64,000 bases of DNA from Synechococcus sp. JA-3-3Ab (GTDB lineage Bacteria; Cyanobacteriota; Cyanobacteriia; Thermostichales; Thermostichaceae), in contig NC_007775.1 of assembly GCF_000013205.1 (NCBI RefSeq), forward strand, positions 1,546,501 to 1,610,500, given 5' to 3'. Made by a program: the position numbers and the translations under genes. The notes beneath the pieces were generated by a model. It was given only the letters and a program-made list of their open reading frames with translations, had not been told where the DNA came from and made no database searches. This document shows positions 1 through 64,000 of this stretch, piece after piece (positions within the stretch are counted from its first letter, which is position 1; each line of letters begins with the position of its first letter).

Positions 1-1
1 C

Positions 2-835
2 CTCACCGCCCAGGCTAGCTTTCATGGACGCACCCTGGCTGCCCTCACCGCTACCGGCCAGCCGAAATACCAAAAAGACTTTGCCCCGCTGGTGCCCGGC
101 TTCGACTACGTTCCCTACAACGATATCGAGGGTACGGCGGCAGTGCTGGAGCGTTGGGGCGAGCGGGTGTGTGCCGTGCTGCTGGAGCCGCTGCAGGGAG
201 AAGGAGGGGTTGTGCCCGGGGATCCCGCCTACTTTCAGTGGCTGCGCCGGGTCTGTAGCGAGCGGGGCATCTTGCTGATGTTGGACGAGGTACAGGTGGG
301 GCTGGGCCGCACCGGCAGGCTCTGGGGCTACTGCAACCTGGGGATAGAGCCGGATGTGTTTACCCTGGCCAAGGGCCTGGCGGGCGGGATCCCAATTGGC
401 GCCCTCCTGGCCAAAGACTTTTGCGCCGTGTTCCAGCCGGGGGATCACGCCAGCACCTTCGGCGGCAACCCCCTGGCCTGTGCGGTTGGCCTGGCGGTCT
501 GCCACACCCTGATGGTCGAGAGCCTGGTTTGGAATGCCCAGCAGACAGGAGCCCATCTGCGCCAGGGTCTATCTCGCTTGGCCAAGCAGTTCCCGCAGCT
601 TGTGCAGGAGGTGCGCGGCTGGGGCCTGATCCAGGGCCTGGTGATGCGGATCCCGGCGGCTGAGGTGGTCAGGGCGGCCCTGGAGCGAGGGCTGTTGCTG
701 GTGCCGGCGGGATCCCAGGTGGTGCGCTTGGTGCCCCCCTTGATCGTCACGCCTGCGGAAATTGACGAGGCGCTGGCGCGGCTGGAATCGGCTCTGCAGA
801 GCTTGGCCCTTGGCAATAGCGGGACGGAGTCCTAG
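2..835 (+). CDS. argD: Acetylornithine/succinyldiaminopimelate aminotransferase, C-terminal part
   Basis: PLP-dependent class III aminotransferase that makes N-acetylornithine from N-acetylglutamate semialdehyde in arginine synthesis, in the cytosol. The frame is already open at base 2, so the N-terminus lies outside the window. Visible family landmarks are the SFHGRT segment at the left edge, the cofactor aspartate in LDEVQVGLGRTG, the Schiff-base lysine in TLAKGLAGG (codon near 371) and FGGNPLACAV. It ends at TAG 833-835, overlapping the stop of the convergent gene in a shared CTAG. Related class III enzymes (ornithine or GABA aminotransferase) are possible, but the motif spacing fits ArgD best. 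Confidence 0.93.
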   Translation, partial: LTAQASFHGRTLAALTATGQPKYQKDFAPLVPGFDYVPYNDIEGTAAVLERWGERVCAVLLEPLQGEGGVVPGDPAYFQWLRRVCSERGILLMLDEVQVGLGRTGRLWGYCNLGIEPDVFTLAKGLAGGIPIGALLAKDFCAVFQPGDHASTFGGNPLACAVGLAVCHTLMVESLVWNAQQTGAHLRQGLSRLAKQFPQLVQEVRGWGLIQGLVMRIPAAEVVRAALERGLLLVPAGSQVVRLVPPLIVTPAEIDEALARLESALQSLALGNSGTES

Positions 836-1245
836 CCCTGGCAGACCTGCTGCAAAAAGGCTTGCAGCCGCTGGCGGGCCTCCTGGGGCAGGGGATCCCC
901 GGCCTGCTCCAGCAGCGGCAGCACCTCCTCGGCGTAGGCCGGGACAAAGCCGGCAGCCGGCCAGAGCAAATCCGAGGTGGATCGCAGGTTCCAAACTTGG
1001 GATCCCTGCTTGAGCAACAGGGGTCGCACCCAAAGCAGAGCTGGGGATCCCGCCTCAAGATTGTGAAGAGAAACCTGAATCAGCTCCACGTAGAGGGTGG
1101 CCTGCGACCCCGGCAAGGCTAGGATGGGGCGGGGTGAGGTGAGGACACTCCCTACTTCCGTCCTCCCAGCAGGCAGAGGACGTCCCCTAATGGGGAGATC
1201 CTCACCAGAGCCACATTGAGCGGGCAGACAGGGCCACAGAGTCAT
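832..1245 (-). CDS. Conserved hypothetical protein
   Basis: Function not recognised. The longest reading gives 137 residues. The part from about residue 35 on looks like a genuine folded protein: alternating hydrophobic segments (LYVELIQVSLHNL, LLWVRPLLLKQG) followed by an acidic, Leu/Gln-rich C-terminal helix. The first ~33 residues are Pro/Arg-rich and much less protein-like. The ATG at 1245 may therefore not be the true start, but I find no good internal ATG or GTG in frame. Convergent with argD, with stop codons interlocked at CTAG. No membrane segment or known motif is seen. Confidence 0.5.
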   Translation of the reverse strand: MTLWPCLPAQCGSGEDLPIRGRPLPAGRTEVGSVLTSPRPILALPGSQATLYVELIQVSLHNLEAGSPALLWVRPLLLKQGSQVWNLRSTSDLLWPAAGFVPAYAEEVLPLLEQAGDPLPQEARQRLQAFLQQVCQG

Positions 1246-1396
1246 GGAACGGCTGGCTTCCGCTTAGGAAAGTTGAGACCAACTACACCTGATCTTAAGG
1301 GATGCCTTCTCAGGTTCTGCGAGGGGATCCCAGATTGCCCATGGTGCTAGTCTTGCAGGCAAGGCTCCTCCAAATTCCTGGAAACCGGATCCCGCC

Positions 1397-2224
1397 ATGA
1401 TGCACACCTTTATCCCGCCCCACCGTTTCTTTCCCTACCTGACCTGGACGGAGATCCAGGCCATGCCCGACAAAGAGAACGTAGTCATCATCCAGCCGGT
1501 GGCCTCAATCGAGCAGCACGGTCCCCATTTGCCCCTGGTGGTAGATGCCTGCATCGGCACGGCAATCATCGGGCGGGCCATGGAAAAACTAGAGCCGGAG
1601 ATCCCGGCCTATGTCCTGCCCACCCAGTGCTACGGCAAGGCCAACGAGCACTGGCATTTCCCCGGCACCATCACCCTCTCGGCGCAAACCCTGATGGCGG
1701 TGTTGACCGAAGTGGCCGAAAGCATTTACCGGGCTGGGTTTCGCAAGCTGGTGTTCCTCAACTCCCACGGCGGCCAGCCCGAGGTGCTGCAGATTGTGGC
1801 CCGCGACCTGCACCAGAAGTACGAAGATTTCCTGCTCTTCCCGGTGTCCGTCTGGCGCGTTCCCCACCAAGGCCAGGAGCTGATGACCGCAAAAGAGCAG
1901 GAATTGGGCATTCACGCCGGAGACGGCGAGACCAGCATGTTGATGTACCTGTTGCCCGAGACGGTGCGCACCGACCGCTTGGTCTGCGAGTACCCCTCGG
2001 ATCTGCCGCAAGATAGCTTGCTCAGCCTGGAAGGGCGGATCTCGTTTGCCTGGACAACCCGCGACCTCAGCCGGAGCGGCGTCCTGGGGGATGCCACCGC
2101 CGCCACGCCCGAAAAAGGCAAGCTCCTGGTCGAGTCGATGGCCGACGGCTGGGTGCGGCTGATCCGAGATCTGCACAAGTTCCAACAGCCCCAGGCCTGG
2201 CGCAAAGCCCCGCTGTCGGTCTAG
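1397..2224 (+). CDS. Creatininase-family (creatinine amidohydrolase-like) protein
   Basis: A 275-residue metal-dependent amidohydrolase of the creatininase fold. Seen: the metal-binding signature E39-Q-H41-G with D50 downstream, NSHGG around residue 124, and GDGETSML around residue 178. These match the usual His/Glu/Asp metal ligands and the family length (about 240-280). Members open cyclic or formamide amide bonds (creatinine, riboflavin intermediates, mycofactocin precursors), so the substrate cannot be named. It stands alone between a small hypothetical gene and the Uma2 pair, with about 150 bases of upstream non-coding DNA. Start ATG 1397; a second ATG follows immediately. Confidence 0.85.
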   Translation: MMHTFIPPHRFFPYLTWTEIQAMPDKENVVIIQPVASIEQHGPHLPLVVDACIGTAIIGRAMEKLEPEIPAYVLPTQCYGKANEHWHFPGTITLSAQTLMAVLTEVAESIYRAGFRKLVFLNSHGGQPEVLQIVARDLHQKYEDFLLFPVSVWRVPHQGQELMTAKEQELGIHAGDGETSMLMYLLPETVRTDRLVCEYPSDLPQDSLLSLEGRISFAWTTRDLSRSGVLGDATAATPEKGKLLVESMADGWVRLIRDLHKFQQPQAWRKAPLSV

Positions 2225-2350
2225 GGATCCCGGCAGGTTTCCTGACCTTTTGAGGCTTCTGGCCGGCCCTAGCCTGCTTCTCTGGAGCGGGAGGAGCGAC
2301 TTCTCGAGGGCTGATGATAGGCTTGAGGGAAACCCCCTGAGGGAAGAGCG

Positions 2351-3013
2351 ATGGTTCTTGCCTCAAAGCCAGCCACCCCCCCTGTCCTTGAGCGGCACGA
2401 CGCCACTTGGCAGGACTATGTGGCCATTCGCAGCCATCCTGACCTGGAGTGGCAAAAACTCTCCTTTCATCGGGGTTGGTTGTGGGTCAACATGGGCAAA
2501 GAAGGGCCGGAACACGCCTCCGTCAGCGATTTCATCACCATCATTTTCGGGTTTTGGGCCTTTTTGCACCCGGATGTGCCGCTGCAGTCCTATGGTCGCT
2601 GTCTGATTGAGTACCCAGAAACCCACGCCTGCGCCCCTGACCTAGTGCTCTACAAAGGGGAGAACATCCCCAAATACCAAGCCGGCGAGCCGCGGCGGAT
2701 TGATTTGCGTTTCCAAAGACCTCCCGACCTGGTGGGCGAAATTGCCGACACCACCCTGGCTCTTGACCTGGACGAGCAGAAGCAGCTTTATGCCAGTCTG
2801 GGCATTCGCGAGTACTGGGTCATCGATGTCAAGGGGCGGCGTGTTTTTGCCTTTGCCCTGGCCAAGGACAGGCGCTATCGGGCCATTGCCCAGTCAGAGG
2901 TGCTGGCGGGCCTGCAGATAGCTCTGCTTGAGCAGGCGCTGGAACGCCTGGCCAGCGAGACCAACACCGCCGCCGCCAACTGGCTCCTCCAACAGCTCCA
3001 ACGCCAGGCTTAA
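2351..3013 (+). CDS. Uma2-family putative restriction endonuclease (copy 1 of a tandem pair)
   Basis: A 220-residue protein of the Uma2/DUF820 family, a PD-(D/E)xK nuclease-fold group greatly expanded in cyanobacteria and of mostly unknown role. Seen: the PD of ACAPDLVLYKG, the acidic residue in VGEIAD, a lysine in DEQKQLYASLGI and the family block REYWVIDVKGRRV. The catalytic set therefore appears intact. It is separated by 23 bases from a near-identical copy. The main difference lies around bases 2529-2560 (FITIIFGFWAF here). No cognate methylase is nearby, so a restriction role is inference from the fold only. Confidence 0.88.
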   Translation: MVLASKPATPPVLERHDATWQDYVAIRSHPDLEWQKLSFHRGWLWVNMGKEGPEHASVSDFITIIFGFWAFLHPDVPLQSYGRCLIEYPETHACAPDLVLYKGENIPKYQAGEPRRIDLRFQRPPDLVGEIADTTLALDLDEQKQLYASLGIREYWVIDVKGRRVFAFALAKDRRYRAIAQSEVLAGLQIALLEQALERLASETNTAAANWLLQQLQRQA

Positions 3014-3702
3014 GATTCCCAGCTTCAGGATGGACTATGACTGTAATCTCTCTCAAGACCTCGACTTCCCCCATCCTCGAGCGGCACGACGCCACTTGGC
3101 AGGACTATGTGGCCATTCGCAGCCATCCTGACCTGGAGTGGCAAAAACTCTCCTTTCATCGGGGTTGGTTGTGGGTCAACATGGGCAAAGAAGGGCCAGA
3201 GCACGCCTCCGTCAGCGATTTGATGACGGCCATTTTTTTCGCCTGGGCCTTTTTGCACCCGGATGTGCCGCTGCAGTCCTATGGTCGCTGTCTGATTGAG
3301 TACCCAGAAACCCACGCCTGCGCCCCTGACCTAGTGCTCTACAAAGGGGAGAACATCCCCAAATACCAAGCCGGCGAGCCGCGGCGGATTGATTTGCGTT
3401 TCCAAAGACCTCCCGACCTGGTGGGCGAAATTGCTGACACCACCCTGGCTCTTGACCTAGACGAGCAAAAGCAGCTCTACGCCAGCCTGGGCATTCCTGA
3501 GTACTGGGTCATCGATGTCAAGGGTCGGCGTGTTTTTGCCTTTGCCCTGGCCAAGGACAGGCGCTATCGGGCCATTGCCCAGTCAGAGGTGCTGGCGGGC
3601 CTGCAGATAGCTCTGCTTGAGCAGGCGCTGGAACGCCTGGCCAGCGAGACCAACACCGCCGCCGCCAACTGGCTCCTCCAACAGCTCCAACGCCAGGCTT
3701 AA
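2390..3702 (+). repeat. Tandem gene duplication, 689-bp unit
   Basis: Bases 2390-3013 and 3079-3702 are nearly identical at the DNA level, offset by 689 bases. Identity includes most third codon positions and runs to the stop codon. The few differences comprise a cluster near 2529-2560 versus 3218-3249 that alters several residues, plus scattered synonymous changes near 2750-2830. The 5' ends (first 13-14 codons) are unrelated. The pattern indicates recent duplication or continuing gene conversion. Confidence 0.93.
3037..3702 (+). CDS. Uma2-family putative restriction endonuclease (copy 2 of a tandem pair)
   Basis: A 221-residue Uma2/DUF820 protein, the second copy of the pair. It keeps the same PD, GEIAD and DEQKQLYASLGI motif residues. 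Differences from copy 1 are confined to a distinct N-terminus (MTVISLKTSTSPI), a patch LMTAIFFAWAF in place of FITIIFGFWAF, and IPEYW for IREYW. The IPEYW/IREYW change lies beside the catalytic lysine helix and could reflect functional separation, but that is inference. Convergent with the Crp-type gene, leaving five bases between the stop codons. Confidence 0.88.
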   Translation: MTVISLKTSTSPILERHDATWQDYVAIRSHPDLEWQKLSFHRGWLWVNMGKEGPEHASVSDLMTAIFFAWAFLHPDVPLQSYGRCLIEYPETHACAPDLVLYKGENIPKYQAGEPRRIDLRFQRPPDLVGEIADTTLALDLDEQKQLYASLGIPEYWVIDVKGRRVFAFALAKDRRYRAIAQSEVLAGLQIALLEQALERLASETNTAAANWLLQQLQRQA

Positions 3703-3707
3703 AGCCG

Positions 3708-4346
3708 TCAGGGCGTTTGGGCCAGCTTGATGATGAGATGGCGGTTTTTGTCCACCGCGATCCAGCCCTGCTGGCGGAAACGGTTCAAAAGACGGGTGAT
3801 GGTGACGCGGGTAGTGCCGATGGCATTGGCCAAGTCTTGGTGGGTGAGGCGCACCTGCAGGCGCACCCCCGTCGCCATTGGGGATCCCAACTCCACCGCC
3901 AATAGGGAGAGCAACTGGCGCAGCCGATCCTCCACCCGCCGCCGCCCGGCCAAGGCCAGCAGCGCTTCGGTTTGGCGCAACCGCCGCACCAACTGCTTGA
4001 GCAGCCCCTGGCTCAGGGTTGCTGAGGCTTCCACCTCGGCTGCCGGCAGCCGCAACACGTCAACCGCCGTCAACGCCTTGGCTTGGTAGGGATCCAACAT
4101 TGTCAGCGGGGATCCCAGGGGCATGGAGGGGCCAGCAAATCCCAACAGCGCCTCGCCGCCATTGGGATAGAGGGTAGTCAATTGCACCACACCCCGACAG
4201 ACGATCACCCACTCCTCGGGAAACAAAGGGATGACCTGGCCGGGACTGTAGGGAGATAAACTGCGGCCTCGGTAGAGGTCTTCTAGCAATTGCCGCTCCC
4301 GTGTAGGCAGGCCGGCAGCAAAATGGCCGGGCATCGTTTCAGGCAT
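3708..4346 (-). CDS. Crp/Fnr-family transcriptional regulator
   Basis: A 212-residue DNA-binding regulator: an N-terminal cyclic-nucleotide-type beta barrel (about residues 25-115), a long dimer helix, then a winged helix-turn-helix at about 165-200 (LTHQDLANAIGTTRVTITRLL). The HTH resembles the NtcA/Crp group of cyanobacteria. No Fnr-type N-terminal cysteine cluster is visible, so iron-sulfur oxygen sensing is unlikely. The barrel is short and lacks an obvious cAMP phosphate-binding signature, so the ligand is unknown. Transcribed away from atpC; 257 bases separate the two starts. It is probably not NtcA itself, which is more strongly conserved. Confidence 0.82.
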   Translation of the reverse strand: MPETMPGHFAAGLPTRERQLLEDLYRGRSLSPYSPGQVIPLFPEEWVIVCRGVVQLTTLYPNGGEALLGFAGPSMPLGSPLTMLDPYQAKALTAVDVLRLPAAEVEASATLSQGLLKQLVRRLRQTEALLALAGRRRVEDRLRQLLSLLAVELGSPMATGVRLQVRLTHQDLANAIGTTRVTITRLLNRFRQQGWIAVDKNRHLIIKLAQTP

Positions 4347-4603
4347 AGGCTAGCTCCGCTAGGGCAAACTGGGCACACTGGTCGTTGGGCTTTCCCCTAC
4401 CAATAACAGCATGGGGTTGGCTTCGCGGCTGAGTTGGGGTAGAGGACAAGTGTTCCCGACAACACCTTACCGCTTGCCTCTTCGACGGAAGTAAAGGAGA
4501 GGTTATGCCCAGGTTAAGTCTCGCCACGCAGAGGGGCAGAACCGAGAGCAACCGCGATCCGGTAGGATAGAAGTGCCAAGCTCAACCCTTCAGGAGACCT
4601 GCT

Positions 4604-5011
4604 GTGACGCTGATGGTTCGCGTGATCACCCCCGACCGCACGGTTTGGGATGCCCCCGCCGAGGAAGTGATCCTCCCGGCTACCTCAGGTCAGTTGGGCA
4701 TCCTCACCAACCACGCCCCTCTCTTGACGGCCATCGGCAACGGCGTGATGCGGGTCAAGGCCGGTGGCAAGTGGTCGGCCATTGCCGTGATGGGCGGGTT
4801 TGCGGAAGTGGAAAATAACGAGGTAACCGTTCTGGTCAACCGCGCCGAGCGGGGAGAAAAAGTGGATAAGGCCGCAGCTCAGGCCCTCTTGGACAAAGCG
4901 AGCCAAGTTTTGAACACCAGCAGCGACAAGCAAGAGCGCCTGCAGGCCAAGTTGGATCAACAGCGGGCCAGGGCCTTGATCCAAGCCGCCGAGATGGGCC
5001 ACAAAAGCTGA
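4604..5011 (+). CDS. atpC: ATP synthase epsilon subunit (F1)
   Basis: A 135-residue epsilon subunit of the thylakoid F1 sector, coupling rotation to catalysis and inhibiting ATP hydrolysis. Seen: the beta-sandwich domain ([19 protein letters not shown], then [19 protein letters not shown]) and a C-terminal helical hairpin rich in Ala/Gln/Arg. The start is GTG at 4604, with AGGAG at 4592-4596 giving good spacing; the internal ATG at 4613 is an alternative. In many cyanobacteria this gene directly follows atpB, but here the upstream DNA holds only a divergent regulator gene. The subunit gene is thus separated from atpB, at least on this side. Confidence 0.95.
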
Positions 5012-5093
5012 GGGATCCCCGCTTTTCTTGGCAGGGGATCCGGCTGCGGGGCTGGCTTTGTTAAGCTGAAGCTCTTGGGGAGCTGGTGGTGCT

Positions 5094-5600
5094 ATGTTCA
5101 GTCCTGCAGTTGCCGATGGCGCATTGGGCAGCTTGAGAATTAGCCAGGTGGCGGCGGTGGCGGGGTTGCCGGTGCGCACGGTGCGCTACTACGAGTCGCT
5201 GGGCCTGCTGAAGCCAACGGTGCAGCGGTCGGAGTCCAGCTATCGCCTCTTCCATCCGGCAGTGCTGGGGCGGCTGGCTTTCATTCGCCGCTGCCAAAGC
5301 CTGGGCCTGAGCTTGGAGGAAATTCGCCAGATCCTGCAGTTGTACGACCGGGGGGAGCAGCCCTGCCCAGAAATCCGCCAACACCTGCAGGAGAAGCTGT
5401 GGCAAATCGAAGAGCGCATGGCCGAATTGCAAACTCTAAAAGGCCAAATTGAAAGCCTCCTTTCCGATTGGCGGATCCCAGCGGAACCGACGGCCCAGGA
5501 GGACGTGATCTGCCCGATTTTGCAAAAGCCAGAGGCCGGCGGTGACAAGGTTGGCAGACGCTACTCGACGGTTACCGACTTGGCCAGGTTGCGGGGCTGA
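5094..5600 (+). CDS. MerR-family transcriptional regulator, probably metal-responsive
   Basis: A 168-residue MerR regulator. Residues 14-40 form the helix-turn-helix ([20 protein letters not shown]), followed by the second wing helix and a long coiled dimerisation helix at about 85-125. Cys91 (at the start of the coiled helix, PCPEIRQHL) and Cys140 in a C-terminal VICPIL motif sit where MerR/ZntR/CadR-type sensors place metal ligands, so a thiophilic metal or zinc is a plausible effector. This is inference. The last 13 codons and the stop lie inside the 3' end of the convergent glmS gene, a 40-base coding overlap. No metal efflux gene is adjacent. Confidence 0.85.
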
Positions 5601-7408
5601 TCCACATCGGCCCCGCGGCGCAGCGCCATGGCGTAGGCAAACAGCTGCAGGGGGATGACGTTCAAAACCGCCGACAGCAGAGGTGTGGTGCTGGGCACCT
5701 CGATGACGTGGTCGGCTTTTTCCCGGACCTGGGTATCTTCCGGATTGATCAGGGCAATGACTCGCCCGCCCCGCGCCCGCACCTGCTCGATGTTGGAGAG
5801 CATTTTTTCGTAGACGGGATCGCGGGTGGCAATACACACCACCGGCATGCGCTCGTCGATGAGGGCAATGGGGCCATGCTTCATCTCCCCTGCTGGGTAG
5901 CCCTCGGCGTGGATGTAGCTGACCTCTTTCATTTTTAAGGCCCCCTCCAGGGCTATGGGGGCGTTGACCCAGCGGCCCAGGTAGAGCATGTCGGTGACGT
6001 GGTGGTACTGCTCCGCCAACTGCTCGTAGAGGGCGGCGTCTTTCAACAACAGGCTGATCTTGCCCGGCAGCTCGATTAAAGCTTGCAGGTGGGATCGGAT
6101 CTGGGCCGGGCTGAGGATCCCTTTGGCCTGGGCCAGTTGCAGGGCCAGCAGGTATCCTGCCACCAGCATGCCGGTAAACACCTTGGTGGAGGCGACGGCG
6201 ATCTCCGGCCCGGCGTGGATGTAGATCACCCCGGCATCCGCCAGACGAGTGGCCTGGGATCCGATGGCGTTGACGATGGCCAGGGTGGGGATCCCCTGAG
6301 TGCGGGCCTCGCTCATGGCCGCCAGCGTATCCACCGTCTCGCCGGACTGGGTGAGGGCCACCAGCAGGCTGTGGGGACGCAGCACCGGCTGGCGGTAGCG
6401 AAACTCGGAAGCGTAGTCCACCTGCACCGGGGTGCGGGCCAGGCTCTCAATGAAGTACTTGAGCACCAGGCAGGCGTGCCAGGCAGTGCCGCAGGCCACA
6501 GCGTGGATCTGCTCCACCTGAGCCAGTTGCGCTTCTGTCAGGGCCAGCCCCTCCAAGTTCACCCGGCCTGCTTCCAGATCCACCCGCCCCCGCAGCGTCT
6601 CGGTGATGGTGCGCGGCTGCTCGTGGATCTCTTTTTGCATGAAGTGCTTGTAGCCGCCCTTGGCCGCCGAGACCGGATCCCAGGCCACGGTAAGGGGGGT
6701 TTTGCGCAGCTCCTCGCCGGTAATGCGCTGATAGCGCACGCTGGAGTCGGTGAGGATGGCCATCTCTCCATCTTCCAGAAACACCACCCTGCGGGTGTGG
6801 CGGATGATGGCAGGCAGATCTGAGGCCACAAAATTTTCCCCTTCCCCCTCCCCAATCACCACAGCCCCGGCATTGCCCAGGCGGGCGGCAATCAGCCGAT
6901 CCGGCGCCTCCCGATCCAAAGCCACCACGGCATTTCCCCCCCGCAGCCGTCCCATCACTTTGCCAAAGGCCACCTCAAAGGATCCCAGCTCCTCGACGTA
7001 GAGACCGAGCAGTTGGGCAATGACTTCGGTATCGGTTTGAGAGCGAAAGGTAACCCCTCGCCGCAGCAGCTCTTCCTTTAGCTCCAGGTAGTTCTCCACA
7101 ATGCCGTTTTGAATAACCACGACGCGCCCCTGGACGTCGCAGTGGGGGTGGGCATTTTCTTCGCTAATGCCGCCGTGAGTGGCCCAGCGGGTATGCCCAA
7201 TCCCCACCTTGGCTGTGGGCATGTTTGTAGTGAGTTTCACCACCAGGTTGTGCAGCTTGCCGGCGGCCCGCACGATCCTCAAGCCTTCTTCTGGATCCAC
7301 GGTGGCAATGCCTGCGGAGTCATAGCCGCGATACTCCAAGGTGCGTAGGCCCTCCACCAGAATGGGGGCAGCCCACTGAAAGCCCACATAGCCGACAATG
7401 CCACACAT
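5561..7408 (-). CDS. glmS: Glutamine--fructose-6-phosphate aminotransferase (isomerizing)
   Basis: A 615-residue cytosolic enzyme making glucosamine-6-phosphate from fructose-6-phosphate and glutamine, the first step to UDP-GlcNAc for peptidoglycan. It begins MCGIVGYVG, so Cys2 is the N-terminal nucleophile of the glutaminase domain (about 1-240). Two SIS sugar-isomerase domains follow (about 290-430 and 460-600), and the protein ends [13 protein letters not shown], the conserved GlmS C-terminus. Length is normal for the family. No glmS ribozyme-like leader is recognisable in the 73 bases upstream. The 3' end overlaps the MerR gene by 40 bases. Confidence 0.97.
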
Positions 7409-7481
7409 TCCTCACACCTCAACCCTGGTCGACGGCGCGGCGTCCTATACCCGCAAAGCCTACCCCAGCTTCGGGATCCCT

Positions 7482-8708
7482 TCAATGGCTTTTGCCGCTG
7501 CTAGGGGAGCGGATCTCGGCAGGGATCTTGGCTTCCTCTTGGGGAACCGGCTGCTGCCCCATAGGGGCGAGGGTAAAAGAAACGGGCGCGACTTGGACGG
7601 CAGCGGGCTGAATCCCGTTGTCGGAAGGGGCGCTGGAAACCAAGTTGCTCAGCCCCAACACCAGCTCTCGCAGGGCGCGGCGAAACTGGGGATCCCCGGT
7701 AAGCTCGTCGATGTCAGCCGTGATCTTTTGCACGTTCTGAAAGGAGATGCGGGCGGAGTCCAGGGTTTGGCGCAAGGTTGCTAGGGTGCCCGGGTCGCTT
7801 AGGGCAGCCGCAAGCTGCCGCAGATCCTCAGTGGCCTTGGCCGCGTTCTCCGCCGTTACTCGTGCCCCTACTAGGATCTGGCGCACCTCCTCCTGCAGTT
7901 GCGGATCGGTAAGCAGCGGGCGAACCGCGCTCGACATCGCCTCCAGATCGGCGCTCACCTGCTGGATATTCTCTAGGGCGGCCCGGAGCGAGGCGCGATT
8001 TTCTAGAAGCAGGGCCGTGAACTGGTCGGCAGCCTCCTGGAGACTTGCGGCAGTTTGGCTCACTGCTCTAGCCGCCTCGGTGAATTGCAACAAGTCCAGA
8101 TCTTCGGTGCGCAGGGCTGCCACCCGCTCTTCCAGGGTTTCCGAGAGGTTGGCCACGCTGTCGGCAACGCGGGTGATCCCTTCTAGGGTGGCGTTAAGGG
8201 TGCTAAAAACCTCATCATCGTCAACCCGTGCAAGCAACCGCTCCAGGCGAATCAGCAACTGGCCAAAATCCACCCCCGGTTTGCCCTCCACCACATCGCC
8301 ATCGCAGATGATTTGGCTGCGGTCGCAATCGGCAGCTAGGGGGGATCCCACTGCCCCCTCGACACTCCCCCTAGGCAAGATGTCCACCACCGTCTCCCCC
8401 ACCAACCCTGTTTGCTGGGTAATAAACAGAGCATCGCGGGGGATGATCAAGGGCTGGTCGATGGCCACCTGGACCTCCACCTGAGCTGCCTGAGGCACGA
8501 TGCGCTCCACCCGGCCCACAGCTACTCCCCGCAGCCGCACGCTGGAGCCTTCCGCCAGGCCGGCCACATTGGGATAGGTGACGGTGAACCGAAAGCCGCG
8601 GCTGCCGAAGCGCAAGTTGTAGATCCACAAAAACAGCCCGGCAAAGCCCAGTGCCCCCGCCAAGATCAACAGGCCCACTGCCCCTTCTCGGATGGCTCGC
8701 GAACGCAT
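7482..8708 (-). CDS. MCE/MlaD-family lipid-transport protein
   Basis: About 408 residues with one N-terminal membrane anchor (GLLILAGALGFAGLFLWIY), an MCE domain at about 40-120 (FTVTYPNVAGLAEGSSVRLRG), and a long helical Ala/Leu/Gln-rich tail that should form a periplasmic coiled barrel. MCE proteins work with an ABC ATPase and a YrbE/MlaE permease to move lipids between inner membrane and outer membrane or thylakoid. The ATPase gene lies directly upstream: its stop TGA shares bases with this ATG (TGATG), implying translational coupling. A GTG one codon earlier (8711) is the alternative start. No permease gene is adjacent, so it must be elsewhere. Confidence 0.88.
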   Translation of the reverse strand: MRSRAIREGAVGLLILAGALGFAGLFLWIYNLRFGSRGFRFTVTYPNVAGLAEGSSVRLRGVAVGRVERIVPQAAQVEVQVAIDQPLIIPRDALFITQQTGLVGETVVDILPRGSVEGAVGSPLAADCDRSQIICDGDVVEGKPGVDFGQLLIRLERLLARVDDDEVFSTLNATLEGITRVADSVANLSETLEERVAALRTEDLDLLQFTEAARAVSQTAASLQEAADQFTALLLENRASLRAALENIQQVSADLEAMSSAVRPLLTDPQLQEEVRQILVGARVTAENAAKATEDLRQLAAALSDPGTLATLRQTLDSARISFQNVQKITADIDELTGDPQFRRALRELVLGLSNLVSSAPSDNGIQPAAVQVAPVSFTLAPMGQQPVPQEEAKIPAEIRSPSSGKSH

Positions 8709-9445
8709 CACACCTGCCCTGCCACTCGAATTGGCCCTTCTACGCTACCGCTGAAAAATTGCCGCACAAAGGGGTTGTCGCACGTTTCGATCTCTTGCAC
8801 GGATCCCTCCCACTGCACCCGCCCCTGGGCCAAGAGCACAATCCGGTCGGTGGCGCGGTAGATGGTGCTGTGCTGGTGGGTCACCACAATGTAGCTCTCG
8901 CAAGCTTTTTTCACGCGCTGCAGATCCCGGATAAGATCTTCGATCACGGTGGAAGCAATGGGATCCAAGCCTGCTGTGGGCTCGTCGTAGAGCAGCAGTT
9001 GCGGCTCGTCCTGGGGCAGCGACGGATCCTCCATGATGGCGCGGGCGAAGCTGGCCCGCTTGCGCATCCCCCCAGAAAGCTCCTCCGGCAGGCTGTGCTC
9101 CTTGCCCGCCAGCCCCACCGCCTCCAGCTTGGCCGCCACCAGCTCCCGAATGCGTGCCCGCGGCAGCCGCGAGTGCTCATAGAGCAAAAAACCGACGTTT
9201 TCTTCCACCGTCAGGGAGTCGAAGAGGGCCGCTTGCTGGAATACCATGCCTACCCGCAGGGGGGGAGTCTGATGGCCGGCCTGAATTTCCGGCAGCGGGA
9301 TCCCACACCAGAGCACCTCGCCAGCCTCCGGCTCCGTCAGGCCGGCAATAATGCGCAGCAAGGTCGATTTGCCGGTGCCGGAAGGCCCCACCACTCCTAG
9401 GGCATCGCCCCGGTACACCTTGAGGTCAATCCCATCCAGCACCAC
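8708..9445 (-). CDS. ABC transporter ATP-binding protein of an MCE/Mla lipid transporter
   Basis: MlaF-type ATPase energising lipid transport with the neighbouring MCE protein. Seen: Walker A GPSGTGKST, Q-loop VFQQAALFD, signature ELSGGMRKR, Walker B LLLYDEPTAGLD and the H-loop in VVTHQHS. The only standard start codon in frame is the GTG pair at about 9445. However, the reading frame continues upstream through LVELRQVCKRFGSTV, which is the normal first strand and A-loop of ABC ATPases, so the real protein almost certainly starts earlier. No ATG, GTG or TTG exists between 9445 and the upstream stop. A CTG at 9640 preceded by a GGAGGAAGG-like sequence is one candidate. Confidence 0.85.
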   Translation of the reverse strand: MVLDGIDLKVYRGDALGVVGPSGTGKSTLLRIIAGLTEPEAGEVLWCGIPLPEIQAGHQTPPLRVGMVFQQAALFDSLTVEENVGFLLYEHSRLPRARIRELVAAKLEAVGLAGKEHSLPEELSGGMRKRASFARAIMEDPSLPQDEPQLLLYDEPTAGLDPIASTVIEDLIRDLQRVKKACESYIVVTHQHSTIYRATDRIVLLAQGRVQWEGSVQEIETCDNPFVRQFFSGSVEGPIRVAGQV

Positions 9446-9755
9446 CGTAGACCCAAAGCGCTTGCAGACCTGCCGCAGCTCTACCAGAGGGATCGGATCG
9501 TTTACCTTGGCTGGAGAGGAAAGGGGCTGAGGTTGACCATTCTCTACCCCTGCTGGCGGCTTCTGCTGGCTGTCCCTGCTTGTGGCAGTGGCTTGCTGGC
9601 AGCACTTTGCCCACCACTTCTGGCAAAACTGCGGAATCAGGATACCTTCCTCCGGTGGCTTGCCTCCACTACTAGTCTACAAGGCCCTCCCGTTGCCCGA
9701 ACAACCTGCCGGCGTTCACCGGCCCCAGGGATCCGAAATTCCTCCCTGGGCTCCC

Positions 9756-10577
9756 TTAGTCCAGCTCAGCGGCAGACTCAACCTCAGCAAGAGCGGCTAA
9801 GCCGGCAGGGATCCCTTCCGTCGAACTGGGCAGAGTCGAATCTGGCTGGGCCACGGCTGGAGGAGAAGGACTGCGGCGCTGCGAAAAGCCCCAGACAAAC
9901 AAAGGCAGCACAGCCAGCACCATCCCCCATTCCGGGAGCTCAATTTGGGGGAAAAACACCTCCAGCAGCATGAGGCTTCCCACCAGGGCGATGATGGCAA
10001 AGGCAGCATCTTCCAGGCGGGAAAACTCATCCAGCCAGCGCAAGAACAAAGAGGCCATGTAGCGCATCAGGGTGATGCCGAGAATGCCGCCGAGGATGAT
10101 CACCCAAGCCTTGCGGGAGACGCCCACCGAAGCGGCGATGCTGTCGAAAGAAAAGACTAGATCCGTCAGCTCTACCATCACCAGAGTTTGCCAAAAATTG
10201 GCCTGGCGAGTGATGTCTTGCTCGGGTCCTTCTTCTTCCCCGCGAAAATGCTGCCAGGCCAGCCAGAGCAAGTAACAGGCCCCAAGAAACTGAGCGGGCG
10301 GATACTCCACCAGCCAAACCGCTGCAAACACAATGGCGATGCGAAAACCATAGGCGCCAATGATGCCCCAGCGCAAAGCCCGGTTCTGTTGCTGGGGGGT
10401 GGGCAAATGCTTGACCAAAGCAGCTAGGGCGACGGCGTTATCAGCAGAGAGGGCTGCTTCCAAAAACACCAGAGCCACCACCAAAAAGAGATCCGTCCAA
10501 GTGAAGGACTGAACGATCCCCTGAACAAGAGCCACAGCGGTATTTATTGCCTCGATGGACATAGCAGCAAGCTTCAT
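9756..10577 (-). CDS. TerC-family integral membrane protein
   Basis: A 273-residue multi-pass membrane protein with about seven hydrophobic segments. It carries the TerC hallmarks: an acidic residue plus SADNA in the second segment (FLEAALSADNAVALAAL) and a later conserved VELTDLVFSFDSI with intramembrane acidic residues. TerC-family proteins are implicated in metal-ion, especially manganese, export and tellurite resistance; some plastid/cyanobacterial members support thylakoid biogenesis. Which applies here is not decided by sequence. ATG at 10577, with alternative ATG at 10562. The C-terminus beyond about residue 235 is Ser/Pro-rich and probably cytosolic. It follows larB after about 250 bases containing repeats. 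Confidence 0.85.
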   Translation of the reverse strand: MKLAAMSIEAINTAVALVQGIVQSFTWTDLFLVVALVFLEAALSADNAVALAALVKHLPTPQQQNRALRWGIIGAYGFRIAIVFAAVWLVEYPPAQFLGACYLLWLAWQHFRGEEEGPEQDITRQANFWQTLVMVELTDLVFSFDSIAASVGVSRKAWVIILGGILGITLMRYMASLFLRWLDEFSRLEDAAFAIIALVGSLMLLEVFFPQIELPEWGMVLAVLPLFVWGFSQRRSPSPPAVAQPDSTLPSSTEGIPAGLAALAEVESAAELD

Positions 10578-10662
10578 GTACCCCGGCTAAAAAATCGTTC
10601 GTTCAGTGCAGCCAACCCCAGACTGCTATCCTATAATCGACAACTCCTTTCATTTGCTTTCA

Positions 10663-10686
10663 TTTTTATGGTCGTTTTTATGGTCG
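10663..10686. repeat. Perfect 12-bp tandem duplication upstream of the TerC gene
   Basis: TTTTTATGGTCG occurs twice back to back (10663-10674 and 10675-10686), about 90-110 bases before the TerC start on the minus strand. The stretch is AT-rich relative to its surroundings. It may be a duplicated regulatory site or simple slippage; no known binding consensus is recognised. Confidence 0.8.
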
Positions 10687-10698
10687 TTAGGGAGCGCC

Positions 10699-10742
10699 CC
10701 AAGAATGATACCTGAGGAAAGAACCCACCCCTCAATTCTTGG
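10699..10742. repeat. Bulged inverted repeat in the leader of the TerC gene
   Basis: CCAAGAAT (10699-10706) pairs with ATTCTTGG (10735-10742) and TGAGG (10713-10717) with CCTCA (10730-10734). A 6-base bulge (GATACC) sits on one side and the loop is 12 bases. A 13-bp stem in the 250-base gap between larB and the TerC gene may act as a transcript structure. No U-tract follows on either strand, so a simple terminator is unlikely, and I do not see the consensus of the yybP-ykoY manganese riboswitch. Confidence 0.6.
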
Positions 10743-10829
10743 AAACAACCTCCCAGCGGAGACAGCCAAAATCCCGGCCTAGCCATGGCCTGAGTATAGC
10801 CTGTCTGGCTTAGGATTGTTTTACATTTC

Positions 10830-11639
10830 TTAACCTTCTCCCTCTCCAGGGGATGCAGGCGAGGGCAATCGCGACGCCAGCCGCTGGCCACAGCGCAGGA
10901 TCTGGCCGGCCAGAATCGCAGCCCCAAAGCCGTTGTCGATGTTCACTACCCCCACCCCAGGAGCACAGGAGTTGAGCATGGTCAGCAGGGCAGCCAAGCC
11001 CTGGAAGCTGGCCCCGTAGCCGATGCTGGTGGGCACGGCGATCACCGGGCAATCGGCCAGGCCCGCCACCACGCTGGCCAAGGCCCCCTCCATGCCCGCC
11101 ACCACGATCAGCACATCGGCTTCCAGGGCGGCGCGGTGGTGCAGCAGGCGATGGATCCCGGCCACTCCCACATCCCAGAGGCGCTTGACCTGAAACCCAG
11201 CCAGCTCGGCGGTGAGAGCGGCCTCCTCGGCCACCGGCACATCGGCGGTGCCGGCGGAGATCACGCTAATCTGGCCGGGACGGCGGAGGGTCTGCTGGGC
11301 CGGGATCCAGCACAGGCGGGCCACCGCGGAATACTGCGCCTGGGGCAGCCAGCGGCGGATCTGAGCATAGGTAGAAGCTTCCACTCGGGTGGCCACGGCC
11401 AGGGATCCCTGCCAGTGGAGCCGTTCCAGGATCTGGGCAATCTGCTCAGGAGTTTTGCCCGGCCCCCACACCGCTTCGGGAAAGCCGGTGCGTAAAGGAC
11501 GGTGGTGATCCACATGGGCGAAGTCTCCTACCTCCTCGAAGGGCAAAAAGCGACAGGCCTGCAGGGCTTGCTCGGCAGAGAGCTGCCCTTGGGCCACCGC
11601 TTGGAACAGTTCCCACAAGGTTTGGGTTGGGTCGGGCAT
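10830..11639 (-). CDS. larB: Nickel pincer cofactor biosynthesis protein LarB
   Basis: About 269 residues. LarB carboxylates and hydrolyses nicotinic acid adenine dinucleotide in nickel-pincer cofactor synthesis, the cofactor of lactate racemase-type enzymes. Its C-terminal half is a PurE-like carboxylase domain; here VISAGTADVPVAEEAALTAEL, VVAGMEGALASVVAGL and VIAVPTSIGYGAS are the clear landmarks. The ATG at 11639 (MPDPTQ) is preferred over the longer frame to 11747, because the extension would run into the upstream stress-protein gene. larC and larE are not in this window, so the partners are elsewhere or the cofactor is made in part. Confidence 0.87.
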   Translation of the reverse strand: MPDPTQTLWELFQAVAQGQLSAEQALQACRFLPFEEVGDFAHVDHHRPLRTGFPEAVWGPGKTPEQIAQILERLHWQGSLAVATRVEASTYAQIRRWLPQAQYSAVARLCWIPAQQTLRRPGQISVISAGTADVPVAEEAALTAELAGFQVKRLWDVGVAGIHRLLHHRAALEADVLIVVAGMEGALASVVAGLADCPVIAVPTSIGYGASFQGLAALLTMLNSCAPGVGVVNIDNGFGAAILAGQILRCGQRLASRLPSPASPGEGEG

Positions 11640-11659
11640 AGCAAGGGGATGGAGCGGCT

Positions 11660-12556
11660 CTACTGGGCCAAAGACCCGCGCGGGAAAAACAACACCGGAT
11701 GCCAACTTTGCCGCAGGATCTCGCCAGTGAGGCTGCGAACCGACCACTCCCAGAAGCTGCCCACCCGCGGCGAGGCGGTGGCAATGGCGGTCATGTCCTC
11801 ATCGGCGGCGGTGGCTAGGATTTCCTGAAGCGGGGATCCCACCCGCACCAAGGCCCGCAACTGCACCGGTTTTACCTGCTCGACCAGCGGTTCGACTAAC
11901 CGGGCCAAGTCGGCCTCGGCCCTGCGCTTGAGCTCTTCTGCCGGCGATCCCTGGTTGCGGCGGGCGCTGGGATCCACCACATAGAGCAGCGTAATGGCCT
12001 GACACTGGGAAGTTCCTGGCAGCAGTTGGCCAAGACGGCTGAGGAGCTGCCGGCGGGGCTCCTCAAAGTCAAAAGGCACTAGGAGGGAGCGAAATAGGTG
12101 GCGGCTGCGCAGGCGCAATTCTTCCAGAGTAAAGGCGGCGATGAGTTGCGGACGCATCACCATTACCGGGATGGTCAGCTTCGGCAGCAGCTCCAAGGTG
12201 GTGCTTCCAAACAGTTTTTCGGTGAGCAGATCGTGGATCCCCATGCCTGTGATTAGCAAGTCGGAGCTGCAGGTTTGGATCCCTCTTAAAATCAGATCCA
12301 CCGCCTTGCCCGCCTGCACCAAGACTTCGACTTCCAGCCCTGCAGGAACGGCGCTCAACACCTTGTGTAAGCGAGCCTGTTGCGCCTGCACTTTGGGGGT
12401 GAGGTCTTCGGGAAGGCCAATGTCGTCGTCCTGCCGAGCGACGCTATGCACAAAGGCAACGCGCTCAATCCCATTCAGGTAAAGCTCTTCTAGGCATTTG
12501 CCAAAACGCTGCAGTCCATCGCGGCAATCGGTGGCGATCAACAGGCTTTTGAACAT
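11660..12556 (-). CDS. Universal stress protein with two UspA domains
   Basis: 298 residues made of two tandem Usp folds. The first (about 1-140) begins MFKSLLIATDCRDG; the second (about 150-290) begins LFRSLLVPFDFEE and ends DMTAIATASPR...HPVLFFPRG. The ATP-binding pattern G-x2-G-x9-G-(S/T) is recognisable as ITGMG..LFGSTT in the first domain and is degraded in the second (ATASPR). The first domain may therefore bind nucleotide while the second may serve dimerisation. Cytosolic; exact role unknown. Twenty bases upstream of larB and probably cotranscribed with it. Confidence 0.85.
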   Translation of the reverse strand: MFKSLLIATDCRDGLQRFGKCLEELYLNGIERVAFVHSVARQDDDIGLPEDLTPKVQAQQARLHKVLSAVPAGLEVEVLVQAGKAVDLILRGIQTCSSDLLITGMGIHDLLTEKLFGSTTLELLPKLTIPVMVMRPQLIAAFTLEELRLRSRHLFRSLLVPFDFEEPRRQLLSRLGQLLPGTSQCQAITLLYVVDPSARRNQGSPAEELKRRAEADLARLVEPLVEQVKPVQLRALVRVGSPLQEILATAADEDMTAIATASPRVGSFWEWSVRSLTGEILRQSWHPVLFFPRGSLAQ

Positions 12557-12683
12557 ATGGCTTTAGGCAGAGGGGGTAGCCAGCAACAGCGACCTGCCCT
12601 AGGGGGGCAATCTCAGGCTAACACCTCGCACCCCGGACCTGTCCTTGAAAGGAGTCCCGATCTACTTCTGCTGCGGCTTTCGC

Positions 12684-14516
12684 TCACCGATAGGGATCCG
12701 CCAAGTTGCGAAACTGGGTGTACTGGCTTTCAAACAAAAGGCGCACCGTGCCCGTGGGGCCGTTGCGATGTTTGGCGACGATCACCTCGGCAATGCCGCG
12801 ATCGCTGGTGTTGGGATCGTAGTACTCGGGCCGGTAGATCATCATCACCACGTCGGCATCCTGCTCGATGCTGTTGTGCACCAGCAGGCCGTTGGCCACA
12901 AAGTTGTGGTGGCGGGGCATCTCGATGTCGTAAACCGGTTGCGGCTCCCCCGGCTCGCTAATGAAGACGACGGGATCCCAGATCAACCCCTCCTGCACCA
13001 CCACCGCCACCTCCTCCTCCAGTTGCAGCTCGTCGAGGGTTTTCCAGCCGTCCCGAGTTAGGAAAGGGTGGTTGCCAGTGGCACGAATGGAAAAGTTGAG
13101 GCGGGTTTTTAGAAGACATGTGGGCTGCCGCCCACTGCAAAATACCCTCACTGGCTGTTGGGGCACCAGCCGCCCGCGCCCATTGAGGCTGAGCAGGCGC
13201 GGCAGTTCTGCTGAAGGCGGCAGGGCTGCCAGTTGCTCCAGGCGCCAGATCTTGCCGCGATCCACGTCCCTCACGCGGGTATCGCCGGCTAGACAACCCG
13301 ACTCCCGCAAATCTGCCAGTTGCGGACGCTTGTCTGAGCGCGACTCCACTGCCCGGCTGAGCTGAGATAGCACCAGCACCGGCACCATCAGCTCTTTGGC
13401 TAGCGCCTTGAGGCCGCGGGTAATGCGCGACAATTCCTGCACCCGGTTGTCGGACTCAGATCCCTGGATTAGCTGCAAGTAGTCGATCAACACCAACCCC
13501 AACGTCCCTCCTTGCTCCACCTGCAGACGCCGCGCCTTAGAGCGAATTTCTGTAACCGTGCAGTTGGGCGTGTCGTCGATAAACAAAGGCAGTTGCGACA
13601 AAAAGCCAATCGCCTGCCCCAGGCGTTGCCACTCATTCTCGCTGATGCGCCCGGATCGCAGACGGCTACTATCAATGCGCGCCTCGCTGGCCAAGAGCCG
13701 CTGCACCAGTTGCTCCCGCGACATCTCCAGGCTGAAGATGGCCACCGGTTGCTTGACGTAGGCAGCCACATTTTGGGCAATGTTAAGAGCCAGGCTGGTC
13801 TTTCCCATCGAGGGACGGCCGGCTAGGATGACCAAATCCGACCGCTGCAAGCCCTGGGTCAGGTTGTCGAGGTCAATGAATTTGGTCGGGATCCCAGGGA
13901 TCTGAGCCCCGCTCTGGAACCTCTCCTCCAACTCTGAGAAGATGTTTACCAAAACTTCCGAGGCTGGAACAAGGCTGCGCTGCACCCGTTCCTGGGTGAG
14001 GCTGAACACCTCTTGCTCGGCTCGATCCAGGAGCTGAGGGAGAGGCTGGCTAGTGTCGTAGGCCAGACGCGCCAAGGTGTTGCTGACTTGAATCAGCCGG
14101 CGGCGCATGTATTTGTCCACCACCAGACGGGCATACTGGTCAATGTTGACACTGCTAACCGTCTGCTCCACTAGGCGGCGAATTGCCGCCGTTCCTCCCA
14201 CCCGCTCCAAGAGCTGGTGATCTGCCAACCAGGCAGAAACAGTGGTCAGGTCAGTGGGCTGGCCCTGGCTGTACAACTGCAGAGCAGCCCGGTAGATCTC
14301 CTGGTGGGCGGAGAGGTAGAACATCTCAGGCCGCAAGAGCTCCGCCACCCGCGCCATCGCCTCAGGGTCAAGGAGGATGCCGCCCAAGATCTCCTCCTCA
14401 GCTTCTATGTTCTGAGGCGGAAGCCGATCCCCACCGGTCAGGTCGTAATCGCTAATCACCACCAGCCAGGGTAGAAAAACCAAGCTCTCCCCCGCTCTCC
14501 GACTGCTAGGCTGCAC
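12684..14516 (-). CDS. dnaB: Replicative DNA helicase DnaB containing an intein
   Basis: A 610-codon reading frame for the hexameric replication-fork helicase. The host protein is split as residues 1-407 and 549-610 around an intein, giving a mature helicase of about 469 residues or slightly less. Seen: the N-terminal domain beginning RLPPQNIEAEEEILGG, Walker A AGRPSMGKTS at about 232, Walker B LVLIDYLQLI at about 341, the DnaB motif LSQLSRAVESR, and the C-terminal AKHRNGPTG. ATG 14516 gives a non-conserved leader; GTG codons at about 14459-14462 (VVISDYDL) may be the real start. rplI lies just upstream, a common bacterial arrangement. Confidence 0.95.
   Translation of the reverse strand: MQPSSRRAGESLVFLPWLVVISDYDLTGGDRLPPQNIEAEEEILGGILLDPEAMARVAELLRPEMFYLSAHQEIYRAALQLYSQGQPTDLTTVSAWLADHQLLERVGGTAAIRRLVEQTVSSVNIDQYARLVVDKYMRRRLIQVSNTLARLAYDTSQPLPQLLDRAEQEVFSLTQERVQRSLVPASEVLVNIFSELEERFQSGAQIPGIPTKFIDLDNLTQGLQRSDLVILAGRPSMGKTSLALNIAQNVAAYVKQPVAIFSLEMSREQLVQRLLASEARIDSSRLRSGRISENEWQRLGQAIGFLSQLPLFIDDTPNCTVTEIRSKARRLQVEQGGTLGLVLIDYLQLIQGSESDNRVQELSRITRGLKALAKELMVPVLVLSQLSRAVESRSDKRPQLADLRESGCLAGDTRVRDVDRGKIWRLEQLAALPPSAELPRLLSLNGRGRLVPQQPVRVFCSGRQPTCLLKTRLNFSIRATGNHPFLTRDGWKTLDELQLEEEVAVVVQEGLIWDPVVFISEPGEPQPVYDIEMPRHHNFVANGLLVHNSIEQDADVVMMIYRPEYYDPNTSDRGIAEVIVAKHRNGPTGTVRLLFESQYTQFRNLADPYR
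12873..13295 (-). other. Mini-intein in DnaB (141 residues, no homing endonuclease)
   Basis: In-frame self-splicing insert from Cys408 to Asn548 of the DnaB precursor. Block A is CLAGDTRVRD with Cys at position 1. Block B has the T-x-x-H motif in ATGNHPFLT (intein His76). Block F is YDIEMPRHHNFVANG. Block G is LLVHN, with the penultimate His and terminal Asn, followed by Ser as the first C-extein residue. All standard splicing residues are present. There is no room for a LAGLIDADG domain (no blocks C, D, E, H). The site, RESG before and SIEQDADVV after, matches the DnaB insertion site used by the Synechocystis 6803 intein. Confidence 0.95.
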
Positions 14517-14569
14517 ACCCTAGCGCAGCGGGCCAAGTGGGCATAGCCGTCTGAACCAGAACCTCTTTT

Positions 14570-15031
14570 CTACTCAGGCGTGACCTGAATGCGCAGCGTA
14601 GCGGTAACCTCGGGGTGTAACTTCACCTGCACCAGGTAAACCCCAGTTTTCTTGATCTCCTCATCGAGTAGGACATTGCGGCGGTCGATATCGAGGCCAC
14701 TGGTAGCCAGCACCACCTCGGCAATATCGCTGGCAGTTACCTGTCCAAAGAGCAGGTCTTTTTCGCCCACCTTCTTGCGGATGACAAAACGGCCAATCGT
14801 CTCCAAAGCCTTTTTGTAGTTTTCCGCCTGTTGCTTCTCAGCCAGCTTGCGGGCTGCTTCCTGCTCCCGCCGCATCTGCTGCTCCTTGAGAAGTCCAGGC
14901 GTAAGCCGCACCGCCATCTGCCGCGGGAAAAGGTAGTTGCGGGCATAGCCCGGCCTGACACTCACCACCTCTCCCGGCTTGCCGAGCCCAGGAACCGCCT
15001 GGCGCAGCATCACCTGCACATCTTTTGCCAT
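14570..15031 (-). CDS. rplI: 50S ribosomal protein L9
   Basis: 153 residues from the ATG at 15031 (MAKDVQVMLRQAVPGLGKPGEVV). The frame extends to 15088, but the extension lacks homology to L9. Seen: the N-terminal RNA-binding domain with GYARNYLFPRQMA, the long connecting helix (EQQMRREQEAARKLAEKQQ), and the C-terminal domain ending VTATLRIQVTPE. Binds domain V of 23S rRNA at the base of the L1 stalk. Followed by dnaB, about 50 bases from this stop to the longest dnaB start. Confidence 0.96.
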   Translation of the reverse strand: MAKDVQVMLRQAVPGLGKPGEVVSVRPGYARNYLFPRQMAVRLTPGLLKEQQMRREQEAARKLAEKQQAENYKKALETIGRFVIRKKVGEKDLLFGQVTASDIAEVVLATSGLDIDRRNVLLDEEIKKTGVYLVQVKLHPEVTATLRIQVTPE

Positions 15032-15163
15032 AGGAGGAAGGCACCCACTCTCTTGACAGCTCTCTATTCTAGGCATTCCCCCGACCAATGTCAGCCCAGC
15101 CTCCCCCTGGGGTCTCTACCCTGATTAAGCCCGACAGTCGCGACCTCGGCTGCTGGGCCTAGA

Positions 15164-15193
15164 AATAACCTGAATTTAACCTCTTGTTAACCA
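15164..15193 (+). promoter_or_regulatory. Pho box: three PhoB/SphR-type direct repeats
   Basis: AATAACCT (15164-15171), TTTAACCT (15175-15182) and GTTAACCA (15186-15193) recur with an exact 11-bp period and 3-bp spacers. This matches the cyanobacterial Pho box pattern of CTTAACCT-like repeats bound by the response regulator SphR/PhoB under phosphate limitation. It lies about 175 bases upstream of pstS. A further related motif, GTTGACCT (15201-15208), follows off the 11-bp register. Confidence 0.8.
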
Positions 15194-15366
15194 AAAAAGG
15201 GTTGACCTTACGTTACATTTAACGACCGAGTTGCAAAGGCTGCGGTCTCAACGAGATCCTGTGCTTTCTTCGGCCCGGTGGACTGAACTCTTGGAGTTAG
15301 GTTTCACAGTTGCAGCTTTTGGACCTGGGCCAGGACACGCTCTTCAGTGGAGAGATCTCTGTCTGT

Positions 15367-16446
15367 ATGTCGATGTCGCATTCCTTGGGTCGTCGTTCTT
15401 TCCTCAAGTCCTTGTCGGCAGTTGCTGCGGGTTTTGCGGCAAGTCAGGCCGGCTGGCAGCGAGTGTTTGCCCAGCAGAAGACGATAACCATCAACGGCGC
15501 TGGAGCTACCTTCCCGGCCCCCCTCTACCAAACGTGGGCCCAAGAATTTGGCAAGAAAAACCCCAACATCCAAGTCAACTACCAATCGGTGGGGAGCGGC
15601 GCTGGCCGTCAGCAATTTGTGGCCCGCACTGTCGACTTCGGCGCCAGTGATAGCGTGCCGCGTCCTGAGGAGATTAGCAAGATTGAGGGTGAAGCCAACC
15701 CTCCCAAGGGCATGGTGGCCGTGCCTATGGTGGGCGGGGCATTGGTGGCAGCCTATAACGTCCCCGGCGTAGGTCCTGAAATTCGCCTCTCTCGCCTGGC
15801 GCTGGCCAATATCTTCCTGGGCAAGATCAAGAAGTGGAACGATCCGCTGCTGGCTGGCCTTAACCCAGGGGTGACTTTCCCAGATATGCCGATTACTGTT
15901 GTGCACCGCTCTGATGGCAGTGGCACCACCGACATCTTTACCACCCACCTCAACGCCATTAGCCCCGAATGGCGGCAAAAAGTGGGCCGTGGCTCTTCCG
16001 TGAACTGGCCAACTGGCGTGGGAGCTCGCGGTAACGAAGGCGTTTCTGAACAAATCAAGCAGATTCCTGGCTCAATCGGCTATGTGGAGTACGGCTTTGC
16101 TAAGCTCAACAACCTAAATTTCGCTCGCCTGGAAAACCGGGCAGGCAAGTTCGTCGTCCCCAAAGTTGAGACGGAGCAGGCAGCGCTGGCGAGAATCAAG
16201 CTCGACGAGCGGCTGCTGGGGGTTGACCCAGATCCCGAAGGGGAAGACTCCTACCCCATTGTGGGCTACACGTGGATCTTGGCTTACCAAGTCTACCCCA
16301 AAGCTGAAACCTCCAAGGCTGTCAAAGAGTTTCTTCGCTACGCCCTCACCGAAGGGCAATCCTTTGCGGAGCCGCTGGGCTATGTGCCTTTGCCGGAGGA
16401 AACGCGGAAGAAAGCTCTGGCTGCCCTGGAAAAAATCACTCCGTAG
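15367..16446 (+). CDS. pstS: Phosphate ABC transporter substrate-binding protein PstS
   Basis: About 359 residues. High-affinity periplasmic phosphate-binding protein feeding PstCAB. Seen: a twin-arginine-type signal (GRRSFLKSLSAVAAG, cleavage probably near VFAQQ), then the PstS fold beginning ITINGAGATFPAPLYQ, with phosphate-loop segments SVGSGAGRQQF, VDFGASDS and VVHRSDGSGTT. Starts at 15367 or 15373 are both ATG; the frame to 15310 has no signal-like extension. First gene of pstS-pstC-pstA-pstB, downstream of a Pho box, so induction by phosphate starvation is expected. Confidence 0.96.
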   Translation: MSMSHSLGRRSFLKSLSAVAAGFAASQAGWQRVFAQQKTITINGAGATFPAPLYQTWAQEFGKKNPNIQVNYQSVGSGAGRQQFVARTVDFGASDSVPRPEEISKIEGEANPPKGMVAVPMVGGALVAAYNVPGVGPEIRLSRLALANIFLGKIKKWNDPLLAGLNPGVTFPDMPITVVHRSDGSGTTDIFTTHLNAISPEWRQKVGRGSSVNWPTGVGARGNEGVSEQIKQIPGSIGYVEYGFAKLNNLNFARLENRAGKFVVPKVETEQAALARIKLDERLLGVDPDPEGEDSYPIVGYTWILAYQVYPKAETSKAVKEFLRYALTEGQSFAEPLGYVPLPEETRKKALAALEKITP

Positions 16447-16470
16447 AGGTTTGTACCCCCTACCCAGCAG

Positions 16471-17439
16471 ATGACCACTACCTTTTCGGAGAGCAGTTCT
16501 CTATTTCGGCCCCGGCCCGTCTTCCAGCGCCGGCGCGACTGGCTATTTATTTGGGCAACGCGGATCGCCGTCTTTTTCTCGGCTTTCCTACTGTTGTGGA
16601 TTGCCCTGGAGATTGGGATTCAGGCGCTACCTGCCATTCGGAAGTTCGGGCTGGGCTTTTTCTGGGGCACCACCTGGGATCCTGTTGAGAACATTTACAG
16701 TGCTTGGCCCCAGATCTACGGCACGCTGGTAACTTCTCTGATTGCTCTGATCGTGGGCGTTCCCTTAAGCTTTGGCATCTCCATCTTTTTGAGCGAGGAC
16801 TTTTTGCCCAAGCCTTTGCGCACAGCCTTGATCATCGTGGTGGAGCTGCTGGCAGCCATTCCCAGTGTGGTCTACGGCATTTGGGGGTTGTTTATCTTCA
16901 TCCCCTTCTTCCGCCCTATACAGATGTTTTTGTTCCAGCACTTCAACTGGCTGCCCATTTTCAGCACACCACCAGTAGGGCCTGGGATGTTGACATCGGG
17001 GGTTGTCTTGGGGATCATGATCATCCCCATCATTACTGCCATCGCCAGGGAAATGCTGGTGTCCGTTCCGCCAGAGTTGCGGGCGGCTGCCTATGCGATG
17101 GGAGCCACTCGCTGGGAAGCCATCTTTGGTGTCGTGCTGCCGGCAGCAATTGGCGGCCTCCTGGGAGCGGTGGTTTTGGGTTTGGGACGCGCCCTAGGGG
17201 AGACGATGGCAGTAGCGATGCTGATTGGGAATGCCCGCGGCATTAGCATCTCGCTTCTGGCTCCTGCCAGCAACATTCCAGCCCTATTGGCCAACGAGTT
17301 TGCGGAAGCGGGCCCCGAGCAGGTTGCAGCACTTATGTATTTGGCCTTGATTCTGTTAGCCATCACTCTGGTGGTTAACATTGCGGCGGAGCTGATGATA
17401 CGCCGTGTCAAGTTTGCGCTAACAGCTTCGTGGGAGTAG
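16471..17439 (+). CDS. pstC: Phosphate ABC transporter permease PstC
   Basis: 322 residues, six predicted membrane helices. One of the two permease subunits forming the phosphate channel in the plasma membrane. Seen: the PstC-specific segment FGLGFFWGTTWDPVENIYSAWPQIYGTL and the ATPase-contacting EAA-type loop ELRAAAYAMGATRWEAIFGVVLPAAIGGLLGAVVLGLGRA. Starts 24 bases after pstS and ends 6 bases before pstA, so it is part of the operon. Confidence 0.96.
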   Translation: MTTTFSESSSLFRPRPVFQRRRDWLFIWATRIAVFFSAFLLLWIALEIGIQALPAIRKFGLGFFWGTTWDPVENIYSAWPQIYGTLVTSLIALIVGVPLSFGISIFLSEDFLPKPLRTALIIVVELLAAIPSVVYGIWGLFIFIPFFRPIQMFLFQHFNWLPIFSTPPVGPGMLTSGVVLGIMIIPIITAIAREMLVSVPPELRAAAYAMGATRWEAIFGVVLPAAIGGLLGAVVLGLGRALGETMAVAMLIGNARGISISLLAPASNIPALLANEFAEAGPEQVAALMYLALILLAITLVVNIAAELMIRRVKFALTASWE

Positions 17440-17445
17440 AGGAAC

Positions 17446-18345
17446 ATGACAGCGCAAGTGCAGGCGGTAGAGCAAGGCAATTTGTTTAAGCGCAGAGCGA
17501 AGCCCTGGCAGCGCATCTTCTTGGATGTAGGAATGACAGCGCTGACAACTATCTCCAGCATCTTCGCCATTTTTGTGCTGGCTCTCATCCTCTACTACGT
17601 TTTCACCAGGGGCATCGAGCGCCTGAACTGGCAGACGCTGACCCAGCTTCCCCCTCCTCCGGGCGATCAGGTGGGCGGATTTGGCAATGCGGTGCTGGGG
17701 ACGATTATTGTGGTGTCGATTGCTATCTCCATCACATTCCCCATTGGTCTATTCGCAGCCATCTATCTCTCGGAGTTTGGCAAAAACAGCCCCACGGCCT
17801 CCTTTCTGCGCTTCATTATCAAGGTGTTGACGGGGGTTCCCTCCATCATTGCCGGGGTGTTTGCCTATGGGGTGCTGGTGCTTTCCTCCAAAACCTTCTC
17901 GGCCCTTGCCGGCGGGATGGCTCTATCGGTGCTGACCCTGCCTATCATCATTTTGTCCAGTGAAGAGGCGCTGCGCCTGGTGCCGGCCGATACGCGGGCT
18001 GCTGCCTATGCGTTGGGGGCTTCGCGAGTGCAGACGGTGTTTCGCGTGGTGTTGCCAGCGGCTCTGCCGGTGATCCTGACGGGGGTGACGTTGGCCATTG
18101 CCCGCGCTGCAGGTGAGACGGCGCCCCTGATCTTCACGGCTTTGTTTAGCTTTCTCTGGCCCAGCGGTTTGTTGAAGCCAGTGGCCTCGCTGGCTGTGTT
18201 GATCTACAACTTTGCCCTTGTCCCCTTTGAAAACCAGCAGAAGCTTGCCTGGGGAGGGGCTTTGGCTCTGGTGATTTTGGTCCTGATTACCACCGTCAGT
18301 TTCCGGCTCCTTGTGAGTCGTCGCCAAGAAGTCATCACTATCTAA
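17446..18345 (+). CDS. pstA: Phosphate ABC transporter permease PstA
   Basis: 299 residues, about six membrane helices. Second permease subunit. Seen: the GGFGNAVLGTIIVV entry helix, GVPSIIAGVFAYGVLV, and the EAA-type loop ADTRAAAYALGASRVQTVFRVVLPAALPVILTGVTL, followed by ARAAGETAPLIFTAL typical of PstA. The N-terminal ~25 residues are basic and cytosolic. The adjacent pstB starts 36 bases after the stop. Confidence 0.96.
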   Translation: MTAQVQAVEQGNLFKRRAKPWQRIFLDVGMTALTTISSIFAIFVLALILYYVFTRGIERLNWQTLTQLPPPPGDQVGGFGNAVLGTIIVVSIAISITFPIGLFAAIYLSEFGKNSPTASFLRFIIKVLTGVPSIIAGVFAYGVLVLSSKTFSALAGGMALSVLTLPIIILSSEEALRLVPADTRAAAYALGASRVQTVFRVVLPAALPVILTGVTLAIARAAGETAPLIFTALFSFLWPSGLLKPVASLAVLIYNFALVPFENQQKLAWGGALALVILVLITTVSFRLLVSRRQEVITI

Positions 18346-18381
18346 GCCTTGCAGTGACGTTATCTTCTTTTCAACACGCCT

Positions 18382-19209
18382 ATGCGCTCTCCACTCTCTG
18401 ACAAGTCGGGCTCTCCTGAGCAATCCACCCGGTTGGAGGTTGAAATAGAGACGCGGGATCTGAGCGTCTACTACGGCTCCCACCTGGCGGTTAAGCAGGT
18501 TTCCCTGAAGATCCCGAAAAATCACATCACAGCCTTTATTGGACCCTCAGGTTGCGGCAAGAGCACTATTTTGCGCTGCTTCAACCGCATGAATGACTTA
18601 ATCCCAGGGGCAAGGGTAGAAGGCTCCGTTATCTTCCACGGGAAAAACATCTACGACCCGGATGTGGATCCCTCTGAGGTGCGGCGGCGGGTTGGCCTAG
18701 TGTTTCAGAAGCCCAACCCCTTCCCCAAATCCATCTACGACAACATTGCCTTTGGGCCCCGGATTAATGGCTACCAGGGGGATCTGGACGAGCTCGTGGA
18801 GCGGGCACTGCGCCAGGCCGTTCTCTGGGATGAGGTGAAAGATAAGTTGAGGATGAGCGCCCTTTCCCTCTCCGGTGGACAACAGCAGCGCCTCTGCATT
18901 GCCCGCACCCTGGCCATTCAGCCGGAGGTAATTCTAATGGACGAGCCTTGCGCCTCGCTGGATCCTATTTCTACGCTGCGCATTGAGGAGCTGCTTAAGG
19001 AATTGGGCCGTCGCTACACGATCATCATCGTCACCCACAACATGCAGCAGGCAGCTCGCGTGTCCGACTTCACTGCCTTCTTCAACACTGAACTTGACGA
19101 GAGAGGGATCCGCTACGGACGAATGGTAGAGTTTGACCGCACCGAGAAGATCTTCAACTCTCCCGCCAACCGCGAGACGGAAGAGTATGTGAGCGGGCGC
19201 TTTGGCTAA
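18382..19209 (+). CDS. pstB: Phosphate ABC transporter ATP-binding protein PstB
   Basis: 275 residues. ATPase powering phosphate import. Seen: Walker [10 protein letters not shown], the PstB-characteristic [17 protein letters not shown], the Q-loop in [15 protein letters not shown], signature [15 protein letters not shown], Walker [14 protein letters not shown] and switch histidine [13 protein letters not shown]. The first ~25 residues are a non-conserved leader. Last gene of the pst operon; no phoU homologue follows directly, and a tlyA-type gene starts 65 bases on. Confidence 0.96.
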
Positions 19210-19274
19210 GTCGCAGCTGACAGAAGGGATCCCGGTCGTCTATCTTGATGGAGTGGAAGGCCAGTGGCTAGGGC

Positions 19275-20102
19275 ATGGCCGATCGAGTCCGCCTGGATAC
19301 CTGGCTGGTGGAGCGAGGGTATTTTTCTTCGCGCCAGCAGGCGCAGCGGGCTATCTTGGCGGGAGAAGTCTTCCTCAACGGAGTACGGGCGGAAAAAGCC
19401 GGGACGTGGGTAAGCGGAGATCCTGTAGTCCACATCCAGGCCAAGTCTGCTTTTGTCTCGCGAGGAGGAGAAAAGCTTCAGGGGGCACTGCAAGCTTTTC
19501 CCATTCAAGTCCAGGGTCGCATCTGTTTGGATGCTGGCATCTCCACTGGGGGCTTCACCGATTGCCTCCTGCAACGAGGGGCGCAGCGGGTCTATGGGGT
19601 GGATGTGGGCTATGGCCAATTGGCCTGGTCTTTGCGAACTGACCCGCGGGTAATCCTTAGGGAACGGACCAACTTGCGCTATCTTCAGCCAGCCGATCTC
19701 TACGGAACCGAGGTGCCCACTCCCAACTGGCCGGATCTGGCAGTGGTGGATCTCTCCTTTATTTCCCTGACTAAGGTGTTGGATCCTCTGTGGAAGCTGT
19801 TGCGCTCGCCGCGGGAAGCCTTGCTGCTAGTCAAGCCGCAGTTTGAGGCGGGCCGAGGCCAGGTGGGCAAAAGGGGGGTAGTGCGGGATCCGGCTATCCA
19901 CGCTCGCGTGCTCCAGACGGTGATGCAGGCGGCAGTGAGTCGCGGTTGGCGGGTGCAGGGCTATACGTGGTCGCCTATCACTGGCTCTGCCGGCAACATC
20001 GAGTACTGGCTATGGCTTGCTGAAGGGGAAGGGATCCCTCTCCCCGACACCGGTGCGCTACAACAGATGAGCGAACAGGCAAGAGCAGCCTTACACCCAT
20101 AA
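19275..20102 (+). CDS. tlyA: TlyA-family rRNA (cytidine-2'-O)-methyltransferase
   Basis: 275 residues. An N-terminal S4 RNA-binding domain (about 1-60, VRLDTWLVERGYFSSRQQAQRAI) is followed by a FtsJ/RrmJ-like SAM-dependent methyltransferase domain with LDAGISTGGFTDCLLQRGA and VDLSFISLTKVL. TlyA enzymes 2'-O-methylate C1409 of 16S and C1920 of 23S rRNA; older annotations call them hemolysin A. Substrate specificity is inferred from the family. No TlyA-linked toxin genes are nearby. Ends 43 bases before the TPR-protein start. Confidence 0.88.
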   Translation: MADRVRLDTWLVERGYFSSRQQAQRAILAGEVFLNGVRAEKAGTWVSGDPVVHIQAKSAFVSRGGEKLQGALQAFPIQVQGRICLDAGISTGGFTDCLLQRGAQRVYGVDVGYGQLAWSLRTDPRVILRERTNLRYLQPADLYGTEVPTPNWPDLAVVDLSFISLTKVLDPLWKLLRSPREALLLVKPQFEAGRGQVGKRGVVRDPAIHARVLQTVMQAAVSRGWRVQGYTWSPITGSAGNIEYWLWLAEGEGIPLPDTGALQQMSEQARAALHP

Positions 20103-20145
20103 AGTAGTGCACTTGTCAATACGTCATTATGCCGAGTTGAGAACG

Positions 20146-20580
20146 ATGAGCGCAGCCATTGAAGAATTGTTTCAGGAAGGGATCCGGCGCTACGAGGCGG
20201 GGGAAGCGGCCAAGACGCTGATCCCTTCCTTCGAGGCCATTTGTAAGGGATCCCCGAAGGCGGCAGCAGCCTGGACTTGCTTGTCCTGGCTCTATCTTTT
20301 GGAGGGGCAAGCGGAAAAAGCCCTGAAAGCTGCCCAAACTGCTGTGAAGCTAGACCCGGTGGACGCCCAGCCGCGGGTGAACTTGACTTTGGCGATGCTG
20401 GAGCTGAAAAAAACAGGGGTACGCCAGCAGGTGGAGATCATCAAGCAAATCTTGGCGCGGGATCCCGAGCAGATCGAGGGGGTCAAATCTAACTTGGCAG
20501 AGGGAGGGAACCGCCGTCCCAATTGGCCTCAGTTGAGCAAGATGCACCAATGGCTATTTGAAGTAGACCAAGCAGGTTAA
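20146..20580 (+). CDS. Tetratricopeptide-repeat protein
   Basis: 144 residues from the ATG at 20146 (MSAAIEELFQEGIRRYEAGE). It has about three TPR units: LFQEGIRRYEAGEAAKTLIPSFE, AWTCLSWLYLLEGQAEKALKAAQ and a third AVKLDPVDAQPRVNLTLAMLEL, with the conserved W/L/G/Y/A spacing. A short helical tail ends in PQLSKMHQWLFEVDQAG. No membrane segment or catalytic motif, so it probably acts as a soluble protein-interaction module. Its partner is not evident from neighbours. Confidence 0.8.
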   Translation: MSAAIEELFQEGIRRYEAGEAAKTLIPSFEAICKGSPKAAAAWTCLSWLYLLEGQAEKALKAAQTAVKLDPVDAQPRVNLTLAMLELKKTGVRQQVEIIKQILARDPEQIEGVKSNLAEGGNRRPNWPQLSKMHQWLFEVDQAG

Positions 20581-20728
20581 GCAGGCTTAACCCGATTTTG
20601 CAACAAGAATTTAGGAAAATCTAGAGCTTGTCAACTTAATCCGCAACTTTTAACAATATTCTCATAGAGTTGGTGCTAGACTTCTCTTACCAAATCGCAA
20701 GACGGTATTCGGGCACCGCTGTGAGTTA

Positions 20729-20821
20729 GCTTGCATCCCACGCAAGCCTGTGGATTTGTTGGGCTTTGAGGAGATGCAAGGGTTTCTGTTTGGTGTGACA
20801 CTTCTTGCATCGACTTGCATT
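20729..20821. repeat. Repeated CTTGCAT motifs forming possible leader hairpins
   Basis: The gap 20581-20875 between the TPR gene and the 58-residue gene contains GCTTGC (20729-20734) paired with GCAAGC (20742-20747). It also contains GATGCAAG (20773-20780) paired perfectly with CTTGCATC (20804-20811), and a further TTGCATT at 20815-20821. The element lies 55-150 bases before the small gene, so it could be a structured 5' leader. No known riboswitch consensus is recognised. Confidence 0.6.
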
Positions 20822-20875
20822 GAAATTGAGTTCTGCTTTTGATTTTCTTTGACTGTAAATTGGAGGAACTTGAAG

Positions 20876-21052
20876 ATGAACCGTCAGACCGTTTGGGTTA
20901 AAGGCGAGACCCGCAACCACCAGGGCCACTTCATCCCTCAATCCGAGTATACGTTGGTCGATGTTGACCAAAATGGCTGGGCGTTGATCTGTGTTGACAA
21001 TGCCCGCTGCTATTATGTGGATCCCGACCAGCTCCGCTTTGAGGCGGGATGA
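20876..21052 (+). CDS. Small conserved-looking hypothetical protein (58 aa)
   Basis: Function not recognised. The ATG at 20876 is preceded by GGAGGAACTTGAAG, giving a strong ribosome-binding site, which favours this start over the in-frame codon at 20849. The protein reads as a compact SH3-like beta domain: QTVWVKGETRN, GHFIPQSEYTLVDVD, GWALICVDNARCYYV. No signal peptide, membrane segment or catalytic motif. It stands alone with a long, repeat-bearing leader and a terminator-like hairpin about 270 bases downstream. Confidence 0.65.
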   Translation: MNRQTVWVKGETRNHQGHFIPQSEYTLVDVDQNGWALICVDNARCYYVDPDQLRFEAG

Positions 21053-21350
21053 GGTCTGTTGCTGCCCATGGAGGGCTTCCTGGCGAGAGTTTCCTAGGAG
21101 AGCAGCATCCTTCCCCTGCTTTTGGGCGTGGGTTTGTTTATGGTTTGGTATCCCTGAGGCTGCGCCAGAGGACTGGCCGGTGATGCCCATGTACAGAACC
21201 GGTTTTAAGCTGATACCTGGGGGCTCTGCGACCGCAACCCAACGATCAATCTAGCGGAGTCAGCCTAGGCAAGGAGGCAGCGCCCTATTTCAGCTTGGCC
21301 GACTCCCCAAGAACACAGAGGGCCTGGGCTGGAGCAGGCTATTTTTGCCC
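21053..21350. other. 298-base non-coding gap
   Basis: No convincing reading frame. The only structure supported is the terminator-like hairpin at 21322-21346. The interval could hold a long 3' UTR of the small gene or an unannotated small RNA. I tested by eye for tmRNA, SRP RNA and common riboswitch cores and recognised none. Confidence 0.5.
21322..21346 (+). terminator. Possible Rho-independent terminator
   Basis: GCCTG (21322-21326) and CAGGC (21335-21339) can form a 5-bp GC stem with an 8-base loop, followed by TATTTTT. The short stem keeps confidence low. It would end plus-strand transcription coming from the 58-residue gene, just before the convergent sat gene. Confidence 0.45.
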
Positions 21351-22553
21351 CTACTCAGGCTGTCCCCGCTCACGCATAGCTTCGGCCAGCAGTTGGGCTA
21401 CCTCGGGGCGGGAGAACTCCGGCGGGGGGATCTCGCCGCGGCGCAGCATTTCCCGCACCTTGGTGCCCGAGAGGTGGATGCGCTGGTGGGGCTGGCTGGG
21501 GCTGGTCTTGGCCGTGGCCATGGTGCCGGTGACGGTGCAATAGAAGGCATGTTCAAACTTGAGGGGGATGATGCCCAGTTCCTCGGGACGGAACTCATCG
21601 AAAATGTGCTGGGCATCATAAGGGCCGTAGTAGTTGCCCACCCCGGCGTGATCCCGGCCCACAATAAAATGGGTGCAGCCGTAGTTTTTGCGAACGAGGG
21701 CGTGGAAGATGGCTTCCCGCGGTCCTGCATAGCGCATGGCTGCAGGGTTAATGGCCAAGATCACCCGCTCTTTGGGGTAGTACTTTTCAATCAACACCTC
21801 ATAGCAGCGCATGCGCACCTCGGCGGGAATGTCGTCGCTTTTGGTAGCCCCCACCAGCGGGTGGAGAAACAGCCCGTCCACGATTTCCAGAGCGCACTTT
21901 TGAATGTACTCGTGGGCGCGGTGGATGGGGTTGCGGGTTTGAAAGCCGACAATGGTTTTCCAGCCTCTTTCCCGAAACAGTTGCCGCGACTGGGCCGGGT
22001 CGATCTGGTAGGCCGGGAAAAGGGGATGGGGATCCCGCTGCAGGAGGGTGACGGGGCCGGCCAAATAGACGGATCCCTGTTGGTAGAGCACCTTCACCCC
22101 CGGATGCTGCTCATCGGTAGTGCGGTAGACCTGCTGCGCTTCGCGGGTTTTGTCGTAGGTGAACTTCTCGGTCAATTCCAACAGGCCCAAGAGCCTGCCC
22201 TCGGCATTGGCCAAGGCAATGGTCTGCCCTTCCTTGAGATCGGCAGCTATCTCGGCAGAGACCGGCAGCGTTACCGGCAGCGACCAAGCCAGGCCGTTGG
22301 CCAGGTGCATCGTCTCCAGAACCGACTGGTAATCTTCCCGCCCCATGAAGCCAGTGAGCGGGCTGAAGCCCCCGATGGCGATCATCTCCAGATCCGACTG
22401 GGCCCGCTCGTCGAGGTGGAGGATGGGGCAGTGTTCAGCTTTGGAGCGCAGCTCCTGCGCCTGCTCAGGGGAGGCAATGCGGTTGACCAAGGTGCCCCCG
22501 TGGGGCGGAATGGCATCGCCAGAAACAGTCATCTTCGCCTGGGATGGAGTCAT
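21351..22553 (-). CDS. sat: Sulfate adenylyltransferase (ATP sulfurylase)
   Basis: 400 residues. Makes adenosine 5'-phosphosulfate from sulfate and ATP, first step of sulfate assimilation. Seen: [15 protein letters not shown], the nucleotide-binding [12 protein letters not shown] motif, [20 protein letters not shown] and the C-terminal [25 protein letters not shown]. The single-domain form without a fused kinase is usual in cyanobacteria. ATG 22553 ([13 protein letters not shown]) is chosen; ATG 22532 is possible, and the frame to 22625 adds a Cys/Arg-rich leader that looks non-coding. Monocistronic by context. Confidence 0.95.
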
Positions 22554-22645
22554 AGCGTGCAGACCGGAACGGCAACCGAGCAGACAGGGATCCCTAACCC
22601 TACACCCTCCTTTCCTCCGGCGCAATCCAGACTAGTACCAACTGC

Positions 22646-23149
22646 CTAGTCCAGCATGTAGGGGGGCATATCTTCGTCGGTGGGCGACACGTTGTCAAAG
22701 ATGGGCCGATTCATGATCTTCTTTTGCGCGTGCAGAGGCGAAGGCTGGGGTTGCGGCTTGGGTAAAGGTGCGACTTGCCCTCGGCGGCTTTGCAGTTCCT
22801 GAATGGTCTTGGCCCGCTCCTCGGCCACCGCCTGTAACTGGGCCAGCGCCTTCTGCAATTCGTCGCGGTGGGCAGTGACTTGCTGTAGCTGAGCTTGCAG
22901 GGCAGAGACTTTGTTTTGGTAGTCCTGCAAAAGTTGTTGAGCTTCGGCCAGTTGGCTTTTGAGGGTTTCAAGGTCCGGCGATTCTGGGGCTGGTTCTGTA
23001 GGAGACTGAGAAGACATCGTTGTCGGCTCCTCGCCCGTGGGAGTAGATTCTGCAGGGGTGGGCTCTGAACTGGTTTTAGCACTGGCCTTGCGCCGAGTGC
23101 GGGAAGTTTCTCCCGAAGAAGGAAAGAGGCTACGGTCCGATCCAGTCAC
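22646..23149 (-). CDS. Coiled-coil protein encoded with a ParA-type ATPase
   Basis: 167 residues, family not recognised. Residues 1-60 are Ser/Thr/Pro/Glu-rich and probably disordered. Residues 60-122 form a Leu/Gln/Ala-rich coiled coil (LKSQLAEAQQLLQDYQNKV and onward). The tail is Pro/Gln-rich, with a conserved-looking acidic end SPTDEDMPPYMLD. The GTG start overlaps the stop of the upstream ParA gene by four bases (GTGA), so the two are translationally coupled and likely function together. Disorder plus coiled coil is the architecture of ParA partner proteins such as the McdB carboxysome-positioning factors. That comparison is inference from architecture, not sequence identity. Confidence 0.7.
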   Translation of the reverse strand: MTGSDRSLFPSSGETSRTRRKASAKTSSEPTPAESTPTGEEPTTMSSQSPTEPAPESPDLETLKSQLAEAQQLLQDYQNKVSALQAQLQQVTAHRDELQKALAQLQAVAEERAKTIQELQSRRGQVAPLPKPQPQPSPLHAQKKIMNRPIFDNVSPTDEDMPPYMLD

Positions 23150-23928
23150 AAGAGCACCTCATGTTCGACAAACTGCTCCAATCGCTGACACACCACCGAG
23201 CCAGGCCGATAGTCCATGACCGTCAAGCCGTAGTCAAAAGCGGTGCGCAAATCGCTGCTATCTGGAATGGTAACGGGTGAAAGCACATCCGCAAAAATCT
23301 GTTGCGCTTGCACATACAATTGCCCGGTATGGGATCCGGACCAGATGCCCCCTGGCAAGTAGCGGTCGTCCAGCATGGTCAAGATGGCGCGGACTTGGCT
23401 CAACTCGCCCTTCAGGGACTCGACATAGCGCAGGGTCACCTCTGTACAAGAGAAGTCGACGCGGTTGAGCCGTGTCGGGATCAACACGCGCCGGGCCGCC
23501 CGCAGGGCGTTGGCGGTGAGGGCGTTCAGTTCCCCTGGCGTATCGAGAAAGACAAAGTCGTAATCCGGCAGCAGGGGAGCGAGCTGATGCTGCAACAGGT
23601 CTTGCCCGGAGTCGCCAGCAGCCGCCAGTTGGGCCGCCACTTCCGCCATGGTGCTGTGGGAGGGCGCCACATCCACCCCCTTGTCGGTGCAATAGATCAC
23701 CTCTTCCAAAGGACGTCGGTACTGCGGGTGCAGGCTGGCCCAAACCGTTTCCTCGGGGGGCAGGGATCCGGCCTCTTCCAGGTAAAGGCTGCTGGCGGTG
23801 GCTTGGGAGGTGAGATCGATGAGCAGAACTCGGTAGCCCCGTTGAGCCGTTAACTGAGCCGCGTGGACGCAGAGGGTGGACTTGCCGGTGCCCCCTTTGT
23901 TGTTGGTAAAAGCCAGGACGCGTGCCAT
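23146..23928 (-). CDS. ParA/MinD-family ATPase
   Basis: 260 residues. Begins [18 protein letters not shown], an intact deviant Walker A with both lysines. Walker A' is [13 protein letters not shown] and Walker B-like [11 protein letters not shown]. ParA ATPases form nucleotide-dependent dimers on DNA or membrane to position plasmids, chromosomes, carboxysomes or other cargos. No ParB gene or parS-like repeat is seen; instead the coupled downstream gene encodes a coiled-coil protein, so cargo positioning with that partner is the likeliest role. Divergent from glgC with a 117-base spacer. Confidence 0.87.
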
Positions 23929-24045
23929 CAGCTTCCCCAGGGTTTGTTTCAGGCGCTTCCGATTTCCCGATTCCCCTTGGCCAGATTGGGTCAGGTGCCG
24001 CCGCAGCAGTCTATGCTATTGGGTGTAGCCTGGTGGAGGACAACC

Positions 24046-25332
24046 ATGCGCGATGTACTGGCGATTATCCTGGGCGGTGGGCGTGGCACCCGACTTTATC
24101 CCCTGACCAAGCGCCGTGCTAAACCTGCTGTGCCTCTGGCAGGCAAGTATCGCCTCATCGACATCCCGGTCAGCAACTGCATCAATTCTGATATTGATAA
24201 AATCTACGTCCTCACCCAGTTCAACTCCGCCTCCCTCAACCGCCACATCATCAACACCTACCGCATGTCTCCCTTCACAGGCGGCTTTGTGGATATTTTA
24301 GCGGCCCAACAGACGCCCGATAACCCGGATTGGTTTCAGGGCACCGCCGACGCTGTGCGCCAATATCTCTGGCTGATGGACTCCTGGAAGCCGCGGGACT
24401 TCCTCATCCTATCGGGGGATCACCTCTACCGCATGGACTACCGCCCCTTTATTCACTATCACCGGCAAACCGGAGCCGATGTGACGCTGGCGGTGCTCCC
24501 CTGCGAAGAAAAAGTGGCTTCGGGTTTTGGCTTGCTCAAGATCGACGCCGATGGACGGATCGTCGATTTCAAAGAAAAGCCGCAAGGGGAGCTGCTGAAA
24601 GCCTGTCAGGTGGATACCCAAGCCCTCGGCCTCAGCCCGGAAGAGGCCAAAGCCAAGCCCTACATCGCCTCGATGGGCATCTATGTATTCAGGCGGGAGG
24701 CCCTCATCGAGATGCTGAAGGTGAAGGAGCACACCGACTTCGGCAAAGAGGTGCTGCCGTCAGCCATCGGCAAGTACCATCTGCAGGCCTACCCGTTCAA
24801 GGGCTACTGGGAGGACATCGGCACCATCGAGGCTTTTTATCGAGCCAACCTGGCGCTGGTGCAGCAGCCCAACCCTCCCTTCAGCTTCTTTGACAGCGAA
24901 ATGCCCATCTACACCCGCCCACGCTTTTTGCCCCCCAACAAAATCCTCGATTCCCAGATCGTCAACTCCATGATTGCCGACGGTTGCATCATCAAAAATG
25001 CTCAAATTCGCAATTCCATCATCGGCATTCGCAGCCGCCTGGAGGCCAATACCATTGTAGAGAATACCCTGGTCATGGGGGCCGATTACTACGAGTCGGC
25101 AGAAGAGCGGCAGGCCAAGCTGGAGGCTGGGATCCCACCGGTGGGCATCGGCGCCAACTCCCACATCGTCAACGCCATCGTGGACAAAAACGCCCGCATC
25201 GGGCGCAATGTCCGCATCCTCAACAAGGATCACGTCAGCGAAGCGCAGCGGGAAGAGGAAGGGATCTGGATCAGCAACGGCATCGTCACCATCATCAAGG
25301 ACTCGGTGATCCCGGACAACACCGTCATTTGA
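24046..25332 (+). CDS. glgC: Glucose-1-phosphate adenylyltransferase (ADP-glucose pyrophosphorylase)
   Basis: 428 residues, the cyanobacterial length. Makes ADP-glucose for glycogen synthesis, the regulated step, normally activated by 3-phosphoglycerate. Seen: the N-terminal [38 protein letters not shown] binding region, [11 protein letters not shown], the substrate lysine region [20 protein letters not shown], and a C-terminal beta-helix ending [12 protein letters not shown] 24046 with GGTGGAGGA just upstream is chosen over the longer frame from 23863, whose extension lies antisense to the ParA start region. Confidence 0.97.
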
Positions 25333-25478
25333 TCGGGGGAAGCCGGCTTTGGCCGAGAACCTGGCTGGCGAACGCTGAGGAGGCGCTGTTAAGCAAGATA
25401 AGAGAAAACAAGAGGCTTTTGCCATTACGATAGATTACGATAGATATTAAGAGCTTTAAAAACAGATTGTGAGATCCC

Positions 25479-27257
25479 TTGAGCGTGGTTAACAGGATTT
25501 CCTCCATTGCCGACCTAGAAGTTTACGATCCGCAATTCATCACTCGTTACTACCGCTGGCGCCTGCTCCGGGTGATGGGTCGGGCGCTGGCCATTCTCTG
25601 GCCCCTCCTCTGGTTTGTTCTCTGTCTACGCTGGGATCAGCTTTGGGGACAGGGGGATCGCAAAGTGCCCCAGCGGGCAGAGCAGTTGCGCAAGCTGCTC
25701 ACTGACCTAGGGCCTACCTTCATCAAGGTGGGGCAGGCCCTCTCGACGCGACCGGACTTGGTGCGCAAAGACTACTTGGAAGAGCTCACCAAGCTGCAGG
25801 ATCAATTGCCCAGCTTTCCTTCCCAGGAGGCGTTTGCCCGCATTGAGTCAGAGTTGGGCCGTCCGATCACCGAGATCTACGCCCAGATCTCGCCCGAGCC
25901 GGTGGCTGCCGCCAGCTTGGGCCAAGTTTACAAAGCGCAACTGCACAGTGGCGAATGGGTGGCGGTGAAGGTGCAACGGCCCCACCTGCGGGAGCGGCTG
26001 AGCCTGGATCTGTACCTCATCCGCTGGGCCTCCACCTGGCTGGGGCCTTGGCTGCCCCTGAACCTGGGCAACACCTTGACGGCGGTGGTGGATGAGTTTG
26101 GTCGCAAGCTGTTTGAGGAGATCGACTACCTGCAGGAGGGACGGAACTGCGAGCGCTTTGCCGAATACTTTCGCGGCGATCCCGATGTGTATGTGCCGCG
26201 CATCTTTTGGGCCTACAGCACCCGCCGGGTGTTGACCCTGGAGTGGATTGACGGCATCAAGCTCACCGATGTGGAGCGCATTCGGGCGGCCAACTTGGAG
26301 GTGAAACAACTGGTGCGCATCGGCGTGGTGGCCGGACTGAAGCAGTTGCTGGAATACGGCTTTTTCCACGCCGATCCCCATCCGGGCAACCTGTTTGCCC
26401 TCCCCGATGGCCGCCTGGCCTACATCGACTTTGGCATGATGGATCAGCTCACCGAAGAAATGAAGGAGTACCTGGTGGACGCGCTGGTTCACCTGGTGGA
26501 TCGCGACTACGACGCCTTGATCGACGATTTTATTCACTTGGGCTTTTTACAGCCGGATGTCAACCGTCAAGAGCTGATCCCTGCTTTGGAGACGGTGTTG
26601 GCGGATGTGTTGAACCAGGAGGTGGGCAACTTTAACTTCAAAACCGCCACCGACCAGTTCTCCGATTTGATGTACCGCTACCCCTTTCAGGTGCCCTCCC
26701 ACTTTGCGTTGGTCATCCGCTCTTTGGTTACCCAAGAGGGGGTGGCCCTCAGCCTCTATCCGCAGTTTCGCATTGTCGGCGTGGCCTATCCCTATGTGGC
26801 CAAGCGCCTGCTGACGGACGAATCGCCCCGCATTCGCCAGCGGCTGCTGCAAGTGCTAATTAAAGATGGCAAGTTCCGCTGGAACCGCTTGGAGAACCTG
26901 ATCCAAATTGCCCGCAGCGATGGGGGGCTGGATTGGGTACCCACCGCCCGCATGGGTTTGCGCTACCTGATGTCGGAGGAGGCCCGTGAACTGCGCCGCC
27001 AGTTGGTGCTTTCTCTCACGGAAGATGACCGCCTTCACTTTGAGGAGCTGCAGCGGCTGTGGCATGTGATCAGCCCCGACTTGTCTCCAACTCACCTCTG
27101 GCAGGCGGCACTGGGATCCCTGCCCTCAACCAGCGATCTGCAACATACTTTGGCCGAGTTGAGGGAACAGGTGCAGGCCCACCTGGAGCGGCTCAGCCCC
27201 TGGCGACTTCCCCAGCCCTGGCCGAATTGGCTGGCGGGAGTGGGACAGGAAAGGTAA
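25479..27257 (+). CDS. ABC1/UbiB (AarF-type) atypical kinase family protein
   Basis: 592 residues. Atypical kinase-like ATPase implicated in quinone or prenyl-lipid metabolism. Seen: the family KxGQ motif FIKVGQALSTRPDLV at about 80, the Ala-rich nucleotide loop EPVAAASLGQVYKA, VAVKVQRP, the catalytic FFHADPHPGNL at about 300 and YIDFGMM. The N-terminus has a hydrophobic segment (LAILWPLLWFVLCLRW). The C-terminal ~200 residues are helical. The start appears to be TTG at 25479, with GTG 25485 an alternative. Cyanobacteria carry several paralogues, so the exact substrate is not assignable. Confidence 0.88.
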   Translation: MSVVNRISSIADLEVYDPQFITRYYRWRLLRVMGRALAILWPLLWFVLCLRWDQLWGQGDRKVPQRAEQLRKLLTDLGPTFIKVGQALSTRPDLVRKDYLEELTKLQDQLPSFPSQEAFARIESELGRPITEIYAQISPEPVAAASLGQVYKAQLHSGEWVAVKVQRPHLRERLSLDLYLIRWASTWLGPWLPLNLGNTLTAVVDEFGRKLFEEIDYLQEGRNCERFAEYFRGDPDVYVPRIFWAYSTRRVLTLEWIDGIKLTDVERIRAANLEVKQLVRIGVVAGLKQLLEYGFFHADPHPGNLFALPDGRLAYIDFGMMDQLTEEMKEYLVDALVHLVDRDYDALIDDFIHLGFLQPDVNRQELIPALETVLADVLNQEVGNFNFKTATDQFSDLMYRYPFQVPSHFALVIRSLVTQEGVALSLYPQFRIVGVAYPYVAKRLLTDESPRIRQRLLQVLIKDGKFRWNRLENLIQIARSDGGLDWVPTARMGLRYLMSEEARELRRQLVLSLTEDDRLHFEELQRLWHVISPDLSPTHLWQAALGSLPSTSDLQHTLAELREQVQAHLERLSPWRLPQPWPNWLAGVGQER

Positions 27258-27299
27258 AACGGAAAAAGATAGCTTAAGTTTGGTGAGCTGGACAAAAGC

Positions 27300-27674
27300 G
27301 TGGCAGATCAGAAAGGCGACTTCATTGCCGGTGTGGTAGCCGGCGCTGTGTTGGGCGGGATCATCGGCGGGGTGATCGCCTTTGTGCTGGCCCCCCGACT
27401 AAGCAAGGGATCCGCCGAAGGCCAGCGCCGGGATCCCGACCGTCTCAACGGCACCTCTGTCCCTCCTGAACGACCGCGCCTCCGAGCCTCGGGTGAGCCG
27501 GCTGTGCCCAGCTCCGGCGACTGGAGGGAGTGGGAACAGGAAACAGAGCGGATTGCCCAGGCCCGCCGCACCCTCGAAGCCAAGATTGCCGAGTTGAACG
27601 AGGCGATCCAGGCCACCCGCGCACAACTGCTCGTCAAGGAGATATCTTCTAGCGCTGTCGAGGAAAAGCCTTAA
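27300..27674 (+). CDS. Small membrane-anchored hypothetical protein with glycine zipper
   Basis: 124 residues from a GTG start 42 bases after the UbiB-type gene. Residues 8-32 form a glycine-rich hydrophobic helix (GVVAGAVLGGIIGGVIAFVLA) of the YtxH/glycine-zipper kind. A Pro/Arg-rich linker follows, then a C-terminal coiled-coil helix (WEQETERIAQARRTLEAKI and onward). This arrangement occurs in many small cyanobacterial membrane proteins of unknown function. Probably cotranscribed with the upstream kinase-like gene. Confidence 0.7.
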   Translation: MADQKGDFIAGVVAGAVLGGIIGGVIAFVLAPRLSKGSAEGQRRDPDRLNGTSVPPERPRLRASGEPAVPSSGDWREWEQETERIAQARRTLEAKIAELNEAIQATRAQLLVKEISSSAVEEKP

Positions 27675-27701
27675 GCAGGGGACCCCTGTCCATGCCAAAC
27701 T

Positions 27702-27751
27702 AGAGGCGGCACTGGCTTTCTCCTCTGGGGAGTGCCAGCGTTCTCGCCTCT
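27702..27751. repeat. Two-level inverted repeat between the glycine-zipper gene and the YggT gene
   Basis: AGAGGCG (27702-27708) pairs with CGCCTCT (27745-27751), and inside it CTGGC (27712-27716) pairs with GCCAG (27734-27738). No U-tract follows. A short palindrome, CAGGGGACCCCTG, lies at 27676-27688 right after the upstream stop. The pair could end the upstream transcript or structure the leader of the next gene. Confidence 0.5.
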
Positions 27752-27836
27752 CGGCTGAGTTGCTCTCCTGGATCAGGTCTGCCTCTGCCGACAGCGCTTA
27801 AGTTGTTGAAGAGTTGTTCCCTCGCTGTTTCTAACC

Positions 27837-28166
27837 ATGATGCTCAGCCCTTTGTTGCTCCCTCTCCCTTGGACAGACGGCCTCTCTCTGGGGCTGGTCT
27901 ACGGCAGTGCCGCGTCTTTGCTGTTTCGCTCCCTTTACCAGTTCATCGTCATTTACAACGCGCTGTTGATTGTGCGGATTTTGCTGAGCTGGTTCCCACA
28001 ACTGAACTGGTCTAACCCCATTCTGTCGGTGCTCAGCCAGCTCACGGATCCCTATCTCAACCTCTTCCGCGGCCTCATCCCCCCCATCGGCGGCTTGGAC
28101 TTTTCCCCCTGGCTGGCCTTCATTTTGCTCAGTTTTGCCATGCAGGTGGTGGGCCAGTTTGCCTAG
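27837..28166 (+). CDS. YggT-family membrane protein (Ycf19-like)
   Basis: 109 residues with two hydrophobic segments (FIVIYNALLIVRILLSWFPQ and LAFILLSFAMQVVGQF) flanking the family motif LTDPYLNLFRGLIPPIGGLDFSPW. YggT/Ycf19 proteins are conserved in cyanobacteria and plastids; plastid and bacterial relatives influence thylakoid, nucleoid or division-site organisation, but no biochemical activity is established. Starts at the first of two adjacent ATGs and stands alone. Confidence 0.88.
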   Translation: MMLSPLLLPLPWTDGLSLGLVYGSAASLLFRSLYQFIVIYNALLIVRILLSWFPQLNWSNPILSVLSQLTDPYLNLFRGLIPPIGGLDFSPWLAFILLSFAMQVVGQFA

Positions 28167-28232
28167 CTGCTGTAGCACTGGATTCATCTGGATAGGCCGG
28201 GATCCCTTTACGATGGAGAGCTGCTTTTTTCG

Positions 28233-29591
28233 TTGCCCGCCATGCAGATCCCCGGCGTTGCCCACTACTGGCTGCTGAATGCTCAGGTTCCCCTGTCGGT
28301 ACTGAAGGAGGCGGTGCCAGGAGCTGTTCCCAACCGCGATAACCTGGTGTTGCTGGATCTGGAAATCGAAGGGGGGCAGATCCGCCAAATTCGGCTGGCA
28401 ACAGGGATCCCGCCCCAGGGGATCCCCGGCGTGGATCTAAGGCGGGGCCAAGTGTGGCCGTGTTTTGTGGACATCCATACCCACCTGGACAAGGGGCATG
28501 TGTGGCCGCGCACCCCCAATCCCGATGGTACCTTTGCCGGGGCGAGGCAGGCCGGCCAGGAAGATTGGGTGAAGATGAAGCAAGCCTATGACGGGGATCC
28601 GGAGCAGTTTCGGGAGGATCTCTACCGTCGCTTCAGCTTTGGTTTGCGCTGCAGCTATGCCCATGGATCCCAGGCAGTGCGCACCCATCTGGTCTGTGAG
28701 AATCCTCAGGTTATGGGGGCCAACTGGGAGGTGTTTGTCCAGTTGCGCCGAGAGTGGGCGGGCAGACTGGAGCTGCAAGCAGTAACGCTGGTGGACCTAG
28801 ACTTCTTTCTCACCCCCGCAGGGGAGAAGCTGGCAGACAAGGTGGCAGAGCTGGGCGGGCTCCTGGGTGGGGTGGTGACGATGGGGCCAGAGCTGGATCG
28901 GCAATTGGATCGGGTGTTTGCCCTGGCCAAGGAGCGGGGCTTGGCTCTGGACTTTCATACGGATGAGACGGATGATCCGGGATCCCTCACATTGAGACAC
29001 GTAGCAGCGGCGGCCTTGCGCAACGATTTTCCCCATCAGGTGGTGTGTGGCCATTGCTGTAGCCTGGCCGTGCAACCGCCGGAGGTGGCCCACAAGACTA
29101 TGGCCTTGGTCAGAGAGGCGGGAATTGCCGTGGTCAGCCTGCCCATGTGTAACCTGTACTTGCAAGCCCGTAACCCCGGCCATACCCCCCGCTGGCGGGG
29201 AGTGACGCTGTTGCATGAGCTGAAAGCCTTGGGCGTGCCGGTGATGATAGCCAGCGATAATTGCCGGGATCCCTTCTACGGCTTTGGGGATCACGATGGC
29301 TTGGAGGTGTTCCGGGAGGCCACCCGCATTTTGCACCTGGATACCCCCTATGGGGATTGGCCACAGGCGATTACCACCACCCCTGCCCGCATCATGGGCT
29401 TGACCGAGCGAGGGCAAATTGGGGTGGGGCTGCCGGCAGATCTGGTGCTGTTCAAAGGACGTGGCTTTGATGAGCTGCTTTCCCGTCCCCAGCACGACCG
29501 GGTGGTGCTGCGCCAAGGTCAGCCCATCGACACGGCGCTGCCGGACTACGCAGAGCTGGACGACTTGATGGAGAGGGTGGGGCGGACTTAG
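28233..29591 (+). CDS. Amidohydrolase of the cytosine deaminase type
   Basis: 452 residues. Metal-dependent amidohydrolase barrel: the metal ligands HxH in VDIHTHLDKGHVW at about 86, DFHTDETDDPG at about 242 (His and catalytic Glu), CGHCC at about 270, and the Asp in IASDNCRDPFYGFGDHDG. The DETDD motif is shared with cytosine deaminases, and the N-terminal domain is longer than in CodA. It is a distinct subfamily from the codA at 49.7 kb. Possible substrates are cytosine, isocytosine or related N-heterocycles; not determined. The 3' end overlaps the convergent LpxB-like gene by four bases. Confidence 0.83.
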   Translation: MPAMQIPGVAHYWLLNAQVPLSVLKEAVPGAVPNRDNLVLLDLEIEGGQIRQIRLATGIPPQGIPGVDLRRGQVWPCFVDIHTHLDKGHVWPRTPNPDGTFAGARQAGQEDWVKMKQAYDGDPEQFREDLYRRFSFGLRCSYAHGSQAVRTHLVCENPQVMGANWEVFVQLRREWAGRLELQAVTLVDLDFFLTPAGEKLADKVAELGGLLGGVVTMGPELDRQLDRVFALAKERGLALDFHTDETDDPGSLTLRHVAAAALRNDFPHQVVCGHCCSLAVQPPEVAHKTMALVREAGIAVVSLPMCNLYLQARNPGHTPRWRGVTLLHELKALGVPVMIASDNCRDPFYGFGDHDGLEVFREATRILHLDTPYGDWPQAITTTPARIMGLTERGQIGVGLPADLVLFKGRGFDELLSRPQHDRVVLRQGQPIDTALPDYAELDDLMERVGRT

Positions 29592-30757
29592 CCAGCGGGG
29601 TTGGGGAGCCAGGCTTTAATCTGGGCGGCAATGCGCTGAGCAGCGCCAGGGGATCCCATACGCCGCTGCCCGTGGGCTCGCAGTTGGTCGGCGTAAGCGG
29701 GATCGCTGGCCAGGCGGCTCAGAATCCGGCAGAGCACGGCAGGGGCCTGCTGGGGTGAAGTGAGGTGGACTGCGGATCCCAGGAGACGGGTTTGAGCTTC
29801 GGCAAAGCGGGGGGTAAATTGCGGCCCCTCCCCCGGCAGGGTGACCACCGGCTTCCCTAGGCCCACGCATTGTTCCGTGGCCGTCCCCGCCATGGCCAGC
29901 ACCGCTGTTGCCCGGTGAGCACAGGTGCCAAAATCTCCCCACACCAGGAGCAGGTCGCGGCGTCGAGCAGGGATCCGCTCTTGAAGGGGGTTCCGCTCCA
30001 GGTTAGGGCTGAGGGCGGCGTAAACTTGGATTTCCGGCGGCAGTTGCTCTACCACCTGCATCATCAAGGCCCAGTTGCGGTAGGCTTCCGGCGGGCGGGA
30101 TCCCGGCAGCAGCAGCACCGCGGGCCGGTCGGGATCCAAAGGCAATTCTCCCCGCGGCTCCAGGTCATCCATCATCGGGTTGCCCAGGTAGAAAGCCCGG
30201 AGGCCCCGTTTTTGCAGAGCGGTGGCCGTCAGCTCATCTCGCAAGAAGGAGCCGCGACAGCGCCTGCGGGCCATGAGCCAGCGCTCCCAGGGCAGGTAAT
30301 CGGAAACCGGCTGTCCCAGCCAAGCGCGTCGGTAGGGCCCTTGTTCGTCCCGCCAATAATAGTCCGACTTGGCTGTGCCCACGAAGACGTAGGGGCTGCC
30401 GCTCCACCAGGCCATTAACAAAGGCACAATGTCCCCCACCGCCAGCACCAGCTCGACCTGAGCCGCCGCCCGGCGAACCAAAGCCAGTTGCCGCCCCGTC
30501 AGGCCCAGCAAGCCAGCGCGCAGATCCCGCCACAACTGCCGCCAATCTTGATAGATAAATCCCCCTGAAGGCATCACCTGGGTCAGGGGCAGCAGCGGGA
30601 TGCCGCGGCGGCAATAGGCGGTGCCTTCCCCCACAATCGGCAGGGCTTGCACCGAGATCCCCAGGCCGGTCAGGGCCAGGGCGATGCGACTGCCCACCTC
30701 ATCTTCCCCGTGGCCATTGCTCAGGCACAGCACCCGCGACAAATTCTGTGGATTCAT
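29588..30757 (-). CDS. Lipid-A-disaccharide synthase-related protein
   Basis: 389 residues. GT-B fold glycosyltransferase-like protein of a cyanobacterial family related to LpxB. Seen: N-terminal CLSNGHGEDEVGSRIALAL, LVLAVGDIVPLLMAWW, the NPMMDDLEP segment, LLLPGSRPPEAYRNW, and the C-terminal donor-site stretch VLAMAGTATEQCVGLGKPVVTLPGEGPQFTPRFAEAQ. True LpxB carries out lipid A assembly; these relatives are more divergent and their substrate is unknown. Single gene, convergent with the amidohydrolase. Confidence 0.83.
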   Translation of the reverse strand: MNPQNLSRVLCLSNGHGEDEVGSRIALALTGLGISVQALPIVGEGTAYCRRGIPLLPLTQVMPSGGFIYQDWRQLWRDLRAGLLGLTGRQLALVRRAAAQVELVLAVGDIVPLLMAWWSGSPYVFVGTAKSDYYWRDEQGPYRRAWLGQPVSDYLPWERWLMARRRCRGSFLRDELTATALQKRGLRAFYLGNPMMDDLEPRGELPLDPDRPAVLLLPGSRPPEAYRNWALMMQVVEQLPPEIQVYAALSPNLERNPLQERIPARRRDLLLVWGDFGTCAHRATAVLAMAGTATEQCVGLGKPVVTLPGEGPQFTPRFAEAQTRLLGSAVHLTSPQQAPAVLCRILSRLASDPAYADQLRAHGQRRMGSPGAAQRIAAQIKAWLPNPAG

Positions 30758-30884
30758 TGGGTAGAGGATGGGAGTTCAACTCTGGGGTGTTGCCGCCTCC
30801 ATTCGAGCTAAACGAGCAGAACCCTGTAGCTTACCAAAAATCTCTTCTTAAAATAGAGCCAACCTGCGAGGGGAAGCCAGGGTA

Positions 30885-31190
30885 ATGATCCGAAATGAGC
30901 GACAACGAGCCGAGTTTATTGCAGCGGTGGAAGCTTTGCGCCTGGAAGGCCCTTACTTCGTCGAGACCCGTCTTACCCGTCAGCGGGGGTATTTTTGGCG
31001 GGCGGTGAAGGATGTGGCCGCCGGCCAGCCCTGGTGGGAGATCCGCTACTTTCCTGCCTGCGAGTGCTATGCTTGGGCCTACCTGCCGGAAGGGATCGGC
31101 CCCCGTGAGTTTGCCTGGGGACACACGCCACAGCAAGCTTTCCTCAACGCCCTTTGGCAACAGCCTGCCTCCTTTTCGGACAAAGGCTAG
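30885..31190 (+). CDS. Conserved-looking hypothetical protein (101 aa)
   Basis: Function not recognised. Soluble, with an N-terminal helix (RNERQRAEFIAAVEALRL) and a beta-rich aromatic part (RGYFWRAVKDV, WWEIRYFPACECYAWAYLPEG), ending in a helix with GHTPQQAFLNAL. The ATG at 30885 follows a GGGGAAGCCAGGG-like purine-rich stretch. The next gene, thiE, starts 68 bases downstream, so the pair may be cotranscribed. Confidence 0.65.
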   Translation: MIRNERQRAEFIAAVEALRLEGPYFVETRLTRQRGYFWRAVKDVAAGQPWWEIRYFPACECYAWAYLPEGIGPREFAWGHTPQQAFLNALWQQPASFSDKG

Positions 31191-31258
31191 GACAGGTGCC
31201 AGAGAAACCGTTTCAACTTACAGTAAAAAAAAGATTAAAACTCCCACGCGCAGGGGAC

Positions 31259-32305
31259 ATGAAACCGCAGGCCGTCGCCCGTATCCTGGATGCCAACCTC
31301 GACCGAGCTCGTGAGGGATTACGGGTGCTAGAGGAGTGGTTTCGCTTTGGCCTAGAAAACGGCGAGCTGGCCAGCGAATGCAAGGCCATGCGCCAAGCCC
31401 TGGCCCGCTGGCACAGCGACCCGCTGCGGTTGGCCCGCGACACCCCTGCCGATCCGGGCACCCAGATCTCCCATCCGCAAGAGGAGCAACGGCGGGATCT
31501 CGGCCACCTGCTGCAGGCCAATTGCAGCCGTGTGCAAGAAGCGCTGCGGGTCTTGGAAGAATACGGCAAGTTGGCCGAGTCCAGTCATTGGGTAGCACCC
31601 GGCCTGGCCAAGCTGGCCAAAGACATGCGTTATCGGCTCTATGTTCTAGAAAGCGAGCTGCTGGGGGGATCCCTGCGCCAACGGCTGTTGGCGGCCCATC
31701 TCTACCTGGTCACCAGCCCGGTGCCCCACTGGCTGGAGGTGGTGGAAAAGGCGCTGCGGGGAGGGGTGACGCTGGTGCAGTACCGCCGCAAGAACCTCAC
31801 CGATAGGGAGATGCTCTGGGATCTCAAACAGTTGCGGCAAGTGTGCGACCGCTACCAGGCGTTGATGATCGTCAACGACCGGGTGGACTTGGCCTTGGTC
31901 AGCCAAGCGGATGGGGTGCACCTGGGCCAGACGGATCTGCCGGTTGCCCAGGCGCGGCACCTGCTGGGATCCCAGCGCCTGATTGGCCTGTCGACCACCA
32001 ATGCCGAAGAGCTGGCCCAAGCCCTCAATAGCGGCGTGGACTATATCGGTGTCGGCCCCGTCTATGCCACCCCCACCAAAGCGGAAAAACCCCCCGCCGG
32101 CCTGGAGTACGTGCGCCTGGCCGCTGAGAAGGCCCACTTGCCCTGGTTTGCCATCGGCGGCATCGACCTCCACAACCTGGCCGAGGTGCGCCAGGCAGGC
32201 GCCAGCCGCGTAGCCGTGGTGCGGGCCCTGATGGAGGCGGCGGATCCCACCCAGACCGCCCGTGCCATGCTGGCCGAACTGCAACGGATCCCTGCTCTAT
32301 CCTGA
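31259..32305 (+). CDS. thiE: Thiamine-phosphate synthase with N-terminal extension
   Basis: 348 residues. Joins HMP-pyrophosphate and thiazole phosphate to thiamine phosphate. The ThiE barrel occupies about residues 138-345: LYLVTSPVP, VTLVQYRRKNLTDREML, MIVNDRVDLALVSQADGVHLGQTDLP, GVDYIGVGPVYATPTK and FAIGGIDLHNL. Residues 1-130 are a helical domain (RILDANLDRAREGLRVLEEWFRF, then QEALRVLEEYGKLAE) found on cyanobacterial ThiE proteins and of unknown role. ATG 31259 begins exactly at that domain. No TPP riboswitch is seen upstream. Confidence 0.93.
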   Translation: MKPQAVARILDANLDRAREGLRVLEEWFRFGLENGELASECKAMRQALARWHSDPLRLARDTPADPGTQISHPQEEQRRDLGHLLQANCSRVQEALRVLEEYGKLAESSHWVAPGLAKLAKDMRYRLYVLESELLGGSLRQRLLAAHLYLVTSPVPHWLEVVEKALRGGVTLVQYRRKNLTDREMLWDLKQLRQVCDRYQALMIVNDRVDLALVSQADGVHLGQTDLPVAQARHLLGSQRLIGLSTTNAEELAQALNSGVDYIGVGPVYATPTKAEKPPAGLEYVRLAAEKAHLPWFAIGGIDLHNLAEVRQAGASRVAVVRALMEAADPTQTARAMLAELQRIPALS

Positions 32306-32345
32306 AGTTAGACACAGAATCTTCTCAAAACCCTCCTAACTCCCG

Positions 32346-33983
32346 ATGGCAGAAGCCGTAAAAGATCTCACTGACCCCACTCGGCAAAGCGGCGGGGATC
32401 CCATCCTGAGCGGGATCGCCACCGAAGTGCAAGGGGAACTGGTGCGGGAGCTGGATCTGATGATCCGGGCTCGCTACCCCCTGATCTACTTGGTTTCTCC
32501 AGAAGAGGAGCCAGCGGATGCTGTGCTCGTGCAAGTAGCCAAGAGAACCGATCCGCCGCGGCGGCTGCTGTTTTGGGACGTGGTGCGGGGCTGGCAAGAT
32601 AGCGGCGAAGATCGCGGCTCCATCATGGCCGCCCTGGGGCGGGTGTGGCGCTCGGCTCCTCAGGAAGACACCCTGTTTGTGTTGCGGGATCTGCACTTTG
32701 TGCTGCGCAACGCCAGCAGCGACAAAAACGCCCCTATCCTGCGGGAGCTGAAAAACCTCAGCCGCGAGCTCAAGCGCACCCGCAAGACGCTGATCCTGCT
32801 CAGCCACATTCTAGAAGTGCCCAGCGACCTGGCCGAGGAGATCACCGTCGTCGACATTCCCCTGCCCAACAGCGAAGAGATCAGCCGCCTCATCCAGCTC
32901 TATGTGGCCCCGGAAAAACTCAAGCTCACCCCCCTGGCCCGCGAGCAACTGGTCAAAGCCTGTCAGGGGCTGAGCCGGGAGCGCATCCGCCGCGTCTTGG
33001 CTCGCGCCCTGGCCGCCAAGCAGGAGGTGAACGAGGCCGACATCGACCTGGTGTTGGAGGAGAAAAAGCAGGCCATCCGCCAGACCGGCATCCTGGAGTT
33101 TTTCACCGCCCGCGAGACCCTGAAAAGCGTGGGCGGGCTGGACAACCTCAAAGCTTGGGTGCGGGTGCGCCAGGAAGCCTTTACCGAAGAGGCGCGGCGC
33201 TACGGCCTGCCCAATCCCAAGGGCGTGCTGCTGGTGGGGATCCAGGGTACCGGCAAGTCCCTCTCCGCCAAAACCATCGCCAACGAGTGGCGGCTGCCGC
33301 TGTTGCGGCTGGACGTTGGGCGGCTGTTTGCCGGCATTGTTGGCGAATCGGAAAGCCGCGTGCGCCAGATGATCCAACTGGCGGAGGCCATGGCCCCCTG
33401 TGTGCTCTGGATTGACGAAATCGACAAAGCTTTTGGCAACATCACCAGCAGCGCCGACGGGGACTCGGGCACCAGCCGTCGGGTGTTTGGCAGCCTGATT
33501 ACCTGGATGCAGGAGAAGACCAGCCCCGTTTTCATCGTGGCCACCGCCAACAACGTGCCCCTCTTGCCGCCGGAGCTGTTGCGCAAGGGCCGCTTCGACG
33601 AGATCTTTTTCCTTAACCTACCCACCCACGCTGAGCGCAAGGAGATCTTCCGGGTACATCTGCAGCGGCTGCGCCCCAGCCGGCTGCGGGAGTTTGACCT
33701 AGATGAGCTGGCAGCAGCCGCCCAAAACTTCAGTGGCGCCGAGATCGAGCAGGCTATCGTTGACGCTATGTACAACGCCTTTGGAGGCAGCGGCAGCGGC
33801 GCTCGGCGAGACTTTACCCAGGAAGACATCCTGCAGGCCATCCGCGAAACTGTGCCCCTGGCCTCCATTGCCCGCGACCAGATCGAAAGCCTTAAGTGCT
33901 GGGCCGCCCAGGCAGGCGCTAGAACCGCCTCCCAGGATGCTCAGGTGCTGCAGGAGATGAAGCAGTGTTTTGCAGCTTCCTAG
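32346..33983 (+). CDS. ycf46: AAA+ ATPase of the Ycf46 family
   Basis: 545 residues. The first half (about 20-230) resembles a degenerate ATPase domain without Walker A. The second half is a classical AAA domain: Walker A GIQGTGKS at about 299, Walker B CVLWIDEIDKAFG at about 356, sensor VATANN, arginine-finger region LLRKGRFDEIFFLNLP, and a C-terminal lid (FSGAEIEQAIVDAMYNAF). Ycf46 proteins are conserved in cyanobacteria and some plastids; a Synechocystis homologue has been linked to inorganic-carbon utilisation. The molecular substrate is unknown. Starts 40 bases after thiE. Confidence 0.9.
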   Translation: MAEAVKDLTDPTRQSGGDPILSGIATEVQGELVRELDLMIRARYPLIYLVSPEEEPADAVLVQVAKRTDPPRRLLFWDVVRGWQDSGEDRGSIMAALGRVWRSAPQEDTLFVLRDLHFVLRNASSDKNAPILRELKNLSRELKRTRKTLILLSHILEVPSDLAEEITVVDIPLPNSEEISRLIQLYVAPEKLKLTPLAREQLVKACQGLSRERIRRVLARALAAKQEVNEADIDLVLEEKKQAIRQTGILEFFTARETLKSVGGLDNLKAWVRVRQEAFTEEARRYGLPNPKGVLLVGIQGTGKSLSAKTIANEWRLPLLRLDVGRLFAGIVGESESRVRQMIQLAEAMAPCVLWIDEIDKAFGNITSSADGDSGTSRRVFGSLITWMQEKTSPVFIVATANNVPLLPPELLRKGRFDEIFFLNLPTHAERKEIFRVHLQRLRPSRLREFDLDELAAAAQNFSGAEIEQAIVDAMYNAFGGSGSGARRDFTQEDILQAIRETVPLASIARDQIESLKCWAAQAGARTASQDAQVLQEMKQCFAAS

Positions 33984-34112
33984 AGGGGATCCCCGATTTT
34001 TCCTGCTTGAGGGGAGCGAGTGGGAAGCCCCCTAGGCTCGGGTTTGGGCCTTGGAGTCGGATCCCGTCACTGAGGCATTAGTTCGCCTCTTCCCCTTCGT
34101 CTCTGGGAATGG

Positions 34113-36263
34113 ATGGTCGAGATAACCCCACCTCCGGCATCCCCTCGTGTCACAATGGGTAAGGATCGGCTTTTTTTGTGTCTTGGCGCTGTGCTCAAGC
34201 TCCTGTACTACCGCGAGATCCCTTGCCCAGATACCGCTCAAGTGCTGAGCTGGCTGCAGGAGCACCTGCCTCTGCCTGCGAGCAGCCAAAAGGTACTCAC
34301 CCCCACTGGGCTACGCCTAGAGGGATCCGGAGCGCAGCTGGCCGTTTTCCTCTGGTCGGGGCTGAACACCACCTATCTCAAGATCTTTCAGTGGTCAGAG
34401 CGGCCTTTCCCCCAGCAGGGCCGCTGGCTAAAGGAAGTGGAAAGGGCTATCCAAAGCCAATTTCCCCACCGCTACCCGCAGTTGCCAGATGTCGATCTCA
34501 GCCAGGGATCCATCTTTGAGCAACTGGAGCCCTTTTACCCGCAGACGGTGAAGTATTTCCGCCGCATCCCCAACGGGGAGTTTGACCTGCAGCGGGTTTA
34601 CTGGTGGGAGAAACGCTGGCGGGAAGAAGTCCAATCCCCTCACGCTTGCCGGCCCCCCGTGCTATTTCGCCAGCCTGCCCCAGAGCCCGCCCCCCAAGAG
34701 TGGGACTTGGTGATCGTGGGCGGGGCGTTGGGGGCTATCTACGGCGCGGCCATGGCCCGCTTAGGTTACCGCGTGGCCCTGGTGGAACGGCTGCCCTTTG
34801 GCCGCATGAACCGGGAGTGGAACATCTCGCGGCGGGAGCTGCAGACGCTGGTGGAGTTTGGTCTCCTCAGCCCTGAGGAGATGGAGAGCCTCATCCTCAG
34901 GGAATACACGGATGGTTTTAACAAGTTTTTTGATGGCAACAGCCCCGTGCGCGCCCCCGTCCTGCACACGCCGACGGTGCTCAACCTGGCCATTGATGCC
35001 GAAAAGCTCCTGCAGCTCTGTGGTCAAATCTTGAGATCCAGGGGTGGTGCCATCTACGAGCGCAGCGAGTTTCAGCGGGCCTACATCGAGGAGCAAGGCG
35101 TCACGGTGGTGGTTAAGGACCTAACCACTCAAGAAGAGTTCTCTCTGGGATCCCGCCTGTTGGTGGATGCCATGGGGACGGCCTCCCCCATTGCCCAGCA
35201 GCTCTACGGCCGCCGCGCCTTCGACAGCGTTTGCCCCACGGTAGGGGCCACCATTGCAGGGGGGTTTGAGCCAGGAGTTTGGGATCCCCAATTTGGCGAC
35301 ATCCTGGCCAGCCACGGCGACATCAGCCGCGGTCGGCAGCTCATCTGGGAACTGTTCCCTGGGCCGGGGGAGGATCTCACCTTCTACCTGTTCCACTACC
35401 ACCAGGTGCATCCGGAAAACCCGGGCTCCCTCTTGGAGCTGTACGAAGACTTTTTCACCATCCTGCCGGAATACCGCCGCTGCGACCCGGAGCGCCTGCA
35501 GTGGAAAAAAGCCACCTTTGGCTACATCCCCGGACGCTTTGGCCAGCAGCCAGCTCCCCAAGAGCCCTTCGACCGCCTCCTTTTAATTGGGGATGCGGCA
35601 GCTCTGCAATCGCCCCTGAGCTTTACGGGGTTTGGATCCCTGGTGCGCAACTGCCCTCGCCTGTGCGATTTGCTGGACACAGCCTTGCGCCATAATCTCC
35701 TCAAAGCCGCCGACCTAGCCCAGATCCGCGCCTACCAGGGCAACTCCGCCGTCACTTGGCTGTTTTCGCGGGGGATGATGGTGCCCACCGGCAAGGTGTT
35801 GCCGCCCGAGCGCATCAACGCCATCCTCAACAGCTTTTTCGGTATTCTCGCCACCGAGCCGCCTGAGGTGGTGGACGACTTTATCAAAGACCGGGCTGGC
35901 TGGCTGGCCTTTAACCGCATGGCTATCAAAGCGGCTCTGCAGAACCCGCGGCTGCTGCTGTGGATCTGGGAGGCAGTAGGAGCGGAAGGCTTTGCCCAGT
36001 GGCTACCTACCTACTTCAGCTACACCGGACTGGCTTTGCTCTCGGCCCTCCTGGGAAGTTGGTTTCCCAAGCTGGTGCGGCGCCTGCAGCCCTGGCTGGA
36101 GTCCCGCTACCCCCGCCTGTGGTTGCGCTGCCTGAGCTGGAGCTACACCCTCACCTACGGGGTAGGCCAGCCGCGCCTGGAGTTTCATCTCCCCGCTCCC
36201 AGCTCTCCTGCCGCGCAAAACCTGCAAAACCCAATACCGACCTGGATAGAAGAAAGGGCCTAG
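34113..36263 (+). CDS. CruA/CruP-family lycopene cyclase-like flavoprotein
   Basis: 716 residues. FAD-dependent protein of the CruA/CruP group, cyanobacterial lycopene cyclases or their paralogues in carotenoid metabolism. Residues 1-170 form the family-specific N-terminal domain. The dinucleotide-binding motif is WDLVIVGGALGAIYGAAMARLGYRVALVER at about 197. Further landmarks are NISRRELQTLVEFGL, LLVDAMGTASPIAQ, and LLIGDAAALQSPLSFTGFGSLVRN, the second FAD-binding block. The C-terminus has hydrophobic segments suggesting membrane association. CruA (active cyclase) and CruP (paralogue) cannot be separated by eye. ATG 34155 (MGKDRLFLCL) is an alternative start. Confidence 0.83.
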   Translation: MVEITPPPASPRVTMGKDRLFLCLGAVLKLLYYREIPCPDTAQVLSWLQEHLPLPASSQKVLTPTGLRLEGSGAQLAVFLWSGLNTTYLKIFQWSERPFPQQGRWLKEVERAIQSQFPHRYPQLPDVDLSQGSIFEQLEPFYPQTVKYFRRIPNGEFDLQRVYWWEKRWREEVQSPHACRPPVLFRQPAPEPAPQEWDLVIVGGALGAIYGAAMARLGYRVALVERLPFGRMNREWNISRRELQTLVEFGLLSPEEMESLILREYTDGFNKFFDGNSPVRAPVLHTPTVLNLAIDAEKLLQLCGQILRSRGGAIYERSEFQRAYIEEQGVTVVVKDLTTQEEFSLGSRLLVDAMGTASPIAQQLYGRRAFDSVCPTVGATIAGGFEPGVWDPQFGDILASHGDISRGRQLIWELFPGPGEDLTFYLFHYHQVHPENPGSLLELYEDFFTILPEYRRCDPERLQWKKATFGYIPGRFGQQPAPQEPFDRLLLIGDAAALQSPLSFTGFGSLVRNCPRLCDLLDTALRHNLLKAADLAQIRAYQGNSAVTWLFSRGMMVPTGKVLPPERINAILNSFFGILATEPPEVVDDFIKDRAGWLAFNRMAIKAALQNPRLLLWIWEAVGAEGFAQWLPTYFSYTGLALLSALLGSWFPKLVRRLQPWLESRYPRLWLRCLSWSYTLTYGVGQPRLEFHLPAPSSPAAQNLQNPIPTWIEERA

Positions 36264-36657
36264 GCCGGAGACTTTCACCAAGCCGTTGTTTCCACCGTCT
36301 CTCTGGCGCCTCCAGGAAAGGCGGGCGTCAACTGTTTTGTCGGCAGAGTCAACTCACAAAAAATCTCGAGGAGTGCTGGCAGTCCTTGCTTTGGTTTGCT
36401 AGCAGTTTTCGGCCTTATCTGCACAAGATTGTTTGCCGCAGCAGCCGATTCCCAGGTAGTGGCCAGCGGCAAAAGAGCTGTGTCCACCTGCTCTTTACCT
36501 TGGCAATTGGCTCAAGTTGAGTATAATCAGTGCCTACCATCCACTAACCTTCAGGTTCAGGCCGAAGAGGGTTGGGAAGGGATCCCAACTTGAATCGGTC
36601 GAGGAGTTTCTGAACCTCTTTTTGCAAGGTCTCTATTTTGGCAAGAAAACTAGGACC
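36264..36657. other. 394-base non-coding gap with a promoter
   Basis: Mostly non-coding. Its clearest content is the sigma-70-type promoter at 36500-36527. A weak hairpin with a T-run (GAG at 36601-36603 and GTT against AACCTC, then TTTTT) sits just before the next gene and could attenuate it. A frame opening at TTG 36396 has a hydrophobic start but no ribosome-binding site and overlaps the promoter, so I do not call it. Confidence 0.5.
36500..36527 (+). promoter_or_regulatory. Sigma-70-type promoter
   Basis: TTGGCA (36500-36505) and TATAAT (36522-36527) with a 16-base spacer, a near-consensus match. It points at the 112-residue gene starting at 36658, leaving a leader of about 125 bases. 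Confidence 0.7.
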
Positions 36658-36996
36658 ATGGTTTATACTTTTGAAATCATCGGCATTGCCCCTGCCCTCG
36701 ATTTTTTCTGGCAGCAGCAGGAGCTGGCAAAGCGGCCTTGTCGGGTAGAGTACCTGGGCACCCGCCCTTGCACCCTGGATGCGCTGCTGGGATCCTTGGA
36801 GGAGGTGCCGGCGCGGCGGGGCTGGGATTTGGATCAGCTAATCGAAGCGGTTATTCGCTTCTGGTGCAACAATCCCGACTTGGTCAGTTTGTGGCGGTCT
36901 CGCTTTCAGGATGCCGGAGAAGATGTCCTGCTGATCTCGCGGGTGGGGCCCATTCAATCCCTACAGCAGGAGTTTGAGTGGCTGCTCAACCAATGA
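36658..36996 (+). CDS. Conserved cyanobacterial hypothetical protein (112 aa)
   Basis: Function not recognised; the sequence pattern is familiar as a widespread cyanobacterial small protein. Starts MVYTFEIIGIAPALDFFWQQQE; the middle has RVEYLGTRPCTLDALLGSLEEVP, and a helical C-terminus ends IQSLQQEFEWLLNQ. Soluble, no signal peptide. ATG 36658 is preferred over the longer frame from 36517, whose first 47 codons overlap the promoter. A strong promoter lies 130 bases upstream. Confidence 0.72.
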   Translation: MVYTFEIIGIAPALDFFWQQQELAKRPCRVEYLGTRPCTLDALLGSLEEVPARRGWDLDQLIEAVIRFWCNNPDLVSLWRSRFQDAGEDVLLISRVGPIQSLQQEFEWLLNQ

Positions 36997-37038
36997 GATC
37001 CCTAAACCGGGTAGGCTAAGGGCAGGATTGTTTCGTAA

Positions 37039-37386
<348 letters not shown>

Positions 37387-37467
37387 CTTCGGGTTTTGCC
37401 GCCAAGTGGGGCCTCTACAGCTAGAATGCTGCCATTGAGGGTGGCTGGCAGGCGAGGTTTAGAGGCG

Positions 37468-38118
37468 ATGGAGTGGCATGTTACCGATGCGGAAAGCCTG
37501 ATGATCATCGACCAGGAGGTGGGCAAGCACGAGCTTTCCCCCGCCGAGTATGAGGTGGTTCGTCGAGTTATTTACGCTACTGCAGATTTCGAGTATCTCC
37601 ACCTCATCCGTTTTGGCAACGAAGCCCTGCAGGCTGGGGCGGCGGCTTTGGCGGCGCGCACCACCATTGTGGTGGACGAGCCGATGGTGCAGGTAGGCAT
37701 CGCGCGGGCCGTGCAGAACACCTTCTCCAACCCCATCTACTGCGGCAGCGAAGCTGTCACCCGCCCCCAGAGGGACAAGACCCGCTCTGCCTGGGGCCTG
37801 CAAACCCTAGCTCAGCGCTACCCTGAGGCAATCTTTGTCATTGGCCAATCCCAGACGGCTCTTTCCACCCTGGTGCAGTTGATCGCCGAGAAAGAGGTAT
37901 CCCCTGCCCTGGTCATCGCGACGCCGGCTGGGTTTGTGGATGTGGTGAAAGCCAAGCAGGAGCTGGCCGATTCCATGGTGCCCCACATCCGCACTGAGGG
38001 ACGGAAGGGCGGCCCTGCAGTGGCGGCGGCGGTCTTGGATGGCCTGCTGGATTTGGCTTGGCAGGCCTATGTGGGAGCCAGCAGCCCAAGCCCTACTGGC
38101 AAATCAGTTAGCGGATAG
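37468..38118 (+). CDS. cobH: Precorrin-8X methylmutase
   Basis: 216 residues. Moves the methyl group of precorrin-8X from C11 to C12, giving hydrogenobyrinic acid (or cobyrinic acid in the cobalt-early route, where the gene is called cbiC). Seen: SLMIIDQEVGKHELSPAEYEVVRRVIYATADFEY, GAAALAARTTIVVDEPMVQVGIAR, ATPAGFVDVVKAKQEL and RKGGPAVAAAVLDGLLDLA. ATG 37468 starts the conserved region; the frame to 37396 adds a non-conserved leader. The CbiG-CobJ fusion at 53.3 kb belongs to the same pathway. Confidence 0.92.
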   Translation: MEWHVTDAESLMIIDQEVGKHELSPAEYEVVRRVIYATADFEYLHLIRFGNEALQAGAAALAARTTIVVDEPMVQVGIARAVQNTFSNPIYCGSEAVTRPQRDKTRSAWGLQTLAQRYPEAIFVIGQSQTALSTLVQLIAEKEVSPALVIATPAGFVDVVKAKQELADSMVPHIRTEGRKGGPAVAAAVLDGLLDLAWQAYVGASSPSPTGKSVSG

Positions 38119-38291
38119 AGGGGAGCTCCGTTGATCTGATGATCTAAATGGTTCTGATCCAGATCACAGGCTTGGCAGGATCTCCGTCATGCTTCCCTCG
38201 GTCTGGCTTCGAGAAGATGGGAGCTATCTTCTCAGTGCCGGACAAAAAAGCCCGAGAAGCGGCTAGTCGAGGCAGAGCGAGGGATCCGGTC

Positions 38292-38666
38292 ATGCAGCAG
38301 TTCATTTGGGTTTGGGGAAGCGGCTGGCTTTTGGCTATGGCCTTGGCCAGGGGAGGATGGGCCCAAGCGGAGGTAGCGGCTCTTTTGCCCGCCGGACAGC
38401 CGGCTATATCGCCCTCTCTCCCTGTGCCGTCGAACATCGACCAGAGGGAAGCTCGACTCAGCCCCTACCAGCGCTGGCAACAGCAGCATGCTGCCGCGGA
38501 GATTCCCTCTTCTGGGTTTGGGGAGGTCTTCTACCGCCTCGCTCAGAAAGCGGAACAGAGCCCAGAGGGGCTGCCTTTTCCACTGCGGCCAGCCGGGATC
38601 CCTCTGGGAGAGGGTAGCCCTTTTTTCCTCCATGTCAACGGGCTGGTCTACCAACTGTCCTATTGA
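38292..38666 (+). CDS. Hypothetical exported protein
   Basis: 124 residues from the ATG at 38292. Residues 1-25 look like a Sec signal peptide (WVWGSGWLLAMALARGGWAQA, cleavage after AQA). The mature part is Pro/Gln-rich and ends GSPFFLHVNGLVYQLSY. No recognised domain. The frame extends to 38148, but that part has no coding character. Convergent with the flavodiiron gene. A role in the envelope is inference from the signal peptide alone. Confidence 0.55.
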   Translation: MQQFIWVWGSGWLLAMALARGGWAQAEVAALLPAGQPAISPSLPVPSNIDQREARLSPYQRWQQQHAAAEIPSSGFGEVFYRLAQKAEQSPEGLPFPLRPAGIPLGEGSPFFLHVNGLVYQLSY

Positions 38667-38746
38667 AATAGGCGGGGAGGTTTTCGCGTTAGCAGGACGG
38701 CTATTTCAAGCCCTGCTGAACCTCTCCTCTCCCTGGGGGTGAGGGA

Positions 38747-40477
38747 TCAGTAATGATTCCCCACCTTGCGGTGGTGGACGGCGGTGAGGCCCTCCAGGTT
38801 GGAGACCCGCCCGGCTTCTAGGGTGCTGTAGACCACCCAGTGGTCGCTGGTTTCTAGGCGGCTGGCCACGCGGCACTCCAGGTAGGCCAAGGCATCGGCC
38901 AAGATGGGGGATCCGTTGGCGGCGGGGTAGGTCTTGATGCCGGCAAAGCGGTCGGCTCCCGGCGGGAAGCGCTTCAGGAAGTGGCGCATTAGGGACTGGT
39001 GATGGCCTTCCTGCAACACGTTGAGGACAAAGGTATCGCCCACCTGCAGGAAGGACTCGATGGCCCGGTCTTTGGCCACGGCAACGCTGATCCCCGGCGG
39101 ATCGCTGCTGGCCTGGGCCACCCAGGAGGCGAGCATGGCGCTGGTGGCCTGCCCTTTGCGGGCGGTGAGGATGTAAAGGCCATTGCTGATGCGGCCTAGG
39201 GCGCGATCCAAGTCGGCATCCAGGGCTTTCATCTGCTGAATGGTGCGATCCCGCGTTAGCCACTGCCCCAGGTCGGTGCCGGCTTCCTCCGCCAATTGCA
39301 GCAGGGTTTCGTCTAGGGGTTGCTTGAGGAGAATAGGAGGGAACACTTCTTTGGCGCCCATCTCCTGCAGCGTGTTGCGGCAGAGGTAGACCGACTCGTC
39401 ATCTGCTCCCCCCGACTCGAACAGGCCAAAGCCTTGTTTGCTGTGGGCAGCAGCCAGGAGGGTTTTCAGCAGCACCTGGGTGGAGGCCGCATCAGGCCCC
39501 GCTTGGGGCGGCATGCCTATCACCACACCAGCGGCCAAGCTCATCAGCTCGCGCACCTCGTGGGCATCCAGCAGCCGCAGATCCGCCAGCTCTACGGCAA
39601 CGCCGGTTTTTTGGATGCCGCGGGCAATGGCTTGGGCCAATGCTTCCGCCTGGCCATAGCCCGATAGGTAGAACACCGCCACCATTCGTTCGGCTTTGGC
39701 CTGCTCCAGGCTCCAAGTGCGGTAGTGCTCCACCCAATCAGACAGGTGGTGGTGCAGCAGGGGGCCGTGGCCGGTAGCAATGGCGGCGATGGGGGGCAGG
39801 GACTCCATGCGCTTCAGGGCCGAGAGTACCGAGCGGGCGTTGGGCCCCATGAGGCAGTCGTAGTAGAGCTTGAAGTCGGCCTGTAGCAGGTGGGGATGCT
39901 CGTCCCAGGCAAAGTCATCGCAGTAGTGCATCCCAAAGACGTCGCAGGTGTAGAGGATCTGCGTGCCGTGGTCGTAGGTGAGGATGGTGTCGGGCCAGTG
40001 CAGGTTGGGAGCAGAGATGAACTCCAGAACATGTCCCTTGCCCAGATCCAGGCGATCCCCCTGCTTGACCACCAGGTGCCGGAAGGGGCGATGCACCAGG
40101 TTTTCCAAAAATTGCACGGCCACTTTGGAGGCCACTACCGTCATTTGGGGCGCCAGCTCCAGCAGATCCCCGACTAGGCCGCTGTGATCCGGCTCGGTGT
40201 GGCTGACCACCAGGTAGTCGAGGGTGGCGGGATCCAGGAGGCCTCGCAGCAGATCCAGGTACAACTGGCGAAACTTCTCGTGGGAGGTGTCGATGAGGGC
40301 CACCTTCTCCCCGCGAATTAAAAAGGAGTTGTAGGTGGTGCCGTTTTCCAGGGCGAACTCGATATCAAACCGATCCCGATCCCAGTCCTGGGAGCGGATG
40401 GCAAGGGTATCGGCTCCAATGAGCAGCGTCTGCAGCGTAAGATGGCCTGAACGCGGTGCAACTGCCGTAACGGCCAT
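38747..40477 (-). CDS. Class-C flavodiiron protein (Flv3/Flv4 type)
   Basis: About 576 residues with three domains: a metallo-beta-lactamase diiron domain (about 30-260), flavodoxin (about 265-410) and a C-terminal flavin-reductase domain (about 435-570, GRISNGLYILTARKGQ). These proteins reduce O2 to water with electrons from photosystem I. The diiron ligands are intact: HTEPDH, the His in APNLHWPD, the Asp in CDVFGMH, and ATGHGP. Flv1 and Flv2 proteins have lost several of these, so this is Flv3- or Flv4-like. ATG 40477 follows an AGAGGGGG ribosome-binding site; the frame to 40495 would use TTG. No flv partner is adjacent. Confidence 0.93.
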   Translation of the reverse strand: MAVTAVAPRSGHLTLQTLLIGADTLAIRSQDWDRDRFDIEFALENGTTYNSFLIRGEKVALIDTSHEKFRQLYLDLLRGLLDPATLDYLVVSHTEPDHSGLVGDLLELAPQMTVVASKVAVQFLENLVHRPFRHLVVKQGDRLDLGKGHVLEFISAPNLHWPDTILTYDHGTQILYTCDVFGMHYCDDFAWDEHPHLLQADFKLYYDCLMGPNARSVLSALKRMESLPPIAAIATGHGPLLHHHLSDWVEHYRTWSLEQAKAERMVAVFYLSGYGQAEALAQAIARGIQKTGVAVELADLRLLDAHEVRELMSLAAGVVIGMPPQAGPDAASTQVLLKTLLAAAHSKQGFGLFESGGADDESVYLCRNTLQEMGAKEVFPPILLKQPLDETLLQLAEEAGTDLGQWLTRDRTIQQMKALDADLDRALGRISNGLYILTARKGQATSAMLASWVAQASSDPPGISVAVAKDRAIESFLQVGDTFVLNVLQEGHHQSLMRHFLKRFPPGADRFAGIKTYPAANGSPILADALAYLECRVASRLETSDHWVVYSTLEAGRVSNLEGLTAVHHRKVGNHY

Positions 40478-40591
40478 GTTTTCCCCCTCTGCCAAATGGC
40501 AACTTTACCTAACTGCCCTCTGCACTCATCGTAACCGTGATGTAACTAAATGTTGAGGAGCCGCCAAGTTTTGATTTTCTGATGAAATGCT

Positions 40592-42358
40592 TCAGGGATC
40601 CCCAAACTGCCGACCCCCGCAGGGTCTGGGAGCAAAAGCTGCGGCAAACTGGGCCAGGGTGTGGCGCAGTTGATCCAAGTTTTGGCCGTTGGCGGCGGAC
40701 ACAAACAGGGCCTTGGGGTAGAGCAGGCGCACGTCCTCGACCCATTCGGGATCGAGGCGGTCAATTTTGTTAAACACCAGTTGTCGCGGGCCGGTGGCCA
40801 GGGGCATCTCGTCCAGCAATGTTTCCACCGCCTCGATGTGCCCTTCCCAGTTGGGGTGGGAGAGATCCACCACGTGCAGCAGGGCATCCGCCTCCGTCAC
40901 CTCCTCCAGCGTGGCCTGGAAGGCCTCTACCAATTGCTCAGGCAGCTCGGTTAAGAATCCCACCGTGTCGGTCAACAGCACTGCCTGCTGGCCGGGCAGC
41001 TCCAGCCGCCGCGTAGTGGGATCCAAGGTGGCAAAGAGTTGGTCGGCCACGTAGACCTGGGCCTGGGTGAGGGCGTTGAGAAGGGTGGACTTGCCGGCGT
41101 TGGTGTAGCCCACCAGGGCCACCACGGGAATTTGGGATCCCTCCCGTCGCTGGCGCAGCCGTTGCCGGTGGCGGCGCAGCTCTTCCACCTCTTGCCGCAG
41201 CTTGCCGATGCGCCGCTGGATGGCCCGCCGCTCCATTTCCAGTTGGGTTTCCCCCGGGCCACGGGTGCCGATGCCCCCACCTAGCCGAGACATGGTGCGC
41301 CCTCGACCGGCCAAGCGAGGCAGCAAATACTGCAGTTGCGCCAGCTCCACCTGCAATTTCCCGGCCCGGGTTCTGGCCCGCTGGGCAAAAATATCCAGGA
41401 TCACCTCGCTGCGATCCACCACCCGCACTCCCAGGGCCTCTTCCAGGGTGCGCACCTGGCTGGGGGTAAGTTCCCGGTCGAACACCACCAAGTTAGCGCC
41501 CAGATCCTGGACCAGCAGCGCCAGCTCTTGCACCTTACCGGATCCGATTACCGTGGCCGAATTGGGGCCTTCCCGCCTCTGCCAGAGGGCTTGCAGCACC
41601 TGTCCGCCGGCACTCTCCACCAGGCGGCTCAGCTCCGCCAACCCATCCATGAGATCCTCGTAGCTCTGCCCGGACTCCTGCAGCCCCACCAGGATGGCCC
41701 GATCCTGATCCAGATCCACCTGGCGGGCGGTCAACTGGCGCCGAAACCCATCCTCCAGCTCCGCCACCAGCTCCTGCAGATCCTGTTCTGCCAGGATCCC
41801 CAAAGGCAAAGGCTCAGAAACCTGCCAACGGCGCTCTCCCTCCGGCAGCAGATGGGCCAGATAGGCCCGGTGAACAAAGCCCGTAGCCGCTCCTCCCCGG
41901 CGTCGGTGCCCTCCTGACTTGGACACGGAAAGGGTGATGAGGGCATCCAAACGCTGCAGGGCCATGGCCGTCAGCGCTTTTTGACCGGGGCCCCCCTCCC
42001 CCATTTGGGTGGTGATGCAGCGGATCCCGGATAGGCGCTCGGCCCCCTGGCGGGGCAATTCCCAAGCGGGAATCTGGGTTTCAAAAGGGGATCCCACCCC
42101 TACGCGGATCACCTGGCCGCGCCGGTTGAGGTAAACGCTGATGGGCCGGCCTTCCAACTCTTGGGTCAGGGATCCCAGCCGTTGGGCAAACTCCACCGTC
42201 ACCAAGCGGTCGGGGGGTAGGCGCAGTTGGTAAAGCCGTTGCAGTTGCTTTTGTTGGTGGGGCTTTAACCCTTTGGCCTGTTCGCGAAAGCCTCGCGTAG
42301 CGATAGCAGAGCTGAAGCGGGGGTTGGTCTGATGGCGAGAGGTGCTAGCCCTGGGCAT
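40592..42358 (-). CDS. hflX: GTPase HflX
   Basis: 588 residues, long for HflX because of a cyanobacterial N-terminal extension (about 1-215). The HflX domain follows: VFDRELTPSQVRTLEEALG, the family signature RLGGGIGTRGPGETQLEMERR, and the G domain with G1 GYTNAGKST, G3 DTVGFL and G4 NKIDRL. HflX binds 50S subunits and rescues stalled or heat-stressed ribosomes by splitting them. The C-terminus is short. Transcribed in the same direction as the flavodiiron gene, about 115 bases upstream of it. Confidence 0.95.
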   Translation of the reverse strand: MPRASTSRHQTNPRFSSAIATRGFREQAKGLKPHQQKQLQRLYQLRLPPDRLVTVEFAQRLGSLTQELEGRPISVYLNRRGQVIRVGVGSPFETQIPAWELPRQGAERLSGIRCITTQMGEGGPGQKALTAMALQRLDALITLSVSKSGGHRRRGGAATGFVHRAYLAHLLPEGERRWQVSEPLPLGILAEQDLQELVAELEDGFRRQLTARQVDLDQDRAILVGLQESGQSYEDLMDGLAELSRLVESAGGQVLQALWQRREGPNSATVIGSGKVQELALLVQDLGANLVVFDRELTPSQVRTLEEALGVRVVDRSEVILDIFAQRARTRAGKLQVELAQLQYLLPRLAGRGRTMSRLGGGIGTRGPGETQLEMERRAIQRRIGKLRQEVEELRRHRQRLRQRREGSQIPVVALVGYTNAGKSTLLNALTQAQVYVADQLFATLDPTTRRLELPGQQAVLLTDTVGFLTELPEQLVEAFQATLEEVTEADALLHVVDLSHPNWEGHIEAVETLLDEMPLATGPRQLVFNKIDRLDPEWVEDVRLLYPKALFVSAANGQNLDQLRHTLAQFAAAFAPRPCGGRQFGDP

Positions 42359-42447
42359 GGGGACGGGGAAAGACCCAAAAACAAGCTTTCATCTACCATA
42401 CACGCTAGCTGACAGCAGGAACTTGGGATCCAAAAGCAACGGCGGCA

Positions 42448-42464
42448 AACACTGGCCCAGTGTT
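42448..42464. repeat. Perfect 17-bp palindrome
   Basis: AACACTGG-C-CCAGTGTT, eight-base arms around a single central base, in the 271-base gap between hflX and the DUF488 gene. It could be a dimeric regulator site about 90 bases upstream of hflX (minus strand). No U-tract follows on either side, and the single-base centre is poor for an RNA hairpin. The rest of the gap shows no convincing gene. Confidence 0.65.
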
Positions 42465-42629
42465 GGATCTGCCCAAGCGGGGATCCCTGTATTGAGCTTG
42501 CTGTCGGTGAGAGAGTTTCCAAATCGGTTGGGCAGTCAGGGATCCCTTTCGCTCCGTGTTGCCGGAATCCTGCTGCAACTCGGAGTAGCTGCATAAATCG
42601 GAAAAATCCGTAGTGCCAGCTCTTAGTTA

Positions 42630-43061
42630 TCATAGATGCACGATTTCAACATCACCCCATTTTCTGTGCAAATATTCAGCAACCAGCCTACGATGACAGT
42701 GCTCAGGTGTAGCTTCACTACAAAGCAGACATCCTCCATCGAGAATACTTTTATCCACTTGATCTTCAATGCGACGCTCGGCCATCAGCGACAAAAACTG
42801 TCTCTCGTAGTTAGACCATTCACCACTGGCTTTGTAAGCATCGAGAATCTCTTGAGTTGGTGCAAGTTCCGGCAAATGAACATATCCAAGCTTGCAGATC
42901 TCGTGAAGAAAAAACTCTAGATCCCTCTTTTTCGTGAATCCCGCCAGTTGCGAGGTGTTATTAAGTCGAGTATCAACAACTCGAACCAGACCAGGCTGTT
43001 TTAAGCGATTAAAAAATTGCTCTGCACTTTTCTTCGTAAACCCTATCGTAAATATCTTCAT
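42630..43061 (-). CDS. DUF488-family protein
   Basis: 143 residues. Begins MKIFTIGFTKKSAEQFFNRLK, with the family landmarks VRVVDTRLNNTSQLAGFTKKRDLEFFL, YERQFLSLM and the cysteine-containing CLLCSEATPEHCHRRLVAEYL. The fold is not catalytically characterised; DUF488 genes often occur in accessory islands. The start codon overlaps the stop of a 59-codon frame upstream by four bases (ATGA), indicating coupling. Lower GC than the flanking genes, consistent with an acquired segment. Confidence 0.88.
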   Translation of the reverse strand: MKIFTIGFTKKSAEQFFNRLKQPGLVRVVDTRLNNTSQLAGFTKKRDLEFFLHEICKLGYVHLPELAPTQEILDAYKASGEWSNYERQFLSLMAERRIEDQVDKSILDGGCLLCSEATPEHCHRRLVAEYLHRKWGDVEIVHL

Positions 43062-43237
43062 GGCCTCGCGCTCCGCTCATCACTTTTTGACATTTTCTCA
43101 TCTCGATAGGCGACACGCCTGCCTTGAATGAGATAGGCTTCGGCTATAAACTCTTCCCGACTTCTAAACAAGTCCCCCTCTGGAAGTTTGCAAAGGGCAA
43201 GAAGACGAGATTCTAGAGCCTCATGAGACGCATCCAT
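43058..43237 (-). CDS. Small ORF coupled to the DUF488 gene (59 aa)
   Basis: Function not recognised. Begins MDASHEALESRLLALCKLPEGD; the middle FRSREEFIAEAYLIQGRRVAYRDEKM looks like a compact helical protein. The ATG lies inside the remnant of the dual-OB-like gene, in another frame, and the stop shares ATGA with the DUF488 start. It may be a real small partner or a by-product of the deletion that truncated the neighbour. Confidence 0.45.
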   Translation of the reverse strand: MDASHEALESRLLALCKLPEGDLFRSREEFIAEAYLIQGRRVAYRDEKMSKSDERSARP

Positions 43238-43335
43238 TCCCCCGGCTCTCCGTTCTGCCATTCCTTGCCGGCAATACAGCGACCGGCCATTTTTCTGGAG
43301 TTGGCGAAACAGACAATCGTCTTGGCGTAAGACAT
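43213..43335 (-). pseudogene. Truncated remnant of a dual OB-domain protein, the usual DUF488 partner
   Basis: A 40-codon frame, ATG 43335 to TAG 43213, reads KTIVCFANSRKMAGRCIAGK and then a tract ending GEWMR. This matches my recollection of the N-terminus of 'dual OB domain-containing' proteins (CLANSRK-x-SGRCIAG...W-IRPVS). The frame then stops after five more codons, whereas the intact family is several times longer. The rest appears deleted up to the 59-codon ORF. A single 115-codon frame across the region (43058-43405) is out of phase with this homology and is not the real gene. Confidence 0.6.
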
Positions 43336-43401
43336 ACAGGCTTCTGGGGCAAGGGCAAAGGCTCAATGGGAGTAATTTTCGGCTTCTTGAAAGTCCAGTA
43401 G

Positions 43402-44358
43402 TCAAATCCGTTCTTCAGGGCGAAAGGGGATCAAAAGAGCGCGGGGCGCCCTGGCATGGCGAGAGACCAAGATCAACGCCGCAATACTGAGAAGATAGGG
43501 CAACATCAAAAAAAACTGATAGGGGATCCGGCTGCCCCAAAGCTGCTGAAGGCGTAATTGCAAGGCATCAAATCCAGCAAACAACAATGCCCCTGCCAAG
43601 GCTCGCCAGGGATCCCAAGCGGCAAAAACCACCAGGGCAATGCAAATCCACCCCCGCCCATTGACGATATTCAAGAAAAACGCATCGAACGCAGAGAGGG
43701 TTAAAAAAGCACCGGCCACGGCCATAAGAGCGCTGCCCACCATCACGGCCCCGGTGCGAACGGCATAGACCGGGATCCCCTGGGAAGCGGCAGCCTGGGG
43801 ATTTTCTCCAACCATGCGCACGGCCAGGCCCAGCGGAGTTCGGTAGAGGATGTAGGCCATGAGGGGCACCAGGAGAAGGCCGAGGTAGGTGAGGGGCGGC
43901 TGGGTAAACAGGGTTTCTCCCAGAAAGGGCAGGCTGGAGAGACCCGGGATCGGCCAAGGACTGAAGGGGACGATTTTGGGGGGAGAGGTGACCTGGGGCA
44001 GGGCCATGCGATAGACAAAATAGGCAGCATTGATGGTCAAGAGGGTAATGCCAATGCCGGTGACGTGCTGGGAAACCCCAAGGCGGACGGTCAACAGGCT
44101 GTGAATCAAGCCCACACCTGCACCGAGGACGGCAGCAAAGGCTACGCCCCACCACAATCCGGATCCCTGATAGACCACCAGCCAACCGGTCATGGCCCCC
44201 AGGGTCATGATCCCTTCGATGCCCAAATTGAGAACGCCGGCCCGCTCACAGAGGACTTCGCCCAAAGTGCCAAAGAGCAAGGGAGTGGCAATGCGCAGGG
44301 TGGCCACCCAGAAGCTGGTGGTGCTGATTAAGCTGATTAGACTCAGGAGTGCAGACAC
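43402..44358 (-). CDS. Nucleoside-type ABC transporter permease (second permease)
   Basis: 318 residues, about eight to nine membrane helices. Permease of the BMP-family (YufQ/NupQ, BmpA-linked) ABC importers for nucleosides or related compounds. Seen: LLFGTLGEVLCERAGVLNLGIEGIMTLGAMTGWLV, the family signature near the N-terminus, and GENPQAAASQGIPVYAVRTGAVMVGSALMAVAGAFL, the ATPase-contact region. Last gene of a four-gene set, six bases after the first permease stop. Confidence 0.92.
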   Translation of the reverse strand: MSALLSLISLISTTSFWVATLRIATPLLFGTLGEVLCERAGVLNLGIEGIMTLGAMTGWLVVYQGSGLWWGVAFAAVLGAGVGLIHSLLTVRLGVSQHVTGIGITLLTINAAYFVYRMALPQVTSPPKIVPFSPWPIPGLSSLPFLGETLFTQPPLTYLGLLLVPLMAYILYRTPLGLAVRMVGENPQAAASQGIPVYAVRTGAVMVGSALMAVAGAFLTLSAFDAFFLNIVNGRGWICIALVVFAAWDPWRALAGALLFAGFDALQLRLQQLWGSRIPYQFFLMLPYLLSIAALILVSRHARAPRALLIPFRPEERI

Positions 44359-44364
44359 GGGTGC

Positions 44365-45414
44365 TCAGTCCCAGCGCAGACGATAACGGGCCAATCCCAT
44401 GCAGACCAACATCCACAGCAGGGCAGCAGCAACAATGACATCGGCAAGATAGGTGGGAACGCCCAAGCTACGCCCCATGGTATCGGCTCCCACATAAACC
44501 CCGGCAATGAAAACTGCGGCCCCCACCACTCCCAAGGGATGCAGTTGGGCCAACAGGGCAACAACAATGCCGGTGTAGCCAAAGCCAGGGGATAAATCCA
44601 AGGTGAGATAGCCCTTGAGCCCGAGGAGTTCACAAGCTCCCGCCAAGCCTGCCAGCCCACCTCCCAACAATGAGGTATATAAAATAACTCTCCGGACTGG
44701 GATGCCGAGGAACCTGGCCGCTTCTGGGTTGGCGCCTACGGCTCGCATTTCTAAGCCCCAAACGGTGAACCGCTCTATGGCCCACACCCCCAGGGCAGCG
44801 AGCAGGGCGATGATTAAACCAGCGTGGAGACGACTGCGGGGGATCAGCCGCGGCAGTAGGGCGGCATCCACAAGGGCACGACCTTGGGGCCAACCCAGAG
44901 CCAGAGGATCTTTGAGGGGGCCTTCCAGGAGATAGCTAATCCCGAGAAGAATGACAAAATTGAGCAGCAAGGTGGTCACCACTTCGTCCACCTGGAACTG
45001 GGTCTTGAGCCAGGCCGGGATCCACAGCAGCAGCCCTCCAGCAATCCAGCCCGCCAGCAGCAGCACCAACACCAACCATGGGCGCGGCAGCGAAAGCCCA
45101 CCGGTGCCCAAGAGGCTGGCAGCCAGAGCCCCACCATAAAACTGGCCTTCCGCACCGATGTTCCACAACTTGGCCCGAAAACACACCGCCACCGCCAATC
45201 CCGTCAGGATCAGAGGAACGGCCCGAGTCAAGGTCTCGCTTAGGGCAAAGGGGGATCCCACCGCTCCCCGCAGCAAAGCTCCATAGGCTGCCAAAACCGG
45301 GGATCCCGTCCACAGGATCAGCAGGCTACAGGAGAGGAAAGCCAGGACAATGGCTGCCATCGGCGCACTCAGGATCAGCCAAAGGGGCACAGTGGAACGA
45401 GGTTCAACACGCAT
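44365..45414 (-). CDS. Nucleoside-type ABC transporter permease (first permease)
   Basis: 349 residues, about nine to ten membrane helices. Partner permease (YufP/NupP type) with SETLTRAVPLILTGLAVAVCFRAKLWNIGAEGQFYGGALAA and RAVGANPEAARFLGIPVRRVILYTSLLGGGLAGLAGACELLG as family landmarks. Its start overlaps the ATPase 3' end by 11 bases, indicating coupled translation within the operon. Confidence 0.92.
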   Translation of the reverse strand: MRVEPRSTVPLWLILSAPMAAIVLAFLSCSLLILWTGSPVLAAYGALLRGAVGSPFALSETLTRAVPLILTGLAVAVCFRAKLWNIGAEGQFYGGALAASLLGTGGLSLPRPWLVLVLLLAGWIAGGLLLWIPAWLKTQFQVDEVVTTLLLNFVILLGISYLLEGPLKDPLALGWPQGRALVDAALLPRLIPRSRLHAGLIIALLAALGVWAIERFTVWGLEMRAVGANPEAARFLGIPVRRVILYTSLLGGGLAGLAGACELLGLKGYLTLDLSPGFGYTGIVVALLAQLHPLGVVGAAVFIAGVYVGADTMGRSLGVPTYLADVIVAAALLWMLVCMGLARYRLRWD

Positions 45415-46966
45415 CGGCCACCTCCTGCCCGGCCATACGCAACCCCAAGGCGGTCACCGTTGTGGTTTGGGTCGGGACTGCCGAGGAAAGCCGACCGCGA
45501 TAGAGCACCGCCACCCGATCGGCCAAACTCAGCAATTCATCCAAGTCTTCAGAAATGAGCAGGATCCCGGCTCCAGCCCGGGCTGCTGCCAGCAGTTGGG
45601 CATGCACGTAAGCCACAGCCCCCAGATCCAGTCCCCGCGTCGGTTGGTGAGCCACAATCACCTGGGGATCCCGACACAGCTCCCGCGAGAGGATCACTTT
45701 TTGCATATTTCCGCCGGACAGCAGTTGCACCGGCATCTGGAGCGCCCGCCAGGGATCCCCCCTCTGGAGCCCCCGCACATCGTAGGTCTGTAGCCAGGTG
45801 TGAGCCTGCTGATAGATTTGGCGGTGACGCAGGATCCCCCACCGCGAGAATTCGGGATCCCGATAGCGCTCGATGACCCAGTTTTCCCATAGGCTAAGGG
45901 AACCAATCAGCCCAGTTTTGTGGCGGTCTTCTGGGATCCGGGCCATGCCTTGCCGCACCATCTCAGCAGGAGAGATCAGCCGCAGGACTCGGCCATGCAG
46001 ATGGAGATGACCTTGGTGGGGCCGGATCACCCCACAGACCAGATCTGCCAGAACGGCCTGCCCATTGCCCGCCACCCCGGCAATACCCACGATTTCGTGA
46101 CGCCGCACCGTCAAAGAAACCTGCTCCAGATGCTGCTGCCCTGCCCGACAGGAGACCTGCTGCAACTCTAAGACCGTCTCCCCCGGAGACAAAGGGGCTT
46201 TGACCACCGCCGCCAACCGCTGCCCCACCATCGCTTCCGCCAGAGCTGTGGGATGGATCTCAGCCGTCTTGCCCGTCATCACCACCCGCCCTGAGCGCAG
46301 CACCATCACCCGGTCACTGATGCGCATCACCTCCTGGAGCTTGTGGGAAATCAGCAGGATCCCCAGCCCGCGACCGGCCATCTGCCGTAGGGTGTGAAAA
46401 AACGGCTCAATTTCCGGTGGGGTCAACACCGCCGTAGGCTCATCCAAAATCAGGATCCGCGCCCCTCGATACAGCACCTTGAGGATCTCCACCCGCTGCC
46501 GCTCCCCCAAGGTTAGAGATCCCACCAGAGCATCGGGATCCACGGCCAACCCCAATTCCTCAGCTAGCTTTTGGATGCGCCGCCGTCCCTCTCGCCGCCG
46601 AGACCACAGGTGCCACAGGGGCTGAGTGCCCAGCAGAATGTTGTCCAGCACCGACAGATTATCGGCCAAGACCACATGCTGATGCACCATGCCTATCCCT
46701 GCCGCCAGGGCAGCCGCCGGGGATCCCAGCTTGAGGGGCCGACCAAACACCCACACCTGACCCTGATCGGGAACGTAGTGCCCAAACAGGATGTTCATCA
46801 GTGTCGTTTTGCCCGCCCCATTTTCCCCCAAGATGGCCAGAATCTCCCCGGCCCGCAGCTCAAGATCAATCTGGTCGTTGGCCAGCAGAGCACCAAAGCG
46901 CTTAGTAATGCCCACCACCTTCAAGGCCAAAGGCGCTTCAGAGGGTGGACTTGGGTTCGCTGTCAT
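45404..46966 (-). CDS. Nucleoside-type ABC transporter ATP-binding protein (two NBDs)
   Basis: 520 residues with two fused nucleotide-binding domains, like RbsA/YufO. The first has Walker A GENGAGKTT at about 45, signature LTLGERQRVEIL and Walker B ILILDEPTAVLTP. The second has the atypical P-loop GVAGNGQAVLADL, signature LLSGGNMQKVILSRE and HQPTRGLDLG, usual for this family, where the second site is degenerate. Its start overlaps the binding-protein gene by 29 bases. Confidence 0.93.
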   Translation of the reverse strand: MTANPSPPSEAPLALKVVGITKRFGALLANDQIDLELRAGEILAILGENGAGKTTLMNILFGHYVPDQGQVWVFGRPLKLGSPAAALAAGIGMVHQHVVLADNLSVLDNILLGTQPLWHLWSRRREGRRRIQKLAEELGLAVDPDALVGSLTLGERQRVEILKVLYRGARILILDEPTAVLTPPEIEPFFHTLRQMAGRGLGILLISHKLQEVMRISDRVMVLRSGRVVMTGKTAEIHPTALAEAMVGQRLAAVVKAPLSPGETVLELQQVSCRAGQQHLEQVSLTVRRHEIVGIAGVAGNGQAVLADLVCGVIRPHQGHLHLHGRVLRLISPAEMVRQGMARIPEDRHKTGLIGSLSLWENWVIERYRDPEFSRWGILRHRQIYQQAHTWLQTYDVRGLQRGDPWRALQMPVQLLSGGNMQKVILSRELCRDPQVIVAHQPTRGLDLGAVAYVHAQLLAAARAGAGILLISEDLDELLSLADRVAVLYRGRLSSAVPTQTTTVTALGLRMAGQEVADAC

Positions 46967-47966
46967 CGATGGCTACAACAAAAGACCCTGCCAGAATCTC
47001 TGCCTGCCGCTGCATCACCTTAGCTTTCAGTTCAGCCGGAACCTTGTCGGCAAAGGTTCCCCAGTCGGAGAGGCTGGATCCCCCATATTTCATCATGCTG
47101 TAGATCCCGTAGTCCTCTGCCTTAAACTCTCCGGCCTTCACCGCGGCAATGGCTCTGTCGATGGTGGGTTCCATGTGCCACAGGGCGCTGACCACCACCG
47201 TTTCCGGGTAGTCCGGCTGGGTATCGATCACATTGCCGATGGCCAAAACGCCCCTCTCTTTGGCGGCATCAGATACCCCAAACCGCTCCGCGTAAAGGAT
47301 ATCTGCGCCGGCATCAATTTGGGCAAAAGCCGCCTCTTTGGCTTTGGGGGGATCAAACCAACTGCCGATAAAGGTGACCAAAAACTTCACCTCCGGCTGC
47401 AGTTCCCTCGCCCCTGCCATAAAAGCATTCATGAGGCGGTTCACCTCTGGAATGGGATAGCCCCCCACCATGCCGATAATTTTGGAGCGGGTCAGCCCCC
47501 CGGCCACCATTCCCGTCAGATAGGAAGGCTCGTGGATGTAGTTGTCAAACACGGCAAAATTGCTCAGGGCAGGATCCGGCTTGAGGCTGGACCCCATCAA
47601 AAAGCTGACCTTGGGATAGTCTTTGGCCACCTCCCGCGCTTCCCGCTCCACCCCAAAGACCTCACCCACCAGCAGTTGGACGCCGCTCTCGGCATACTGA
47701 CGCAGCACCCGTGGATAGTCGGTGTTGGAAACTGACTCCGACCAGGTATAGTCAATATCCCCCCGCTCCTGGGCGGTCATCAAGGCTTTATGGATCCGGC
47801 TCACCCACTGCTGCTCAATGGGAACCGTATAAACCCCGGCCACCTTCAGCTTGGTTCCTTGAGCCACCGCGGCATCGCGAACCAACCAGCGGCTCCCCAT
47901 CAGGCCAGCCACAAAAGCCCCAGAACGCAGGCAGAAGTCCCGCCGGGAGAGTTCTAAACGTGCCAT
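46938..47966 (-). CDS. BMP-family ABC transporter substrate-binding protein
   Basis: 342 residues. Periplasmic binding protein of the basic membrane protein (BMP/PnrA) family, which binds purine nucleosides in characterised members. The N-terminus SRRDFCLRSGAFVAGLMG resembles a twin-arginine signal, with cleavage probably near AVAQG. The body has VAGVYTVPIEQQW, VQLLVGEVFGVEREA, YLTGMVAGGLTRSKIIGMVGGYPIPEVNR and AGADILYAERFGVSDAAKERG. First gene of the operon. The substrate is not proven; a nucleoside fits the family and the nearby codA. Confidence 0.9.
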   Translation of the reverse strand: MARLELSRRDFCLRSGAFVAGLMGSRWLVRDAAVAQGTKLKVAGVYTVPIEQQWVSRIHKALMTAQERGDIDYTWSESVSNTDYPRVLRQYAESGVQLLVGEVFGVEREAREVAKDYPKVSFLMGSSLKPDPALSNFAVFDNYIHEPSYLTGMVAGGLTRSKIIGMVGGYPIPEVNRLMNAFMAGARELQPEVKFLVTFIGSWFDPPKAKEAAFAQIDAGADILYAERFGVSDAAKERGVLAIGNVIDTQPDYPETVVVSALWHMEPTIDRAIAAVKAGEFKAEDYGIYSMMKYGGSSLSDWGTFADKVPAELKAKVMQRQAEILAGSFVVAIDDSEPKSTL

Positions 47967-48332
47967 AGTCGCTTCTGTTGAGGTTACTTCGAGATCGGGT
48001 TACTGCTCGGCTTATCCTAAGGGGGAGATCCCTGAAAATATGTATCCTGAAATACAATTTTTTGAGAAGGAGCTTGTTTGTAATGGACAACGAAGTTTCG
48101 CTGACGGTTGGAATGGATGTAAGGGCCAAGTCCTCTCAAATCAGCTCTCGATAGATTATCCCTCTGACTACTTGGTTGATATCTTGCACAACCGGATGCT
48201 GTTGGGGACTACAGCCCTCTTTTATAAAGTGAGCAATAACCCAATCAACTGGTTTCCTAAATTCGGGCTTTGAGGTAATTTAAGACATCTTTATCTGATT
48301 TGGCCTATCATTCAGCTAGAAATCGCAGGAGC
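47967..48332. other. Intergenic region upstream of the BMP operon and the tnpB element
   Basis: About 365 bases with no supported gene. It should contain the BMP-operon promoter (minus strand) and the left boundary of the IS element. A 77-codon frame at 48040-48273 has no ribosome-binding site and no protein-like pattern, so I do not call it. The AT content is higher than the surroundings. Confidence 0.5.
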
Positions 48333-48363
48333 CCCGCACTGTACCCGTAGGGTCAGTGTCGGG
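48333..48363 (+). repeat. Left-end hairpin of the tnpB element
   Basis: Stem: CCCG (48333-48336) with CGGG (48360-48363), CACTG (48337-48341) with CAGTG (48354-48358), and ACCC (48343-48346) with GGGT (48350-48353), loop GTA. Single unpaired T at 48342 and at 48359. Architecture identical to the right-end hairpin, as expected of subterminal TnpA recognition structures. Confidence 0.8.
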
Positions 48364-48389
48364 AGGAATGCGGAAGTTATGATAGAACC

Positions 48390-49607
48390 ATGACCCAAGT
48401 CCTGACCGTCTCCTGCAAGCTCAAGGTGTCCCCGTCGCAAGCCGCAAAGTTGGATGCGACAATGGATGCCTTTGTGCAGGCGTTGAACTGGGTCAACCAA
48501 AACACACCAGAAAAAGTAGTCAACGCAGTCAAACTCCAGTCCCTTTGCTATTACCAGATTCGCGCTCGGTTTGGCTTGTCCAGTAACTTGGCTCAGCAGG
48601 TCTGCAGACGGCTGGCCGGTGCCCGTAAAGTTGCCCGACAGAAAAACCGTCCGGTCAAAGCGTTCAAGAGAGGCTTTGCGACCTACGATGCCCGTATCTT
48701 TTCGCTTCGCGAGAAAGACTGGACGGTGTCGCTGACCACCGTTGGGGGTCGAGAGCGCTTTGAGCTGGCCATTGGCAACTACCAGCGTGGGATGCTGGCT
48801 GGCTCTAACCCCAAATCGGCCACCCTAGTCCAGCGGAAGGACGGCTCCTACTACATCCAGATTTGCGTAGAGAAAAACCCGCCCAAGCAACAAGATACCG
48901 ACAGGGTGATCGGGGTGGACTTGGGCAGGACGGATATCGCCCATACGTCAGAGGGGGACAATTGGAATGGACAGCAGTTGAACCGAGTCCGCGACCACTA
49001 CTCCAAGCTGAGGGCGGTACTCCAACGCAAAGCCAGTAAGGGCACCCGCAGTTCGCGGCGCAGATGCCGTCAACTGTTGCAACGGCTGTCTGGCAAGGAA
49101 AGACGCTTTCAAACGTGGGTCAATCATCGCATCTCCAAAGCTATTGTCTCTAGGGCAAAGGCGACAAACAGCGCTCTTGCTCTGGAAGACTTGACAGGGA
49201 TTCGGGGAAGGGTCAATCAACAGCCACGCAGCAAAGCCGAACGGCGCAGGGCCAACAGTTGGGCGTTTTATCAACTCCGTCAATTTTTGGAGTACAAGGC
49301 TCTGCGTGCGGGGGTTGCTCTGATTCTTGTTCCGCCTGCCTACACGTCGCAGACCTGCCACCGGTGTTTGCACATTCATCCCGACCCTGCGCAATCCTAC
49401 CGCAGTGGAAAGAAGTTTAAGTGTGGACACTGTGGATGGGAAGGGGATGCGGATTTGAATGGTGCGAATATGATTGCGCTTTTGGGGGCTGCTGTAAACC
49501 AGCCTAGAGGTTCGTGGTTGGCTTGCCAACTGCAGGGCTACCGTTCGCGCCAGCGGGCCGGAGGCCTTAAGCCCGCCCTGTACTGCGAAGCAGTCAGGGT
49601 CGGGTAG
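48390..49607 (+). CDS. tnpB: TnpB-family RNA-guided nuclease of an IS200/IS605-like element
   Basis: 405 residues. TnpB, ancestor-type relative of Cas12, uses a right-end-derived RNA to cut target DNA and helps retain the element. Seen: an N-terminal wedge/REC-like region and a RuvC domain with the three acidic residues in GVDLGRTDIA, ALALEDLTGIRG and GDADLNGANMIA. The zinc-finger cysteines are CHRC and CGHCGW. The frame is uninterrupted, so the nuclease appears intact. The stop lies inside the right-end structure, as expected where the guide RNA overlaps the 3' end of tnpB. Confidence 0.93.
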   Translation: MTQVLTVSCKLKVSPSQAAKLDATMDAFVQALNWVNQNTPEKVVNAVKLQSLCYYQIRARFGLSSNLAQQVCRRLAGARKVARQKNRPVKAFKRGFATYDARIFSLREKDWTVSLTTVGGRERFELAIGNYQRGMLAGSNPKSATLVQRKDGSYYIQICVEKNPPKQQDTDRVIGVDLGRTDIAHTSEGDNWNGQQLNRVRDHYSKLRAVLQRKASKGTRSSRRRCRQLLQRLSGKERRFQTWVNHRISKAIVSRAKATNSALALEDLTGIRGRVNQQPRSKAERRRANSWAFYQLRQFLEYKALRAGVALILVPPAYTSQTCHRCLHIHPDPAQSYRSGKKFKCGHCGWEGDADLNGANMIALLGAAVNQPRGSWLACQLQGYRSRQRAGGLKPALYCEAVRVG

Positions 49608-49637
49608 TTTACTCAACTGTAGTTGCTTCTTTCCATC
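49540..49637 (+). ncRNA. Predicted right-end guide RNA (omega/reRNA) of TnpB, 3' part
   Basis: By analogy with characterised TnpB systems, a scaffold RNA spans the 3' end of tnpB and the right end. It ends in a guide copied from DNA just outside the element. Here the scaffold would include the hairpin 49572-49604 and end near TCAAC 49617, so the guide would read 49618-49637. The 5' limit is arbitrary. This is inference from family behaviour plus the visible hairpin. Confidence 0.5.
49572..49604 (+). repeat. Right-end hairpin of the tnpB element
   Basis: Stem: CCCG (49572-49575) with CGGG (49601-49604), CCCTG (49576-49580) with CAGGG (49595-49599), and ACTGC (49582-49586) with GCAGT (49590-49594), loop GAA. 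One unpaired T on each side (49581 and 49600), the same bulge pattern as the left hairpin. It overlaps the tnpB stop region and would form part of the guide-RNA scaffold. Confidence 0.8.
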
Positions 49638-49664
49638 CTAAGTTCAAACAAATAGCCACAACAT

Positions 49665-50939
49665 ATGGATCTCATTTTGCGCCGGGCCAATTTGCCGGAT
49701 GGCCGCAAGGGAATCGATATCGGTATCGAGGGGGATCGCATTGTGGCTCTGGAAAGCAACTTACAAGCCACTGCCCCCCAAGAAATTGATGTCAGCAACC
49801 GCTTGGTGTCGCCCCCCTTCGTGGATGCCCACTTTCACATGGATGCCACCCTCACCTATGGGATCCCGCGCGTCAACCAGTCGGGCACCTTGCTAGAAGG
49901 GATCGCCCTCTGGGGGGAGTTGAAGCCGCTGTTGACCCCCGAGGCAGTCATAGAGAGGGCCTTGACCTATTGCGACTGGGCAGTGGCGCGTGGGATCCTG
50001 GCCATCCGCACCCATGTGGATGTGTGCGATCCCAACCTGTTGGCGGTGCGGGCCTTGCTGGAGGTCAAGCAAAAAGTGTCCCCCTACCTGGATTTGCAAC
50101 TGGTGGCCTTTCCCCAAGATGGCTACTACCGCTCGCCGGGGGCGGTGCAGCTTTTGGAGAAGGCCTTGGATCTAGGGGTGGAGGTGGTGGGCGGGATCCC
50201 CCACTTCGAGCGGACGATGGCCGAAGGGGCAGCTGCGGTGCGGGCCTTGTGCGAGATCGCGGCGGCGCGGGGTCTGCGGGTGGATCTGCACTGCGACGAG
50301 ACAGACGATCCGCTTTCGCGCCACGTGGAGACCCTGGCCTACGAGACGCAGCGGCTGGGCTTGCAGGGGCGGGTGGCCGCCTCCCACCTCACCTCGATGC
50401 ACTCAATGGACAACGCCTACGTGAGCAAACTCATTCCCCTGATGGCCGAAGCAGAGCTGGGGGTGATCGCCAACCCGCTGGTGAACCTGGTGCTGCAGGG
50501 CCGCCACGATACCTATCCCAAGCGGCGGGGGCTGACGCGGGTGCCGGAGCTGATGGCCGCCGGGCTGACCGTAGCTTTTGGCCAGGACTGCGTGATGGAT
50601 CCCTGGTATCCCCTGGGCAGCGGCAACATGCTGGAGGTGGCCCACATGGGGATCCACGCTGCCCAACTGACAGGCTATGAGCAGATGCGGCAGTGTTTCT
50701 TGGCGGTTACGGAAAACCCGGCCCGCATTCTGGGGTTAGAAGGCTACGGACTAGAACCCGGCTGCTATGCCGACTTGGTGGTGCTCCAGGCTGCCGATGC
50801 TGTCGAAGCCATTCGCCTGCAACCGGCTTGCCTGTACGTTTTCCGTCGGGGACGGCTGATCGCCCAAACCCCGCCGGTGGTTGCCCAGCTCCATTTGCCG
50901 GGGCGCCCGGCCCAGGTGGACTTCACCCGCCAGCTTTAA
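49665..50939 (+). CDS. codA: Cytosine deaminase (CodA type)
   Basis: 424 residues. Deaminates cytosine to uracil; related enzymes act on isocytosine or creatinine. Metal ligands: DAHFHMDATL (HxH) at about 55, RVDLHCDETDDPLSRH (His and catalytic Glu) at about 207, and the Asp in FGQDCVMDPWYPLGSGNMLEVAHMG. The last stretch is very close to the E. coli CodA pattern. Length is right. The tnpB element ends just upstream of its start, so its native promoter may have been displaced. Divergent from the BMP transporter operon beyond the element. Confidence 0.9.
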   Translation: MDLILRRANLPDGRKGIDIGIEGDRIVALESNLQATAPQEIDVSNRLVSPPFVDAHFHMDATLTYGIPRVNQSGTLLEGIALWGELKPLLTPEAVIERALTYCDWAVARGILAIRTHVDVCDPNLLAVRALLEVKQKVSPYLDLQLVAFPQDGYYRSPGAVQLLEKALDLGVEVVGGIPHFERTMAEGAAAVRALCEIAAARGLRVDLHCDETDDPLSRHVETLAYETQRLGLQGRVAASHLTSMHSMDNAYVSKLIPLMAEAELGVIANPLVNLVLQGRHDTYPKRRGLTRVPELMAAGLTVAFGQDCVMDPWYPLGSGNMLEVAHMGIHAAQLTGYEQMRQCFLAVTENPARILGLEGYGLEPGCYADLVVLQAADAVEAIRLQPACLYVFRRGRLIAQTPPVVAQLHLPGRPAQVDFTRQL

Positions 50940-51376
50940 CGGCGCACGGTGCCGCTGAAGCCGCTGGCTTTGAACTGCTCCATAGTCAGAGGCAGCGGGC
51001 TGGTCACGGGCACGGAGATGCGAATGGAGAAGGGGCTTTCGCCGGGGGGAACCTCCTCGATGGCTCCCAGGCGGGTGCGCTCCGGCAGAACCTCATTGCC
51101 GTTGGCATCGTAAAGGCGACCGAAGACATCCGCATTCAGCACAGTATTTCTGGAGCGGTTGACCACCGTGCCTTCAATGAATAGGCACCTGGCCGGTATG
51201 GGGTTGCCGTTGCTGGTAACCAGGTTGGTGTATTCGGGGGTATCCGGGCAGGGGGTGAGGTGCAAATCCTTCAGTTGCAGGGGGATGGCTCCAAAACCCA
51301 GCAAGAGCGCCGCCAAAGCTGCACAACCCAGGCTCCAGCAGAGGGAGCGAAGCCCCTTCTTCCAAACTTGGCTCAT
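50936..51376 (-). CDS. Membrane-anchored hypothetical protein with FxLYD-like domain
   Basis: 146 residues. One N-terminal hydrophobic helix (LCWSLGCAALAALLLGFGAI), then an extracytoplasmic beta domain. Its GTVVNRSRNTVLNADVFGRLYDANGNEVL and IEEVPPGESPFSIRI resemble FxLYD-type Ig-like modules. Two cysteines (in CPDT and ARCLF) could form a disulfide. Function unknown. The 3' end overlaps the convergent codA stop by four bases. Confidence 0.65.
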   Translation of the reverse strand: MSQVWKKGLRSLCWSLGCAALAALLLGFGAIPLQLKDLHLTPCPDTPEYTNLVTSNGNPIPARCLFIEGTVVNRSRNTVLNADVFGRLYDANGNEVLPERTRLGAIEEVPPGESPFSIRISVPVTSPLPLTMEQFKASGFSGTVRR

Positions 51377-51401
51377 GTTTTTTCTCCAAGGCCCATCTCC
51401 C

Positions 51402-52034
51402 CTAGTCTAGGGGATCCCCCGCCCGGTAAAACCCCTCCTCGGTCTGGATCCCGTCCAAGCGCTGATCCCAGGGATCCTGAGGCAGAGGCTGCTCCAGTAG
51501 GCAGGCCTGCGGGACAATGCCCCACTTGGGCACGCCGGGATCCGGCAAAGCGGCCAAAAAGCGGTCGTAATAGCCGCCGCCATAGCCCAAACGCCTTCCC
51601 CACCGATCGCAGGCCAGGGCGGGCACCAGGATCAAATCCGCCTTGCCAGGGTCGATAACTGTGCTGCCGGGAGAAGGCTCCAACAAGCCCCAGCAGTTGG
51701 GGACAAGCTCAGCCGGCTGGTAGCGGTGCCACTGCATTTGCCGCCGCGGCAGACAACGGGGGATCCCCCACTGCTTCTCTGGAAAAAGGGCAAACAGGGA
51801 TCCCAAGTCCACCTCGGAGCCGAAGGCCACATAGGCCAGGATGGTTTTGGCGGCCAAAAGTTGGGGGCAAGAGGCCAAATGAGCCACGATCTTCTGGCTG
51901 ATAAGGGATCTGTCCAACCTCTGCCGTAGCTGGCGAAAGTGCTGGCGCAGGCGAGCTTTTTCTAGGGCAGGATCTGCTGCCAGAGAACTGGGCCGCCAAG
52001 AAGAAGACAGTTCCGGGGAAGGGAGTTCCTGCAC
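51402..52034 (-). CDS. 5-formyltetrahydrofolate cyclo-ligase
   Basis: 210 residues. Converts 5-formyl-THF to 5,10-methenyl-THF with ATP. Seen: the N-terminal basic helix LRQHFRQLRQRL, ILAYVAFGSEVDLGSLF, and the strongly conserved C-terminal substrate/ATP loop DLILVPALACDRWGRRLGYGGGYYDRFLA. The N-terminal ~20 residues are Ser/Pro-rich and may not be translated; an internal start is possible. The gene name varies in the family (ygfA, MTHFS). Confidence 0.9.
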   Translation of the reverse strand: MQELPSPELSSSWRPSSLAADPALEKARLRQHFRQLRQRLDRSLISQKIVAHLASCPQLLAAKTILAYVAFGSEVDLGSLFALFPEKQWGIPRCLPRRQMQWHRYQPAELVPNCWGLLEPSPGSTVIDPGKADLILVPALACDRWGRRLGYGGGYYDRFLAALPDPGVPKWGIVPQACLLEQPLPQDPWDQRLDGIQTEEGFYRAGDPLD

Positions 52035-52078
52035 AAGCCCAATGCCGCTTGGATATTCGGTCTCTGCAAGATCTGAAT

Positions 52079-52543
52079 CTACTGGATGGCCAGGAGCTCC
52101 ACTTCAAAGTCCAGGGTGGCGTTGGGAGGGATCACCCCGCCTGCCCCGCGGCTGCCATAGGCCAACTCCGGCGGAATGCGCAAATACCGCTTGCCACCCA
52201 CCCGCATGGTGGCCAGACCTTCCTCCCAGCCACGGATCACCTGCCCTACCCCGTAGGTGAAGGTAAAAGGTTGATTGCGCTTGTAGGAGCTATCGAAGAC
52301 GGTGCCATCCTGCAGCTTGCCCACGTAGTTCACCACCACCGTTTGCCCCGGCTGAGGTGAAGGCCCTGTACCTTCGACAAGGTCGTAGTACTGCAGACCC
52401 GACTCGGTGGTGATAAATTGCTGGGCTTGAGATTGCACAGTAACTGCTGGGTGATCTTTGGCTCGCGACAGAGCCATGGCCGGCTGTCCAGCCCACACCC
52501 CAATCCACAGCAAACCCAGCAACAGCAGCAGCATCTGTTTCAT
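52079..52543 (-). CDS. FKBP-type peptidyl-prolyl cis-trans isomerase, exported
   Basis: 154 residues with a Sec signal ([20 protein letters not shown]), then one FKBP domain: [78 protein letters not shown] and [15 protein letters not shown]. Active-site aromatics and the GWEEGL motif are present. Probably periplasmic or thylakoid-lumenal. Upstream of the folate gene on the same strand. Confidence 0.93.
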
Positions 52544-52601
52544 CCGTTGGCGTCCCCCCGGTGCCGACTTTTTGCCTCCCCAACAATCTTAGGGGATCCC
52601 C

Positions 52602-53243
52602 TCATCCTATTTCGGCAAATTCGACGATCTGCCCTTGATGGTCGCGCACCCAGAAGACAAAAGGCTTTTCGGAGCGGACGCTGCTGCGGATCCCTTGCTT
52701 GTTGATCCGCTTCAGGAGGGCTTTGAGGGCTTCCCGTTCGTAGGTGGTGTGGCGATAGCGGACGCCGCTGCTGCGACCGGCTGCCGCCCCGTAGGCAGGT
52801 ACAAAGGGAGTTCTGGAGAGACTGCCGTAGGGATCCGTGGTACCGGGGATCACGTGCAGTTGCACGGTGTCGGAGAGCTGATACCAGAGGCCAGCGGTAT
52901 CGAGAGGTGTCGAGGTGGAGCGGGCTTTGGCATCAAGGCGGGAGCTGAGGCCAATATCCGCCGGGAAGTAGGCAGATCCCAGGCTGGAGCCGACCATGCT
53001 TTGCTCATAGCCGTAGTAGTACTGCAGCGGCAGCTCCGCCTCCGGCAGCCTCAAGACCTTTTCGTAAAACCCTCGCGCCTGCTCCAGATCGGGCACGATG
53101 ATGGTGTAAACCCGCGGTGCGCCGCTCAGAAACGTCCACATGGCCCCGCCGTAGGCCGATAGCAGCAAAAACATCAGCCCCTTCGTGGAGAGCAAAACCT
53201 CCAGGGGGATCAGCGGCAGCATCAGTCCAAGGGGGGTTGGCAT
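52602..53243 (-). CDS. VOC (glyoxalase-fold) superfamily protein with membrane anchor
   Basis: 213 residues from the ATG at 53243. An N-terminal hydrophobic segment (LLSTKGLMFLLLSAYGGAMWTFL) precedes a glyoxalase/VOC-like domain: VYTIIVPDLEQARGFYEKVLRLPEAE at the start and FVFWVRDHQGQIVEFAEIG at the end. Glyoxalase I metal ligands are not clearly all present, so enzymatic function is unassigned. Divergent from the CbiG-CobJ gene with about 55 bases between starts. Confidence 0.75.
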   Translation of the reverse strand: MPTPLGLMLPLIPLEVLLSTKGLMFLLLSAYGGAMWTFLSGAPRVYTIIVPDLEQARGFYEKVLRLPEAELPLQYYYGYEQSMVGSSLGSAYFPADIGLSSRLDAKARSTSTPLDTAGLWYQLSDTVQLHVIPGTTDPYGSLSRTPFVPAYGAAAGRSSGVRYRHTTYEREALKALLKRINKQGIRSSVRSEKPFVFWVRDHQGQIVEFAEIG

Positions 53244-53298
53244 TGGCGCTTGTCCATTTGCGGGTGGCTCTGTAGTCAAGTATAGGATCCCTAGGCTG

Positions 53299-55167
53299 AT
53301 GAAGCTTGCCCTGTTTGCCCCCACCCCGCGCGGTCGCCGCTTGGCCCAGGCTCTGCTGTCGCTGCTGCCAGAGGAGTGGATCTGCTGGAGCAAAGCCAAT
53401 CCACAGGGAGAGCCGCTGCCTTGGCCCTGGCAAGCCTATGGGGATCCCAGCCATCCCACAGCGCCCAGATCCCTGGCGGCAGCGGTGGCCCAAACTTGGC
53501 CCCAGGTGCAGGGCTGTCTTTTCATCTTGCCAGTTGGGTCGGTGGTGCGGCTAATTGCCCCCCTCTTGCAGGACAAATACCGGGATCCGGCGGTGGTGGT
53601 GGTGGATGAATCAGGCCGCTGGGCCATTAGCCTCTGCGGGGGACATGTGGGCGGGGCCGATGCGCTGGCGCGGCAGGTGGCGGCTGCTTTGGGAGCCGAG
53701 CCGATCCTCACCTCTGCCTCCGAAGGGCTGGGGATCCCGCCTGTGGATGTGTTGGGGCATCCCTACGGCTGGCGGCGGGGCAGTGGCGATTGGAACGGGG
53801 TAGCTGCTGCCCTGACGCGGGGAGAGCCGGTGGCCGTAGAGCAAACCTGCGGCACGCAGCTCTGGCAGCGGGCCTGGCCAGCGGATCATCTTCTTTTGAC
53901 TACGGCTCCCGACCAAGCAGTGGCCCAGATCCGGATTGGGGAATACACAACGCCTTGCCCCCACATCCCCACCGTCCACTGGCATCCGCGGGTGCTGTGG
54001 GTGGGGGTGGGCTGCGAGCGGGGCACCAGCCGCGCCTGGCTGGAGGGATCCCTGCGGCGCCTGTTGCAAAACCAGGGGCTGGCCCTCGAGGCCGTTGCCG
54101 GCTTGGCCACTCTGGAGCTGAAACGGGATGAGGCGGGGCTCTTGGAGCTGGCCCAGGCCCATGGCTGGCCCATCCAGTTTTTCTCCGCCGCGGCCCTGGC
54201 AGGGATCCCGGTTCCCCACCCTTCAGAGGCGGTGCGGCAGGCGGTGGGCACCCCTTCGGTGGCGGAGGCGGCTGCTCTTTTGGCGGCCCAGCGCTGGTCG
54301 GGAGAGGACAATCCAGCCCAGGGGAGAGCCACCCTTGTCTGCCCCAAGCAGATCTTCACCTCAGAAAGCGAGGGAGCTTGTACCCTGGCCATTGCCCGCG
54401 CCGCCCGCGAGTATTCCCCTCGCGCCGGGCACCTGTGGCTAATTGGCATCGGCCCTGGGGATCCCGCCCAATTGACCTTGGCCGCCCGCCTGGCCCTGGC
54501 CCAAGCCGAGGTGGTGATTGGCTACCAGCTTTACCTGGACTTGGTGGCGCCCCTCCTGCACCCCGGCCAGATTTGCGAAGCCTTTCCCATCACCCAGGAG
54601 GTGCAGCGGGCGCAGCGCGCCATCGCCCTGGCCCAGCAGGGGCTGCAGGTGGCGGTGATCTCTTCGGGGGATGCGGGGATCTACGGCATGGCCGGCCTGG
54701 TGCTGGAGTACTTGGCCCGCAGCGGCTGGGATGGGATCCGCCCCTCCCTGGAGGTGCTGCCGGGGATCTCCGCCCTTCAAGCTGCTGCCGCTCGCCTAGG
54801 AGCCCCTCTCATGCAGGATTTTTGCGCTATTTCCCTCTCGGATCGCCTCACCCCCTGGCCGGCCATCGAGCAACGCCTGCAGGCGGCTGCCCAGGCCGAC
54901 TTTGTGGTGGCCCTGTATAACCCCCGCTCGCGGCAGCGGTTGGATCCCTTCCTCAAGGCGCTGCAGATCTTTCGCCGGGCCCGCCCCACCCACACCCCGG
55001 TGGCGGTGGCCCGCAACCTCTACCGTCCCGGCGAGGCCATCCACCTCACCACGCTAGGGGAGTTGGATCCTGAGCAGGTGGACATGTTTACCCTGGTCTT
55101 GATCGGCAGCTCGCAGACCTTTCGCTACGGCAGCCGGCTGATCACTCCCCGCGGCTACCGCTTGTGA
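53299..55167 (+). CDS. cobJ: Fusion of cobalt-precorrin-5A hydrolase (CbiG) and precorrin-3B C17-methyltransferase (CobJ/CbiH)
   Basis: 622 residues. Part 1 (about 1-370) is CbiG-like: LFILPVGSVVRLIAPLL, VVDESGRWAISLCGGHVGGADALARQVA, and LWVGVGCERGTSRAWLEGSLRRLL; it opens the delta-lactone of cobalt-precorrin-5A. Part 2 (about 375-620) is a SAM methyltransferase: LWLIGIGPGDPAQLTLAARLALAQAEVVIGY, VAVISSGDAGIYGMAG, and ALYNPRSRQRLDPF. Both act in corrinoid ring contraction. ATG 53299 begins MKLALFAPTPRG; the frame to 53185 is antisense to the divergent gene start. Confidence 0.93.
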   Translation: MKLALFAPTPRGRRLAQALLSLLPEEWICWSKANPQGEPLPWPWQAYGDPSHPTAPRSLAAAVAQTWPQVQGCLFILPVGSVVRLIAPLLQDKYRDPAVVVVDESGRWAISLCGGHVGGADALARQVAAALGAEPILTSASEGLGIPPVDVLGHPYGWRRGSGDWNGVAAALTRGEPVAVEQTCGTQLWQRAWPADHLLLTTAPDQAVAQIRIGEYTTPCPHIPTVHWHPRVLWVGVGCERGTSRAWLEGSLRRLLQNQGLALEAVAGLATLELKRDEAGLLELAQAHGWPIQFFSAAALAGIPVPHPSEAVRQAVGTPSVAEAAALLAAQRWSGEDNPAQGRATLVCPKQIFTSESEGACTLAIARAAREYSPRAGHLWLIGIGPGDPAQLTLAARLALAQAEVVIGYQLYLDLVAPLLHPGQICEAFPITQEVQRAQRAIALAQQGLQVAVISSGDAGIYGMAGLVLEYLARSGWDGIRPSLEVLPGISALQAAAARLGAPLMQDFCAISLSDRLTPWPAIEQRLQAAAQADFVVALYNPRSRQRLDPFLKALQIFRRARPTHTPVAVARNLYRPGEAIHLTTLGELDPEQVDMFTLVLIGSSQTFRYGSRLITPRGYRL

Positions 55168-55597
55168 TGAACCCACCTGATGGCCGTTGGATTTCGATTC
55201 AAAACACCGTGAGATGGCGGGGATCCAACTGCAGCCACCAGGGGGATCCCCAAGCTTCCACCTCGTGCCACACCTCGGCTTGCAGGCGATAGTCCTGGCT
55301 GTGGTCAGGAGGGCTGCCCAGCCTAAAGAGGAGAATCAATCGGTGAGGGGTCTCACTCCCCCTGGCGCCAATCCGCGATAGCCCCAGCCGGGGTCTGGGC
55401 AAGGTATTCGGAGCGCCGCCATTTTCTGTCCAAAAGAACCGGGAGCTCAAAGAATCTAAGGGCGCCGCCTGCTTGCCTAGGCAGAGGCAGAAGCTGTGTC
55501 CAAGTGGGGAGAGACGCTGCCGCTGGAAAACTCCTAATATTATATTGGACTGTAGCTGTTCATTAAAAAATGCTTAACTACTTGTTGCAAGCAGCAG
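55168..55597. other. 430-base region between cobJ and ndhF
   Basis: No firmly supported gene. One minus-strand frame is possible (55199-55450). The 3' third (about 55525-55585) is an AT-rich stretch with ATATTATATTGG and TTAAAAAATG runs that probably carries the ndhF promoter. I see no recognised regulator consensus. Confidence 0.5.
55199..55450 (-). CDS. Possible small protein (83 aa), low confidence
   Basis: Not recognised. The C-terminal half reads like a real protein: HRLILLFRLGSPPDHSQDYR, LQAEVWHEVEAWGSPWWLQL. The first 35 residues are low-complexity and have no obvious ribosome-binding site. It may be a truncated remnant or a small gene with a different start. Convergent with cobJ. Confidence 0.35.
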   Translation of the reverse strand: MSSRFFWTENGGAPNTLPRPRLGLSRIGARGSETPHRLILLFRLGSPPDHSQDYRLQAEVWHEVEAWGSPWWLQLDPRHLTVF

Positions 55598-57457
55598 ATG
55601 GCGGGTTTTGAAGACTGGGCAATTGGGCCAGAGAGCGCCTGGTGTCTCCCCTTTTATGGCTGGGTAGGGACAGCGCTGGCTCTTCCTTGGGCCGCTGGCT
55701 GGATCAAGCGCAGTGGCCCACGTCCGGCAGCCTACCTCAATATCCTGCTGACCTTTGCGGCCCTTGCTCATAGCTTTTGGCTGTTGCGACAAGTTTGGGG
55801 TCGGGATCCCCAGCTCCTGAACTACCTCTGGTTTCGGGTGGCCGATTTGGACTTGTCCCTGGCTTTGGAGGTCTCGCCTCTGACGCTGGGGGCGGTGGTC
55901 TGGGTAAGCGGCTTGAGCTTGCTGGCCCAGATCTACGCCCTGGGGTACCTGGACAAGGATTGGGGGTTGGGCCGCTTTGCCGCCCTGATGGGCTTTTTTG
56001 AGGGGGGGATGACGGGGATCGCCCTCAGCGATTCGCTGTTTCTCAGCTACGCGCTGCTGGAGATGCTCACGCTTTCCACCTACTTATTGGTGGGCTTTTG
56101 GTACGCCCAGCCGCTGGTGGTCACGGCGGCGCGGGATGCTTTTCTCACCAAACGGGTGGGAGACCTGCTGCTGTTGATGGGGGTGGTGGCGGTTTCCAAT
56201 TTCTCCGGCTCCTTGACCTTTTCCGGCCTGCGCGATTGGGCGGCTACGGCCAGCTTGGATCCAACTTGGGCGGCCTTGATGGGGTTGGCTTTGATTGCCG
56301 GGCCGCTGGGCAAGTGCGCCCAGTTCCCGCTGCACCTGTGGCTGGATGAGGCCATGGAGGCGCCCAACCCGGCTTCGATCCTGCGCAACTCGGCAGTGGT
56401 GGCCGCTGGAGCTTTTGTCCTCATCAAGCTGCAGCCAGTCTTGGCCCTCTCCCCTTTCACGGATGGGGTGCTGGTGGCCATCGGCACCATCACAGCCGTA
56501 GGGGGATCCCTGGTGGCCTTGGCGCAAATCGATCTCAAGCGCACCTTCTCCTATTCCACCAGCGCCTACCTGGGCCTGGTGTTTGGGGCGGTGGGGACGG
56601 GGCAGCCGGATTTGGCGCTGGAGCTGCTGCTGCTGCACGGCCTGGCCAAGGCGCTGCTGTTTATGGGGGTGGGATCCCTCATCTACACCACTTCTACCCA
56701 AGATCTGACGGAGCTGGGGGGCCTAGGGGGCCGCATGCCGGCTACGGTGGCCGCCTTTGCTGTGGGATCCCTGGGGATGGTGGCCCTCTTGCCCCTGGGG
56801 TGCTTTTGGATCCTAATCCGCCTGGCGCTGGTGTACAGCGCCCTGCAGCCGGCCCTGTTGGGGGTGTTGCTGCTGATGAATGGGCTGACGGCTTTGAACC
56901 TGGCGCGGGTGTTTGGCCTGGTCTTCTTGGGATCCCCGCAGCCCAAGACGCGCCGTGCCCCTGAGGTGGGCTGGCCGATGGCCCTGCCCATGGTCATTCT
57001 GACGGTGCAGAACCTGCTCATGCCCTGGCTGTTTTGGCGCTGGGGGCTTTATCCCGGTTGGATCCCAGAGCTGCAGCAGATGGCGGCTCTGCTGGCGGCC
57101 TCGGGTTTGCTGGGGGCCGGTGTTGGTGCTTGGCTGTACTGGGGGGGCCGGCGGCGGCTGCGCCTACCCTGGCCGGAGCTGCAGGATCTGTTGGCGCAGG
57201 ATTTCTACACCGGGCAGCTCTACCAGGCTTTGGTGGTGCAGCCGGTCGGCGCCCTTTCCCGCGGACTGGAGTGGCTGGATCGCAACGGGGTGGATGGCCT
57301 GGTGAACGGAGTGAGCCTGGCTTTTTGGTTTAGCGGCGAAGCCCTCAAGTACACCCTGTCGGGGCGGATGCAGCTCTACGTGTTGCTCATTGTCATCGGG
57401 GTCGTGGTGGTTACCGCTTGGCTGCTGCGCTCGCCCCTGGTGGGATTGGCCTATTGA
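55598..57457 (+). CDS. ndhF: NAD(P)H-quinone oxidoreductase subunit NdhF, CO2-uptake type
   Basis: 619 residues, about 15-16 membrane helices. Distal proton-pumping subunit of an NDH-1 complex in the thylakoid membrane. Seen: the proton-channel core LGKCAQFPLHLWLDEAMEAPNPASILRNSAVVAAGAFVL, KRTFSYSTSAYLGLVFGAVG and HGLAKALLFMGVGSLIY. The downstream ndhD and CO2-hydration gene mark it as an NdhF3/NdhF4-type subunit; the absence of a cupS-like gene favours the constitutive NdhF4 set. The C-terminal transverse helix region is short. Confidence 0.9.
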   Translation: MAGFEDWAIGPESAWCLPFYGWVGTALALPWAAGWIKRSGPRPAAYLNILLTFAALAHSFWLLRQVWGRDPQLLNYLWFRVADLDLSLALEVSPLTLGAVVWVSGLSLLAQIYALGYLDKDWGLGRFAALMGFFEGGMTGIALSDSLFLSYALLEMLTLSTYLLVGFWYAQPLVVTAARDAFLTKRVGDLLLLMGVVAVSNFSGSLTFSGLRDWAATASLDPTWAALMGLALIAGPLGKCAQFPLHLWLDEAMEAPNPASILRNSAVVAAGAFVLIKLQPVLALSPFTDGVLVAIGTITAVGGSLVALAQIDLKRTFSYSTSAYLGLVFGAVGTGQPDLALELLLLHGLAKALLFMGVGSLIYTTSTQDLTELGGLGGRMPATVAAFAVGSLGMVALLPLGCFWILIRLALVYSALQPALLGVLLLMNGLTALNLARVFGLVFLGSPQPKTRRAPEVGWPMALPMVILTVQNLLMPWLFWRWGLYPGWIPELQQMAALLAASGLLGAGVGAWLYWGGRRRLRLPWPELQDLLAQDFYTGQLYQALVVQPVGALSRGLEWLDRNGVDGLVNGVSLAFWFSGEALKYTLSGRMQLYVLLIVIGVVVVTAWLLRSPLVGLAY

Positions 57458-57470
57458 GACGGGAGGAACC

Positions 57471-58988
57471 ATGCTCAGCCTTCTAATCGGGATCCCCCTA
57501 TTGGGTGGCCTGCTGGTGGGGCTGATCCCCGAGCAAGCGGGGAAGGGCCTGCACCGAAGTTTGGCCTTGGGCTTCGGCCTGGCTTGGTTGGGGCTGAGCT
57601 TGGGGCTGCTGCTGCAGTTTGATCCCCAAGCGCAAGGGATCCAGATGGCCGAACAGATGGCCTGGATCCCGCAGTTGGGCCTGGTTTACGAGCTGGGGGT
57701 GGACGGGATCTCCCTGCCGCTAGTGGTGATGACCGGCTTGCTGGTATTGATTGCCCTCTGGGCCAGCGGCCCGGTGGAGCGGCCCCGCCTCTACTACAGC
57801 TTGGTGTTGCTGCTAGCAGCCGCCATTGTGGGGGCTTTTCTGGCCCAGAACTTGCTGCTGTTTTTCTTGTTCTACGAAGTCGAGCTAATTCCCCTTTATC
57901 TGCTGATTGCCATCTGGGGCGGGCCGCGGCGCACCTATGCCGCCACCAAGTTTTTGGTCTACACCGCCCTCTCGGGGGTGCTTCTGCTGATTGGCTTTTT
58001 CGGCCTCAGTTGGCTGAGCGACGCCCACAGTTTTACCTACACCGTTTTGCAGGCCCACCCCTTGCCGCTGCTGCCCCAGATTCTCATCCTCATTCCCATC
58101 CTGCTGGGGCTGGCCATCAAGATCCCCTTGGTGCCCTTCCACACCTGGCTGCCGGACGCCCACGTGGAGGCTTCCACCCCCATTTCTGTGCTCTTGGCGG
58201 GGCTCTTGCTCAAGTTGGGCACCTATGGCCTGGTGCGCTTTGGCCTGCAGCTTTTGCCCGATGCCTGGGAGCAAGCCGGGCCGTGGCTGGCCAGTTGGGC
58301 GGTGGCCAATGTGCTGTATGGATCCCTGAACGCCTTGGTGCAGCAAGACATGAAAAAGCTGGTGGCCTACAGCTCCATTGCCCACATGGGCTACATTCTC
58401 CTGGGCACGGCGGCGGCCACCCCCCTCTCCTTGGTGGGATCCGTCTTCCAGATGGTGAGCCATGGGCTGATTTCCTCGCTGCTGTTTTTGCTGGTGGGTG
58501 CTGTCTACGCCAACACCGGCACGCGGGATCTCAAGCGGCTGCGGGGATTGCTCAACCCAGAACGCGGCCTGCCACTTGTTGGCAGCTTGATGGTGTTGGG
58601 GGTGATGGCCAGCGGCGGCACGCCCGGCCTGGTGGGCTTTATTGCCGAGTTCACCCTCTTTCGGGGCAGCTTCCCCGTCTTCCCCCTGCAGACGTTGCTG
58701 TGCATGGTGGGGACGGGATTGACGGCGGCCTACTTTTTGCTGATGGTGAACCGCGTCTTTTTCGGGCGCCTCTCGGAAGTGGCCATTGCCATGCAACGAC
58801 GCGCCACGGGAGAACGCCTGCCTGCTGTAGTTTTGGCCTCGCTGGTGGTGGTGCTTGGCCTCCAGCCTGCCTGGGCAACCCACTGGGTGGAGTCCACCGC
58901 CGCCCATTTGGCCAAGCCGGCGGCCCTCAATCTTGCCGAAGCAGGCGGGCCGACCACTGCTTTCGAGCCTGGGTTCTCTTCGTTGTGA
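57471..58988 (+). CDS. ndhD: NAD(P)H-quinone oxidoreductase subunit NdhD, CO2-uptake type
   Basis: 505 residues, about 14 membrane helices. Antiporter-like proton-pumping subunit. Seen: FFLFYEVELIPLYLLIAIWGG with the key glutamate, PHTWLPDAHVEASTPISVLLAGLLLKLGTYGLVRF, and AYSSIAHMGYILLG. Start ATG 57471 with GGGAGGAACC just upstream, 13 bases after ndhF. Likely NdhD4 (or NdhD3) by context. The C-terminus beyond about 470 is Ala-rich. Confidence 0.92.
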   Translation: MLSLLIGIPLLGGLLVGLIPEQAGKGLHRSLALGFGLAWLGLSLGLLLQFDPQAQGIQMAEQMAWIPQLGLVYELGVDGISLPLVVMTGLLVLIALWASGPVERPRLYYSLVLLLAAAIVGAFLAQNLLLFFLFYEVELIPLYLLIAIWGGPRRTYAATKFLVYTALSGVLLLIGFFGLSWLSDAHSFTYTVLQAHPLPLLPQILILIPILLGLAIKIPLVPFHTWLPDAHVEASTPISVLLAGLLLKLGTYGLVRFGLQLLPDAWEQAGPWLASWAVANVLYGSLNALVQQDMKKLVAYSSIAHMGYILLGTAAATPLSLVGSVFQMVSHGLISSLLFLLVGAVYANTGTRDLKRLRGLLNPERGLPLVGSLMVLGVMASGGTPGLVGFIAEFTLFRGSFPVFPLQTLLCMVGTGLTAAYFLLMVNRVFFGRLSEVAIAMQRRATGERLPAVVLASLVVVLGLQPAWATHWVESTAAHLAKPAALNLAEAGGPTTAFEPGFSSL

Positions 58989-59041
58989 CGATTTAGTGAT
59001 ACGACTGAGTTTTTGTTGTTGTCTCAACCCCTCCTTCTCCC

Positions 59042-60301
59042 ATGACGGCCACCCTTGTTCCCGCTCCTTCCTGTTTCTTTCTGGCTGGCTTAGATCCTCT
59101 AGAGCAACGGCGACTGGCTCCCATCGTCCAACGCCTAGAAGCAGGGGGAGCCCTTGTGCCGGATTCTTCCAGCAACCGGCTGGAGGTCATCGGCATCCTC
59201 CACAGCTACGGCCAGGTGCTGGATGCCTACTCCCAGAATTTGATCTTCATAGCCGACCACCAATTTTTGGAGCTCTTCCCAGTTTTTAAGTACTTCAACG
59301 GCGAAATCACCCTGGGCAAATGGCTGCGCTACCTCTGGCATGACCGCATCAACTACGAGTTTGCCGAATACTGCATGAAAGCCATGCTCTGGCATGGAGG
59401 GGGAGGCCTCGATCGCTATCTGGATACTCCCGAATTTGTCGAGCGGGCCAAGGTGGCCATCCGGGCCAAGTTCCGCTTCAACCCCCTTCTGCAGGGCCTC
59501 AACTTCCTCTGCCCCGACTTTGCGCTGGAACAGGTGCGCATGCTGGCCATGTACAGCGGCCTGGGCCAGTTCTGGCGGGTGATGAGCGATATCTTCCTGG
59601 CCTTGGCCAAGCGCCGCGAGAGCGAACCGCAGCTCACGCTTCCCGACGTAGTAGCCCACATTCAGCAGGGGTTGGTGGCAGCTGCCAACAAGCCCATCAC
59701 CTACGCCCCCTGCATCTGGGGCCGCCGCTACGAGATCATCCCCCTGTCGGCGGGGCTGACCTTCCTGCCCGATACGGCCCTGCCCTACGTGGAAGCTGTG
59801 TTTTTCCGCTCCTTTCCCTTCATGGGCACCGTCTCCTACAATGCCCAGGCCCACCAGATCCCGGCCGAGCAGGCGGACTTCGCCTACGGCGCTTTGTATG
59901 CCGATCCGCTGCCGGTGGGGAGCGCCGGGATCCCCCCTACTCTCTTGATGCAGGATATGATGCGCCACCTGCCTGGCTATTTGCGGGAGCACTACCGCCG
60001 CCAGCCGCGCGGGGAAGATGACCTGCGGGTGAAAATCTGCCTCAGCTTCCAAAAGGCCATGTTCTGTGTTACCACCGCCGCCCTGCGGGCCCTTGCCCCC
60101 TTTCCTCTGGAAACCCAGGATCCCCAGCAGCAGTTGGCCAATCGCGAGTTTCTCGCCCCCTGGCTGCAGCGGCTGCTGGGATCCCGCCTGCTGAGGGTAC
60201 AAGAAGAAGTTGACACTCCCACCCAGCGGATTCTTACGCAGCCCAAGATGGACTCGCGAAGGCGCTGTCAAGACGCCCCTAGACAGTCCTTTGAGGCATA
60301 A
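59042..60301 (+). CDS. CO2 hydration protein (CupA/CupB, ChpY/ChpX family)
   Basis: 419 residues. Hydrophilic, NDH-1-associated subunit that converts CO2 to bicarbonate using energy from the pump subunits. Seen: VIGILHSYGQVLDAYSQNLIFIADHQFLELFPVFKYFNGEITLGKWLRYLWHDRINYEFAEYCMKAMLWHGGG and YAPCIWGRRYEIIPLSAG. Metal-ligand-type His/Cys residues are present. Without a cupS-like gene after it, CupB/ChpX of the low-affinity constitutive system is more likely than CupA. Its C-terminal ~20 residues are non-conserved. Confidence 0.9.
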   Translation: MTATLVPAPSCFFLAGLDPLEQRRLAPIVQRLEAGGALVPDSSSNRLEVIGILHSYGQVLDAYSQNLIFIADHQFLELFPVFKYFNGEITLGKWLRYLWHDRINYEFAEYCMKAMLWHGGGGLDRYLDTPEFVERAKVAIRAKFRFNPLLQGLNFLCPDFALEQVRMLAMYSGLGQFWRVMSDIFLALAKRRESEPQLTLPDVVAHIQQGLVAAANKPITYAPCIWGRRYEIIPLSAGLTFLPDTALPYVEAVFFRSFPFMGTVSYNAQAHQIPAEQADFAYGALYADPLPVGSAGIPPTLLMQDMMRHLPGYLREHYRRQPRGEDDLRVKICLSFQKAMFCVTTAALRALAPFPLETQDPQQQLANREFLAPWLQRLLGSRLLRVQEEVDTPTQRILTQPKMDSRRRCQDAPRQSFEA

Positions 60302-60440
60302 CCTCAAAGTTCTGCTTACTTCGGACTTAAGTTCCTCCAGGTTAGTTATTGCCGCGCGGGTTTTGCACCGCAGTAGGTTGTTTTCCTGGAGAAGCTCTGT
60401 ACTAACTATGAAGCAACTAAAGTGGCTCAAGGGCTTTTTC

Positions 60441-60462
60441 GCCCCGCACTCAAGTACGGGGC
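60441..60462. repeat. GC-rich hairpin in the cup-tRNA gap
   Basis: GCCCCG (60441-60446) pairs with CGGGGC (60457-60462); inner ACT/AGT can extend the stem across one mismatch. No T-run follows on either strand, so a terminator role is doubtful. The remaining 272-base gap 60302-60573 shows no gene; a TACAAT-like -10 (about 60546-60551) precedes the tRNA. Confidence 0.55.
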
Positions 60463-60573
60463 TACCAAGCTATTGTCGATGCCTAGCGAACCCGAGCGCT
60501 GTTGCCGTTGGCTGCAGCAAGTGGAAGCGGGATCCCATTTTCGGATACAATGTTTTGTCCGATTGAGGAGTAG

Positions 60574-60645
<72 letters not shown>

Positions 60646-60675
60646 CTCAAACCTGACATCCCCAGCGGGACCCGC

Positions 60676-61836
60676 ATGAAAGACAAGTTGATGTTGATGA
60701 TCCCCGGCCCCACTCCCGTTCCCGAGAGTGCGCTGCTGGCCATGGCGCGGGGGCCCATCGAGCACCGCAGCCAAGAGTTCAGCGCCATTCTGGAAGAGGT
60801 GACGGAGGGGTTGCGCTGGCTGCACCAGACCACCTCCGATGTGTTTGTCTTTGCCTGCAGCGGCACCGGGGCCATGGAAGCCGGGATCCTCAACACCCTC
60901 AGCCCCGGGGAGCGGGTCTTGGTGGGGGTCAACGGCAAGTTTGGCGAGCGCTGGGCCGAGATGTCGGAGCAGTTTGGCCTGCAGTGCGAGCGGATAGAGA
61001 CCCCCTGGGGCGTGCCCTATCCTGTCGAAGTCTTCCAAGAAAAGCTGGCCGCCGACCGGGAGAAGACCATCAAGGCGGTCATCCTCACCCACTCGGAAAC
61101 CTCCAGCGGCGTAGCCAACGATGTGCAGGCTATCGCGGCTGCTGCCCGCGAGCACGGAGAAGCCCTGGTGATTGTGGATGCGGTCACCAGTTTGGGGGCC
61201 ATGCCGGTGCCTATGGACGAGTGGGGCCTAGACGTGGTGGCCTCCGGATCCCAGAAAGGCTACATGATCCCGCCCGGGCTGGGGTTTGTGGCGGTGAGCC
61301 CGCGGGCCATGGCTGCTGCCGAGCGCTCTCGCTTTCCCAAGTACTACTGGAGCTTTAAACTGGCCCAAAAAGCCCTGCGCCAGGGCACCACTCCCTTTAC
61401 GCCCGCGGTGAACCTGTTTTATGCCCTGCAGGTAACCCTGCGCCTGATGCGGGCCGAAGGGTTGGAAGCCATCTGCCGCCGCCACGCCCGTTTGGCCCAG
61501 GCCACCCGCGCCGGCGTCAAGGCCCTGGGGCTGAAGCTTTTGGTCAACCCGGAGTCGGCAGCCAGCCCCTCGGTAACTGCTGTGCTGGCGCCTGAAGGGA
61601 TCAACGCCGATACCCTCCGCAGCACCCTGAAGAAACGCTTCGACATCGCCCTTGCTGCCGGTCAAGACCACCTCAAGGGCAAGATCTTCCGCATCGGCCA
61701 TCTGGGCTTTGTGAGCGACCGCGACATTCTCACCACGCTGGCTGCCCTGGAGTCGACCCTGCACACGCTGGGTTATGGCGACTTCCCTCCTGGAGCGGCC
61801 ATCAAGGCGGCCGAGGAGATCTTGGCAAGCCCCTAG
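60676..61836 (+). CDS. Serine/alanine--glyoxylate aminotransferase family protein
   Basis: 386 residues. Class V PLP-dependent aminotransferase. Probable role: glyoxylate to glycine in cyanobacterial photorespiration. Seen: the N-terminal MLMIPGPTPVPESALLAMARGPIEHRSQEF, cofactor Asp168 in VIVDAVTS, the PLP lysine Lys194 in SGSQKGYMIPPGL, and a C-terminal RIGHLGFVSDRDIL. Older annotations call such proteins 'soluble hydrogenase small subunit', which the PLP motifs argue against. Amino donor (alanine or serine) not decidable by eye. Confidence 0.92.
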   Translation: MKDKLMLMIPGPTPVPESALLAMARGPIEHRSQEFSAILEEVTEGLRWLHQTTSDVFVFACSGTGAMEAGILNTLSPGERVLVGVNGKFGERWAEMSEQFGLQCERIETPWGVPYPVEVFQEKLAADREKTIKAVILTHSETSSGVANDVQAIAAAAREHGEALVIVDAVTSLGAMPVPMDEWGLDVVASGSQKGYMIPPGLGFVAVSPRAMAAAERSRFPKYYWSFKLAQKALRQGTTPFTPAVNLFYALQVTLRLMRAEGLEAICRRHARLAQATRAGVKALGLKLLVNPESAASPSVTAVLAPEGINADTLRSTLKKRFDIALAAGQDHLKGKIFRIGHLGFVSDRDILTTLAALESTLHTLGYGDFPPGAAIKAAEEILASP

Positions 61837-61978
61837 GGATCCCTGGCCCATTCTGTAGCTCTTGACACCTGGCGCCCCTCCCTTGCCCTGGCTAGAATGG
61901 GTGAGCGTTCTTAACAAAAGATAAAATTCCAGAGTCGACTGCTCTGGAGAGCTATCTGTTCCCAACCCAAGGGTTGAC

Positions 61979-62647
61979 ATGCTGGTTAGTTTGCAACGGG
62001 ATCCCTGTCAAACTGCCTCGGCGGCGGAGCTGCGGCGGGTGCTGCAGGGGATCGGCCCTCTCTCCTGCCCGCTGCAGTACAACTTTCACCTGCACACCTG
62101 CTGCTCCGATGGGCGCATGGATCCGGCAGACTTGGCGGAGCAGGCGCGCCGGCACGGCCTCAAGGGCCTGGCCATCACCGATCACCACACCCTGAAGGGC
62201 TACGAGCAAGCGCAAGCCTATCTGGATCGCCCCGAGGACCCCCTGCTATGGACGGGGATCGAGATTACAGCCAACCTGCTGGGCTGCGAGGTGCATATTC
62301 TTGGCTACGGCTTCGATCCGGCGGATCCTGTTTTGGATCCCTACATCCAGGGGGAGCAAGTTCCCGGCCTGCCCGCCGCTGAGGCCATTGGGGCCATTCA
62401 AGCAGCAGGCGGCCTGGCGGTGTTGGCCCATCCCTTTCGCTACTGGCTGCCTGCGGAAGAGCTGGTGCCGGCAGCCGTGGAGTTGGGCCTGGATGGCCTT
62501 GAGGTCTACTACGCCTACAAAAACCCCGACATTTGGGCTCCCAGCCCAGAGGAGGCGGCGATTGGGGAAAAGCTGGCAGAGACCTACGGACTTTTGAAAA
62601 CCTGCGGCACCGACTCCCACGGCCCCAGCATCCTCAGGCGTATCTAG
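61979..62647 (+). CDS. PHP-domain metal-dependent phosphoesterase
   Basis: 222 residues. Motif I FHLHTCCSDG at about 35, motif II ITDHHTLKGYEQA, GIEIT, motif III AHPFRYW and motif IV GTDSHG at the C-terminus. This is the complete metal-binding set of stand-alone PHP phosphatases related to histidinol phosphatase and 3',5'-nucleotide bisphosphatase. Substrate not assignable. The first ~25 residues are non-conserved. ATG 61979 directly follows TTGAC; the strength of its ribosome-binding site is unclear. Confidence 0.88.
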   Translation: MLVSLQRDPCQTASAAELRRVLQGIGPLSCPLQYNFHLHTCCSDGRMDPADLAEQARRHGLKGLAITDHHTLKGYEQAQAYLDRPEDPLLWTGIEITANLLGCEVHILGYGFDPADPVLDPYIQGEQVPGLPAAEAIGAIQAAGGLAVLAHPFRYWLPAEELVPAAVELGLDGLEVYYAYKNPDIWAPSPEEAAIGEKLAETYGLLKTCGTDSHGPSILRRI

Positions 62648-62665
62648 CCGACTTGTCCAGCCCAT

Positions 62666-63715
62666 CTAGGGGCGGGGATAGAGCAACTGGCCCAGGCGGC
62701 GCAACTGCTCGGCCGTGCCCATACACAGCAGCAGATCCCCCGGTTGCAACAGGGTGTCACCGCTGGGGCCGCCAATCAGCTGGCCATCGGCTCGCCGAAT
62801 TGCCACCACCAACGCGCCGGATCGCGCCCTTAGATTGGCTTTCCCCAGGGTCTGGCCAACATAGGGGCATTCTTGCGCCGCCAGCTCGTACTCTTCCAAG
62901 TAAAAAGTGCGATCTCGACCCGACAGGATCCCATCCACAAAGTCCACCACGCGGGGGCGCAGGGCAGCCGCTGCCATCCGTTTTCCACCGGTGATGAAGG
63001 GAGAGATGGCGTGGGCAACGCCCGCTCGCTGCAGCTTTTGCAAAGCCTCTTCCGTGTTGGCGCGGGCAATGGTGCGGATACGAGGGTTGAGGGTGCGGGC
63101 CGACAGCACCACATAGAGGTTTTCGGCATCGCTGGAGAGGGCGGCAATCAACCCCTCGGCCTGCTGCACCCGCGCCGCCAGCAAGGTGGCATCGAGAGTG
63201 CTGTCTCCCTGGAGAGCGACATATCCCAGCTCTTGGGCCACCTGAATTGCCTCGGCCGATTGATCGATCACCAAAAAGGGCACCCCCTCTGCCTGAAACT
63301 CCTGGGCCACCTGTCGCCCAATGCGCCCAAAACCGCAGACGATGTAGTGGTTGTTCAGCGCTTCCATCTGTTTCTTCCACTTCCGCTGCCGGATCCCTTC
63401 CTGAAAATGCCCCTGGATGAGGGCCTCTGTAAAGCGGTTCACCATGAACCCGATGCTCAAGACCCCCATCAGGATCAAGGCCACCGTGAACAAGCGCCCC
63501 CGATCCCCCAGCGGCTGCACCTCCATGAAGCCCACAGTAGTTAGGGTGATAACGCTCATGTAAAAAGCTTCCACCCAAGGCCATTGCTCCACCCCGTGGT
63601 ACCAAAGGGTGCCGATCAGGACAACGCCCAGCAGCGCCCCTACTCCCAAACTCAGATCCCGCTGGATACCAGGATCCCTTTTGGCAGGAGGAAACGGGGG
63701 ACGAGCAGAAGCCAT
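62666..63715 (-). CDS. RCK-type potassium channel with an atypical selectivity filter
   Basis: 349 residues. Two-helix pore (about 20-95: LSLGVGALLGVVLIGTLWY, pore loop VEAFYMSVITLTTVGFMEV, VALILMGVLSIGFMVNRF), then a TrkA-N/RCK domain with the Rossmann motif VCGFGRIGRQVAQEF and a TrkA-C domain ending LLLCMGTAEQLRRLG. The filter reads T60-V-G-F-M-E65 rather than TVGYGD. The protein is full length and therefore probably functional. Ligand gating by Ca2+ or nucleotide is possible but not readable here. Confidence 0.88.
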   Translation of the reverse strand: MASARPPFPPAKRDPGIQRDLSLGVGALLGVVLIGTLWYHGVEQWPWVEAFYMSVITLTTVGFMEVQPLGDRGRLFTVALILMGVLSIGFMVNRFTEALIQGHFQEGIRQRKWKKQMEALNNHYIVCGFGRIGRQVAQEFQAEGVPFLVIDQSAEAIQVAQELGYVALQGDSTLDATLLAARVQQAEGLIAALSSDAENLYVVLSARTLNPRIRTIARANTEEALQKLQRAGVAHAISPFITGGKRMAAAALRPRVVDFVDGILSGRDRTFYLEEYELAAQECPYVGQTLGKANLRARSGALVVAIRRADGQLIGGPSGDTLLQPGDLLLCMGTAEQLRRLGQLLYPRP

Positions 63716-63803
63716 ACGGCCCAGCCAGATCGAGCGGGGAAAAAGCGAGAACTACAATGGGTAGGAGAAAGTCAGTTGTTGAGCAGCAGCGAGTGGAGTG
63801 CAG

Positions 63804-64000
63804 ATGCCCGAGTACATCAAGGTGGAATATCGGATCGACAAAAAAGGACAGGTGACCGAGACCGTATTGAACGGATCTGGCTCCAGTTGTACTCTAGCCA
63901 CGGCAGAGCTAGAAGCAGCCCTTGGAACGGTGCAAGAACGAAAGCTGTTGCCGGAGTTTCATCAGCCAGCAGAAGCCGAGATAGAATCACAAGTTTCTTT
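63804..64000 (+). CDS. DUF2997-family protein, 5' part
   Basis: Partial; the frame is still open at the window end. Starts MPEYIKVEYRIDKKGQVTETV, then GSGSSCTLATAELEAALGTVQERKLLPEF. The GSSC-x-TA pattern followed by LE-x-LG is the DUF2997 signature as I recall it. In cyanobacteria these small proteins often neighbour a DUF1257 gene and a ferredoxin, outside this window if present. Function unknown. Confidence 0.75.
   Translation, partial: MPEYIKVEYRIDKKGQVTETVLNGSGSSCTLATAELEAALGTVQERKLLPEFHQPAEAEIESQVS

What the first reader, a model, noticed from the sequence alone, without database searches (positions are those of the whole stretch)
42630..43335. DUF488 gene coupled to a small ORF grown from a decayed dual-OB partner
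A 40-codon remnant with the diagnostic FANSRK-MAGRCIAGK motif lies just before DUF488. A 59-codon ORF starting inside the remnant in another frame overlaps the DUF488 start by ATGA. Either the DUF488/dual-OB pair, whose role is unknown, has lost its partner here, or a new small partner has replaced it.
Basis: partly seen in the sequence, partly recalled or inferred. Interest (0 to 1): 0.55.

Follow-up and report, generated by a model that had tools for sequence, protein, structure and literature searches.

The report
Deletion relic of candidate defence operon
This spot in a hot-spring cyanobacterium is what is left of a three-gene cassette that databases list as a candidate anti-phage system: one deletion removed most of two genes and left the third whole, so the small "new" gene is a leftover tail rather than an invention.

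Summary
In detail: a DuOB (dual-OB) N-terminal remnant, a 59-codon ORF and an intact DUF488 gene joined by ATGA. The reading changes. A sister species (G004) keeps the intact locus as three ATGA-linked genes: DuOB (227 aa), a second DUF488 (DUF488a, 205 aa) and DUF488b (143 aa, identical to the window's). The window lacks exactly 1,020 bp of this, from DuOB codon 37 to within DUF488a. So 56 of the 59 codons are the DUF488a C-terminal tail in its native frame; only the start comes from DuOB DNA. A second species (G003) has the same junction, so this is no assembly error. PADLOC already lists the cassette as phage-defence candidate PDC-M45 (A = DuOB, B = DUF488a, C = DUF488b); all three window pieces match. 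The cassette is widespread. The window lineage's copy has the non-cyanobacterial gene order and falls outside the cyanobacterial clade, so it was probably acquired horizontally. Most likely the defence unit is dead here and DUF488b is an orphan. Retention for an independent DNA-damage-type role remains open: solitary DUF488b sits beside UvrA-like or UvrB genes in formaldehyde cassettes on plasmids.

The parts
42630..43061 (-). DUF488b = PDC-M45C, 143 aa, intact, with the C-S-E-x5-C-H-R-R motif; the only whole gene left of the cassette
   Evidence: identical in amino acids to G004 DUF488b, 97% to G003
43058..43237 (-). 59-codon ORF: C-terminal tail of DUF488a (PDC-M45B); its last 56 codons align to DUF488a codons 150-205 in native frame, and its start codon and first codons come from DuOB DNA in a foreign frame
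   Evidence: conserved tail motif seen in DUF488a relatives
43213..43335 (-). 40-codon ORF: DuOB (PDC-M45A) codons 1-36 (43228-43335) plus four read-through codons ending at TAG
43226..43227 (.). Deletion junction: 1,020 bp present in G004 (L033 4445-5464) is absent; 1-bp microhomology (G); same junction in G003
42459..42460 (.). Second deletion relative to G004: 193 bp between two GTGTTG repeats, also shared with G003
42460..43227 (.). Tract 99.6% identical to G004, in a 42.46-48.3 kb stretch at 97-99.6%, against 81-87% in the blocks outside 38.7-48.3 kb: interspecies exchange
43402..44358 (-). Upstream flank, context only: ABC permease (BPD_transp_2) of a Bmp/PnrA-like import operon
40592..42358 (-). 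Downstream flank, context only: 588-aa GTPase (GTP-bdg_N, GTP-bdg_M, MMR_HSR1; the name HflX is recalled)

Best explanation
The locus is a deletion relic of a DuOB - DUF488a - DUF488b operon (PADLOC candidate PDC-M45). An ancestor of this lineage acquired the cassette horizontally from a non-cyanobacterial source. One illegitimate 1,020-bp deletion then ran from DuOB codon 37 into the C-terminal part of DUF488a, leaving a DuOB stub, a DUF488a tail that happens to have a start codon, and an intact DUF488b. In the intact cassette (inferred, not shown) DuOB, whose model has OB-like beta modules of the kind that bind single-stranded nucleic acid, would recruit the two Cys-based phosphatase/rhodanese-like DUF488 enzymes to foreign or damaged nucleic-acid ends. 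Without DuOB and DUF488a the defence function is most likely gone here. DUF488b is an orphan whose reading frame has been kept intact, partly because the segment was exchanged with the intact-operon species. Shown: the origin of each piece, the deletion, its sharing by two species, and the cassette's identity. Inferred: biochemical function, loss of defence, horizontal origin, direction of exchange.
For: Intact ATGA-linked operon in G004, with DUF488b identical in protein. Exact 1,020-bp gap and 1-bp microhomology, same junction in G003. PADLOC: G004 proteins hit PDC-M45A/B/C at 1.3e-85, 2.2e-86 and 1.8e-71; window pieces hit M45A 1-36, M45B 151-200 and M45C 1-144. The DUF488a tail motif is conserved in DUF488a proteins of other genomes. 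DuOB and DUF488b co-occur: 14 of 59 genomes have DuOB, 15 of 59 a DUF488b-like match, and 14 are the same genomes. Of 80 related loci, 52 are DuOB-a-b, 10 a-b-DuOB, 7 a-b, 9 b alone, 1 DuOB-a-b-DuOB and 1 DuOB-b. Horizontal origin: the window protein sits in a 19-row clade of proteobacterial, Chlorobi and other rows (100/93), apart from the 19-row cyanobacterial clade (99/95), and G004 has the non-cyanobacterial gene order. The window genome has no other DUF488 or DuOB match.
Against: DUF488b is not visibly decaying: G000-G003 dN 0.015 against dS 0.27, which fits a protein still in use, although part of that divergence belongs to the intact lineage. The 59-codon frame is still open in G003. 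Defence function of PDC-M45 is a candidate listing only: the held papers contain no occurrence of PDC-M45. Structural matches are below Z 8, so the fold comparisons are weak.
Confidence: 0.93

Rival explanations
1. The 59-codon ORF is a new functional small partner of DUF488b that replaced DuOB.
For: It is open in both deletion-bearing genomes and keeps the ATGA coupling.
Against: Its sequence is the inherited DUF488a tail. Between G004 and G003 it has 5 nucleotide changes in replacement codons against 4 in synonymous codons, while DUF488b has 4 against 20 (Fisher p=0.073, not significant): no sign of stronger constraint.
Confidence: 0.04
2. The orphan DUF488b is kept for a stand-alone role, perhaps in DNA damage or nucleic-acid end repair, independent of the defence cassette.
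For: dN/dS about 0.06 between G000 and G003. Of 80 loci, 9 show DUF488b alone, 5 of them with full flanks, scattered over the tree. Solitary DUF488b stands beside a UvrA-like gene and frmR on a plasmid, a segment at least 80% present in 82 plasmid records, and beside UvrB on a Comamonas plasmid.
Against: The window's copy is not in a repair neighbourhood. G000's copy was recently exchanged with the intact-operon species, so its intactness may reflect that. A similar relic (L094) has an in-frame stop in its DUF488b.
Confidence: 0.25
3. The 59-codon ORF is still translated and acts only as a coupling leader that feeds ribosomes to DUF488b.
For: The ancestral ATGA overlap is kept.
Against: The ORF needs initiation at an ATG that was out of frame in the ancestor; a ribosome on the DuOB stub stops at the TAG at 43213-43215, inside the ORF but in another frame. 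No promoter-like site was found in 42350-43700, which is weak evidence.
Confidence: 0.25
4. Assembly or sequencing artefact.
For: None found.
Against: The same junction occurs in a separately assembled species at about 91% local identity.
Confidence: 0.01

Closest known systems
PDC-M45 (PADLOC-DB v2.0.0, phage-defence candidate, three genes A/B/C)
   Same: All three window pieces match its three models, in the order A-B-C
   Different: A is cut to 36 codons, B to its last 56 codons; only C is whole
Pfam DuOB PF22557 and DUF488 PF04343 (DUF488-N3a PF22751)
   Same: Domain matches above curated cut-offs
   Different: The DuOB match covers only 31 of 210 positions
RapZ-C/DUF488/DUF4326 clade of the rhodanese-phosphatase superfamily (Burroughs and Aravind 2023, recalled; paper not held)
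   Same: The DUF488b model resembles PTP-type phosphatases, RapZ and diphthine synthase
   Different: Z under 8, no credible sequence match to solved structures; no activity tested
Solitary DUF488 in plasmid uvrA-DUF488-frmR segments
   Same: DUF488b without an adjacent DUF488a or DuOB annotated
   Different: 56% identical to the window protein, neighbours are repair and formaldehyde genes, elsewhere in the tree

Membership tests
PDC-M45 | M45A (DuOB) gene | tested here: not met
   Only positions 1-36 of 230 remain
PDC-M45 | M45B (DUF488a) gene with catalytic core | tested here: not met
   Only positions 151-200 of 204 remain; no other DUF488 in the genome
PDC-M45 | M45C (DUF488b) gene | tested here: met
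   Positions 1-144 of 145, E=1.8e-71
PDC-M45 | Adjacent, same strand, overlapping genes | tested here: met
   Order A-B-C kept by the fragments; ATGA overlap kept at B/C
PDC-M45 | Protects against phage | not testable with these tools
   Candidate listing only; no held paper mentions PDC-M45
DUF488 (PF04343) | Profile match over cut-off and conserved Cys/His/Arg motif | tested here: met
   87.1 bits against 22.2; C114, C122, H123, R124 invariant in 13 of 13 aligned proteins
DuOB (PF22557) | Full two-OB domain | tested here: not met
   31 of 210 positions; the intact G004 protein covers 1-210
Rhodanese-phosphatase superfamily fold | Rossmannoid fold with active-site Cys loop | tested here: inconclusive
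   Model pLDDT 86; best Z 7.0, RapZ Z 5.1, all under 8

The most novel reading that the evidence does not exclude
DUF488b is a nucleic-acid-end or crosslink-repair enzyme that works without DuOB and DUF488a. The defence cassette is a specialised use of it, and lineages repeatedly shed the other two genes while keeping it, as in this genome and in plasmid uvrA-DUF488-frmR segments.
Probability: 0.18. Interest if true: 0.55.

Novelty: new member of a known kind. Interest (0 to 1): 0.28.

Why it matters
The puzzle is resolved: a supposedly new gene is explained by one deletion in a catalogued candidate defence cassette. What stays useful is a natural test pair, two interbreeding hot-spring species, one with the intact cassette and one with only DUF488b, plus a lead that solitary DUF488b travels with nucleotide-excision-repair and formaldehyde genes on plasmids, which may show what this enzyme family acts on.

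Tried and rejected
Rejected: de novo origin of the 59-codon ORF (it is the DUF488a tail); assembly error (shared junction); a weak eukaryotic Pfam match of the 59-codon ORF (NSRP1_N, E=0.0036, below cut-off). No NCBIfam match for any piece, no Rfam match in 42200-43700, no promoter-like site (0 found, 1.0 expected). Sequence profiles of DUF488b and DuOB found no credible solved relative. An empty insertion site could not be shown: in the loci of the other three same-genus genomes the GTPase matched without the permease beside it. Neighbour genes of the cassette include KwaB, HEC-01, mad, BrxL and UvrD families, but no control set was run, so this is description only. Phage records gave only 7 weak matches, all Gordonia phages at 27% identity. 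A paper search for frmR, uvrA, plasmid and formaldehyde resistance together found none.

Dropped rows: one DuOB row (L029) was left out of A3 because its stretch holds a stop. 119 of 126 first-neighbour ORFs were given to the family scans; 7 were left out. Loci with a split DUF488b (2 of 80: L048, L094) were left out of the tree; G004 was represented by the identical window protein. Papers: the eLife hybridization paper PMC12755884 was seen as outline with abstract and found passages; all others only as search listings; Burroughs and Aravind 2023 is recalled.

Full report
WHAT IS THERE. On the minus strand of the window lie a 40-codon ORF (43213-43335), a 59-codon ORF (43058-43237) that starts inside it in another frame, and a 143-codon DUF488 gene (42630-43061) whose ATG overlaps the stop of the 59-codon ORF as ATGA. 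The 40-codon ORF matches Pfam DuOB positions 1-31 of 210 (E=5.3e-10) and the DUF488 gene matches PF04343 (E=1.8e-24) and DUF488-N3a.

WHERE THE PIECES COME FROM. The window lies in a 2,932,766-base genome. Among 59 genomes searched, a same-genus genome, G004 (3,046,682 bases), has a full DuOB gene and a DUF488 protein identical to the window's. Its locus (L033) reads DuOB 227 aa, DUF488a 205 aa, DUF488b 143 aa, each pair joined by an ATGA overlap.

THE DELETION. A three-way alignment shows 1,020 bp of G004 (L033 4445-5464) missing in the window and, with the same junction, in a third species, G003; the junction shares one base. It leaves DuOB codons 1-36 and DUF488a codons 150-205. Because DuOB and DUF488a are in different frames, the DuOB stub runs four codons past the junction and stops, while an ATG that was out of frame in DuOB now opens the DUF488a tail. 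In PADLOC the 59-codon ORF matches PDC-M45B positions 151-200 (E=4e-10), the stub PDC-M45A 1-36 (E=2.4e-14) and the whole gene PDC-M45C 1-144 (E=1.8e-71). The tail motif (SREE...EAY..QG..IAY) is seen in DUF488a proteins of other genomes whose rows extend that far. The ORF is therefore an inherited fragment.

THE INTACT CASSETTE. PADLOC lists it as phage-defence candidate PDC-M45. In 59 genomes DuOB occurs in 14 and DUF488b-like proteins in 15; 14 are shared, and the fifteenth (G035) is a 29% match. Of 11 genomes outside the genus, 9 have DUF488a-DUF488b-DuOB and 2 (G039, G052) have DUF488b and DuOB with no DUF488a found in the fetched stretch. Of 80 named related loci, the best 80 of 573, 52 are DuOB-a-b, 10 a-b-DuOB (all ten cyanobacteria, the only cyanobacteria by title), 7 a-b, 9 b alone (5 with full flanks), 1 DuOB-a-b-DuOB and 1 DuOB-b. 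Of the 7 a-b loci, L050 and L071 have a divergent DuOB match over the cut-off, L052 one below it, and in L074 DuOB and DUF488a lie in one frame.

ORIGIN. The window's DUF488b is up to 76% identical to Chlorobiaceae and Competibacteraceae proteins but at most 63-64% to cyanobacteria outside its genus. In the tree it lies in a 19-row clade of mostly proteobacterial and other non-cyanobacterial rows (100/93), away from a 19-row cyanobacterial clade (99/95); the tree has few columns and many weak forks. G004 also has the non-cyanobacterial gene order. Horizontal acquisition is the simplest reading. Three of six same-genus genomes carry any part of it.

LATER EXCHANGE. The window is 99.6% identical to G004 over 42460-43227, 96.9% over 43227-46763 and 98.6% over 47263-48315, against 81-82% at 34.1-38.1 kb, about 87-90% at 38.7-42.5 kb and 86.6% at 49.6-55.4 kb. 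Site patterns between window, G003 and G004 change across the junction. This fits the documented hybridization of these populations, with about 15% divergence between the two references (PMC12755884, abstract and passages). So the intact state of DUF488b in this genome is not by itself proof of long-term use after the deletion. G003, which also has the deletion, keeps DUF488b open with dN 0.015 and dS 0.27 relative to the window. For the tail dN is 0.032 and dS 0.111; the contrast in change types between tail and DUF488b (5:4 against 4:20, G004-G003) is suggestive only (p=0.073).

HOW IT WORKS (inferred). The DUF488b model (pLDDT 86) resembles Rossmannoid methylases, PTP phosphatases including an RNA 5'-phosphatase, and RapZ, all at Z 7.0 or less; the DuOB model (pLDDT 86.5) resembles single-strand-binding OB folds over residues 1-105, and its second half matches part of BrxL, all at Z 7.7 or less. 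These are weak matches. Together with the invariant C114, C122, H123 and R124 I read the cassette as a nucleic-acid-binding guide with two Cys-dependent end- or sugar-phosphate-processing enzymes. Without guide and first enzyme the defence function is most likely lost.

PARALLELS. L094 (Candidatus Binatota MAG) has a truncated DuOB, no DUF488a core, a possible DUF488a tail (6.3 bits, weak) and a DUF488b with an in-frame stop: a similar decay, apparently independent. In contrast, solitary DUF488b seems successful on plasmids: 132 plasmid records match DUF488b at 1e-5 but 8 match DUF488a at 1e-20 (different thresholds); a uvrA-DUF488-frmR segment is at least 80% present in 82 records.

VERDICT. 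A relic of a known candidate system. Interest is low to moderate; the open question is whether orphan DUF488b still does something.

Noticed in passing
L121 (NZ_CP086392.1 plasmid) 2158-6072; L143 2074-7734: Solitary DUF488b-type genes stand beside a UvrA-like gene and frmR on enterobacterial plasmids (82 records hold at least 80% of the segment) and beside UvrB in a Comamonas plasmid with S-(hydroxymethyl)glutathione dehydrogenase nearby.
   Followed up: partly
window 42460-48315: Stretch 97-99.6% identical to another species (G004) while the blocks outside 38.7-48.3 kb are 81-87%: interspecies exchange.
   Followed up: partly
window 42459/42460: A 193-bp deletion between GTGTTG repeats, shared with G003, just downstream of the DUF488 gene.
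   Followed up: no
L094 4032-4932: Apparently independent similar relic: truncated DuOB, DUF488a core lost, DUF488b with an in-frame stop.
   Followed up: partly
L011 and L016 (G039): DuOB in two pieces (profile 2-95 and 126-210) about 2 kb apart in one genome, suggesting an insertion; DUF488a not found there.
   Followed up: no
L142 (NZ_CP032923.1) 2597-6838: An intact cassette on a conjugative Agrobacterium plasmid lies next to TcmP and DUF5131 genes; DUF5131 is also upstream of the relic in L094.
   Followed up: no
L062, L069, L095, L096, L101, L108, L113, L115, L117, L120: All ten cyanobacterial loci of the 80 have DuOB last instead of first: a lineage-wide permuted gene order.
   Followed up: partly
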